A stretch of DNA of 42,466 nt, from the NCBI GenBank assembly GCA_013388515.1, contig JACAFC010000190.1, positions 1 to 42,466 on the forward strand, read 5' to 3'. The notes below the pieces were generated by a model. That model saw only the letters and a list, made by a program, of their open reading frames with translations, was not told the DNA's origin and did not search any database. A program made the translations under genes and the position numbers. This document shows, piece by piece, positions 1-42,466 of this stretch (its first letter is position 1; the number at the start of each line of letters is the position of its first letter). Source of the DNA: Ignavibacteriaceae bacterium. GTDB taxonomy: Bacteria; Bacteroidota; Ignavibacteria; Ignavibacteriales; Ignavibacteriaceae.

Positions 1-215
1 ACATAACCTAGCCCAGCACCTCCATATTCTTCTGAAACAAGAATTCCAAGGAAACCTAAGTCTCCTAATTGATTCATAATCTCCTTTGGAAAATCTTGAG
101 ATTCATCATAAACTTTGATTACAGGTTTAATTACTCCGTCAGCAAATTCTCTAATTGTATTTCGGATGATTATTTGGTCATTCGTCAATTCCATCAAGAA
201 TGCGTTTGATTCCAT
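1..215 (-). CDS. Acyl-CoA dehydrogenase, N-terminal part (cut by window edge)
   Basis: The reverse strand from the ATG at 215 is open to the window edge, giving 71 complete codons. The translation has the helical N-terminal domain of acyl-CoA dehydrogenases: a motif ending in IREFADGVIKP, then FPKEIMNQLGDLGFLG, then the family hallmark EEYGGAGLGY. These flavoenzymes oxidise acyl-CoA thioesters to enoyl-CoA and pass electrons to ETF. The catalytic Glu and most FAD contacts lie outside the window, so chain-length specificity cannot be judged. It starts 19 bases after the MeaB-like gene stops and is probably the last visible gene of that operon. Pairing with MeaB suggests branched-chain or propionate-linked acyl-CoA catabolism, which is inference. 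Confidence 0.85.
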   Translation of the reverse strand, partial: MESNAFLMELTNDQIIIRNTIREFADGVIKPVIKVYDESQDFPKEIMNQLGDLGFLGILVSEEYGGAGLGY

Positions 216-234
216 AAGTTATCCTTAATTAATT

Positions 235-1191
235 TCAGACAATGTGATTCTTGAATTTTTCTAAGATGTCTTCAGCAATTTGATAGGGAGACATATTACC
301 AAGGACAACATGTTCTAACGAAGATTCTAGTGATTCCTCTACCGACTCGGTCCATAATTTTTTCTTTAGCCTATCATCTACTATCTCTTTAATACGTATT
401 TTAATTTGTTTTTGGCGTTTAAGTTGAAATAATTTAGATTTTAACATGAATTGACGGTGGCGATTTATTTCATTCAATAAATCATTTATTCCTAGTGCTT
501 CCGAGGCAGTGGTTTTAATTATTTCGGGCAACCATGATTCTTCGGTATGATCGCGCATCATTAAAATTGTTTTAAGTGCTGTAACCGCTTGCTGAGAGCC
601 AGGTCGATCGCTTTTATTTAATACAAAAATATCTGCAATCTCCATTAGTCCAGCTTTCATTGCTTGAACTGAATCACCTGATTCGGGAACCAATACAACT
701 ATTGTTGTATCTGCGCTCTTTGCAATATCTAACTCAGATTGCCCGACTCCTACAGTTTCCAATATTATAAAATCGAAACCGGCGGCATCTAAAATATCTG
801 CTGCATCTATGGCTTTTTTACTTAATCCGCCTAAACTGCCGCGTGTTGCCATACTTCTAATAAAAACCTTGTCATCGTTTCCGATATCTGACATTCGAAC
901 TCTATCACCAAGGAGTGCACCTCCAGTAAAAGGACTTGTGGGATCTACGGCAATAATACCCACCTTATGGTTGTTATTCTTTAATAGCTTTGTTAATTGG
1001 TTTGTGATAGTACTTTTACCTGCTCCAGGCGGACCCGTTATTCCGATACGATAAGCTTGACCAATTCGATTTGATAATTTTTTTAGAATTTCTGATGCTA
1101 CTTCATCATCATTTTCGGTAAGGGAGATACATCTGGAAATTGATCTTCGGTCTTCGATTAATAAGCCTCTAATCAAACTTTCTTTAACCAT
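235..1191 (-). CDS. meaB: MeaB/ArgK-family G-protein chaperone of methylmalonyl-CoA mutase
   Basis: This 318-residue P-loop GTPase has Walker A GPPGAGKS at 53-60, DPTSPFTGGALLGDR at 83-97, the G3-type ETVGVGQSE at 145-153 and the guanine-specificity motif NKSD at 192-195. These match the MeaB/ArgK/MMAA family, which loads and protects the adenosylcobalamin cofactor of methylmalonyl-CoA mutase. Length is normal for the family. No mutase gene is in the window, so the partner is assumed from family knowledge. It starts 13 bases after the epimerase stop and precedes the acyl-CoA dehydrogenase, which supports a role in acyl-CoA metabolism. An alternative partner such as isobutyryl-CoA mutase cannot be excluded. 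Confidence 0.92.
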   Translation of the reverse strand: MVKESLIRGLLIEDRRSISRCISLTENDDEVASEILKKLSNRIGQAYRIGITGPPGAGKSTITNQLTKLLKNNNHKVGIIAVDPTSPFTGGALLGDRVRMSDIGNDDKVFIRSMATRGSLGGLSKKAIDAADILDAAGFDFIILETVGVGQSELDIAKSADTTIVVLVPESGDSVQAMKAGLMEIADIFVLNKSDRPGSQQAVTALKTILMMRDHTEESWLPEIIKTTASEALGINDLLNEINRHRQFMLKSKLFQLKRQKQIKIRIKEIVDDRLKKKLWTESVEESLESSLEHVVLGNMSPYQIAEDILEKFKNHIV

Positions 1192-1204
1192 TAGGTGTTT
1201 AATT

Positions 1205-2134
1205 TTAGGAAAGGTTTAACTCTTTTTTAAAGAAATTTACTGTTTGAATTAATCCGTCCTCAATCTTAGTGCTGGGCCGCCAGTTGAATTTTTTAAATAT
1301 TTTGTCTGAAGTAATCACACTTCTCATCTGTTCGCCAGGTGCTGCTGGGCCATGTTTCTCTTCTTGTCCTTTACCAACAATTTTGTTCAAAGTTTTGTAA
1401 AGAACATTTACATCTGTTTCAATAGAGGTTCCAATATTATATATATCGTTTGCATCATCATTAAGTGTAAGAACATTTGCTTTAACCACATCGCCAACAA
1501 AGACGTAGTCCCGAGTTTGTTCACCGCTGCCATTTATAATCGGTTGTTCGTTTTTCAATAATTTTGTAGAAAATATAGCAACAACACCAGCTTCGCCTAA
1601 TGCATTTTGCCTTGGTCCATAAATATTTGCATAACGGAGGATAGTATATTTAAGTTTATGCTGTGTGTGATAAAAGTATAAATACTTCTCAACGGTTAGT
1701 TTTGAAATTCCGTATGGCGATAAAGGTTGAGTTGGGTGATTTTCATCGGCAGGAAAGTATGATTGTTCGCCGTAAACAGCACCACCGGTTGATGCGAACA
1801 TGAATTTTTTAACTCCTGTTTTTACACAATTCTGTAATAGGTTTATTGTACCAAGAATATTTGTCGTTGCATCGAATGCAGGATCTGCTACAGATTTTCG
1901 AACATCCATTTGTGCAGCATGATGATTAACGACATCAAATTTTTCTTTTTCGAATAATTGACTTATCGATGGATCGATTATGTCCTTTTTAATGAAAACA
2001 GCTTTTGGATTAATATTTTTTTCAAAGCCTGTTTGTAAATTATCAAGTACAAAAACAGTGTGCCCTTCGTTAATATAAGCATCAGTTATGTGTGAAGCGA
2101 TGAATCCAGCACCGCCTGTTACCAGGATTTTCAT
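1205..2134 (-). CDS. NAD-dependent sugar epimerase/dehydratase (UDP-glucose 4-epimerase-like)
   Basis: This is an extended short-chain dehydrogenase of 309 residues. It has the NAD-binding glycine motif TGGAGFIAS at 6-14, an acidic residue at the end of beta-2 (VLDN, 29-32), the active-site region FASTGGAVYGE near 113-123 and catalytic YGISK at 141-145 (Tyr141, Lys145). The motif RYANIYGPRQ and the C-terminal substrate domain are typical of GalE-like nucleotide-sugar epimerases. The exact sugar cannot be read from sequence. The ATG shares its A with the TAA of nadD (TAATG at 2132-2136, read on the reverse strand), so the two genes are probably translationally coupled. Confidence 0.88.
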   Translation of the reverse strand: MKILVTGGAGFIASHITDAYINEGHTVFVLDNLQTGFEKNINPKAVFIKKDIIDPSISQLFEKEKFDVVNHHAAQMDVRKSVADPAFDATTNILGTINLLQNCVKTGVKKFMFASTGGAVYGEQSYFPADENHPTQPLSPYGISKLTVEKYLYFYHTQHKLKYTILRYANIYGPRQNALGEAGVVAIFSTKLLKNEQPIINGSGEQTRDYVFVGDVVKANVLTLNDDANDIYNIGTSIETDVNVLYKTLNKIVGKGQEEKHGPAAPGEQMRSVITSDKIFKKFNWRPSTKIEDGLIQTVNFFKKELNLS

Positions 2135-2718
2135 TAGAATTTTTCCTTATACAAATTATGTTTGTAAATATATGCCATCACATTTTGAGGTACAAGAAAG
2201 TTTATACTTTTCTGATGTAGAACACGATCTCTTATGTTTGTTCCAAAAATTTCGATTATAGGTGTTTCAACAAATATAGCTTTATCAAAGTATTTATTTC
2301 GCTTTATTCTTTTATGGTTAATTTTTCTTCGGAGTACAACTAAAGTTACAAGCTTAAGTAATTCATCAGGCGATTTCCAAGTATCAAATACCATCAGGTT
2401 ATCAAATCCAATTATCAATTCAATATTACTATAAACTTTCTTTAATTTTTTTATTGTATCAATTGTGTAAGACACGTTGGGATTTTTAATTTCAATATCG
2501 GAGTAATCAAATTGTGAGTAATTTTTGACTGCTAGTTTAACCATATTTAATCGGTGGTTAGGAGCCGAGGATATTCTATCTGTTTTATGTGGTGAAATAA
2601 AACTGGGTACAAATATTATTTTATCTAATTTTCTAATCTCACAAACTGATTGAGCTGTAATTAAATGACCAAAGTGAATAGGATCAAATGTCCCGCCAAA
2701 AATTCCGATTTTTTTCAT
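2134..2718 (-). CDS. nadD: Nicotinate-nucleotide adenylyltransferase
   Basis: The 194-residue protein has the nucleotidyltransferase signature GIFGGTFDPIHFGH at 5-18, IIGFDNL at 102-108 corresponding to the family GxD, and the C-terminal FGTNIR at 158-163, which replaces the more usual ISSTxIR. It transfers AMP from ATP to nicotinate mononucleotide in NAD synthesis. The substituted ISSTxIR position is a mild deviation, but the Thr and Arg are kept. The gene abuts the PrsW-like gene (stop at 2719, start at 2718) and overlaps the epimerase start by one base. It is therefore embedded in the operon. Confidence 0.9.
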   Translation of the reverse strand: MKKIGIFGGTFDPIHFGHLITAQSVCEIRKLDKIIFVPSFISPHKTDRISSAPNHRLNMVKLAVKNYSQFDYSDIEIKNPNVSYTIDTIKKLKKVYSNIELIIGFDNLMVFDTWKSPDELLKLVTLVVLRRKINHKRIKRNKYFDKAIFVETPIIEIFGTNIRDRVLHQKSINFLVPQNVMAYIYKHNLYKEKF

Positions 2719-3663
2719 TTATTTTTTCTCAAGTAAATTGGAAATCGATTCCCTTAAATTTTCTATATCTGTTTGATGGTATTTTTTATCTAGCCCAGTT
2801 GAATGTATTGTTTGTTCCTTTCTAAAAGCTAATCGAACAGCTGATAAGATATAAATTTTTCTAATTCTTTCATCAACCCAACCAGGTACGTGTCTTTCAT
2901 TTGAAGTAATTATTCCTAAATGCTGTGCAGGAATCAACCCATTCTTCGATTCCTCAGAGAGCTGTGAAAAAATTATTTGTTTTTCTTTGTATACTGATAA
3001 ATTGAAAATGAAAATTAAAATGCCTACTACTAATAACATATAAACAAAACCAATAAGTGCTAAAGAATCAATACTAACGAATAGGTTCCACAAGGAATGA
3101 ATTACTATAGCTATAAAAAACCCAATAATCACCAGTACAGTTCTTTTAAAACCGTTTTTGAATTTAGAGTAACCTAAAATCATACCTAAAATGCCAGTAG
3201 TAACACAATGCATAACAGCAGAAAACAGAGTTCTAATAATTACTATTAAGAACCAATTATATATAGAACTGCTGTTAGTAATGAAATAAAAAAAATTTTC
3301 TGTCATCCCAAAACCTAACCCGATAGCCCCGCCATAAACAATTCCATCTGTGATGTTATCAAATTTTTTATTTTTAACCATTATAAAAAGAAAAAATCCT
3401 TTTGTTAATTCCTCAATTACTGGAGCGAATAAAACCGAATCCCAAAAGTCACTAATGGACAATTGTAGAATGAAGTTCAATAAAAGTAATTGGATTAAAC
3501 TACTGAGAAAAGTGGTCAAAATTATTGCTCCCACTGCGCCCCATAAAAAATTAACTAAAACTAGGGTGGTCGGTTCCCTTTCGTATCTGTCAAACCTCCA
3601 AATAAGATAAAGGTAGACTAGCATTGGGAAAACAGCGGCTAAAAAAGAAAATACAACTGACAT
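2719..3663 (-). CDS. PrsW-family intramembrane protease
   Basis: This polytopic membrane protein of 314 residues has several hydrophobic helices between residues 1 and 220 and a hydrophilic C-terminal tail of about 90 residues. Family hallmarks are DRYEREP at 25-31, the glutamate motif EELTK at 84-88, GFGMTEN at 117-123, a conserved Arg144/His152 segment and HSLWN at 189-193. PrsW proteases, related to CPBP/CAAX-type peptidases, cleave anti-sigma factors within or near the membrane. No sigma or anti-sigma gene is adjacent, so the substrate is unknown. It is the first gene of the minus-strand run and diverges from the DUF177 gene across a region of about 165 bases that must carry both promoters. 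Confidence 0.85.
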   Translation of the reverse strand: MSVVFSFLAAVFPMLVYLYLIWRFDRYEREPTTLVLVNFLWGAVGAIILTTFLSSLIQLLLLNFILQLSISDFWDSVLFAPVIEELTKGFFLFIMVKNKKFDNITDGIVYGGAIGLGFGMTENFFYFITNSSSIYNWFLIVIIRTLFSAVMHCVTTGILGMILGYSKFKNGFKRTVLVIIGFFIAIVIHSLWNLFVSIDSLALIGFVYMLLVVGILIFIFNLSVYKEKQIIFSQLSEESKNGLIPAQHLGIITSNERHVPGWVDERIRKIYILSAVRLAFRKEQTIHSTGLDKKYHQTDIENLRESISNLLEKK

Positions 3664-3839
3664 TAGGAACTTAATGCATTAAACGTATTAAATTTATTGA
3701 TTCGAATTTTAATCAAATTAAACAAATATTAGTAAATTATTGTTATAAATGATGCTTTTCCTATGAACAATTCGATGTCAAAAATGTTGATTATCAGGCT
3801 CAGAAAGTCTATATTTCCCAACGTTTTTTGGAAATTTTG
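3664..3839. promoter_or_regulatory. Divergent intergenic region between prsW-like and DUF177-rpmF operons
   Basis: This very AT-rich spacer separates two divergently transcribed operons and must hold promoters for both. I cannot assign -35/-10 boxes with confidence. Its right half contains a 25-codon reading frame (3763-3840) whose TGA overlaps the DUF177 ATG. Confidence 0.5.
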
Positions 3840-4349
3840 ATGGTAATCAAGATAAACAACCTCAAAGAGGGTCTTCATCATTATTCTTTGGAAGAACCAG
3901 TTGAAAATGTCGGTTTAGAAAACCCATTCACAGATTCGGTAAAAGTTGAACTAAATCTTCAAAAATTACATAATCAAGTAGTTTTAGAAACCAGTTTAAA
4001 CTTACAAGCCCTGTTTGAGTGTGACAGATGCAACGAAGCTTTTCTTTCTAATTTACAAACTGATTACAAGATTGTTTATCTATTTGGAGAGAGCCCTGAT
4101 GACGAGGACGAATCACTAAATGTTGTTTATTTACCGCTTGATGTATCCGAAATTGTATTGGATAACGATATAAGGGATTATGCCATGCTGGCAATTCCCA
4201 TGAAAAAATTATGTAATGATGAGTGCCAGGGTTTATGTCCCTCATGCGGTAAAAATTTGAATACAGGCAGCTGTTTGTGCAGTAATAATAAAATAGATCC
4301 GCGTTGGTTACCGCTGAATGATTTGAAAAATAAAATTGATAATAATTAA
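3840..4349 (+). CDS. DUF177/YceD-family protein encoded upstream of rpmF
   Basis: The 169-residue soluble protein has the paired cysteines CDRC at 61-64 and the C-terminal motif CQGLCPSCGKNLN around 129-141, plus Cys145 and Cys147. It ends in the family's DPRWLPL at 153-159. DUF177/YceD proteins are almost always encoded next to rpmF and are implicated in 23S rRNA or L32 homeostasis; plant and bacterial homologues are needed for normal 23S rRNA. I chose ATG 3840 rather than the upstream in-frame TTG at 3828 because it gives the usual family N-terminus. It also overlaps the stop of a short upstream frame (TGATG at 3838-3842). The gene leads directly into rpmF 14 bases downstream. Confidence 0.88.
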   Translation: MVIKINNLKEGLHHYSLEEPVENVGLENPFTDSVKVELNLQKLHNQVVLETSLNLQALFECDRCNEAFLSNLQTDYKIVYLFGESPDDEDESLNVVYLPLDVSEIVLDNDIRDYAMLAIPMKKLCNDECQGLCPSCGKNLNTGSCLCSNNKIDPRWLPLNDLKNKIDNN

Positions 4350-4363
4350 ATAATAGGAATAAA

Positions 4364-4543
4364 ATGCCAAATCCAAAACGACGAATGTCGAAGACAAGAA
4401 CTGCAAAAAGGAGAACTCACTATAAGGCACATTCTCCATCTTTAGGTGTATGTGCTAATTGCGGTGAAGTGAAGATGACACATCGTGCATGCCCATCTTG
4501 TGGTTACTATAACGAAAAATCAATGTTTATACCAAAGAGCTAA
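4364..4543 (+). CDS. rpmF: Ribosomal protein bL32, zinc-binding form
   Basis: This 59-codon gene encodes a basic protein starting MPNPKRRMSKTRTAKRR, the classic bL32 N-terminus. It has a zinc ribbon of Cys30-x2-Cys33 and Cys43-x2-Cys46 (CANCGE and CPSCGYY). It is therefore the C+ (zinc-binding) paralogue type. The gene lies between DUF177 and plsX, the conserved bacterial order rpmF-plsX-fabH. The leader AATAGGAATAAA places an AGGA-type ribosome binding site just upstream. Confidence 0.96.
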   Translation: MPNPKRRMSKTRTAKRRTHYKAHSPSLGVCANCGEVKMTHRACPSCGYYNEKSMFIPKS

Positions 4544-4557
4544 TCTCTTTTTCAACA

Positions 4558-5595
4558 ATGCAGCAATCTTCCGAGCGATGTAAAATAATAGTTGACGCTA
4601 TGGGAGGGGACTATGCACCCGAAAATGCAGTAATTGGCGCTGTTGAAGCTGCTAATGAAAATTCCGGGTTTGATTTATTTTTAGTAGGTATTGAAAAAGA
4701 TATTACAAAGGTATTAAAGGAAAAAAAACTAAAATTTGATACTTCAAGAATTATTAATGCTCCCGAAGTAATTGAGATGGGAGATTCTCCAACAGATGCA
4801 ATCAAGAAAAAACCTAATGCTTCTATAGTTATCGGTTCAAAATACGTTAAAGAGAAAAAAGCTCATGCTTTTGTAAGTGCTGGAAATACTGGGGCAATGA
4901 TGGCAGCTTCAACATTAATTATGGGTCGATTAAAGAATGTGGGGCGTCCTACGATTGGTGCAGAAATTCCAAACGTTCATGGTACTTGTCACTTGTTTGA
5001 TGTTGGTGCTGGAAAGGATGCAAAGCCTGTTCATTTGTTTGAATATGCTGTAATGGGATCTATTTATGCTAAAGAACTAAGAAATATTCCCAATCCCAAA
5101 GTTGGAATTTTAAGTATGGGTGAAGAAGAAAGCAAGGGCAATGAAGTAACAACAGCTGCTTTTAGACTGTTAAAAGAATCAAAATTAAATTTTGTTGGAA
5201 ATGTTGAGGGCAGGGATATACTTACCGGTAATGTTGATGTTGTAGTATGTGATGGATTTATTGGTAATATCTTATTAAAGTTTGGCGAATCGGTTCCTAA
5301 ACTGTTAAAACATCTGCTTAAACAAACAGCAGATAAAAATTTAATTGACAAAATAAAAATCGGTTTATTTAAAAGTACTCTAAAACGTGCCCTTAAAAGT
5401 CTTGATTATCAAGAACATGGTGGAGTGCCCTTGCTTGGTGTGAACGGTATAAGTATTATTGGGCATGGTTCAAGCACGCCGAAAGCTATAAAAAATATGG
5501 TTTTTAGAGCCTATGATATGTATAAGAAAGATCTAAATAATAAAATTGAAAATTCATTAACAGATTACCTGAATATTGTAGACCCAAATAAATGA
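4558..5595 (+). CDS. plsX: Phosphate acyltransferase PlsX
   Basis: This 345-residue enzyme converts acyl-ACP and phosphate to acyl-phosphate, the donor for PlsY in phospholipid synthesis. Signatures are VDAMGGDYAPE at 12-22, SAGNTGAMMAAS, the LFDVGAG segment, and the C-terminal GGVPLLGVNG and GHGSS motifs. Length is normal. It starts 15 bases after rpmF and its TGA overlaps the fabH ATG (ATGA, 5592-5595), which implies coupled translation. It acts as a peripheral membrane enzyme linking fatty-acid synthesis to membrane assembly. Confidence 0.96.
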   Translation: MQQSSERCKIIVDAMGGDYAPENAVIGAVEAANENSGFDLFLVGIEKDITKVLKEKKLKFDTSRIINAPEVIEMGDSPTDAIKKKPNASIVIGSKYVKEKKAHAFVSAGNTGAMMAASTLIMGRLKNVGRPTIGAEIPNVHGTCHLFDVGAGKDAKPVHLFEYAVMGSIYAKELRNIPNPKVGILSMGEEESKGNEVTTAAFRLLKESKLNFVGNVEGRDILTGNVDVVVCDGFIGNILLKFGESVPKLLKHLLKQTADKNLIDKIKIGLFKSTLKRALKSLDYQEHGGVPLLGVNGISIIGHGSSTPKAIKNMVFRAYDMYKKDLNNKIENSLTDYLNIVDPNK

Positions 5596-6596
5596 TTAAA
5601 CATAAAAAATATAATGCGGTAGTAACTGGATTGGGAATGTATTTCCCGGAAAAAATTCTAGATAATAAATACTTTGAAAAAATTGTTGAGACCAGCGACG
5701 AATGGATAAGAACTCGAACTGGTATCATTGAACGTAGAATTCTTGAGAATGGTGCTACAAGCGATTTAGCCACAAGAGCAGCTCAAGATTTACTCCAATC
5801 CGCAAAAGTTTCACCTGAAGAAATTGATGTAATTATTGTTGCAACAGTAACTCCCGATATGTTTTTTCCCGCTACAGCTTGTCTTGTTCAGGATAATATT
5901 GGTGCGAAAAATGCTTGGGGCTTTGATCTTTCCGCAGCTTGCTCAGGCTTTTTATTTGCCTACCAGACTGGTTGCGCTTTAGTTGAAAGCGGTAAATACA
6001 AAAAGGTTATGGTTATTGGTGCTGACAAGATGAGCTCTATAACAGATTATAGAGATAGAAATACTTGTATTCTATTTGGCGATGGAGCCGCCGCATTCTT
6101 AATTGAACCCACTGAAGATTTAAATCTTGGACTCCAAGATTCACTACTCAAAGTTGATGGCTCAGGCAGAGAGGCTTTGTATATGAAAGGCGGCGGAAGC
6201 CTTAATCCAGCATCTCACATTACGGTTGAAAAAAATCTTCATTATATTTATCAAGATGGGAAAGCCGTATTCAAAGTTGCTGTTAAAGGTATGGCAGATA
6301 TTTCCTACGATATAATGAAAAAGAATAACCTTAAATCGGAGGACATTGCATATCTTGTTCCGCATCAAGCCAATTTAAGAATTATTGATGCAACAGCCGA
6401 ACGAATGGGAATTTCAAAAGACAAAGTGATGATAAATATTCAAAAATATGGCAACACAACCGCGGCTACAATTCCTAGTTGTGTTGTTGAATATTACCGC
6501 GCCGGTAAATTAAAGAAAGGTGACAAGTTGATTTTAGCTGCATTTGGAGCCGGCTTTACGTGGGGTGCTTCTTATCTAATTTGGGCTATGGATTAG
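5592..6596 (+). CDS. fabH: 3-oxoacyl-ACP synthase III
   Basis: The 334-residue ketoacyl synthase starts fatty-acid elongation by condensing acyl-CoA (usually acetyl-CoA) with malonyl-ACP. The catalytic triad is visible: Cys117 in LSAACSGF, His258 in PHQAN and Asn288 in YGNTTAA. The substrate-entry motif DEWIRTRTGI at 37-46 is also intact. There is a four-base overlap with plsX and a two-base spacing to fabD. Primer preference (straight or branched) cannot be decided from the sequence. Confidence 0.96.
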   Translation: MIKHKKYNAVVTGLGMYFPEKILDNKYFEKIVETSDEWIRTRTGIIERRILENGATSDLATRAAQDLLQSAKVSPEEIDVIIVATVTPDMFFPATACLVQDNIGAKNAWGFDLSAACSGFLFAYQTGCALVESGKYKKVMVIGADKMSSITDYRDRNTCILFGDGAAAFLIEPTEDLNLGLQDSLLKVDGSGREALYMKGGGSLNPASHITVEKNLHYIYQDGKAVFKVAVKGMADISYDIMKKNNLKSEDIAYLVPHQANLRIIDATAERMGISKDKVMINIQKYGNTTAATIPSCVVEYYRAGKLKKGDKLILAAFGAGFTWGASYLIWAMD

Positions 6597-6598
6597 TT

Positions 6599-7513
6599 AT
6601 GGCTAAGATAGCATTTTTATTCCCAGGTCAAGGTTCTCAATACGTTGGAATGGCTAAAGACTTATATGAAAATTCAGTTGAAGCTAAAGAAATGATTAAG
6701 ACTGCTGATGATGCATTAGGTATAAACTTGTCATATATAATGTTTAATGGTCCTGATGATCAATTGAAACAAACAGAATTTACGCAGCCTGCAATTTTTC
6801 TTCACTCGGTAATACTCTCTTCACTAATTAGAACATTATCTCCATCAATGGCTGCAGGTCATTCTTTAGGAGAGTACTCGGCATTAGTTTCTGCAGGAGC
6901 TATTCAATTTTATGATGCTATAAAATTAGTTCGAACGAGAGGAAAGGCAATGCAGCAGGCAGGAATTGATAACCCCGGAACTATGGCTGCAATAATTGGA
7001 TTATCAAAAACGAAGGTTGTTGAAGGTTGTGAGGAAGCAAGCAGCGAAGGCATTGTTCAAACTGCAAACTTCAATTCCTCTGATCAAATAGTGATCTCAG
7101 GTTCAGTGGCTGGTGTAAGAAAAGCTATGGAAATTTGTAAAGCAAAAGGTGCAAAGTTAGTTAAAGAACTTGTTGTGAGTGGAGCATTTCATTCACCTTT
7201 AATGGAATCAGCTAAAGAAAAATTAAAAGCTGAACTGAGCATAACTCCAATTTACAATGCACGTTTCCCTGTTTACGCTAATGTAACAGCTAATCCAGTA
7301 ATTGATTCCAAAGAGATTTCCAATTTATTGTACGAGCAGGTTACTGCACCTGTAAAATGGGAAGAAACTATTTTGAATTTTGTTAATGATGGTGTAGAGG
7401 AGTTTTTTGAAATTGGTCCTGGAAAAGTATTACAGGGTTTAGTTAAACGAATAGCACCTCAAATTAAATGTACTAGTATCGATAAATTTAGTGACGTGGA
7501 GAAATATCTCTAA
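6599..7513 (+). CDS. fabD: Malonyl-CoA:ACP transacylase
   Basis: Starting at ATG 6599, two bases after the fabH stop, the protein is 304 residues. It begins MAKIAFLFPGQGSQYVGM, the standard FabD N-terminus; an upstream in-frame start inside fabH would add an implausible extension. The nucleophile is Ser89 in GHSLGEYSAL, with Arg114 in the TRGKAMQ segment and His198 in SGAFHSPLM completing the active site. It supplies malonyl-ACP to FabH and FabF encoded in the same operon. Confidence 0.95.
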   Translation: MAKIAFLFPGQGSQYVGMAKDLYENSVEAKEMIKTADDALGINLSYIMFNGPDDQLKQTEFTQPAIFLHSVILSSLIRTLSPSMAAGHSLGEYSALVSAGAIQFYDAIKLVRTRGKAMQQAGIDNPGTMAAIIGLSKTKVVEGCEEASSEGIVQTANFNSSDQIVISGSVAGVRKAMEICKAKGAKLVKELVVSGAFHSPLMESAKEKLKAELSITPIYNARFPVYANVTANPVIDSKEISNLLYEQVTAPVKWEETILNFVNDGVEEFFEIGPGKVLQGLVKRIAPQIKCTSIDKFSDVEKYL

Positions 7514-7515
7514 TT

Positions 7516-8100
7516 ATGGAAGATTACAGAGTAATAAACGGAATTAAAATAGATCCTTTGATTTTCACATTTAAATTTACATGTCAATGTACAGGCGGCG
7601 AATGCTGCAACTATGGAGTTTACACAGATTATAAAGAATATGAAAAAATAATTTCTCTAAAGAACGAAATAATTCAGATAATGGATGATAGTCAATCGAA
7701 AAATTCAGATGATTGGTTTGAAGAACCTGAAAAAGACGATGATTTTGAGTCTGGTTTAGCAGTTGGTACTAACATTATTAACGAAAAATGTACATTTTTA
7801 GACAAACATGGGTTATGCTCGCTTCAAAAACTTAGCCTTTCTAAGGGTTTGCATAAATGGGCATATAAACCAATTTATTGCGTTTTATTTCCGCTTGTTG
7901 TTTACCAAGGAATTCTTACTGTAGACGATGAACATATTGACAGATTGACCTCTTGCAATAGAAATCATGGTGCTTCCAATACAATCTTTGATTCTTGTAA
8001 AGAGGAACTTCTTTATTTGTTAGGTGCAGCCGGATTTGAGGAACTGGAAAGTTATCAACGCGAGTACTTAACAAGCTTAAAACCTAAGGAATTGGTATAA
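7516..8100 (+). CDS. DUF3109-family cysteine-rich protein (uncharacterised)
   Basis: This 194-residue protein has no signal peptide and nine cysteines: 23, 25, 30, 31, 92, 101, 122, 147 and 161. The order CQCTGGECC...KCTFLD..GLCSLQ...KPIYCVLFPL...LTSCNRNHG matches DUF3109, common in Bacteroidota and resembling YkgJ-type putative Fe-S/zinc cluster proteins. Function is unknown. An acidic linker (residues 65-78, rich in D and E) separates the first cysteine cluster from the rest. It starts two bases after fabD and is followed by fabG, so it is transcribed within the fatty-acid cluster where this gene is not normally found. Metal or cluster binding is inferred from the cysteine pattern only. Confidence 0.75.
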   Translation: MEDYRVINGIKIDPLIFTFKFTCQCTGGECCNYGVYTDYKEYEKIISLKNEIIQIMDDSQSKNSDDWFEEPEKDDDFESGLAVGTNIINEKCTFLDKHGLCSLQKLSLSKGLHKWAYKPIYCVLFPLVVYQGILTVDDEHIDRLTSCNRNHGASNTIFDSCKEELLYLLGAAGFEELESYQREYLTSLKPKELV

Positions 8101-8268
8101 AAGGGTAATTTTAAAATTAAATATTACCTAAAGAAAAGTGGAAAAATAAAATAAGCAATTGTATATTATCCATTGGAAAATATAATATCCCAAAAAGTTT
8201 AACAAATATTATCACATCTAATTCCAATTATTTGGTTAGACTTACAACTTTTAGAATATTGAAAAAAA
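8101..8268. other. AT-rich spacer before fabG
   Basis: This is the longest gap in the fatty-acid cluster (168 bases). It contains a short imperfect stem GGTAAT...ATTACC near 8104-8128 just after the DUF3109 stop, and no reading frame of note. A promoter for fabG-acpP-fabF is plausible because of the gap. I see no convincing -35/-10 pair. Confidence 0.35.
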
Positions 8269-9030
8269 ATGGCAAATAAAACGAAAAGAGCAATAGTAAC
8301 AGGTGGAACAAGAGGTATTGGCCGAGCAATAGTAAGAGAACTTGCAGCACGAAGCTGCTGTGGAGTTCTTTTTTCTGATGTGGCTTTTATATACAACAGC
8401 TGTGATGAATGTGCTGACGAAATTCAGAAAGAAGTTGGTACTTTAGATACAAAAATTTATGCATTTAAAGCCGATGCTTCATCTTTTGAAGATGCTCAAG
8501 CTACAATAGAAGAAGCGATTAAAGACCTGGGGGGAGTTGATATTTTAGTTAATAATGCAGGCATTACCCGAGATAATCTTCTATTACGGATGACTGAAAA
8601 AGAGTTTGATGATGTAATAGACATCAACTTAAAAAGTGTTTTTAATTACACCAAAGCAGTACTTAAACCAATGATTCAACAGAGATATGGACGTATAATT
8701 AATATTGCCTCTGTTGTTGGATTAATCGGTAACGCAGGCCAAGCAAACTATGCTGCATCCAAGGCAGGTGTAATAGGATTCACCAAATCTACGGCAAGAG
8801 AAGTAGCATCTCGTGGAATTACCGTTAATGCAGTTGCACCTGGTTTTATTGAAACTGATATGACTGCCAAATTAAACGAAAAACAACGTGAAGCATTAAT
8901 AAACACTATTCCAATGAGTAGGCTTGGTACCCCAGAAGATGTTGCCAAAGTTGTTGGGTTTTTATCAAGTGATGAAGCTGCCTACATCACCGGGCAGGTT
9001 ATTGCCGTTGATGGCGGCATGACAATGTGA
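8269..9030 (+). CDS. fabG: 3-oxoacyl-ACP reductase with unusual Cys-rich insertion
   Basis: This short-chain dehydrogenase of 253 residues catalyses the NADPH-dependent ketoacyl-ACP reduction step. It has TGGTRGIG at 11-18, NNAG at 95-98, Ser148 and YAASK at 161-165 (Tyr161, Lys165). The C-terminus DGGMTM is typical. It is a few residues longer than the usual 244-248. The excess lies between ELA (24-26) and DVAF (37-40), where residues 27-36 read ARSCCGVLFS instead of the usual four-residue KEGA-like turn. Cys45 and Cys48 follow. That DNA forms a palindrome (8338-8368). Start ATG 8269 is preceded by a poly-A tract, not a clear ribosome binding site. Confidence 0.94.
   Translation: MANKTKRAIVTGGTRGIGRAIVRELAARSCCGVLFSDVAFIYNSCDECADEIQKEVGTLDTKIYAFKADASSFEDAQATIEEAIKDLGGVDILVNNAGITRDNLLLRMTEKEFDDVIDINLKSVFNYTKAVLKPMIQQRYGRIINIASVVGLIGNAGQANYAASKAGVIGFTKSTAREVASRGITVNAVAPGFIETDMTAKLNEKQREALINTIPMSRLGTPEDVAKVVGFLSSDEAAYITGQVIAVDGGMTM
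8338..8368 (+). repeat. Palindrome inside fabG coding sequence
   Basis: GAACT (8338-8342) pairs with AGTTC (8364-8368), and GCAGC (8344-8348) pairs with GCTGC (8354-8358) around loop ACGAA. The outer stem extends a few A-T/G-U pairs on each side. It coincides with the codons that add about six residues to FabG. Structure in RNA and origin as an inserted element are both inferences. Confidence 0.6.
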
Positions 9031-9072
9031 AACAGAATTTCTTTAACTTAATCAATCAAAAAAGGAGTAAAA

Positions 9073-9306
9073 ATGGACGTTGAAGCAAAAGTAAAAGAAA
9101 TAATTATGGACAAATTAGGTGTTGAGGAATCACAGATAACACCTGAAGCATCTTTTACAAATGATTTAGGTGCAGATTCTTTAGATATAGTTGAACTTGT
9201 AATGGGTTTTGAAAGCTCATTCAACGTTTCAATCCCTGATGAAGATGCAGAGAAAATTACAACAGTTGGCGACGCTATAAAATATCTTAAAGAAAAATTA
9301 GGATAA
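9073..9306 (+). CDS. acpP: Acyl carrier protein
   Basis: This 77-residue acidic protein carries the phosphopantetheine attachment motif GADSLD at 33-38, with Ser36 as the modified residue, and the usual four-helix ACP pattern. It shuttles acyl intermediates among FabD, FabH, FabG and FabF encoded on both sides. It has the strongest ribosome binding site in this cluster (AAAGGAG at 9061-9067, six bases from the ATG), consistent with the high abundance of ACP in cells. Confidence 0.97.
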
Positions 9307-9390
9307 TTATTCATTTCAACTTTTCAATTTCTTCATTCTTTAGTTCTTGCAATGAAGGCTTAAAGTTGTTTTCTGTCTGATTATTAATCT

Positions 9391-10641
9391 ATGGAAAAAA
9401 GACGTGTTGTTGTTACCGGCTTGGGTGTTTTAACCTCAATTGGAATTGGTGTTGCCGAGTTTTGGAAAGGGCTGCTCGAAGGTAAAAATGGTGTTGGATT
9501 AATAACCAGATTTGACACAACAAATTTTGACACAAAATTCGCTTTCGAAGTAAAAAATTTCAATCCCGACGACTATATCGACAAAAAAGCAGTCAAGAGG
9601 ATGGATTTATTTACTCAATATGCCATGGCCACAGCCGGAATGGCCATAAAAGATTCGCAAATCAATCTCGATAAAATAAATAAAGAAAGATTTGGGGTAA
9701 TCTATGGCAGCGGAATTGGAGGAATGACCACTCTCGAACAGCAGCATTGGGCTTACTTTGAATCGAAATCGCCAAGGAAGTTAAGCCCATTTTTTGTTAC
9801 CATGATGATTTCAGATATTGCTGCTGGTCAAATCTCAATCCATTATGGATTAAAGGGACCAAACTACGCAACTACTTCGGCTTGTGCTACATCATCCCAT
9901 GCCATAGCAGATGCCCATATGTTAATTCAAAGGGGAAGTGCGGATCTTATGCTTTGCGGCGGTTCCGAGGCATCAATCACAGAAATGTCAGTTGGTGGTT
10001 TTAACGCTATGCGTGCCTTATCAACATGGAATGATAGATACTTAGAAGCTTGTCGCCCGTTCGACAAAGATCGCAGTGGTTTTGTTATGGGTGAAGGCGC
10101 TGGTACTATCATACTTGAGGAATATCAACATGCCGTAAATAGAGGTGCAAAAATTTATGCAGAACTTGCCGGTATAGGATTAACAGCAGATGCTTACCAC
10201 ATCACTGCACCAGCTCCAAATGGCGAAGGTGCATATCGTTCGATGAAAGAGGCAATGAAGGATGCAGGAATTTCACCGGAAAATGTGGATTATATAAATG
10301 CTCACGGTACTTCTACACCTTATAATGATGTGAATGAAACTAATGCAATCAAATCTGCATTTGGAGAACACGCCTACAAATTAGTTATTAATTCTACAAA
10401 GTCGATGACCGGTCATTTGCTTGGAGCTGCTGGAGGTGTTGAAGCAGTTGCAACTGTACTAAGCTTGAATAATAATCTGATTCCTCCTACTATAAATCTT
10501 ACAAATCCAGATCCTGAATGCGATTTGAATTACAGCGCAAATAAAGTAACCGAAAAAGAAATTAACTGTGCAATTAGCAATACATTCGGATTCGGCGGAC
10601 ACAATGCATCGCTGTTGTTTAAAAAAATAGAGGTTAAGTGA
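9391..10641 (+). CDS. fabF: 3-oxoacyl-ACP synthase II
   Basis: The 416-residue elongating condensing enzyme has the catalytic Cys-His-His triad: Cys165 in TTSACATSSH, His305 in NAHGTSTPYND and His342 in KSMTGHLLGAAGG. The C-terminal NTFGFGGHNASLLF signature is also present. It condenses malonyl-ACP with growing acyl-ACP. Start ATG 9391 gives the standard N-terminus MEKRRVVVTGLG. Its TGA at 10639-10641 overlaps the GTG start of rnc. Confidence 0.97.
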   Translation: MEKRRVVVTGLGVLTSIGIGVAEFWKGLLEGKNGVGLITRFDTTNFDTKFAFEVKNFNPDDYIDKKAVKRMDLFTQYAMATAGMAIKDSQINLDKINKERFGVIYGSGIGGMTTLEQQHWAYFESKSPRKLSPFFVTMMISDIAAGQISIHYGLKGPNYATTSACATSSHAIADAHMLIQRGSADLMLCGGSEASITEMSVGGFNAMRALSTWNDRYLEACRPFDKDRSGFVMGEGAGTIILEEYQHAVNRGAKIYAELAGIGLTADAYHITAPAPNGEGAYRSMKEAMKDAGISPENVDYINAHGTSTPYNDVNETNAIKSAFGEHAYKLVINSTKSMTGHLLGAAGGVEAVATVLSLNNNLIPPTINLTNPDPECDLNYSANKVTEKEINCAISNTFGFGGHNASLLFKKIEVK

Positions 10642-11420
10642 GCAAGTTACTCGGCTGGATTCTTGAAAAACTCAAACAGCGAGAGATTAAGAAGAAATCC
10701 GAATTAATTTCTCAAGTATTTAGTTCAAAAAAAATCGCAGAACTTGAAAAAATTATTGGCTGCACGATAAAAAATAAATCTTACTATATTCAAGCTTTAA
10801 CCCACAGATCTTTTCTTGAACAAAATGATGATTATGATTTATCTAACGAACGGTTAGAATTTTTAGGTGATTCGGTACTAAGTCTTGCAGTTGCAGAATA
10901 TTTATATGATGAGTTTCCTGACAAAGATGAAGGCTTTCTTACAAAAGTAAGAGCAAAACTTGTTAACAAAATGATACTTGCTGAAGCTGCTGAAAAGATC
11001 AAACTGGTACGTTTTATCCTCTTAAGTAATAATGTTAAGAACACATTCCTTCCTGGTGCAAAAACCATTCTATCTGATGCACTTGAAGCACTTATTGGTG
11101 CAATCTATCTCGATAGTGGACTTGAATCTGCAAAAAATTTTATTCAAGAAATTTTAATTGAGCCAAATACAAAAGCAGGATTGTACCTAATAGATGAAAA
11201 TTTTAAAAGCCAGCTTTTGGAATATGCTCAGGCGAATCGGTTAGAAAATCCCTCTTATTATGTAGTTAGTGAAGAAGGTCCGCAGCATAATAGAATTTTT
11301 ACTATTAAGGTTAAGATTGGTGATCAAGAGTTTGGAGTAGGAACCGGTAAAAGCAAAAAAAGTGCTGAACAAAATGCGGCTCATTCAGCTTTAGTTAAAA
11401 TTGCCTCAAATAATAACTAA
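10638..11420 (+). CDS. rnc: Ribonuclease III
   Basis: This 260-residue endonuclease is specific for double-stranded RNA. The signature NERLEFLGDSV at 70-80 includes catalytic Glu74 and Asp78; Asp147 and Glu150 in SDALEALIGA complete the metal site. A double-stranded-RNA-binding domain follows at about 187-258, ending with KSKKSAEQNAA. The first 25 or so residues are a lysine-rich N-terminal extension. The start is GTG, overlapping the fabF TGA (GTGA), so translation is likely coupled. The acpP-fabF-rnc order is conserved in many bacteria. Confidence 0.96.
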   Translation: MSKLLGWILEKLKQREIKKKSELISQVFSSKKIAELEKIIGCTIKNKSYYIQALTHRSFLEQNDDYDLSNERLEFLGDSVLSLAVAEYLYDEFPDKDEGFLTKVRAKLVNKMILAEAAEKIKLVRFILLSNNVKNTFLPGAKTILSDALEALIGAIYLDSGLESAKNFIQEILIEPNTKAGLYLIDENFKSQLLEYAQANRLENPSYYVVSEEGPQHNRIFTIKVKIGDQEFGVGTGKSKKSAEQNAAHSALVKIASNNN

Positions 11421-11499
11421 TTTTTTATTCTAAAAACCCACCCAGTATTTTTCGAAACCAAACTACTTTTTTCTAAAATCTTTTGTAACTGCATTTGCA

Positions 11500-11519
11500 A
11501 GGAAATGAGTAAATTTCCT
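11500..11519. repeat. Inverted repeat in the gcvP leader
   Basis: AGGAAAT (11500-11506) and ATTTCCT (11513-11519) form a perfect seven-base inverted repeat around GAGTAA, ending 48 bases before the gcvP ATG. It could be an operator half-site pair or a small RNA hairpin. I recognise no glycine riboswitch in this 147-base spacer. Confidence 0.35.
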
Positions 11520-11567
11520 ACATAAGTTTCGATTATTTTTAACTATAAATAAAATTTTGGAAAATTT

Positions 11568-14459
11568 ATGCAGCATCCAGATAAATTTGTAAACAGACAT
11601 ATTGGACCTCGAAAAGATGAAATAGAAGAAATGCTTAAAGTAATTGGAGTTGAATCTATTGACGAATTGATAAATCAAACTATTCCTCAGAGCATTCGTT
11701 CTTCAAAAAAAATGGAACTAAGTGCTCCACTAAGCGAATATCAATTCCTTGATCATCTAAAAACATTAGCTCGAAAAAATAAAGTATTTAAGTCCTACAT
11801 TGGTCTTGGTTATCATCCTACACATACACCGGCAGTTATTCAAAGAAACGTATTCGAAAATCCGGGTTGGTACACACAATATACGCCGTATCAAGCTGAA
11901 ATTGCTCAAGGTAGATTGGAAGCTTTAATGAATTTTCAAACGACAATTATAGATTTGACAGGGCTTCCAATTGCCAATGCTTCTCTCCTAGATGAAGGAA
12001 CAGCTGCAGCCGAGGCAATGATTATGCTATACTCAACAAATAAAAATAAATCGGCTAATATTTTCTTTGTCTCGCAAGAATGTTTTCCCCAAACAATAGA
12101 TGTACTGCGAACACGTTCAAAACCTTTAGGAATAGAGTTATTAGTTGGAAATCATAACGAAATTATATTGAATGACAAAATCTTTGGGATATTGGTTCAA
12201 TACCCTGCTTGTGATGGAGAGATTTATGATTATAGAAAATTATTTCAAAAAGCCGACGAATTGGGAATTAAAAAAGTAGTTGCAGCGGACCTGCTCAGCT
12301 TAACTCTCTTAACACCGCCAGGCGAATTTGGTGCTGATGTAGCGGTTGGAACAACTCAGCGTTTTGGAATTCCCATGGGTTTTGGAGGACCACATGCGGC
12401 TTATTTTTCAACCAAAGATGAATTCAAAAGGAATATCCCCGGAAGAATTATTGGTGCATCAATAGATTCTCATGGCAATTTAGCTTACCGCATGGCTTTG
12501 CAAACACGCGAACAACATATAAGGAGAGAAAAAGCAACAAGTAATATTTGTACTGCGCAGGTTTTACTTGCTGTTATGGCTGGTATGTATGCAGTTTATC
12601 ATGGTCCTAATGGTTTGCGTCAGATTGCTGAACGTATTCATTACTTTACCCAAGTTTTAAATCAGGCATTAATAATACTTGGGTATAAACAAGTAAATGA
12701 AAACTTTTTTGATACGTTAAAAGTAACTTTTAGTAAAAGTGATAAACATTATATTGAAGTAATTAGGAATGCATCAGAAAAAAAATGTATAAACCTTAGA
12801 TATATCTCAGATAATGAAATAACAATTTCTTTAAACGAAAAAACAGATATTGATGATTTGATTGAACTCATTAATATTTTTGAAGTTGCGGCTGGAAAAA
12901 AAATCGAAACTGATGAGTTCAAAAAGTTATTAAGTCCTACAGAAAAAAACTTTCCGCAAAATTTTATTAGAAGTAGTGAGTATTTAAGACATCCAGTTTT
13001 TAATTCTTATCATTCTGAAACTGAAATGATGAGATACATTAAAAGTCTGGAAGCAAAAGATTTATCATTAGTTCATTCAATGATTTCTCTTGGCTCATGT
13101 ACTATGAAGTTAAATTCAGCAGCTGAGATGTTTGGAGTCAGCTGGCCCGAATTTTCAAACATACATCCATTTTCGCCATTGGAACAAGCAGAAGGGTATT
13201 TGGAATTATTTAAAGAACTCGAGAAGGATTTATGTGAAATAACAGGGTTCTCTGCAATTTCACTGCAGCCAAATTCTGGTGCACAAGGAGAATATGCTGG
13301 TTTAATGGTAATACGGGCATTTCATGAGAGTAGAGGCGAAAGTCAGCGAAATGTTATATTAATTCCCTCATCAGCTCATGGTACAAATCCTGCCAGTGCA
13401 GTAATGGCTGGTATGAAAGTAGTTGTGGTTAATTCCACCGCAGCAGGTAATGTGGATGTTGAGGACTTAAAGAAAAAGATTGAACTAAACAAGCAAAATC
13501 TTGCAGGCCTGATGATAACCTATCCTTCAACTCATGGAGTATTTGAAGAGGCTATAACTGAGATTTGTAAGCTTATACACGAAAATGGGGGATTGGTTTA
13601 TATGGATGGAGCAAACATGAATGCCCAGGTTGGTTTAACAAGTCCGGCAATTATTGGTGCAGATGTATGTCATTTAAATCTTCACAAAACTTTTTCCATA
13701 CCTCATGGCGGTGGCGGACCGGGCGTTGGACCAATTGCCGTTACTAAAGAACTAGCTCCATTTTTACCAGGTCATTCAATTGTTAATTTGCCTCATCAAA
13801 ATAGATTAAGTGCTGTGTCATCAGCACCTTGGGGAAGTGCAAGTGTCCTTATCATTTCATATGCTTATTTGAAATTGATGGGGGCTGATGGACTTACAAA
13901 AGCTACTGAGATAGCAATATTGAATGCCAATTATATTAAAGCACGTCTTGAAAAAATCTTCCCTGTTCTCTACTCGGGTGAAAAGGGGAGAGTGGCTCAT
14001 GAACTAATTTTTGATACTAGGGTCTTTAAAGAGTCAGCAAATATTGAAGTTGAAGACATAGCTAAAAGACTGATGGATTATGGTTATCATGCACCAACTG
14101 TTTCATTTCCTGTTGCTGGAACTCTCATGGTTGAACCTACAGAGAGTGAATCAAAAACTGAACTTGATAATTTCTGCGACACCATGCTGTTAATTGCAGA
14201 GGAGATAAAGGAAGTGGAAAGTGGAATTGCTGATCCAAAAGATAATGTACTAAAGAATAGTCCACACACAATTGGTTGTATATCATCCAACGAATGGATT
14301 CATTCTTACTCGCGTGAAAAAGCAGCATTTCCTGTAAAGCGGTTAAAAAGTAAGAAATTCTGGCCAAGTGTTGGACGCGTGAATAATGCATATGGCGACA
14401 GGAATTTGGTTTGCAGTTGTAACCCTATTTCTGATTATATTGAATCGATCGAGAAATAG
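11568..14459 (+). CDS. gcvP: Glycine dehydrogenase (decarboxylating), single-chain P protein
   Basis: This PLP enzyme of 963 residues is the P protein of the glycine cleavage system. It decarboxylates glycine and passes the aminomethyl group to lipoylated GcvH. It is the fused alpha-beta form. The N-terminal half runs from HIGPR at 11-15 through [12 protein letters not shown] to the FGGPHAAYF segment at 272-280. The C-terminal half carries the PLP lysine, Lys707 in [16 protein letters not shown]. GcvT and GcvH are not in the window. Length and all visible motifs are intact. The gene appears to be transcribed alone, with 147 bases before it and 111 after. Confidence 0.97.
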
Positions 14460-14487
14460 CTCTATCCTTAATTTTCGAAGCAGCGTT

Positions 14488-14505
14488 TAGTTGACATCTC
14501 AACTA
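14488..14505. terminator. Short hairpin downstream of gcvP
   Basis: TAGTTGA (14488-14494) and TCAACTA (14499-14505) form a perfect seven-base-pair stem with a CATC loop, 29 bases after the gcvP stop. No T-run follows, so a factor-independent terminator is doubtful. It may be an mRNA 3'-end structure. Confidence 0.3.
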
Positions 14506-14570
14506 TTCACCTTCAAACAAAAACAGAAAAAATTAATATTTTTTGGTAATGAAAAATTTTTACGTATAGT

Positions 14571-15905
14571 TTGAAAAAGCAAATTCTTTACATATCAGTA
14601 TTCTTTATTTTAATATCTCAGTTAACTTTATCCCAAGTTGATTCTCTGGGTATCTTATCAGATTTGCGGAACTATATTGTGGATACAATATTGGTACAAG
14701 GTAACAAAATAACTGAGGAAGATATCATTTTAAGAGAGCTTACTTTTGGTCATAACGATACAGTAACACAAAAAATCCTTAATTATAATGAGGAAAGAAT
14801 ATATAGCTTAGGTTTATTTACAAAAGTTGATTTATCTCTATATCCGTTTAATGAAAAATATATATTGATTATTGATGTTGAAGAGAGCTGGTATATTTAT
14901 CCTATTCCTGTTGCAAGTTTGAGGGATAATGATTGGGATAAATTGTCTTATGGTTTTTATCTGGTGGTTAAGAATTTCCGTGGAAGAAACGAAACCATTA
15001 TTACAAGAATCGAACTTGGTTATGATCCTGCATTTAATGTATCATATTACAAACCCAATGTTGTACCAGGCAGTGACTTTTTTTGGGGTGCGGAAGTATT
15101 GTACACAAATATTACAAATAAAAGTAATGCTGCCTTTAACCTTTATGGCACCGATTTCAGCCAAAAATATATTATTGGCAGCCTCGAAGTAGGAAAACGA
15201 TTTGGTTCTTATCAGAGATTAAGTACTAAATTAAAGTACAATTACGTTGAGTCCCCAAAATACTTTCCTCTTATTAATGCATCAACTGGAAGAGTTGATC
15301 GATATCCGTCAATCGTGTTTGGTTATTCTTATGACACAAGAGATCTGGCTCAATTTCCAAGAGAAGGGGTTTTCGGAAGTGCGTATCTAGAATTGAAGGG
15401 TTTAGGTTTGGAGGATATTAGCTATCAAGTTTTTGGCCTCGATTATCGTGAATACAGAAAAGTTGTTAGCGATCTAACAGCTAAATGGAGGTTTTCTGCA
15501 AGATTTACTTCCGGCAAAACGATACCATATTATGATTTTTCTCGAATCGGTTATGATGAAAAAATCAGAGGAAATTATAACAAAACCTTGGAAGGGAATA
15601 ATTATTACGTTGGCTCAATAGAATTGTTTTATCCTTTAATTAAGGACTTTAATATCTCATTCGATTTTATTCCCATTGTTCCAAAAGAACTTTTATCATA
15701 CAGAGTTGCACTGTTTTTAGAATTGTTTGGTGATACTGGTGCTGCAAAGCTTTTAGGCAATCCGTTGAAATTTAATGATTTTAGAAGTGGTTATGGCATA
15801 GGGGTGAATCTTTTGGTGCTGCCATACAACATTTTAAGATTTGAACTTGCATTTGATGAATATCAAAATTCGGAGTTTATTTTAGGGCTTGGTATTTCTT
15901 TTTAG
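14571..15905 (+). CDS. Omp85/BamA-superfamily outer-membrane protein with a single POTRA domain
   Basis: The 444-residue protein starts with a signal peptide (residues 1-21, KKQILYISVFFILISQ then TLSQ). One POTRA-like domain follows at about 37-105 (IVDTILVQGNKITEEDIILREL, then YNEERIYSLGLFTKV). The rest is a beta-rich C-terminal region with YPSIVFGYSYDTRDLAQFPREG and DKKIRGN-like DEKIRGN strands typical of Omp85 barrels. BamA itself has five POTRA domains, so this is a short relative, possibly a specialised assembly or secretion pore. The start is TTG 14571; an ATG at 14549 is out of frame and stops after six codons. Neighbours (gcvP, rsmE) give no functional clue. Confidence 0.75.
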   Translation: MKKQILYISVFFILISQLTLSQVDSLGILSDLRNYIVDTILVQGNKITEEDIILRELTFGHNDTVTQKILNYNEERIYSLGLFTKVDLSLYPFNEKYILIIDVEESWYIYPIPVASLRDNDWDKLSYGFYLVVKNFRGRNETIITRIELGYDPAFNVSYYKPNVVPGSDFFWGAEVLYTNITNKSNAAFNLYGTDFSQKYIIGSLEVGKRFGSYQRLSTKLKYNYVESPKYFPLINASTGRVDRYPSIVFGYSYDTRDLAQFPREGVFGSAYLELKGLGLEDISYQVFGLDYREYRKVVSDLTAKWRFSARFTSGKTIPYYDFSRIGYDEKIRGNYNKTLEGNNYYVGSIELFYPLIKDFNISFDFIPIVPKELLSYRVALFLELFGDTGAAKLLGNPLKFNDFRSGYGIGVNLLVLPYNILRFELAFDEYQNSEFILGLGISF

Positions 15906-15924
15906 CATGAAAAAATTTTAATAA

Positions 15925-16626
15925 ATGGATCAATATCTTTTAGCCGATACAGAACTCTACTACTCAACATCGATTGATTTGAAATCTCAAATGATAATAG
16001 TTAAAGGAGATGAATCAAACCACATTTTGAATGTAATGAGACATCGGATTGGCGATGAAATTTTGATTACTAATGGTGCAGGCAAAATATTCAGCTGTGT
16101 TATAGAAAATATCAGCCAAGAAAATGTAATATCAAGAATCCAAAGGGAAAGCTCTTACACTGAAAAATTTCCAAATATAACTTTCTGTATTCCTAAACTT
16201 CGGAGCAGTGACCGATTTGAATTTGCGATTGAAAAGTGTACAGAACTTGGAATTACGAACTTTATTTTTTTCCAAGCAGAAAGAGCAATTTCAAAGAGTT
16301 TTAATCAAAAAAGGATTGAAAAAATTCTTGTTTCAGCAATGAAACAGTCTCTGCAAAGCTGGTGTCCCCGAGTAAGATATAATGATTCAATTACGGAAAT
16401 TAGTTTGTTGCCAGGCGAGAAAATAATTTTTGATCAATTGGCAGCTCATAATTTTGATAGCAGAAATATAAAACCAGAAATTAACTATTTCTTTTATTTT
16501 GGCCCGGAAGGCGGATTTACTCATGCTGAACTAACAATACTCAGCGAATCAACAAAATATAAACTCGCAGAAAATAGGCTCAGAAGTGAAACAGCGATTA
16601 TTAAAGCAGCTTCACTTCTTATCTAA
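15925..16626 (+). CDS. rsmE: 16S rRNA (uracil-1498-N3)-methyltransferase
   Basis: This 233-residue SPOUT-class methyltransferase has an N-terminal PUA-like region with NHILNVMRHRIGDEI. The C-terminal SAM-binding knot has GPEGGFT at 193-199 and LRSETA at 219-224, both characteristic of RsmE. It methylates U1498 in 16S rRNA. It starts 19 bases after the Omp85 gene and may be cotranscribed with it. It converges on the amidohydrolase gene with only 23 bases between stops. Confidence 0.93.
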   Translation: MDQYLLADTELYYSTSIDLKSQMIIVKGDESNHILNVMRHRIGDEILITNGAGKIFSCVIENISQENVISRIQRESSYTEKFPNITFCIPKLRSSDRFEFAIEKCTELGITNFIFFQAERAISKSFNQKRIEKILVSAMKQSLQSWCPRVRYNDSITEISLLPGEKIIFDQLAAHNFDSRNIKPEINYFFYFGPEGGFTHAELTILSESTKYKLAENRLRSETAIIKAASLLI

Positions 16627-16649
16627 ATAAATTAATATTTATAGATGAA

Positions 16650-18308
16650 TTATCTTCTGAAAATTATTTTTCCATCAAATACTGTTATATCAACCTTAAC
16701 ATCTTTGATCTTTACCGGGTCAATTGTTAAAATATCTTCGTTAAGAACCACTAAGTCTGCAAACTTTCCAACTTCAATACTTCCTTTAACATTTTCTTCG
16801 AATGCAGCGTAAGCATTGTTAATGGTATAAGCTTTAATTGCCTCTTCAACAGAAATTTTTTGTTCGGGAATCCAGCCATTTGGATTTTTATCATCAAGAG
16901 TTCTTCTGGTAACTGCAGCATAAATGCCTAATAGCGGGTTGATTGGAGCAACGGTCCAATCACTTCCAAAGCACAGCATAACTTTATTATCAATAAATGA
17001 TCTGAACGGATAAGTGTATTTTATTCTTTCTTCTCCAATTCTTTTTTCTGCCCATACACCATCATCAATACAATGATATGGCTGAACCGAAGCAATTACT
17101 CCAAGCTCTGCAAATCGAGGAATGTCTTCAAAGCGAACATGCTGTGCATGTTCAATTCTAAACCGTCTATCCCATCTAGGATTTTTGCTGATAATTTCTT
17201 GATAAAGATTTAGCATGTAGTTATTAGCTTTGTCACCGATTGCATGAACAGAAAGCTGCAGCCCATTTTTATCTGCATCTATCGACCACTCACGCAAACT
17301 TCCATCAGTAACGATATCCATCGCTAAACCGGAAGTCGTTGTATCTTGGAAATAAGGTTCAAAAAACCATGCTGTGCTTGAGCCCAGCGAACCATCGGCA
17401 AATGCTTTTAATGATCCCAACTTCAATTTATCGCTGCCGGAACCGACTTTAATTTTATCCTTGACTAATTTTTTGTAATCTGCAATTGGCATTCTTGTAT
17501 AGATTCTGCATGTTAATTTTCCTTCCTTTTCTAAGCGCTTGTAAACGCCTAAATCTTGAGAGTACGTAATGTCCTGTACACTTGTTACTCCAAGTTCTCT
17601 GGCATAATTGAGAGCAGTTAATGCAGCTTTATAAGTGGCTTCTTTAGTAGCGGGTGGAATAATAGAATAAATTAGACCCATTGCATTGTCTTTTAGAATT
17701 CCAGTTGGCTCACCAGTCTTTGGATCCTTTACTATTAGGCCGCCTTCAGGACTCGGAGTGTCTTTTGTAATTTTGGCTAGCTTTAGAGCAAGAGAATTTG
17801 CAAGCGCCATGTGACCGTCAAATCTATCTACAAATACGGGAGTATTTTTTGTGAATTCATCTATCATTTCTTTTGTCGGAAGATCTTTAACTTCCCATGC
17901 TTCATGATCCCAATTTCCGCCGGTAATCCAGTTCCCTTTATTTTTCTCTGCGTATTTTTTTAGAATTTCTTTGAACTCAGCAGTTGATTTAGCTGGTCGT
18001 AAATCAATTCCTTGCAAATAAAATCCGCCGCTTGTGAAATGGACATGATCATCTATAAACCCCGGCAGCATCAGTTTACCATTAAGGTCAATAATTTCTG
18101 CAGAGGCATCAATCAGTTTTTTAACTTCCTCAGTTGTACCAACAAATTTTATTTTATTTCCTTCAATCAAAATTGCTTCGGCTAATGGCTGTTTATCATT
18201 TACAGTATAAACCTTCCCGTTTATGAAAGCTTTTTTGTTTGAAGGAGGGTTTGAAATCATTGTGAATGCAAATAATATCATAAGTGATAAAATGAATATG
18301 TACCGCAT
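16650..18308 (-). CDS. Secreted amidohydrolase, YtcJ-like (amidohydrolase family 3)
   Basis: This 552-residue metal-dependent hydrolase has an N-terminal hydrophobic signal (residues 1-19) and the family 3 layout. A beta-sandwich start FINGKVYTVNDKQP is followed by GFIDDHVHFTSGG with the metal ligands HVH at 88-90. Later come NWDHEAW, the ADGSLGSSTAWF loop, RIEHAQH, the metal-binding FGSDW and the C-terminal GKFADLVVLNEDIL. Related enzymes cleave exocyclic amides or N-formyl groups; the substrate here is unknown. The signal peptide places it in the periplasm or outside. It is preceded by a 223-base spacer and is likely monocistronic. Confidence 0.85.
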   Translation of the reverse strand: MRYIFILSLMILFAFTMISNPPSNKKAFINGKVYTVNDKQPLAEAILIEGNKIKFVGTTEEVKKLIDASAEIIDLNGKLMLPGFIDDHVHFTSGGFYLQGIDLRPAKSTAEFKEILKKYAEKNKGNWITGGNWDHEAWEVKDLPTKEMIDEFTKNTPVFVDRFDGHMALANSLALKLAKITKDTPSPEGGLIVKDPKTGEPTGILKDNAMGLIYSIIPPATKEATYKAALTALNYARELGVTSVQDITYSQDLGVYKRLEKEGKLTCRIYTRMPIADYKKLVKDKIKVGSGSDKLKLGSLKAFADGSLGSSTAWFFEPYFQDTTTSGLAMDIVTDGSLREWSIDADKNGLQLSVHAIGDKANNYMLNLYQEIISKNPRWDRRFRIEHAQHVRFEDIPRFAELGVIASVQPYHCIDDGVWAEKRIGEERIKYTYPFRSFIDNKVMLCFGSDWTVAPINPLLGIYAAVTRRTLDDKNPNGWIPEQKISVEEAIKAYTINNAYAAFEENVKGSIEVGKFADLVVLNEDILTIDPVKIKDVKVDITVFDGKIIFRR

Positions 18309-18531
18309 TTAGACTCCACAATTATTTATTTACCAGTTTATTATTAACAGATTTTTATGCTCAGCACTTTGAGACAAATCAATTCAAAACAAAAATTAGA
18401 AATTTGCTTGTGGGCATTAACAAATAATTTAAAATATTCACTAAAGAATTTTTAATTACCTTCTTTGAAGCGGATATAAGTAACCTGATTAAATTAAAAA
18501 TGCAACTTATTTAAAATTAAAAAGTATTCGT
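18309..18531. other. Spacer upstream of the amidohydrolase gene
   Basis: This AT-rich, 223-base spacer lies between two minus-strand genes. It should hold the amidohydrolase promoter. I see no reading frame, strong hairpin or clear promoter boxes. Confidence 0.3.
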
Positions 18532-19431
18532 CTATTTGTTCTTTTGTAGATAAACTTCAAAATAAACGTCTCTCTTCAACAAATTACCTAAAACTTCGAT
18601 AGGAAATAGAAAAATTAAACTTATCCAAAAGCCTTTTTTGAAAAAAGGGTAACTTAAAAAATCTAATTTTCTTCCAAAATTCCTGAAAAAAACTATTTTC
18701 AGACCAGTTTTGTTGATTAAAAAATTTAATGATTCCTTGTTAAAGCCAACCACATGGTACGGAGAATCAAATGGCTTTAATTTTTCTGAGATTCCAGATC
18801 TATATATGAGAGTAAATATCAATTTACGAATAAAATTGAATAGGCTATCTTCATTGGGAACACCAATATACAATATACCCCCAACCTTTAGAAGCTTTTT
18901 TATTTTAAGTAGATAATCGAATGGATTAAGAACATGCTCAATAACGGAATCACAATAAATGAAATCAAAAGAATTCTCCTGTATTTCCTGCTCAAGAAAG
19001 TTAGTCTTCAGAAATTTAATTTCTATGGATTTTGCTTCCTCAATTCGATTATCAACTATATCTATGCCCATAACCTTCCACCCTCTCCTGTAACCCTCGA
19101 TTAATGCTTTTCCTTCACCGGTTCCAATATCTAAGAAGGCTATTTCTTTTGAATTCGTAAAGTATTTTTGAGCATTATCAAATCGGGTTTTTAATTCAGT
19201 GGTTCTTTTCTTGAGTAGCCATTGAGACTGCTGGGAAAAATATTCAGTATTGTACAGCGATTCCCATTCCATTTTAGTAAAATTTATTCTTGGATGTACA
19301 AAATAAGTATGACAATTTATACATTCCACAATTTTATATTCTTCAGTGATAATCTGTTGAGCAATCACATTAGGTTTTGGATTTCCAAGTATTTTAAACT
19401 CTTTTTCACAACACACAGGACAATAATTCAT
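18532..19431 (-). CDS. Zinc-ribbon class I SAM-dependent methyltransferase
   Basis: The 299-residue protein has an N-terminal zinc ribbon (CPVC at 4-7, Cys37-x2-Cys40). A Rossmann-fold methyltransferase follows, with motif I LDIGTGEGKA at 100-109, the acidic GIDIV strand end, FDFIYCDSVIEHVLNPF, and LLKVGGILYIGVPNEDS. It ends in a hydrophobic segment (FFKKGFWISLIFLFPIEVL) that may associate with membrane. This layout is common in methyltransferases of sugar or surface-polysaccharide pathways, but no glycan cluster is nearby, so the substrate is unknown. It lies 46 bases downstream of the broken PIG-L gene and may share its transcript. Confidence 0.82.
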   Translation of the reverse strand: MNYCPVCCEKEFKILGNPKPNVIAQQIITEEYKIVECINCHTYFVHPRINFTKMEWESLYNTEYFSQQSQWLLKKRTTELKTRFDNAQKYFTNSKEIAFLDIGTGEGKALIEGYRRGWKVMGIDIVDNRIEEAKSIEIKFLKTNFLEQEIQENSFDFIYCDSVIEHVLNPFDYLLKIKKLLKVGGILYIGVPNEDSLFNFIRKLIFTLIYRSGISEKLKPFDSPYHVVGFNKESLNFLINKTGLKIVFFRNFGRKLDFLSYPFFKKGFWISLIFLFPIEVLGNLLKRDVYFEVYLQKNK

Positions 19432-19477
19432 AATTCTAAATCTTAATAAATTACAATGATAAAGAAGTTGTTAAGAA

Positions 19478-20320
19478 TCAATAATCATTTTGTATATAAT
19501 CTACATATTCAAAATCCGAATATTGAGAATTATCAAATAAGGTAGGAACGCTATAATAACCTAATCCATATCGTTGAATCGAAGGATTTACATATTTATA
19601 TGCATTAATTGCGTTAATTCTAGTGTTTTTATCTATTGATGCAACTGGTTTGTACCAACTGGGATTTCGGTCACAGTTCCCTGAATTCCAGTAATATATG
19701 TATACACGATATAATCGAATATCCGAGATGTTTCCAGAATTGTATAATTCATGTATTGCGGTAGTAGCTGCCTGATGAGTTAACATTTTTGAGCATGCTG
19801 TATCATATGAATCACAATTCCCACTAACGGTTTTATGTGAAGCATTTGGAAAGATATTATCAAAATAATTTATTGTACCTTTAAATTGATTTTTCATTAA
19901 TGTAAAATTAGAAGATTCAATAAAACCATCACCCTCATTTGCAATTTAGACTCTATGTACTCCAAGCGCTTGACATGCAGCTATAAATTCATTATTTCGT
20001 GCATCAATGACATTTTACATAGTAGCGTTTGGATTATAATTCTGACGAATGTAATCTAACATACTATCGTTTGCTCCATTAGTCAATAATACCACATATA
20101 CTGCCCGTCCAGCCCTAACATGGTCTGCAATTTACGCTCCCATTGAGAGTGTTTCATCATCTTGGTGTGGGGAATAAAATATTACTGGCCAAGAAGGACT
20201 TGGTTGATTTTGTGACTGCCAAACTATAATGGGATAATTTGGATCATTATAACTTAGATTTGTACCGATTGGAAGAAATAGGAACGTTAACAATAGCGTT
20301 AAAGAAAGCAGATGTTTCAT
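19478..20320 (-). pseudogene. Secreted PIG-L/LmbE-type deacetylase gene with three in-frame TAA codons
   Basis: Read in one frame from ATG 20320, this locus encodes a 280-codon protein ending in TGA. It has a signal peptide (MKHLLSLTLLLTFLFLP), then the zinc-binding PHQDDETLSMGA near residues 51-62, then IADHVRAGR, VYVVLLTNGAND, VIDARNNEF and a cysteine-containing C-terminal half. These match the order of PIG-L deacetylases. TAA codons interrupt it at 20132-20134, 20015-20017 and 19946-19948, with no insertion or deletion. An AGAGGAGA ribosome binding site precedes the ATG. The longest clean pieces are 62 and 139 codons. The simplest reading is a recently decayed gene; sequencing error is possible. 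It diverges from bshB1, also a PIG-L member. Confidence 0.8.
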
Positions 20321-20538
20321 TTTGTTCTCCTCTGATAAATGGTTTAATTAATTTTATTTACGTTTTATAGATATTAAAAGGTTAAACGACGTTTGTATCG
20401 CCGGGTGAAATCAATTGTACCTTATTGCATGAAACCTTAAAAGATTTTTTTTCCCGATGTTTTTTTTTAGTTTCTAAATGTAAATCTAACAAAAAAATAT
20501 AAAAACGAACAATGGTCAAATAGAAGGAATGAATTAAT
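20321..20538. promoter_or_regulatory. Divergent spacer between the broken PIG-L gene and bshB1
   Basis: This AT-rich, 218-base region with long T and A runs must drive both genes. Only the two ribosome binding sites at its edges are clear. I cannot place promoter boxes. Confidence 0.35.
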
Positions 20539-21252
20539 ATGACGCTTGATGTTCTTGTTTTTGCAGCTCACCCGGATGATGCTGAACTTTCAATGGGAGG
20601 CACAATTGCCAAATTAACTAAAGATGGTTTCAAAGTCGGCATTGTAGATTTAACAAAAGCTGAATTGAGTACACGTGGTGATGTCTCAACCCGTAAAAAA
20701 GAAGCTGCAATGGCTGATAAGGTATTAAAAACCTCAATTAGAATGAATCTTGGTATACCTGATGGGGATATAAAACGATCAAAAGAGAATTTACTTAAAG
20801 TTATTCAGCAGATAAGAGAGTATAAACCTAAAATAATTTTTGCTCCATACAGCAGTGATCGTCATCCGGATCATCAGGATGCAAGTGCATTAATTAAACA
20901 CGCAATGTTTTCTTCAGGCTTAATTAAAATAAAAACATTCAAGAAGAAGAAAGCGCAGGATCCATATCGTCCGAAAAAACTATTTTATTACATGCAGACC
21001 TATGTATTTAATCCCACTTTTATCGTAGATGTCACTGAATCCTTTGAACAAAAAATGGAAGCGGTAAAAGCATATTATTCACAATTCTATGATCCCAAAA
21101 GCAGGAAACCGGAGACGTTTATCAGCAAACCCCAGTTTATAAATTATGTAGTTTCAAGAGCACAGTTTTATGGTTTCCAAATTGGTAAACTTTATGGCGA
21201 ACCATTTTACTGCGAAGAAAAAATTGAATACGATTTAAAATTATTATTGTAG
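20539..21252 (+). CDS. bshB1: N-acetylglucosaminyl-L-malate deacetylase (bacillithiol synthesis)
   Basis: This 237-residue PIG-L-fold zinc hydrolase has the metal motif AHPDDAE at 9-15, the BshB1-type segment DLTKAELSTRGDVSTRKKEA, LGIPDGDI, and the second metal motif RHPDHQDA. It removes acetate from GlcNAc-malate in bacillithiol synthesis, a thiol pathway known in Bacteroidota/Chlorobi and Firmicutes. BshA and BshC are not in the window. A GAAGGAA ribosome binding site lies 11 bases before the ATG. It is flanked by a divergent broken PIG-L gene and by a palindrome after its stop. Confidence 0.92.
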   Translation: MTLDVLVFAAHPDDAELSMGGTIAKLTKDGFKVGIVDLTKAELSTRGDVSTRKKEAAMADKVLKTSIRMNLGIPDGDIKRSKENLLKVIQQIREYKPKIIFAPYSSDRHPDHQDASALIKHAMFSSGLIKIKTFKKKKAQDPYRPKKLFYYMQTYVFNPTFIVDVTESFEQKMEAVKAYYSQFYDPKSRKPETFISKPQFINYVVSRAQFYGFQIGKLYGEPFYCEEKIEYDLKLLL

Positions 21253-21294
21253 AAAATTACCTCATGATAATTCCGAAAAAGAAACGCAATAGGC

Positions 21295-21316
21295 GGAACG
21301 ACCAGGAGGTCGTTCC
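21295..21316. repeat. REP-like palindrome between convergent genes
   Basis: GGAACGACC (21295-21303) and GGTCGTTCC (21308-21316) form a perfect nine-base-pair stem around AGGA. The flank CTACA follows. It is much more GC-rich than its surroundings and sits between the convergent ends of bshB1 and the M16 gene. Many genomes carry dispersed palindromes ending in a GTAGG-type flank, and this looks like one. It may also act as a two-way terminator, although no strong T-run follows. Confidence 0.65.
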
Positions 21317-21322
21317 CTACAT

Positions 21323-22705
21323 TTAAAAACCATCCTCTAAAATTTCTTTTTCTGTAACATCACCATATTTTTTCACAATATTTCTGATCTCGGAAGCTTT
21401 ACCGATGATAGCAAATTGCAAATTATCTTTGGGAAAATATTTTTTCACGATTTCGTTTGCTTTAGTTACTGTAAGTTTGTCAACGGTATCCTCAAAATTA
21501 TTTATGTACCTTTCGTCAAATCCATAAAACTTCATTGATGTGAGTAAATCTGCAAGAGCTCCTGCCGTTTCGTAATCTGGAGGGAATTGACCTTTAATAT
21601 AATTTTTGGCTGACTTTAAGACTTTGTCTGTTATTCCAGTTGTATGCAAGCGGTTAAGAACCTGAAGTGCTAAATCAATTGCTCTTTCGGTATTCTGTGT
21701 TCCCGTAAATGTTGAGATGAAAAAAGTTCCTAGATTTTTAAAGGGCATGAATGCACTTCTAGCTCCATACGTCAATCCTGAATTGATCCTAAGTTCTTCA
21801 TTTAACCAAGATGTAAAACGATCACCTAAAATTGTATTTATAACTTGGATTTCAGTGAAATCTGGATTATCTCGGCTAACACCTTTCCCTCCAATTAGAA
21901 ATGTAGTTTCCTTTGCGTCATTTTTATTTACAAGCAGAACTCGACTTTTGTTAAAATCTAAAGTAGGGATTAATATTGAACTAGATATTTCATCTTCTTC
22001 GGTTTTCCATGATTGAAATAATTCGGTGATTATCTTTTTCATTTCAGAGGAATTAAAATCACCCACCAATGCAATTGCTGAGTTTGCAGGCTTGAAGAAT
22101 GATTGATAAAAATGTTCTAAATCACCAGAACTTATATCACTAACAGTATTTTTTAATCCTAAAACTGGATTCCCGAATTCATTATCAGCAAATAAAAATT
22201 TATTGAAATAAGATCTTATTACTTGTCTTGGGCTTTCTTTAGCCTGATCCAATTCGACAAGTAATCTTTGTTTTCTTTTTTGAACTTCATCATCAGGAAA
22301 GGTAGGATTCAAAATAATATCTTGTAAAATAGGCAGTAATTTTTCCTGATCTTGTTTGGCAAATGATGCATTTAATTTTATAAACTCTGAATATGCAGAT
22401 GTTGATATGTTTGCACCGTAAAATTCAAATGTTTCTTCAATTTGTTTCTTACTGTAATTTTCAGTTCCGTATAGCAATGACTCAGAAGTGAGAAAGGCTA
22501 AACCATTTTTAGCTCCGTCCTGAATAGCACCGCAAGGAATTAAAGCAGAAAGATAAATCAGCGGAACTTCATGCTGCTCCATTAGGTACACTGTTAAACC
22601 ATTGTCTAAAATTACTTTGTCAAAGACGGGGAGTTTAAATTTCCCAGCAAAGGATATTGCAGTTAATAATATGCAAAGAATAAAAGTGTCTCTAACAATT
22701 CTCAT
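21323..22705 (-). CDS. M16-family peptidase homologue lacking the zinc motif (non-catalytic partner)
   Basis: This 460-residue secreted protein (signal peptide 1-20) has the M16 fold: an N-terminal domain with ILDNGLTVYLMEQHEVPL, then a C-terminal domain containing DRFTSWLNEELRINSGLTYGARS. At the position of the HxxEH zinc motif it reads GLAFLTSESLLYG (68-80), so both His and the Glu are absent. The retained R/Y-type substrate segment (SGLTYGARS) fits the non-catalytic subunit of two-subunit M16 proteases. A strong ribosome binding site (GGAAGGAG) lies upstream, and the start overlaps the stop of the catalytic partner gene by four bases. Confidence 0.88.
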   Translation of the reverse strand: MRIVRDTFILCILLTAISFAGKFKLPVFDKVILDNGLTVYLMEQHEVPLIYLSALIPCGAIQDGAKNGLAFLTSESLLYGTENYSKKQIEETFEFYGANISTSAYSEFIKLNASFAKQDQEKLLPILQDIILNPTFPDDEVQKRKQRLLVELDQAKESPRQVIRSYFNKFLFADNEFGNPVLGLKNTVSDISSGDLEHFYQSFFKPANSAIALVGDFNSSEMKKIITELFQSWKTEEDEISSSILIPTLDFNKSRVLLVNKNDAKETTFLIGGKGVSRDNPDFTEIQVINTILGDRFTSWLNEELRINSGLTYGARSAFMPFKNLGTFFISTFTGTQNTERAIDLALQVLNRLHTTGITDKVLKSAKNYIKGQFPPDYETAGALADLLTSMKFYGFDERYINNFEDTVDKLTVTKANEIVKKYFPKDNLQFAIIGKASEIRNIVKKYGDVTEKEILEDGF

Positions 22706-24027
22706 TTTACTTCTCCTTCCGCTTTAAGTATTCCGACAGTTCTATTTGATTTTTGAAAATACTTTTTTGCCACATTTTTTATATCGTCAATTGTCACTCG
22801 CTGGTAATCAGCAGGAGCATCGTAGAGTTTTTTATAATCTCCAAAGAATAACTGGTATGTGCCAATTTGATTTGCTTTGCCGTTTATTGTTTCCATAGTA
22901 TGATAAAATTCCATCAATTTCTGGTTTTTAACTTTTTGCAGCTCATTTTCACTTATGCCTTCTGTTGCGATTTTATTTATCTCATCATAAATAGCTTCTT
23001 CAATTTGTTCCGTGGTTACATTTTCATTACAAATTGAATAAATCATAAAAACAAAAGGATCAAAATACTGACCATAGTCAGTCCACACTTCAGTAGCTAG
23101 TTGATTTTCATCAACAAGTCTAGAATAAAGACGGGACGTATTTCCAGATGATAGAATAGAACTTAAGAGACTTAATGCATAATAATCAGGCGAACTGGCT
23201 TCTGGTGTATGATAAACAGCAATAACATGAGGAGTAGAAACTTCTTTTTTCACCAGCAGTCTTTTTTCTCCGAGCTGCTCCGGTTCAACAGTATGAACTT
23301 TTCTCGGAGTGTTTCCCTTTGGAATTGGTTCGAAATATTTCTTACTCAATTTCTTCACTTCGTCAAGAGAAACATCACCAGTAATAACAACTACGCAGTT
23401 GTTAGGTGCATAGTAAGTTTTGAAGTAATTCTGTAAATCTTGCTTGGTCCAATTTTTAATATCAGATTCCCACCCGATTACAGGCCAGTTGTAAGGATGT
23501 GCATTAAAAGCTGCTGCCAAAACTTCCTGTATTAAAAAAGCTTCATTACTATTTTCCAATGAAGTGCTTCGCTCGGATAGTATTACACCTCGTTCGCTTT
23601 CAATCATTTTGTCATCAAAATTCAGATGAGCAATCCGATCGGCTTCGAGATCAAATATTAATTCCAATGCACTTCTAGGGAACCAATTTGAATAAACGGT
23701 AACATCGTTGGATGTATAGGCATTATTTGCTCCGCCATTTGCTTCCATAGTAACATCAAATTGCTTAGGTCCATATTTTTTTGCTCCGTTGAACATCATA
23801 TGTTCAAAGAAGTGTGAAATACCGGTTATTCCGGGGTATTCATTTCGTGAACCAACTTTGTAAAATAAATACATGGCAACATTTGGAATAGAATGATCTT
23901 CAAGTACAATTATTTGCATCCCGTTTTTTAACGAAAAGGTTTTAACATTTTCCGTTTTATTTTGTGCAGGAAGGGAGGCGAGCAATAAGAAAAAGGTTAG
24001 TAGATATTTCATTCGAACTGCTTTCAT
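22702..24027 (-). CDS. M16-family zinc peptidase, catalytic subunit
   Basis: The 441-residue protein starts with a signal peptide (about 1-21, ending SLPAQ). The inverted zinc motif HFFEH is at 72-76, followed by the downstream acidic segment ESERGVILSE at 143-152, which supplies the third ligand. It is a pitrilysin/PqqL-like protease, periplasmic or extracytoplasmic by its signal. The adjoining non-catalytic homologue overlaps by ATGA, so the two probably form a heterodimer. A second in-frame ATG at codon 6 is an alternative start and leaves a cleaner signal peptide. Likely substrates are short peptides or unfolded segments. Confidence 0.9.
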   Translation of the reverse strand: MKAVRMKYLLTFFLLLASLPAQNKTENVKTFSLKNGMQIIVLEDHSIPNVAMYLFYKVGSRNEYPGITGISHFFEHMMFNGAKKYGPKQFDVTMEANGGANNAYTSNDVTVYSNWFPRSALELIFDLEADRIAHLNFDDKMIESERGVILSERSTSLENSNEAFLIQEVLAAAFNAHPYNWPVIGWESDIKNWTKQDLQNYFKTYYAPNNCVVVITGDVSLDEVKKLSKKYFEPIPKGNTPRKVHTVEPEQLGEKRLLVKKEVSTPHVIAVYHTPEASSPDYYALSLLSSILSSGNTSRLYSRLVDENQLATEVWTDYGQYFDPFVFMIYSICNENVTTEQIEEAIYDEINKIATEGISENELQKVKNQKLMEFYHTMETINGKANQIGTYQLFFGDYKKLYDAPADYQRVTIDDIKNVAKKYFQKSNRTVGILKAEGEVK

Positions 24028-24101
24028 TTTAATTCAACATGTACAAACATAAAAAGTTAGTTCCAATTTTCGAATAGAGAAAAGAATATCCCGATTATAT
24101 T

Positions 24102-24129
24102 TTGAGTGGCATTTAGTTAAGTTTATATT
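24102..24129 (+). promoter_or_regulatory. Candidate sigma-70-type promoter for the 24148 gene
   Basis: TTGAGT (24102-24107) and TATATT (24124-24129) are separated by 16 bases and lie just before a GAGGA ribosome binding site and the ATG at 24148. The -10 box matches the consensus at 5 of 6 positions and the -35 box at 4 of 6. In so AT-rich a region this could arise by chance. Confidence 0.3.
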
Positions 24130-24147
24130 CAAAATGTTGAGGATCTT

Positions 24148-25020
24148 ATGAAGCAAAGAACACTTCGTACTAACTTTCTAATTATTGGATGTTTTTTTAT
24201 AACGTTTCATTCCCACTCAGCGGCTCAGTCATTCATTATAAAGGATGTCCCTCAAAAAAATATATCGGTCGATTTTAGATTTATACATCCATTCTACCAG
24301 TCTCCGAATAAATTGAACGCGTTATCAGGAACCTACGATTTAAACTTAAGTATACCTGTTGGAGGCAAATGGAATATAAATACTCTTGTTCCGGTAGTTG
24401 TTTACAAGAACAAAATAGAAGAGCAATTTTACTCTTATAACTATAGTTATACATATGACAAAACTGCATTAGGGAATATTTATTTGGGATTACAAACAAT
24501 CGATTCTACATCCTCTAACGTAGGACGGAATTTCTCGTTTGGCGTATTTTTACCGACATCAAGTAAAACAGAATCTTACAATGCTAGTTTCTTTGGACTT
24601 TTAACCAACTACTATGATCTGCAAAAATATCTGGCAGAAACAATTACTTTATATTCAAATATCGCCTTCAGATGGTATTTAGAAAACAGAATAAGGTTTG
24701 GGTTAGATGTTGGTCCTCAGTACTTAATTAATATTAGTGAGAGAGGAGGCGGAGGCAATGATTTTTTCCTACATTATGGACTTTCAGCTGGTGTAGATAT
24801 TAATGACTTCATAATTAAGTCAGAATTTACAGGAATCCTAATATTAACTGGGGATCCAGAGAATTTTACAGACAGATTTTTAAATTTTTTATCAATCGGC
24901 TTAAGCTATACTAACTGTATCGTTAAACCTTCAATATTCTATCAGTTTAATCTTCACGAGATGTATGAAAACTTGTCTTCTGGTAGCTTGGGAGTGAAAT
25001 TGAGCTTTATTCTCGATTAA
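24148..25020 (+). CDS. Putative outer-membrane beta-barrel protein
   Basis: This 290-residue protein has a signal peptide (about 1-27, ending SHSAAQ). It then alternates aromatic and hydrophobic residues in short strands, such as WNINTLVPVVVYKN, FSFGVFLPT, NIAFRWYLENRIRFGLDVG and LGVKLSFILD. The C-terminus has the hydrophobic pattern of barrel strands. I do not recognise a specific family and it may be a porin-like or structural barrel. It stands alone: divergent from the M16 pair and convergent with the DUF389 gene. Confidence 0.65.
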   Translation: MKQRTLRTNFLIIGCFFITFHSHSAAQSFIIKDVPQKNISVDFRFIHPFYQSPNKLNALSGTYDLNLSIPVGGKWNINTLVPVVVYKNKIEEQFYSYNYSYTYDKTALGNIYLGLQTIDSTSSNVGRNFSFGVFLPTSSKTESYNASFFGLLTNYYDLQKYLAETITLYSNIAFRWYLENRIRFGLDVGPQYLINISERGGGGNDFFLHYGLSAGVDINDFIIKSEFTGILILTGDPENFTDRFLNFLSIGLSYTNCIVKPSIFYQFNLHEMYENLSSGSLGVKLSFILD

Positions 25021-25227
25021 ATGATTATATACGCGGGTGTTAAAAAGAATGTTTATGACTATTTCATGACCAATCTCAGTGATAATTGAAATCCTTTCCA
25101 GGCAATTTTACAGAGAGTGTCTAAATATTTGTTTCTTAAATTTGTCCGAAAGTAAGTTCATTCAAACTATAAATTTGATTTTCATCTAATGTTTGTTCGC
25201 TTCTTAAGATCGGATTTACAATTCCCT
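25021..25227. other. Convergent spacer between the barrel-protein and DUF389 genes
   Basis: This AT-rich, 207-base gap lies between two gene ends. I see no reading frame of note, no strong hairpin with a T-run and no repeat. Confidence 0.35.
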
Positions 25228-26634
25228 TTATTTTTGATTATTAAAAAATACTAGAATAGAATCTGCATTTAAGCGGGCATTAAACCAGTTATTGATTTTT
25301 AACTTATCAGAATTTCTTAGTGGCTTACTAGAGGTTAAGCTTACTATAGATACCTTTGTTATGCTTTTATTCCTTTCATCAAAAATATTTGTTTCCGAAT
25401 AAGCACATGAATTTATTTGTGAATACAATGCACTAATTTCGGATAATAATTGCTTCCCAAATTTTCCGCCGTTGTTAAGACTATCTTGTTTCTGCTGTAA
25501 TTCAATAACTAGCTGTGAGAGTCGATTAATTTCACCTTTTAATTTTTCTTTTTCAGTTAATTCAGCCTTTACATCTAGAATTGATAACCCTTGTTGAATA
25601 TTTATTTTAACATCATCTAAATAAAAATCTTTTGCTTTATCACTAATAATTGATTTTTGATCATCAGTAAGATCACTGCCTCCAAAAACAAGAGTTAGTT
25701 TTTTTTCTTCTGCATTGATATTAAAACTCAAGAGATAATTGTTTTGAAACAATCTTATACTTTCTCTGAATCTATTCGCATTTTTAATAAATTTTTCCTT
25801 ATCAACTAAGCTGTATCCGAAATAGACGCTGGGTACAATAGTCAACAATATAATGACGGTTATCCAGGTATTTACTTTCTTTTTTTGTTTAGAATCGATA
25901 AGAGTTCGAATTGGGAATTTTAGTATTTGAGAGATGATTACTGATGAAAAGGCAATAAACACTGTATTAATTGTGAATAAGTAAATAGCTCCGAAAAAGA
26001 AATTCAACTTTCCAGTCGCTAAACCATACCCCGCCGTACAAAGTGGAGGCATTAACGCTGTTGCAATTGCCACACCCGGAATTACATTTCCTTTTTGTTT
26101 GCTGCTAATTGCAAGGATGCCAGCTAATCCGCCGAATAATGCGATTAGAACATCATAAATTGTTGGACTTGTTCTTGCAAGTAGTTCCGAATGTTCTGTA
26201 GAAATTGGACTAACATAAAAATAGGCTGTAGATGCTAATAAACTTGCGATAACTGCAAATGAAAAATTTTTAACTGAAACCCCGAGTAGATGAAAATTAT
26301 AAGTTGCAATGCTGTAACCCATTCCATTAATAGGGCCCATTAATGGCGAAATAAGCATTGCTCCGATTATCACAGCTGTTGAATTCATATTTAATCCTAC
26401 AGAAGCAACAACTATTGCAAAAACCAAAATCCATAGGTTCGTTCCCTTGAAAACAACGTCTTTCTCGATTGAGGAATGTATTTTGTCAAAATCTTCAATT
26501 TCGCTTTCAAGATTAAGATAATGCAAAATCTTAAGAAAGATATTATTCACTTCATCCCTTTCGATTTTAATTGTATTAAAATAACCAAATAATTTTAAGT
26601 AAAGTCTAGGTAAAAAGGAAAAGCCAAAACTCAA
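25228..26634 (-). CDS. DUF389 (TIGR00341-type) integral membrane protein
   Basis: The 468-residue protein has a soluble N-terminal region of about 60 residues. A core of hydrophobic helices follows at about 65-270, containing NSTAVIIGAMLISPLMGPINGMG, GGLAGILAISSKQKGNVIPGVAIATALMPPLCTAGYGL and NTVFIAFSSVII. This pattern is characteristic of DUF389. The C-terminal third is extracytoplasmic or soluble and includes a coiled-coil-like stretch (KEKLKGEINRLSQLVIEL) after a region with YLDDVKINIQQG. Function of the family is not established; a transport or signalling role is often guessed. The gene is probably monocistronic. Confidence 0.85.
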   Translation of the reverse strand: MSFGFSFLPRLYLKLFGYFNTIKIERDEVNNIFLKILHYLNLESEIEDFDKIHSSIEKDVVFKGTNLWILVFAIVVASVGLNMNSTAVIIGAMLISPLMGPINGMGYSIATYNFHLLGVSVKNFSFAVIASLLASTAYFYVSPISTEHSELLARTSPTIYDVLIALFGGLAGILAISSKQKGNVIPGVAIATALMPPLCTAGYGLATGKLNFFFGAIYLFTINTVFIAFSSVIISQILKFPIRTLIDSKQKKKVNTWITVIILLTIVPSVYFGYSLVDKEKFIKNANRFRESIRLFQNNYLLSFNINAEEKKLTLVFGGSDLTDDQKSIISDKAKDFYLDDVKINIQQGLSILDVKAELTEKEKLKGEINRLSQLVIELQQKQDSLNNGGKFGKQLLSEISALYSQINSCAYSETNIFDERNKSITKVSIVSLTSSKPLRNSDKLKINNWFNARLNADSILVFFNNQK

Positions 26635-26733
26635 TTTTTAAGTTAAAAAAGTAATTTACCAAAATGCTACATACACAATTTTTCCATATTATCTTCTAAT
26701 CTGTCTCACTCTATTGGCAAGTATTTTGTGTAC

Positions 26734-26762
26734 TTGACTTCAACTATATCCATGAGGATATT
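26734..26762 (+). promoter_or_regulatory. Candidate sigma-70-type promoter for the 26825 gene
   Basis: TTGACT (26734-26739) and GATATT (26757-26762) are spaced by 17 bases and lie 62 bases before the ATG at 26825. The -35 box matches 5 of 6 consensus positions and the -10 box 4 of 6. The region lies between divergent genes, so a promoter is expected here. Confidence 0.35.
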
Positions 26763-26824
26763 GTACATTAGAAAATAATAAAATATGAATTTTGATTAAC
26801 TAGATTAAATTTGAAGGTGACGGA

Positions 26825-27445
26825 ATGAGAAGAATGATTGTTTTTGTTTGTTTATTTACAGGATGGATTAATCTGTCTTTTTCTCAGGAAAACCAATATC
26901 CGAATGTTAATTTACCTCTTTCAATTGTTGAAGGAATTCCAAGTGGTTGGATACTGACAGGGAGTAATCCTCGTGATTATGAGGTTAAACAAGACAATAT
27001 CGAACCTTACTCAGGTTATTTCTCAACCTCCCTTAGTTCTGTTGTTAATCGACCGCAAGGTTATGTTACTTTAATGCAAACTATAAAGGCGGATAAATAC
27101 AAAGGTGAAAGGATTAGTTTCTCTGGTTATGTAAAAGCAAAACTAGTTTCTGATTGGGCTGCTTTGTGGATGCGGGTTGATGATGTGTTAGGAAGGCCGC
27201 TCTGTTTGGACAATATGAGCAACAGGCCAATAGTTGGTACATCAGATTGGGTGAAATATGAAGTGGTACTCGAGGTGCCAACTAATGGCAGCGAAATTTC
27301 GTTTGGTGTTTTGCTAGATGGCAAAGGACAAATATGGTTTGACGAATTCCAACTTAAAGTCGTTGGGCCTGAAATTCCAATTACTGATCAACTTAAGTAT
27401 AAATTTGAACAGCTCGAACCTTACAATTTGGATTTTGAACATTAG
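26825..27445 (+). CDS. Small secreted protein with a jelly-roll-like domain of unknown function
   Basis: The 206-residue protein has a signal peptide (1-20, ending LSFS) followed by one domain. Its landmarks are GWILTGSNPRDYEV at 41-54, GYVTLMQTIKADKYKG at 79-94, WAALWMRVDD at 111-120, LDNMSNRP at 128-135, WVKYEVVLEVP at 142-152 and GQIWFDEFQLKVVG near 168-181. From memory, a domain with this motif order occurs widely in bacteria, often attached to transcription-factor-like proteins, and resembles carbohydrate-binding jelly rolls. Here it is free-standing and exported. A GAAGGTGA ribosome binding site precedes the start. The ligand is unknown. It may be cotranscribed with the 27491 gene, 45 bases downstream. 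Confidence 0.65.
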   Translation: MRRMIVFVCLFTGWINLSFSQENQYPNVNLPLSIVEGIPSGWILTGSNPRDYEVKQDNIEPYSGYFSTSLSSVVNRPQGYVTLMQTIKADKYKGERISFSGYVKAKLVSDWAALWMRVDDVLGRPLCLDNMSNRPIVGTSDWVKYEVVLEVPTNGSEISFGVLLDGKGQIWFDEFQLKVVGPEIPITDQLKYKFEQLEPYNLDFEH

Positions 27446-27490
27446 TATTTCTCTATAAACTATTTATCAAATAATCTTGAGGGTGCAGAA

Positions 27491-27745
27491 ATGAAGAAAC
27501 AAATTTTACTAATTCTTATTGGTAATAGAAAAGAATCCGCAGTGACAGTACAAAAGATTTTAACAGGCTGGGGATGTCTTATAAAAACTCGTTTAGGTAT
27601 TCATGATGGAGTACTAGAAGAATGTTCGGACAGCGGATTGTTAATCCTTGAAATTGTTGGAGAAGAGAAAAAATACAAGGAAATGGCTAGGAAATTGAAT
27701 TTGGTTAAAGGCGTTTCGACAAAGTTTGTAAAACTTAAAATTTAG
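27491..27745 (+). CDS. Small ACT/ferredoxin-fold protein (TM1266-like)
   Basis: This 84-residue cytosolic protein has an alternating beta-alpha-beta pattern: KQILLILIGNRKESAVTVQ, then a loop with LIKTRLGIHDG, then GLLILEIVGEEKKYKEMARKL and GVSTKFVKLK. The segment order, including the TRLGIHDG-like turn, resembles the small ACT-like regulators of the TM1266 family, first noted near iron-only hydrogenase genes. No hydrogenase or HydEFG gene is in this window, so any regulatory role is a guess. A GAGGGTG ribosome binding site lies before the ATG. It converges on the OB-fold-like lipoprotein gene. Confidence 0.6.
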   Translation: MKKQILLILIGNRKESAVTVQKILTGWGCLIKTRLGIHDGVLEECSDSGLLILEIVGEEKKYKEMARKLNLVKGVSTKFVKLKI

Positions 27746-27776
27746 TTAGTCTCCAGTACAATTTATTTTTGCAATA

Positions 27777-28388
27777 TTACTTTTTGAAAAGCAGATTAAC
27801 CCAAACTGGATTTAATAAATCTCTGTCATCAATATTGTAAATGGCAATTGCATCCAGGACAGGAAGTTGCTTTTTAAGGCCTGATTCAGTCATATAATCC
27901 TCTAAACCTTTCAATCTGCCAAAAACTCTTATGCCTGAAGCAGTTGAAATGATTTGAACATTCTCACCAATTCTGGTTTGCTTCGGCAGAGGATGATCTA
28001 GGTAAACTAAGTAATCGGCTGGATGTCCATTATTACTTCCAGAGACTATGAATTTCCTTTCTTTATCCTTAAAGAATTTTTGTTCAAGGTATACTCCGCG
28101 TGTTGAAATAATTTTACCAAGGTATTTGTTTAGCTCCGAATAGATGTTAATATTATCCACATCGTAAGAAGCGCCGTGTATAGCTTGTTTGAGGTTTGAT
28201 TCTTTCCGATTATTTGACCCGGTTGAATTTATATCTGAATTTTCCTCGATCATCGCAGAGCATGACAAAAGTAAGTCTGAAATAACACAAATAAATAATA
28301 ATCTGGACACTTGAGTCAATCTTTTAGTGAGCATAGATTTTATTAAGAGCAAATTTTGATATTTCGTTTTTAGCTTATAACCGATCAT
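27777..28388 (-). CDS. Putative lipoprotein coupled to slipin (OB-fold-like, unknown function)
   Basis: The 203-residue frame overlaps the slipin stop by ATGA (28385-28388). It contains a lipoprotein signal ending LLLSC, with Cys43 counted from this start. An internal ATG at 28334 (codon 19) would give a more typical 24-residue signal before the cysteine, so the true start is uncertain. The mature part has a beta-rich region ([17 protein letters not shown], then [33 protein letters not shown]). This pattern suggests an OB-fold by eye, but I recognise no family. Coupling to nfeD-slipin suggests that it works with that membrane complex. Confidence 0.6.
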
Positions 28389-29149
28389 GCTTTAGATTCA
28401 TACCTGTCCAAAAATGGTTTAATTAAATCAATTGGAATTGGAAAGATCGTGGTTGAATTCTTTTCAGATGCCACTTCGGTTAAAGTTTGAAGATATCTTA
28501 GCTGCAGCGCCTGCGGTTGTTTGCTCATAATTTCAGCAGCATCGGCTAACTTTTGGCTAGCTTGCAACTCACCTTCGGCGTGAATTACTTTTGCTCGTCT
28601 TTCTCTTTCGGCTTCTGCTTGTTTTGCCATTGCTCGCTGCATTTCTGGCGGAAGATCAACATGTTTTACTTCAACATTAGAAACTTTTATTCCCCACGGT
28701 TCAGTTTGATTATCAATAATTTTTTGCAGTTCGTGATTGATTTTTTCTCTTTCAGCGAGCAGTTCATCAAGATGTGATTGGCCCAGAATGCTTCTTAATG
28801 TTGTTTGTGATAATTGCGATGTTGCCAAAAGATAATCTTCAACTTCAACAATAGCTTTCTCGGCATGAATCACTCTGAAATAAACCACAGCATTAACTTT
28901 TAATGACACATTGTCCTTTGTAATTATATCTTGCGGCGGAACATCCATTACAATTGTTCGTAAACTTACTTTGACCATTCTATCAACAAGCGGAATCAAC
29001 AAAATTAAACCAGGACCCTTTGTTGCAATTAATCTACCGAGGCGAAAAATTACACCTCTCTCATATTCCCTTAATATTTTTACAGAATTTGAAATAATAA
29101 ACATCAAAAAGAGCACTATTACTGCAATAAATGTTGCAAAGAATTGCAT
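28385..29149 (-). CDS. Slipin (SPFH/stomatin-family membrane protein)
   Basis: The 254-residue protein has one N-terminal membrane helix (about 4-22). An SPFH domain follows, starting [22 protein letters not shown], with [35 protein letters not shown] and [15 protein letters not shown] helical tail rich in Ala and Glu comes next. Slipins form membrane oligomers and are normally paired with NfeD proteases, as here: nfeD lies 24 bases upstream in the same direction. The tail ends in a hydrophobic [15 protein letters not shown] motif typical of the family. Confidence 0.92.
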
Positions 29150-29173
29150 AGCTTACTCCATTATTTAAATAAT

Positions 29174-30460
29174 TTAATTGATACGCTTTTTTACGATCAA
29201 CTTTAGATTTTGAATTTCAACGACTTCAATTAAACTTTTCTCTTCAATTTTACCCTCAATACTTTCAGCTTTCCATATCTCACCATGAACGCGAACTTCA
29301 CCTGAGGGATCTAAATTAGTAATGGCTTCACCCACTGATTTTATTAGTCCTTGAGTGCCAGTAATCGGTTTTTGCCTTTGGGCTTTTAATCCAAGTGTAA
29401 TTGCAAAAGCAAAAAACACAACTGTAAGAATCACAAACAGTGCAATTACTTCCCAAGAAATCTTTACTACTTCAAGTCCTGATTCAACATTGATAAGCAT
29501 AATTGATCCGATAATCAAAGAGATCACTCCGCCGATAGATAATATTCCATGACTTACTACTTTAATTTCAAGAACGAATAAAATTATTGCAAAAACTATT
29601 AATGCTAATCCAGCATAATTAATTGGAAGAGTGTGCATCGAGTAAAATGCAAGTATTATACAAATGCCCCCAATCACGCCCGGGAAAATCACTCCAGGAT
29701 TAAATATCTCGAACAACAATCCGTACAATCCAATCATGAATAAAATGTATGCGATGTTCGGATCGCTGAGAATTGTTAATAGTTTAAGTGAAAGAGTCAT
29801 CTCAACTTCTTTAATTTCAGCATTCTCAGTATTTAGAATTATTTCACCGGTAACAGTCACCATTTTTTTTCCGTTAATCTTTTTCAATAAGTCTTCAATG
29901 TTTGGTGAAATCAAATCAATTACCTTTTCTTTCAATGCTTCAGTTTCGGAAAGAGAAAGACTTTTTCTTACAGCATCTTCAGCCCACTTCATATTACGAT
30001 TTCTTTTCTCACTAATTGACCTAATAAATGCAGCAGCGTCATTCGTAGCTTTTTCGGACATGATCGAATCTTGCTCACCTTGCATAGAAACAGGATGAGC
30101 TGCTCCTATGTTGGTTCCCGATGTCATAGCAGCAATATGAGCAGCCATAGTTATAAAAACTCCGGCAGATGCTGCTTGAGCGCCTCCTGGTGAAACGTAA
30201 ACAACAATTGGAATTTTTGATTCAAGTATATCTGATACAATAACTCGCGTAGATTTTAATAATCCACCGGGAGTATTTAGCTTAATTATTAAACATTCGG
30301 ATTTATTTTTGAGTGCAGTTTCAATTCCAAGTCTTATGAAATCTGCACATGCTGGTGTTATGGCACCATCGTAAGTAATTAGTGTAACATTAGAATTTTT
30401 GCTGTGGTGGTTTTGGGAAAAGAAACAGAAAAAAAAACAGAGTAATAAAATTTTAATCAT
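29174..30460 (-). CDS. NfeD-family membrane serine protease (full-length, ClpP-like domain)
   Basis: This 428-residue protein has a signal or membrane segment at 1-15 and a ClpP-class protease domain. Nucleophile Ser98 is in QAASAGVF and the candidate general base Lys137 in SEKATNDAAAF, close to the Ser97/Lys138 pair described for Pyrococcus PH1510. A membrane region of several helices follows (about 225-370), then the C-terminal OB-fold NfeD domain with GTQGLIKSVGEA and GEVRVHGEIWKA. The family cleaves hydrophobic segments of the partner slipin. TAGGAG precedes the ATG. It is the first gene of a three-gene operon. Confidence 0.92.
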   Translation of the reverse strand: MIKILLLCFFFCFFSQNHHSKNSNVTLITYDGAITPACADFIRLGIETALKNKSECLIIKLNTPGGLLKSTRVIVSDILESKIPIVVYVSPGGAQAASAGVFITMAAHIAAMTSGTNIGAAHPVSMQGEQDSIMSEKATNDAAAFIRSISEKRNRNMKWAEDAVRKSLSLSETEALKEKVIDLISPNIEDLLKKINGKKMVTVTGEIILNTENAEIKEVEMTLSLKLLTILSDPNIAYILFMIGLYGLLFEIFNPGVIFPGVIGGICIILAFYSMHTLPINYAGLALIVFAIILFVLEIKVVSHGILSIGGVISLIIGSIMLINVESGLEVVKISWEVIALFVILTVVFFAFAITLGLKAQRQKPITGTQGLIKSVGEAITNLDPSGEVRVHGEIWKAESIEGKIEEKSLIEVVEIQNLKLIVKKRIN

Positions 30461-30638
30461 TGATTAACTCCTACGTCAAACTAATGAAAAATGTAATCAT
30501 GTTCAATTAGTATTTAGCTAACCTTTACCTGGTTAAATTTATTGATTTTCATATCGCTTCGTCTTAATTTCCAAATAGTGTCTGTGCAATTTATTTCAGG
30601 TAATTTTTCCAATTTAGCATTAAAGCAGGAGTCCTAAA
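30461..30638. promoter_or_regulatory. Divergent spacer between nfeD and acs
   Basis: This 178-base region must promote both operons. Clear ribosome binding sites flank it: TAGGAG for nfeD on the reverse strand and GCAGGAG for acs. I cannot assign promoter boxes. Confidence 0.4.
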
Positions 30639-32528
30639 ATGTCTGAAAAGCAATTATCTGGCGAAGTTTATTATCCAAAACAGCATGTTCTCGATCATGC
30701 AAATGCAAAGTGTCAAACTTTGTACGATTTTGCCCAAAAAGATTACCAAGGATTTTGGGCTAAAGAAGCTGAAAATTTGCACTGGTTTACAAAGTGGAAT
30801 AAGGTACTGGATGATTCCAATAAACCTTTTTATAAATGGTTTGTTGGCGGTAAAACTAATATTGCTTACAATTGCTTAGATGCACATACTCAAACATTCC
30901 GCAGAAACAAATTGGCTTTAATTTGGGAAGGTGAGAAAGGTGAATCTCACTCATATTCTTATTTTGCTTTAAGACGAGAAACTTGCCGGTTTGCGAACGT
31001 TTTAAAAAGTCTGGGTGTAAAGAAAGGTGACAGAGTTACACTTTATATGGGAAGAATTCCTGAACTAATGATAGGCATGCTGGCATGTGCAAGAATTGGC
31101 GCAATCCATTCTGTTGTTTATGGAGGTTTTTCGGTTGAAGCATTGCATGAACGGCTTGAAGACAGCCAGTCAAAAGTTTTAATTGTGGCAGACGGTGCAT
31201 ACCAAAGAGGAAAGATTGTACCTTTGAAACAAATTGCCGATGAAGCGTTACAACGTGCAGCTTCCGTAGAAAGTGTTCTGGTTGTTAAACGAACTGGCGA
31301 ACCTATTAACATGGAAGCAGGAAGAGATATGTGGTATCATGAACTAATGGTGCTTCCAATTGCTGGTAACACATGCAGCATTGAGGAAATGGACGCAGAA
31401 GATCCATTGTTTATGCTGTATACATCAGGTACGACCGGAAAACCAAAAGCAATATTGCACACTCATGGCGGATATATGGTTGGAACTTATACAACCTTAA
31501 AATATGTATTTGATATTCATGAAGATGACAGATTCTGGTGCGCTGCGGATCCCGGGTGGATTACTGGGCATAGCTATATAGTTTATGGACCTTTACTAAA
31601 TGGCGCAACCTCATTCATGTATGAAGGTGCACCAACTCATCCTTATCCTAATCGTTGGTGGCAAATGATTGAAAAGTATGGAATAAACATTCTATACACC
31701 GCTCCAACTGCAATCCGAGGTTTGATGAGATTTGGTGATGCCTGGCCGAACCGCCATGATTTGTCATCACTGCGGTTGCTTGGCAGTGTCGGTGAACCGA
31801 TAAATCCTGAAGCTTGGCGGTGGTATTATAAAACAATTGGAAAAGAAAAATGTCCAATAATGGATACGTGGTGGCAAACCGAAACAGGTATGTTTATGAT
31901 TTCACCAATGCCATGTGTTCCATTGAAGCCAGGTTCTGGAACAAAACCATTCCCGGGGCTTGAAATGGACATTGTAGATGAAGAAGGTAAAAGTGTTAAA
32001 CCAAATGAGGAGGGATTTCTCGTTATCAAAACTCCTTGGCCCGCTATGTTGCGAACAATTTGGAATGATCCTGACCGTTATGTAAATCAATATTGGAGTA
32101 AATATCCTGGAATGTATTTAACAGGTGACTCTGCTCGGAAGGATGAAGATGGATATTACTGGATAATAGGAAGAGTTGATGATGTCATTAAAGTTTCCGG
32201 TTATAGACTTGGAACTGCTGAAATTGAAAGTGCATTGGTCAGCCACCCATCAGTTGCTGAAGCTGCAGCTATTGGATTGCCTCATGATATAAAGGGTAAT
32301 GCAATACATTGTTTTGTAATATTGAAAGCCGGCTTTACGAAAAGTGACAAACTTATCGAAGAACTCAGGCAGCATGTTGGGCATGAAGTAGGTCCGATTG
32401 CCAAACCGGAACTAATAGAGATTGTGGAATCTTTACCAAAAACGAGAAGCGGAAAAATTATGAGGCGTGTATTAAAAGCCAGAGCATTGGGATTAGATCC
32501 CGGAAATTTAAGCACATTAGAAGAATAG
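30639..32528 (+). CDS. acs: Acetyl-CoA synthetase (AMP-forming)
   Basis: This 629-residue enzyme activates acetate with ATP and CoA through an acetyl-AMP intermediate. ANL-family motifs are in order: LYTSGTTGKPKAILHTHGG, the acetate-pocket region FWCAADPGWITGHSYIVYGPL, the GSVGEPINPEAW loop, DTWWQTETG, TGDSARKDEDGYYWIIGR, and the C-terminal SGKIMRR with Lys606, the residue acetylated in regulated Acs enzymes. The tryptophan in DTWWQTETG favours small acyl substrates. It is a little shorter than the roughly 650-residue enterobacterial form. The downstream peptidase gene starts 29 bases later and could be cotranscribed. Confidence 0.95.
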   Translation: MSEKQLSGEVYYPKQHVLDHANAKCQTLYDFAQKDYQGFWAKEAENLHWFTKWNKVLDDSNKPFYKWFVGGKTNIAYNCLDAHTQTFRRNKLALIWEGEKGESHSYSYFALRRETCRFANVLKSLGVKKGDRVTLYMGRIPELMIGMLACARIGAIHSVVYGGFSVEALHERLEDSQSKVLIVADGAYQRGKIVPLKQIADEALQRAASVESVLVVKRTGEPINMEAGRDMWYHELMVLPIAGNTCSIEEMDAEDPLFMLYTSGTTGKPKAILHTHGGYMVGTYTTLKYVFDIHEDDRFWCAADPGWITGHSYIVYGPLLNGATSFMYEGAPTHPYPNRWWQMIEKYGINILYTAPTAIRGLMRFGDAWPNRHDLSSLRLLGSVGEPINPEAWRWYYKTIGKEKCPIMDTWWQTETGMFMISPMPCVPLKPGSGTKPFPGLEMDIVDEEGKSVKPNEEGFLVIKTPWPAMLRTIWNDPDRYVNQYWSKYPGMYLTGDSARKDEDGYYWIIGRVDDVIKVSGYRLGTAEIESALVSHPSVAEAAAIGLPHDIKGNAIHCFVILKAGFTKSDKLIEELRQHVGHEVGPIAKPELIEIVESLPKTRSGKIMRRVLKARALGLDPGNLSTLEE

Positions 32529-32557
32529 ATATTTTTGTTTAGATCAACTTATCGTTT

Positions 32558-33862
32558 ATGAACATTATTCAAAATAGGTTTTTCAGGTTCTGTACATTAG
32601 TTTTTTTTGTATTTCAGTTTATCGGATACCCGCAAGATGATGTTGATGAACTTATCTCTTTTTTAAAATCAACAGATGGTATTGAAATCGTTTCAAAAAT
32701 AGAGGATGATAACTTCAAAGTTGTATTAGAGTTACAAGTCGATCAACCTCTTGATCATAAAAACCTTGGAAGCGAAAAATTCAAACAGCAAATTTTTTTA
32801 TCACACCTCGACAAAACGAAGCCAGTTGTTTTTGATTTGGATGGGTATGCAGTTAAAAATCGAACTACTGAACTGACAAAACTTTTAAATTGTAATCAGA
32901 TAATTATAGAGCATCGCTATTTTGGTCAGTCGGTTCCAAGCCCATTTGATTGGAAATATTTGACAATTGAACAAGCAGCAAACGATCATCACAAAATAAT
33001 TGAAATTTTCAAACAGTTTTATACAGGCAAGTTCATTAGCACGGGAATTAGCAAAGGTGGATCTTGCGTTGTGTTTCATAAATATTTTTACCCCACTGAT
33101 ATTGATGCTTCAGTAGCTTACGTCGGCCCGCTCAATTATTCAATTGATGATAATCGTGTTTACGAATGGATTAAATCTGTTTCAATTCCTGAATGCCGAG
33201 AAAAGGTTCATGATTTCCAACGGTTATGTTTAGAAAAGCGGGATGAGATTTATCCGATTTTTTTAGAACATGCTGAAAACAAAAAACTCACCTATAACAT
33301 AGTTGGGTATGAAAAAGCATATGAGTATTCTGTTCTTGAGTATTCTTTTGCTTATTGGCAGTGGAGTAGTGGCGATTGTTCAAAAATTCCGAATGAATTT
33401 TCCTCAACTAAGGAAATTTGGGATCATTTACTTGAGTATGGCGGTGTGAAATATTTTGATGATAGTGATATTACAGTAAATTATCCTTTCTTTTATCAAT
33501 GTTATACTGATTATGGATATTATGCTTACGCTGTTGATGAATTCAAAGATCTTCTTGAATACGCTGATGGTCAAACGCAATTTTTCATTCCAAAAGATTC
33601 TAATCCTGTTTACAATTCACAGTTACTTTGTAGTATTGGTAATTGGGCATCGAATGATGCGGAGAATATTATTTATATTTACGGAGGCAATGATCCTTGG
33701 ACATCAACCGGAGTGTGTTTGACTGGGAGAACAAATTCTCTCAAAATGATTTTAGCTAATGGATCTCATAAAACTAGAATAAAAGATTTTCCAGAAAAAG
33801 ATAAAAAAATTATATACTCCAGGCTGGAGAATTGGCTTGGTATTAAGATAGATCCGAAATAA
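32558..33862 (+). CDS. Secreted S37-type (PS-10-like) serine peptidase
   Basis: The 434-residue protein has an N-terminal signal (about 1-24, FCTLVFFVFQFIGYPQ) and an alpha/beta-hydrolase fold. It shows the Peptidase_S37 pattern: QPLDHKN, IIIEHRYFGQSVPSP at 115-129, YLTIEQAANDHH, the nucleophile Ser165 in TGISKGGS, Asp379 in YGGNDPW and His404 in NGSHKTRI. Characterised S37 enzymes are tripeptidyl aminopeptidases of Streptomyces. Several cysteines in the C-terminal half could form disulfides, fitting an exported enzyme. It is followed by a TonB-dependent receptor and a DUF4249 lipoprotein, which suggests peptide harvesting. Confidence 0.82.
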   Translation: MNIIQNRFFRFCTLVFFVFQFIGYPQDDVDELISFLKSTDGIEIVSKIEDDNFKVVLELQVDQPLDHKNLGSEKFKQQIFLSHLDKTKPVVFDLDGYAVKNRTTELTKLLNCNQIIIEHRYFGQSVPSPFDWKYLTIEQAANDHHKIIEIFKQFYTGKFISTGISKGGSCVVFHKYFYPTDIDASVAYVGPLNYSIDDNRVYEWIKSVSIPECREKVHDFQRLCLEKRDEIYPIFLEHAENKKLTYNIVGYEKAYEYSVLEYSFAYWQWSSGDCSKIPNEFSSTKEIWDHLLEYGGVKYFDDSDITVNYPFFYQCYTDYGYYAYAVDEFKDLLEYADGQTQFFIPKDSNPVYNSQLLCSIGNWASNDAENIIYIYGGNDPWTSTGVCLTGRTNSLKMILANGSHKTRIKDFPEKDKKIIYSRLENWLGIKIDPK

Positions 33863-33924
33863 ATTTGTACAAGTTAAAATTATTAGCGACCTTCAACAAC
33901 TGAAAATGCGGTTTTAAATTTCAC

Positions 33925-36159
33925 GTGATTCCTCAAAAGTTATTTTTATTTACCTTCATAATATTTTTACCCATTCTTTCAAATGAATTAAATGCTCAGA
34001 GTTTTGGTAAACTGCGTGGTTTTGTCACTGATTCCACTAATGGCGAGGCGCTTGCTTATGGAAATGTTTTCATTGCAGAGTTAAACAATGGCGCCTCAAC
34101 AGATGCGCGGGGATATTATATCATCAACAACATTTCGGCGGGAAAAAAATTAAATGTGGTTTTTTCTTATGTGGGGTATCGGACTCAGACAATACAAATT
34201 ACTATAGTTCGTGATGAAATAACCCAGCTAAATGTAGCCCTAGTCCCCGAAAGACTTGAATTACAAACAGTTGAAAAAATTGGTGAAAAAATTCAAGATA
34301 AAAATCCTACAGATATCGGTTTACAAAAATTAACTCTCCGACAGCTTGAAATTCTGCCTAAAGGTGTTGAAACTGATGTTTTTCGTTCTTTAAAATATTT
34401 GCCAGGTGTTCAAGCAACTGGCGATGTATCTGCTAGATACTATGTACGCGGCGGAACTGGTGACCAAAATCTTGTTCTATTAAATGGAGTGACAATTTAT
34501 AATCCATTTCATGCTTTAGGTTTGTTCAGTGTAATCGATCCAGAAATGATTAATAGTGTAGAATTTTATAAAGGTGGATTTGCAGCCGAATACGGAAGCA
34601 GGTTGTCATCGGTATTAAGTGTAATTACTAAAAATGGAAACAAAAATAACTTTTCGCTTAAGGCAAGTTCTAGTTATTTAACCGGCAAAGCTTTGGTGGA
34701 AGGTCCCATTCCACACGGCTCTTTCATGTTTACTGGCAGGAAAAGTTATTCGAATTCTATTCTTAAAAAATTTTTAAATGATAAAAATGTACCAATTGAT
34801 TTTTATGATGCATCTTTCAAAATCAATTATTCAAATCCTGATTTTATTGAGAATGGGAAGTTTTCGTTGTTTGGATTTTTAAGTGGTGATAAACTTAATA
34901 GTGTAAATCCAAAAGAGGAGGATTTTGATTGGTCAACCAATTTAATTGGATTTGAGTGGCTGCAGGTTCATAAAGCACCAATTTATTCGAAAGTGACTGT
35001 ATCACTAAGTCAATTTAACGGAGAAGTGATTCCAAACGAGAGCAAATTAAAGCCAAGAAAAAATGCTGTAAGTGATTTCTCCGGAACGATGGATTTTACT
35101 TACTTGCAGGATAGTGAGGATGAAATTGGTGCAGGATTTCACTTTAAAATATTAAGTACTAACCTAAAAATTGTAAATCAAAAAGGTATAAAATCAGAGA
35201 TTGACTCTTACGGAGGAAACTTTACTCTTTATGGAAAATATCGAGTCCTTCGTTTTGATAATTTTAGCGCTGATGCCGGGCTAAGAATAAACTCGGGATT
35301 AAATTCTTCACAAGGATTTTATTATGAACCAAGGATAAGCATGAATTATCGGCTTTCGCAGGATATTGCATTAAAAGCTGCCTGGGGAATTTATCAGCAG
35401 GAGGTTGTTGCAATTTCAGATGAGAATGAAGTTATCTCACTTTTTGATCCATGGATAATTATTCCAAATTATCTTAATACTTCACAGGCAATTCATTACA
35501 TAGCAGGATTCGACATTGATGTTCTGGAGGATCTATCTCTTAAAGTGGAGGGTTATTACAAAAGAACAATTCATCTTCCTTTTATTAATGAAGAAAAGGC
35601 ATTCGAGTTTGAACCGGATTTGATATCGGGACGAGCGGAGTCTTATGGTTATGAAATCAGTATAAATTATAGTTCTTTACCAGTAATTTTTATTACTTCA
35701 TATTCGTTGGGATACGCCTATAAGCAGCTTGGTAACCATATTTACTATCCCAAGTATGATGTTAGACATTCTTTAAGCACTTCTTTTGAGTACAATTTTT
35801 CTTCTGATTTAAGTGCGAGTATAGTATGGTCTTTTTCTTCAGGTTTACCTTTTACCAGATTAATTGGATATTATGATAAATACTATCTATCAGACCTTTA
35901 TGGTTCTGCACTTTCAAATACTTACTATGAACCGTATCCAATTTTAGGAGATAAGAATATTGGGCGGCTTCCGGTTTACCATCGTTTAGATTTTAATCTC
36001 TCTAAAAAATTCGAATTTAGTTTTTTAAAATTTTACATAGACTTGAATATAATCAACGTGTATAATCGAAAGAACATATTTTACTTTAAACGTGATACAG
36101 GCGAGCGAGTGAACATGCTTCCATTTTTGCCAACTGCAACTTTAAAAATTGAGATATGA
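33925..36159 (+). CDS. TonB-dependent outer-membrane receptor with CarboxypepD_reg-like domain
   Basis: This 744-residue receptor has a signal peptide (1-24, ending NELNAQ). A CarboxypepD_reg-like beta-sandwich follows at about 28-110 (KLRGFVTDSTNGEALAYGNV, then ARGYYIINNISAG). The plug at about 125-225 has YYVRGGTGDQNLVLLNG and GGFAAEYGSRLSSVLSV. The rest is a barrel ending LPFLPTATLKIEI. It is short for a SusC protein and has no SusD neighbour. The gene starts with GTG at 33925, and its final bases overlap the next gene's ATG by four (36156-36159). The transported ligand is not known; gene context points to peptides. Confidence 0.9.
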   Translation: MIPQKLFLFTFIIFLPILSNELNAQSFGKLRGFVTDSTNGEALAYGNVFIAELNNGASTDARGYYIINNISAGKKLNVVFSYVGYRTQTIQITIVRDEITQLNVALVPERLELQTVEKIGEKIQDKNPTDIGLQKLTLRQLEILPKGVETDVFRSLKYLPGVQATGDVSARYYVRGGTGDQNLVLLNGVTIYNPFHALGLFSVIDPEMINSVEFYKGGFAAEYGSRLSSVLSVITKNGNKNNFSLKASSSYLTGKALVEGPIPHGSFMFTGRKSYSNSILKKFLNDKNVPIDFYDASFKINYSNPDFIENGKFSLFGFLSGDKLNSVNPKEEDFDWSTNLIGFEWLQVHKAPIYSKVTVSLSQFNGEVIPNESKLKPRKNAVSDFSGTMDFTYLQDSEDEIGAGFHFKILSTNLKIVNQKGIKSEIDSYGGNFTLYGKYRVLRFDNFSADAGLRINSGLNSSQGFYYEPRISMNYRLSQDIALKAAWGIYQQEVVAISDENEVISLFDPWIIIPNYLNTSQAIHYIAGFDIDVLEDLSLKVEGYYKRTIHLPFINEEKAFEFEPDLISGRAESYGYEISINYSSLPVIFITSYSLGYAYKQLGNHIYYPKYDVRHSLSTSFEYNFSSDLSASIVWSFSSGLPFTRLIGYYDKYYLSDLYGSALSNTYYEPYPILGDKNIGRLPVYHRLDFNLSKKFEFSFLKFYIDLNIINVYNRKNIFYFKRDTGERVNMLPFLPTATLKIEI

Positions 36160-37106
36160 AGAAAACTATATTTCTACTAACAATGGGAATGATTTTTTGG
36201 TCTTGTGAGGAAGATTTTAATCCGTATGGTGAATTTAAAGAAAAATTTATCCTAAATTGTGTTTTACGAGGAGACTCTACATTTCAGTTAGCATCTTTAA
36301 CAAAAAGCTACAATCCCTCAACCTTCAATCCAAATGTTGTTTCAGAAGATGCTTCAATATATGGTGCAGATGTCAGAGTCAGAATCGGTGATTCAGTCTA
36401 TATTTTTAGTGATAGTATAGTAAATAGAGCGGACACAACCCGGTACAAAACTCCATTTCATTTTTATTTTCATGATTATATTGATTTACCAGCAAATAAG
36501 GATTTAGAACTTGAAGTATTGCTTCCAAGCGGACAAAGACTAACCTCCTTAACAAAAACTCCACAAAAGGTGCAATTTGATCAGCGAAGTGAAGATGTTA
36601 TCTCGGAAGATTCACCAAATTTTTTACAATTTTTTTGGAATATTTCATTTACTGGTCAATACTTCGCTCCACGTTTAATATTCAAATATTCAAAAACAAA
36701 TAATGGTTCCACTCAGGTGATGATTAAGGAAGTTCCTATAAGTGATTTATTTGAAGGAGGGTTAGCTGAACATACTATTTCTGTTCAATCAACTCTTAAT
36801 GTTGAAATGCAGTCGATAAGGAAAGCACTTGAAGAAATTTCAGCTGGTGATCCCAATAAAGCTAATTATACAATTTATGAATCTGCTTTAGTTCAAGTTT
36901 TAGCTTTTGATCAAAATCTCTCACGGTATTATTCAACAACGAATGGATCATTAGATGATTTAACTGTTAGAATTGATGAAAAAGATTACTCAAACATTAA
37001 TGGCGGGTATGGAATATTCGCTTCTTATATTAAAGGAGAGTATAAAATCAAATTTCTTTCATCATTTATACAATCCTTCGGTTACAAAATTTTGATTTCA
37101 AATTAG
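36156..37106 (+). CDS. DUF4249-family lipoprotein
   Basis: The 316-residue protein has a lipoprotein signal with the lipobox at IFWSC (Cys17), followed by EEDFNPYGEFKEKFILNCVL and an extended beta-rich body. This fits DUF4249, a Bacteroidota family of cell-surface lipoproteins usually encoded immediately after a TonB-dependent receptor. The four-base ATGA overlap with the receptor gene indicates coupled translation and probably a shared complex. The biochemical role is unknown; a substrate-capturing lid or partner is inferred by analogy with SusD. Confidence 0.85.
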   Translation: MKKTIFLLTMGMIFWSCEEDFNPYGEFKEKFILNCVLRGDSTFQLASLTKSYNPSTFNPNVVSEDASIYGADVRVRIGDSVYIFSDSIVNRADTTRYKTPFHFYFHDYIDLPANKDLELEVLLPSGQRLTSLTKTPQKVQFDQRSEDVISEDSPNFLQFFWNISFTGQYFAPRLIFKYSKTNNGSTQVMIKEVPISDLFEGGLAEHTISVQSTLNVEMQSIRKALEEISAGDPNKANYTIYESALVQVLAFDQNLSRYYSTTNGSLDDLTVRIDEKDYSNINGGYGIFASYIKGEYKIKFLSSFIQSFGYKILISN

Positions 37107-37117
37107 CTTTTTTGGAT

Positions 37118-38584
37118 ATGCATAAAGTGAATATGATTAGAAATACCATTTACTTTTTAATACTATTCATCATTGCGTTAGTTTTACCTTCCTGCGAAAA
37201 AGATGTAACATTAACTTCGGCTGATGAAGTGATTCATTTTGGTTTCATTTATGTTGACTCATATCCACAAGGCGCAGCAATTTATCAAAATGGAAAAAAT
37301 ACAGGCCGATTTACACCTGATAGTTTGAGGTACCTGCCAAGCGGCGATTATTTACTTACTCTTAAAATGAAATATTTTAGAGATACTAGCATAAGTCTGC
37401 AGCTCAAAGAACCTGAATTGAAGTCTTATTTTATAGACTATTTTTCTAATCCGGCTATGCTTGGAAGTATTAATTTTACATCAGATCCAACAGGAGCTAA
37501 AATAATACTTAATGATTCTGATCTAAATGTTGTAACTCCAACAATTTTAATGAATCTTAAACCTGGCAGCTACAAAGTCAAGTTCAAAAAAGCTAATCAT
37601 CGGGATGCAAACATTGTGACAATAGTTGAAAGCAATCGGATGTCCTCTTCATATTTCAAGTTGAGAGATACATCCAAATGGGTTGATTATCAAATATCTA
37701 ATTCAAATATCTCATCCAATCACTTAACATGCATTGCTGTTGATCAAAATAATATTAAATGGATTGGCAGTTATGATAAAGGATTGCTGAGATATGATGG
37801 AATTAATTTTACCAGTTTTTCTTCAGATAAATCACCACTTCCTAGCAACAATATCACATGTCTTTCAATTGATAATCAAAATAGTCTATGGATTGGTACT
37901 GACGCTGGTCTTGCTAAATATAAAAATGACATTTGGAATGTCTATACAAAAAATAACTCCGGATTAAATAATAACAACATTTCCACCATTGAATTTGAAG
38001 GTAATGTTGTTTGGATAGGTACACCTGTAGGATTAGCTAAGTATGATGGTTCTGTTTGGATTTTGTACGATACAATTATTACTAGACCCTCAGTCAATTA
38101 TGCGGCTGTAAATGATATAGCAATAGATAATTTAGGAAATAAGTGGCTGGCTACGGCTTCAACGGGCATATTTAAATTTAATAATGGATTTTGGGGAACT
38201 GCCTATACTGATTCGATATCGAATATTCCATCAAATAATCTTACTTCCAATGCTGTTTCCACTGATGGGGAGATTTGGTTTGGCCATTTACCAGGTATAG
38301 GAAAGAGGGGAGGTCTATCAATTTTTAAAAATCACGTTTGGAAGAATATTTTTATTGGTTCTGATGTAAACCTTATTGAGGATATTTATATTGATGACTC
38401 AAATACCAAATGGGTTTCCACTGTTGAAGGTCTGTCCCAAATTGTTGGTGAATCGCCGCTTTTCTTTTATAATCGGAATAATTCTTTGATAAGCTATTCA
38501 CATATTAAAGCAGTAGTTAGGGATAACGATGGAATATTATGGATTGCTACTTTTGGAGGCGGTTTGAATAAGTTTAAACTATGA
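37118..38584 (+). CDS. PEGA-domain lipoprotein with seven-bladed Reg_prop-type propeller
   Basis: With ATG 37118 the protein is 488 residues. Its lipobox is VLPSC (Cys26). Two PEGA-like domains follow at about 41-97 (YVDSYPQGAAIYQNGKNTG) and 116-171 (GSINFTSDPTGAKIILND). Seven repeats of a W[ILVF][GAS] motif come next, with tryptophans at 215, 258, 299, 343, 387, 432 and 475, a period of about 43 residues. This is the pattern of a complete two-component-regulator-type propeller, but no histidine kinase domain is attached. The upstream TTG at 37112 is an alternative start, as is ATG 37133. It is the last gene of the S37-receptor-DUF4249 run, suggesting a surface-anchored binding component. Confidence 0.8.
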   Translation: MHKVNMIRNTIYFLILFIIALVLPSCEKDVTLTSADEVIHFGFIYVDSYPQGAAIYQNGKNTGRFTPDSLRYLPSGDYLLTLKMKYFRDTSISLQLKEPELKSYFIDYFSNPAMLGSINFTSDPTGAKIILNDSDLNVVTPTILMNLKPGSYKVKFKKANHRDANIVTIVESNRMSSSYFKLRDTSKWVDYQISNSNISSNHLTCIAVDQNNIKWIGSYDKGLLRYDGINFTSFSSDKSPLPSNNITCLSIDNQNSLWIGTDAGLAKYKNDIWNVYTKNNSGLNNNNISTIEFEGNVVWIGTPVGLAKYDGSVWILYDTIITRPSVNYAAVNDIAIDNLGNKWLATASTGIFKFNNGFWGTAYTDSISNIPSNNLTSNAVSTDGEIWFGHLPGIGKRGGLSIFKNHVWKNIFIGSDVNLIEDIYIDDSNTKWVSTVEGLSQIVGESPLFFYNRNNSLISYSHIKAVVRDNDGILWIATFGGGLNKFKL

Positions 38585-38699
38585 TATTCTCATCACATTT
38601 AACAACCACTTAACACTCAAAACATTAACTTTATCCTGCTTTCTTTTATATTTCATATATTCTTTCACATTTTTTCGCTCGTTATTTATAGGAATTATT

Positions 38700-39890
38700 G
38701 TGGAAACTAAAAACATAGACTTAAACACTCTAAAAATTGACAGATCAGAAACAAAACGTCCGCCTGACAGAAATAAAAAAATTATTACAAGAAGTTTAAT
38801 CACAGTAATAATTTTAGCTTTAGCTTATTTTGGCTATCAGTATGTAAATTCACTTATAGTTAAAAAAGAGGAAGTAAAACTTACTACAGTAACTTTTCAA
38901 ACAAGTTCATATTCAAGTGCAATACTTAATGCAAGCGGTTATGTTGTTGCTCAACGAAAAGCTGCTGTAGCATCAAAAGGAACTGGGCGTTTGGTATTTC
39001 TTGGTGTAGTTGAAGGTGATAAGGTTAAGAAAGATCAAATTATTGCGCGGCTTGAGGATAACGATATTAAAGCCCAGCTTGATCAAGCTAAAGCTAATCT
39101 AAAATTAGCTGAAGCAGATTTGAAGGATGCAGAGAATTTTTTTAGGAGACAGAAAGAATTATTTACAAAGCAATTGGTATCTGAGCAAGAATATGAGATT
39201 GCAGAAGCACGTTACAACAGAACCCTTGCTACAATTGATCTTGCAAAAGCACAGGTAACTGCTGCTGAGGTCGCTTTAGAAAATACATTGATAAGATCAC
39301 CATTTGATGGAACCGTTTTAACTAAGAACGCCGATGTTGGTGAAATCGTTTCACCATTTGGTGCAAGTATAAATTCGCGTGCTGCAGTTGTTACTATGGC
39401 TGATATGACCTCACTGCAAGTTGAAACTGATGTGTCTGAATCCAACATCGAAAAAATAATTCTGAATCAAGAGTGTGAAATTGTTTTGGATGCTTATCCT
39501 GATAAAAGTTATCCAGGCTACGTTGCCAAAATTGTTCCTACTGCAGATAGATCAAAAGCTACGGTTCTGGTTAAGGTTGGATTTAAAGAATATGACAGCC
39601 GTGTTCTGCCTGAAATGAGTGCAAAGGTTGCGTTCTTAATGCAAGATAAAGCTGAAGATAAAGATAAAGAGAAGCCAATTTTATTAGTTCCTTCTTCATC
39701 GGTTGGAAAAAGAAGCGGGCGTGATGTTGTGTTTGTTGTTAAGGATGACAAAGCAGTTGAAATACCCATACAACTCGGAAGAAAATTTGGTGATGATTTT
39801 GAGATCATTTCTGGTATTGATGCCGGTGAAAGTATTATTGAAAAACTGACAGAAAAAATAAAAGACGGTACTGAAGTAAAAGTTTTATAA
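38700..39890 (+). CDS. Periplasmic membrane-fusion protein of an ABC exporter (MacA-like)
   Basis: This 396-residue adaptor has a basic N-terminus and one inner-membrane helix (about 28-48). A lipoyl-like half-motif follows (ILNASGYVVAQRKAAVASKGTGRL), then a coiled-coil hairpin at about 120-195 (LDQAKANLKLAEADLKDAEN and downstream). The second lipoyl half is NTLIRSPFDGTVLTKNADVGE, and a C-terminal barrel domain ends the protein. The start is GTG 38700, preceded by AGGA. It is followed by an ATPase and two FtsX-type permeases, so it bridges an ABC transporter to an outer-membrane channel not in this window. The substrate is unknown. Confidence 0.88.
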   Translation: METKNIDLNTLKIDRSETKRPPDRNKKIITRSLITVIILALAYFGYQYVNSLIVKKEEVKLTTVTFQTSSYSSAILNASGYVVAQRKAAVASKGTGRLVFLGVVEGDKVKKDQIIARLEDNDIKAQLDQAKANLKLAEADLKDAENFFRRQKELFTKQLVSEQEYEIAEARYNRTLATIDLAKAQVTAAEVALENTLIRSPFDGTVLTKNADVGEIVSPFGASINSRAAVVTMADMTSLQVETDVSESNIEKIILNQECEIVLDAYPDKSYPGYVAKIVPTADRSKATVLVKVGFKEYDSRVLPEMSAKVAFLMQDKAEDKDKEKPILLVPSSSVGKRSGRDVVFVVKDDKAVEIPIQLGRKFGDDFEIISGIDAGESIIEKLTEKIKDGTEVKVL

Positions 39891-39913
39891 TATTAAATTG
39901 TGTAGGAGTTTAA

Positions 39914-40591
39914 ATGTCCGAGCTAATTCAAGTACAAAACGTTTCTAAATCTTATTGGCGCGATAGTTTTGAGATTCCCGTGCTCAACAACCTATCTTTA
40001 AGTGTTAAGCAAGGTGAATTCATGGCTTTAATGGGGCCTTCGGGTTCCGGAAAAACAACATTGTTAAACCTCATTGCTGGTATTGATAAGCCAAGCTCAG
40101 GAAAAGTATTTGTTTCTGGTACAGAAATTTCAAACCTTGGCGAATCTTCGCTTGCTAAATGGCGGGCAAACAACATTGGTTTTATATTTCAATTTTATAA
40201 TCTAATCCCTGTGCTTACAGCTTTTGAAAATGTCGAACTTCCTCTTCTCTTAACAAAACTTTCAAAAGAAGAAAGGAAGAAACACGTTGAAAATGTTCTA
40301 AATATTGTTGGCTTAGGTAATCACATGCAGCATTATCCTAAACAGTTATCGGGTGGACAGGAGCAAAGAGTAGCAATTGCTCGTGCTGTGGTAACTGATC
40401 CAGTATTACTTGTTGCCGATGAACCAACGGGGGATTTGGATCGAAATTCTGCAACGGAGATTTTAACTCTTCTTGAAAGATTAAACAAAGAGTTTAATAA
40501 AACCATAGTAATGGTTACTCACGATCCCCATGCCGCCGAAAGAGCAAGTGTTGTTCGTCATCTTGAAAAAGGTGATTTGGTAGGAGCTTAA
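39914..40591 (+). CDS. ABC transporter ATP-binding protein (LolD/MacB class)
   Basis: The 225-residue ATPase has Walker A GPSGSGKTT at 41-49, Q-loop QFYNLIP at 93-99, signature LSGGQ at 145-149, Walker B LLVADEP with Glu170, and the H-loop THD. The motif DEPTGDLD is typical of the LolD/MacB/FtsE group, which drives mechanotransmission rather than classical transport. A TAGGAG ribosome binding site lies before the ATG. It starts 23 bases after the adaptor gene. Confidence 0.94.
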   Translation: MSELIQVQNVSKSYWRDSFEIPVLNNLSLSVKQGEFMALMGPSGSGKTTLLNLIAGIDKPSSGKVFVSGTEISNLGESSLAKWRANNIGFIFQFYNLIPVLTAFENVELPLLLTKLSKEERKKHVENVLNIVGLGNHMQHYPKQLSGGQEQRVAIARAVVTDPVLLVADEPTGDLDRNSATEILTLLERLNKEFNKTIVMVTHDPHAAERASVVRHLEKGDLVGA

Positions 40592-40592
40592 C

Positions 40593-41753
40593 ATGAAAGT
40601 CTTTAAATTAATTTTTAAGAATGCACTAAGACATAAACTCCGGACTTTTCTTACGATTCTTGGAATAATGATTGCCGTTATAGCGTTTGGCGTTTTAAGA
40701 ACAGTGGTTACTATCTGGGATTCAAGTGTTGATGCTGCTTCAGCTAATCGTTTAATTACAAGGCAATCAGTTTCGTTTATTTTTCCTTTGCCTTATGCTT
40801 ATAAGGAAAAAATTAAAAGTGTTCCCGGCGTTCAAGATGTTAGTTTTGCCAATTGGTTTGGCGGAGTATATAAGGATAAAAATAATTTCTTTGCACGTCT
40901 TGCTGTAGATGCTGAAACCATTTTTGATGTTATGCCAGAGTTCCTAATTACCCCTGAAGAACTTGAGGCATTTAAGAAAGAGCGTAACTCATGCGTAATA
41001 GGTGCTGATATTGCTAAGCAGTACAACATTAAGCTTGGTGATGTAATGACTCTTGAAGGAGATATTTATCCCGGCAGATGGGATTTTATAGTTCGAGGCA
41101 TTTACCGCCCGCAAAATAAAAATACTGATGATACACAAATGCTTTTCCACTGGCAATACGTTGACGAAAGAATGAAAATTGAATCTCCAGCGCGTACTGG
41201 GTTGGTTGGTTGGTACATAGTCGAGATTAAAGATCCAAACAAGTCTGCTGCCATCTCAAATCAGATAGATGCATTATTCAAAAATTCATCTGCAGAAACT
41301 AAAACTGAAACTGAGAAAGCATTTACTCAAGGATTTGTTGCTGCTTCAAGTGCAATTATAACTGCTATGAATCTTATGTCATTCGTTATCATAGGAATAA
41401 TAATGTTGGTTCTCGCAAACACAATGGTAATGGCTGCAAGAGAAAGGACAAGGGAATACGCAGTATTTAAAACTTTAGGTTTCTCGACTTTTCATTTAAC
41501 TGGATTGATACTTGGTGAGTCCTTATTGATTTCAATCCTGGGTGGTGGAATAGGGATTGCTTTAACTTATCCAATCGTGGCTGGGTTTGAACAAGCTATG
41601 CCTAAAGGGTTCTTCCCATTCTTCTATATCGAACCGATTACGACAATCATGGCCTTGAGTGCTGCAATACTTATTGGAATAATTGCTGCAGTTTTTCCAA
41701 TTCATAGAACTCTAAAGACTAAAATTGTTGAAGGCTTCAGATTTGTAGGATAA
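40593..41753 (+). CDS. FtsX-like/MacB-type ABC permease
   Basis: This 386-residue permease has one N-terminal helix (about 15-37, FLTILGIMIAVIAFGVLRTVV). A large periplasmic core domain follows, with PGVQDVSFANWFGG and an SCVIGADIAKQYNIKLGD segment. Three C-terminal helices (about 255-282, 303-331 and 345-372) complete the four-helix MacB/FtsX topology. The coupling segment AARERTREYAVFKTLGFS is present. It starts one base after the ATPase stop, with AGGAG in the end of that gene. Confidence 0.92.
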   Translation: MKVFKLIFKNALRHKLRTFLTILGIMIAVIAFGVLRTVVTIWDSSVDAASANRLITRQSVSFIFPLPYAYKEKIKSVPGVQDVSFANWFGGVYKDKNNFFARLAVDAETIFDVMPEFLITPEELEAFKKERNSCVIGADIAKQYNIKLGDVMTLEGDIYPGRWDFIVRGIYRPQNKNTDDTQMLFHWQYVDERMKIESPARTGLVGWYIVEIKDPNKSAAISNQIDALFKNSSAETKTETEKAFTQGFVAASSAIITAMNLMSFVIIGIIMLVLANTMVMAARERTREYAVFKTLGFSTFHLTGLILGESLLISILGGGIGIALTYPIVAGFEQAMPKGFFPFFYIEPITTIMALSAAILIGIIAAVFPIHRTLKTKIVEGFRFVG

Positions 41754-41767
41754 AACGAGAGAATAAA

Positions 41768-42466
41768 ATGAAAATACCTTTTAAATATACTTTCAGAAAT
41801 TTCAAAACCAGGAAACTAACTGCAGTCATTACGGTAACAGGTATAGCTTTAGTTGTTTTTGTTTTTACCGCAGCGTTAATGATGGCTTATGGTGTAGAAA
41901 AAACTTTAGTAGCAACTGGTTCACCGGATAATGTTATGATTCTTCGAAAATCATCTCAAGGAGAAATTACAAGTATTATTGACGGCGACATTCAAAATGT
42001 AGTACGTACACTTCCTCACATTGCTAAATCTCCTGAAGGTAATTTATTAATTTCTCCTGAACCGGTTGTGATTATCAACCTTGAAATTAAAAAGGGAGGA
42101 ATGAGCAATATTACTGTCCGAGGTGTTTCGCAAATGGTTTATCAGCTTAGGCCGCAAGTAAAAATTGTTTCCGGCAGATTATTTAATCCTTCTTTAAGAG
42201 AATTGATTGTAGGTAAATCAATCAACAAAAAATTTGATGGAACTAATATTGGAGATAAAATAAAATTCGCCGGCGACAATTGGACAATCGTGGGCATATT
42301 TGAAGCAAACGGCAGCGGTTTTGAGTCCGAGTTTTGGGGAGATTATCAGCAGCTACTAAGTGCTTTTAATCGAAGTACGGCAGTTTCAACATTAACTTTA
42401 AAGTTAGATGATGTGAAGAATTTTGATAAGTTCAAAAGAGCTTTTGATTCCGATCGGCGATTACTG
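41768..42466 (+). CDS. Second FtsX-like/MacB-type ABC permease (cut by window edge)
   Basis: From ATG 41768 the frame is open for 233 codons to the window end. It begins MKIPFKYTFRNFKTRKLTAV, then a membrane helix (about 18-41), then a periplasmic domain with VSGRLFNPSLRELIVGKSINKKF and GDNWTIVGIFEANGSGFESE. This is the MacB-type periplasmic core; the three C-terminal helices are outside the window. It follows the first permease by 14 bases, so the exporter probably uses a permease heterodimer with the shared ATPase. Confidence 0.88.
   Translation, partial: MKIPFKYTFRNFKTRKLTAVITVTGIALVVFVFTAALMMAYGVEKTLVATGSPDNVMILRKSSQGEITSIIDGDIQNVVRTLPHIAKSPEGNLLISPEPVVIINLEIKKGGMSNITVRGVSQMVYQLRPQVKIVSGRLFNPSLRELIVGKSINKKFDGTNIGDKIKFAGDNWTIVGIFEANGSGFESEFWGDYQQLLSAFNRSTAVSTLTLKLDDVKNFDKFKRAFDSDRRLL

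Follow-up and report, generated by a model that had tools for sequence, protein, structure and literature searches.

Probable lipoprotein-assisted TonB-dependent transport by a conserved three-gene cassette that is joined by an S37 peptidase in two bacterial lineages

Introduction

Do four neighbouring genes of an Ignavibacteriaceae bacterium, encoding an S37 peptidase (S), a TonB receptor (T), a DUF4249 lipoprotein (D) and a lipoprotein that combines PEGA domains with a seven-bladed propeller (P), belong together as a locus for the capture of peptides? A first-pass annotation had suggested this and likened the set to a polysaccharide utilisation locus (PUL) that works on peptides. Here, we conclude that T-D-P is a conserved cassette, arranged like an operon, that probably encodes a TonB-dependent transporter assisted by lipoproteins; S has been added to it in two lineages only. 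A role of the locus in peptide capture is possible.

Architecture of the locus

The window, i.e., the whole 42,466-nucleotide stretch that was analysed, is contig C49 of an assembly comprising 3.89 Mb in 293 contigs. All four genes reside on its forward strand, and the open reading frames and Pfam families named by the first-pass annotation were found again. The gene for S, an exported S37-family peptidase of 434 aa and an optional member of the locus (32558..33862, PF05576), is followed by those for T, a TonB-dependent outer-membrane receptor of 744 aa (33925..36159, Pfam CarbopepD_reg_2, PF13715, and Plug, PF07715), D, a DUF4249 lipoprotein of 316 aa and the proposed partner or lid of T (36156..37106, PF14054), and P, a lipoprotein that joins a pair of PEGA domains to a propeller of seven blades (37112..38584, Pfam PEGA and Reg_prop). 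The GTG start of T and the overlap of four bases between T and D, both claimed earlier, are borne out by the coordinates. S and T are separated by 62 bp, and D and P by 5 bp. The acetyl-CoA synthetase gene acs (30639..32528, forward strand, Pfam AMP-binding) ends 29 bp before S, and genes for MacA/ABC/FtsX-type export (38700..41753, forward strand, recognised by domain matches) begin 115 bp behind P. We place both flanks outside the unit: in the sister genome G001, acs lies directly 5' of macA, and the export genes are kept there without S, T, D and P. The spacing in the window would also allow S to be co-read with the upstream acs. Translation of P probably begins further downstream than the annotated TTG start (37112), because in-frame ATG codons at 37118 and 37133, either of which could be the real start, both precede the lipobox.

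Scans of the window for promoters and terminators gave results near chance (53 against 46.4 and 11 against 7.2, respectively), and neither the gap between S and T nor that between D and P contained a site resembling a terminator. When 34 of the 35 open reading frames of at least 150 aa in the window were scanned by profile, leaving aside the truncated last one (41768-42466), neither a SusD nor a glycoside hydrolase was detected, just as the first-pass annotation had it.

Conservation of the T-D-P cassette

We surveyed 59 genomes, the source genome and 58 relatives, by searching the proteins of each and then comparing gene positions. All 90 matches to D and all 17 matches to S were used, along with the best 76 for T and the best 56 for P, picked by hand. 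Matches to T were kept from 520 bits upwards (the next one scored 269), and those to P from 152 bits upwards and matching from the N-terminal part; the next matches in line for P cover the propeller only.

Among the matches listed for the 59 genomes, 73 of the 76 T-subfamily genes have a D gene within 3 kb on the same strand, and the three others all sit at contig ends, as judged from their coordinates and, for two of them, from the length of the contig. Gaps between T and D are mostly shorter than 40 bp. Seen from D, a T gene is nearby in 79 of 90 cases, the remaining 11 D genes being located at contig ends or elsewhere. P with its PEGA part occurs within 4 kb of D or T in 51 of 56 instances among the matches listed, and follows D directly on its 3' side (<300 bp) at 36 of the 90 D genes; many copies consist of the T-D pair alone, without P. 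The order T-D-P is present in three families of the window's order. Of 395 genomes drawn across the phylum, with at most three candidates scored per genome, 27 matched P at E ≤ 1e-35; 26 of these, all from the window's order, have full-length P, and in the single one from outside the match is limited to the propeller. Once acs has been corrected for, P distances still follow T distances (partial r 0.38, reached by 2 of 2000 permutations, with 20 of 28 T-D-P loci usable). The adjacency of T and D, the position of P 3' of D and the restriction of full-length P to one order identify T-D-P as a real cassette. The first-pass annotation had looked to co-occurrence in relatives, and for T, D and P this was found, the genes not being scattered and their order being kept across the three families. 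Its pore, surface partner and scaffold thus recur together without SusD, whereas S does not recur as their constant cutter.

Multiplied genes were also seen. P genes often occur in tandem behind one receptor, as T-D-P-P or T-D-P-P-P (the latter at L047), and DUF4249 genes do so as T-D-D-D (G046:C132); L050, L041 and L062 are further loci with tandem copies of one or the other gene. The tandem PEGA-propeller or DUF4249 copies suggest diversified surface binders.

The lipoproteins D and P

D, the sole DUF4249 gene found in the source genome, reaches 43 bits against the curated Pfam cutoff of 28.5 (E 5.6e-11). Its lipobox cysteine (Cys17) is invariant in 24 of 24 aligned sequences, and so is that of P (Cys28) in 20 of 20; in both proteins, acidic residues stand behind the cysteine. 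A lipobox cysteine followed by acidic residues serves as an export signal of surface lipoproteins. D and P fit this signal, and both may be exposed at the cell surface. A simple lipobox pattern matched 41 of 47 D and 36 of 45 P sequences; inspection by eye showed that the misses mostly do have the cysteine or were called with too early a start.

The predicted fold of D consists of two beta-sandwiches (pLDDT 83). A structure-profile search found no solved structure related to DUF4249, Foldseek matched the model to double sandwiches of the cytokine-receptor type, and the best result with VIA-align (Z 7.9, 97 residues, rmsd 3.0) falls in the background range, so that the structure comparisons yielded no clear fold relative. 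As there is neither a solved relative nor a clear fold match, it is solely the genomic pairing with T that suggests a lid role for D.

For P, Pfam detected only PEGA, in two stretches, and Reg_prop at E ≤ 0.01. The predicted structure (mean pLDDT 89) contains two PEGA-like sandwiches and seven blades, as counted from the strand list, with the propeller closing at residues 190-193, in agreement with the domain composition that had been claimed for this protein. The propeller aligns with 3v9f over 284 residues (Z 34.4, rmsd 2.2); what it best matches in fold are hybrid two-component sensors of Bacteroides, in their outer domains, and not BtuG or XusB. Structures of BtuG, XusB and SusD were absent among the matches listed for the D or P folds, which carries no weight against a relationship. 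P also hits the NCBIfam model for PorZ, but with a score of only 76 where the cutoff is 260.

The receptor T

The named close relatives of T stem from metagenome-assembled genomes (MAGs) of Ignavibacteriales, Ignavibacteriaceae and Melioribacter. T has the size of an ordinary TonB receptor, not that of SusC, and scores 63.9 bits with the SusC model TIGR04056, well short of the cutoff of 368.25. By profile, its best solved relative is the siderophore transporter XusA (9gbc, E 4.7e-17), with a match confined to residues 7-251. Both this relationship and the receptor's size speak for a somewhat unlikely reading in which T-D-P imports a scarce non-peptide ligand, be it a siderophore, a corrinoid or another small molecule, in the manner of XusAB or BtuBG, and in which S is unrelated. 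However, the match with XusA comprises nothing but the N-terminal regulatory domain and the plug and thus tells little about the substrate. Furthermore, an Rfam scan was negative for the window, where neither a cobalamin riboswitch nor any other family matched; the corresponding regions of seven relatives yielded two tRNAs and nothing else. Import of vitamin B12 was rejected as a specific candidate because the riboswitch was missing from the window and the seven regions alike.

The peptidase S and its genomic company

S matches the Pfam S37 family over nearly the whole protein (191.8 bits, cutoff 27, E 2.3e-56). Its catalytic motifs GISKGG, GGNDPW and GSHKTRI are intact; by likeness to S28, we take them to represent the Ser/Asp/His triad. 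The Pfam match and a signal peptide agree with the earlier claim of a secreted S37 peptidase, and since the signal peptide comes without a lipobox, S could reside either in the periplasm or outside the cell. Two S37 relatives, L171 (G020) and L173 (G012), have a lipobox-like cysteine, and the enzyme would hence be membrane-anchored in some relatives. The S37 family, with PS-10 as a member, is listed as post-proline cleaving (PMC9147577).

Across the order, 49 of 164 genomes contain S, in 53 copies, and the surroundings of all 53 were examined, several being cut by contig ends. On the strand of S and no more than 6 kb away, 16 of the 53 copies have a proline dehydrogenase or aldehyde dehydrogenase cluster member. 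These clusters often include DHDPS-family and aminotransferase genes, and six contain an M24 peptidase; EamA, aldehyde dehydrogenase and M24 are further Pfam families encountered beside S in relatives. The type of proline dehydrogenase found in S clusters is present in 9 of the 17 S genomes compared with 6 of the 42 others (p 0.006, uncorrected for kinship), according to a list of 15 genomes compiled by hand from matches of about 214 bits or more. Taken together with the post-proline class of S37, the proline-gene company makes S plausibly a proline-peptide enzyme, a function read here from sequence and gene neighbourhood.

At L176, L177, L179-L181, L225, L232, L233, L238 and L248, S37 closes an apparent cluster for the catabolism of proline, or perhaps hydroxyproline. 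Peptide-ABC permeases were considered as neighbours of S and dismissed, as Pfam instead showed proline dehydrogenase, the DHDPS family and aminotransferase V. Genes for DUF2721, Leu/Phe-tRNA-protein transferase and fructose-bisphosphate aldolase recur near S, yet look like plain synteny, and recurrence alone was therefore not read as a sign of function.

Do the four genes then constitute one peptide-utilisation locus, in which S cuts, P and D capture and T imports proline-containing oligopeptides? The post-proline cleavage listed for S37 in PMC9147577 counts in favour, as does the company of S elsewhere, with genes for proline dehydrogenase, DHDPS-family enzymes, aldehyde dehydrogenase and M24 peptidase nearby. 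So does the fact that all six S-bearing genomes of genus g27 retain T-D-P-S with tight spacing (-4 to 29 bp between P and S; in one of them, T lies beyond or is cut at the contig end). Together with S-T-D-P in the window, these are the only seven of the 49 S-bearing genomes in which S adjoins T-D-P; in the other 42, S is located apart from it. Moreover, 18 of the 31 genomes with T-D-P (of 59, from a list compiled by hand) have no match to S, both the window genome and G027 lack the proline dehydrogenase type that accompanies S elsewhere, and S in the window has no surface anchor. We consider a single four-gene peptide locus unlikely on balance. As S joins T-D-P in only two genera, the four-part arrangement is no general unit, and the co-occurrence expected in relatives fails for S in most genomes. 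The first-pass proposals of a cutter and of a peptide analogue of a PUL are thus upheld as far as a post-proline peptidase with intact motifs is plausible, and not as far as they imply a general four-gene unit.

History of the linkage

In a tree of 52 of the 53 S copies (one short copy was left out), the seven S linked to T-D-P form one clade with a support of 100/100. T of the window pairs with T of G016 (99/97), a common clade of window and g27 T was rejected (p-AU 0.0001), and acs places the window genus with G004/G029, not with g27. For g27 S as one clade, p-AU was 0.222, and the nesting of the window S inside g27 is not firm. One S clade in the company of separate T lineages implies that S and T-D-P met twice or were reshuffled, such that S either came to or stayed with more than one T-D-P lineage, on the opposite side in each case. 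That S stands beside T-D-P of another lineage in the window is a further point in favour of the peptide locus.

The same-genus sister G001 offers a view of a loss. Here, acs is directly followed by macA (L153, G001:C12:6000-20000), and the protein searches in the 59 genomes found no S, no D and, among the matches listed, no T subfamily in this genome. The gap between acs and macA consists of 65 bp and then, in frame, NIKWITTFGRGLNKLNL-stop, to be compared with the C-terminus of P, GILWIATFGGGLNKFKL-stop. This P relic has a coding score of 44 versus 23 for the best of 500 shuffles, while the 65 bp before it are unlike S, T and D (score 19, shuffles mean 21.5). The relic indicates that the ancestor had at least P at this place and that the block was lost by deletion. 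Because a single deletion takes neighbours together, the scar in G001 shows descent, not shared function.

Across many genomes, acs faces a convergent operon with genes for citrate lyase, citrate lyase beta, MmgE/PrpD, aconitase and isocitrate dehydrogenase (L031-L033, L037, L043, L046, L047, L049, L052, L055, L065 and others). The interval between acs and citF contains T-D-P in several genomes and other genes or none in the rest, namely nothing, little or other genes in G014, G020, G001, G038, G042 and G050, and T-D-P is also found outside the interval. We therefore read the interval as a shared chromosomal place. A direct link of T-D-P to acs or to the citrate lyase operon (citrate import) was set aside because the acs-citF synteny exists without T-D-P in those six genomes and many T-D-P loci are situated in other places, although some functional link may exist.

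The same interval leads to an alternative for which we see an appreciable, though less than even, chance: the region from acs to citrate lyase and aconitase takes up varied genes, S is a passenger, and S and T-D-P merely co-reside. In addition to the six genomes just listed, our main argument for it is that the interval houses S, a patatin gene, macA-ABC-ftsX and T-D-P in varying combinations; in G029, about 4 kb separate S from acs, and T-D-P is missing there. On the other hand, S points the same way as T-D-P and is closely spaced with it in seven of seven cases, on either side of the cassette, and the presence of S and P per genome is weakly associated (13 of 17 versus 18 of 42, p 0.024, without correction for kinship). 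For the two genera concerned, a passenger S is at least as likely as a four-part peptide locus.

Proposed mechanism

For the T-D-P cassette, we propose the following mode of action. T would form a gated outer-membrane pore, D would be its obligate partner, a lipoprotein at the cell surface that probably sits over T as a cover, and P would act as a second surface lipoprotein, whose PEGA stalk carries a seven-bladed propeller that captures or presents the ligand. A ligand bound outside by P and/or D would be passed to T and pulled in by the action of TonB. S, an exported and probably post-proline exopeptidase added in the window lineage and genus g27 only, could shorten proline-containing peptides in these lineages, either ahead of import or afterwards. 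Both the action of S on the substrate of T-D-P and the class of that substrate are what we infer.

A more daring version is quite unlikely in our view. It holds that T-D-P is an order-specific, three-part importer with PEGA-propeller capture, in which a PEGA-stalked seven-bladed propeller, as a new type of ligand-capturing lipoprotein, works with a DUF4249 lid, and that S37 was recruited twice for proline-rich peptides, joining once per cassette side in two genera and creating a SusD-free analogue of a PUL.

If T-D-P is indeed a lipoprotein-assisted transporter, the PEGA-propeller family joins the lipoprotein partners of TonB transporters, and one Ignavibacteria-like order possesses a defined uptake cassette with a substrate open to experiment. 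The S37 linkage would then supply a concrete guess at the substrate, proline-rich peptides, which is seldom available. The scar in G001 and the acs-citF interval provide dated gain and loss events by which the worth of the cassette to its host can be gauged.

Comparison with known systems

Outer-membrane receptor and surface lipoproteins are features shared with SusCD. Membership in this class or in PULs was rejected, with neither SusD nor a glycoside hydrolase present and T far below the SusC cutoff. S resembles the S37 peptidase PS-10 in its almost full-length Pfam match and its Ser/Asp/His motifs, but belongs to a group without a characterised member, such that its post-proline cleavage is putative.

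In BtuBG and XusAB, TonB transporters are capped by lids that are seven-bladed propeller lipoproteins (PMC10404256, PMC13142918), and P, with its confidently predicted fold (pLDDT 89), shares the trait of a seven-bladed propeller lipoprotein. BtuB-BtuG(-BtuH) likewise unites a TonB receptor, a propeller lipoprotein of this kind and another surface lipoprotein (PMC10404256). Here, however, the propeller of P is of the sensor type and is preceded by a PEGA pair at the N-terminus, D is a DUF4249 protein, and the search for a cobalamin riboswitch was negative. XusA-XusB shares the CarboxypepD-like N-terminal domain of the receptor and the propeller lipoprotein lid; XusB is a DUF4374 protein according to PMC13142918, whereas P matches PEGA and Reg_prop only.

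A known parallel to the T-D pair is BT2172/BT2173 of Bacteroides thetaiotaomicron. In PMC11003636, this TonB transporter and its DUF4249 partner are described as a conserved operon found in dozens of genera, disruption of either gene has similar consequences, and a preprint cited there proposes that the DUF4249 partner acts as a lid. The adjoining genes for TonB receptor and DUF4249 protein are the same here; the difference is that many loci have a PEGA-propeller lipoprotein gene next in line and, in rare cases, a peptidase gene as well. In the open-licence literature, we found no report of a PEGA-propeller lipoprotein as a third partner of a TonB transporter, nor of an S37 peptidase combined with a TonB/DUF4249/propeller set. 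The first-pass annotation knew of no description of the exact combination; in that literature, the same goes for the P partner and the S37 link but not for the T-D pair. The locus most likely encodes a DUF4249-type lipoprotein-assisted TonB transporter, already known in its T-D half, with an added PEGA-propeller partner.
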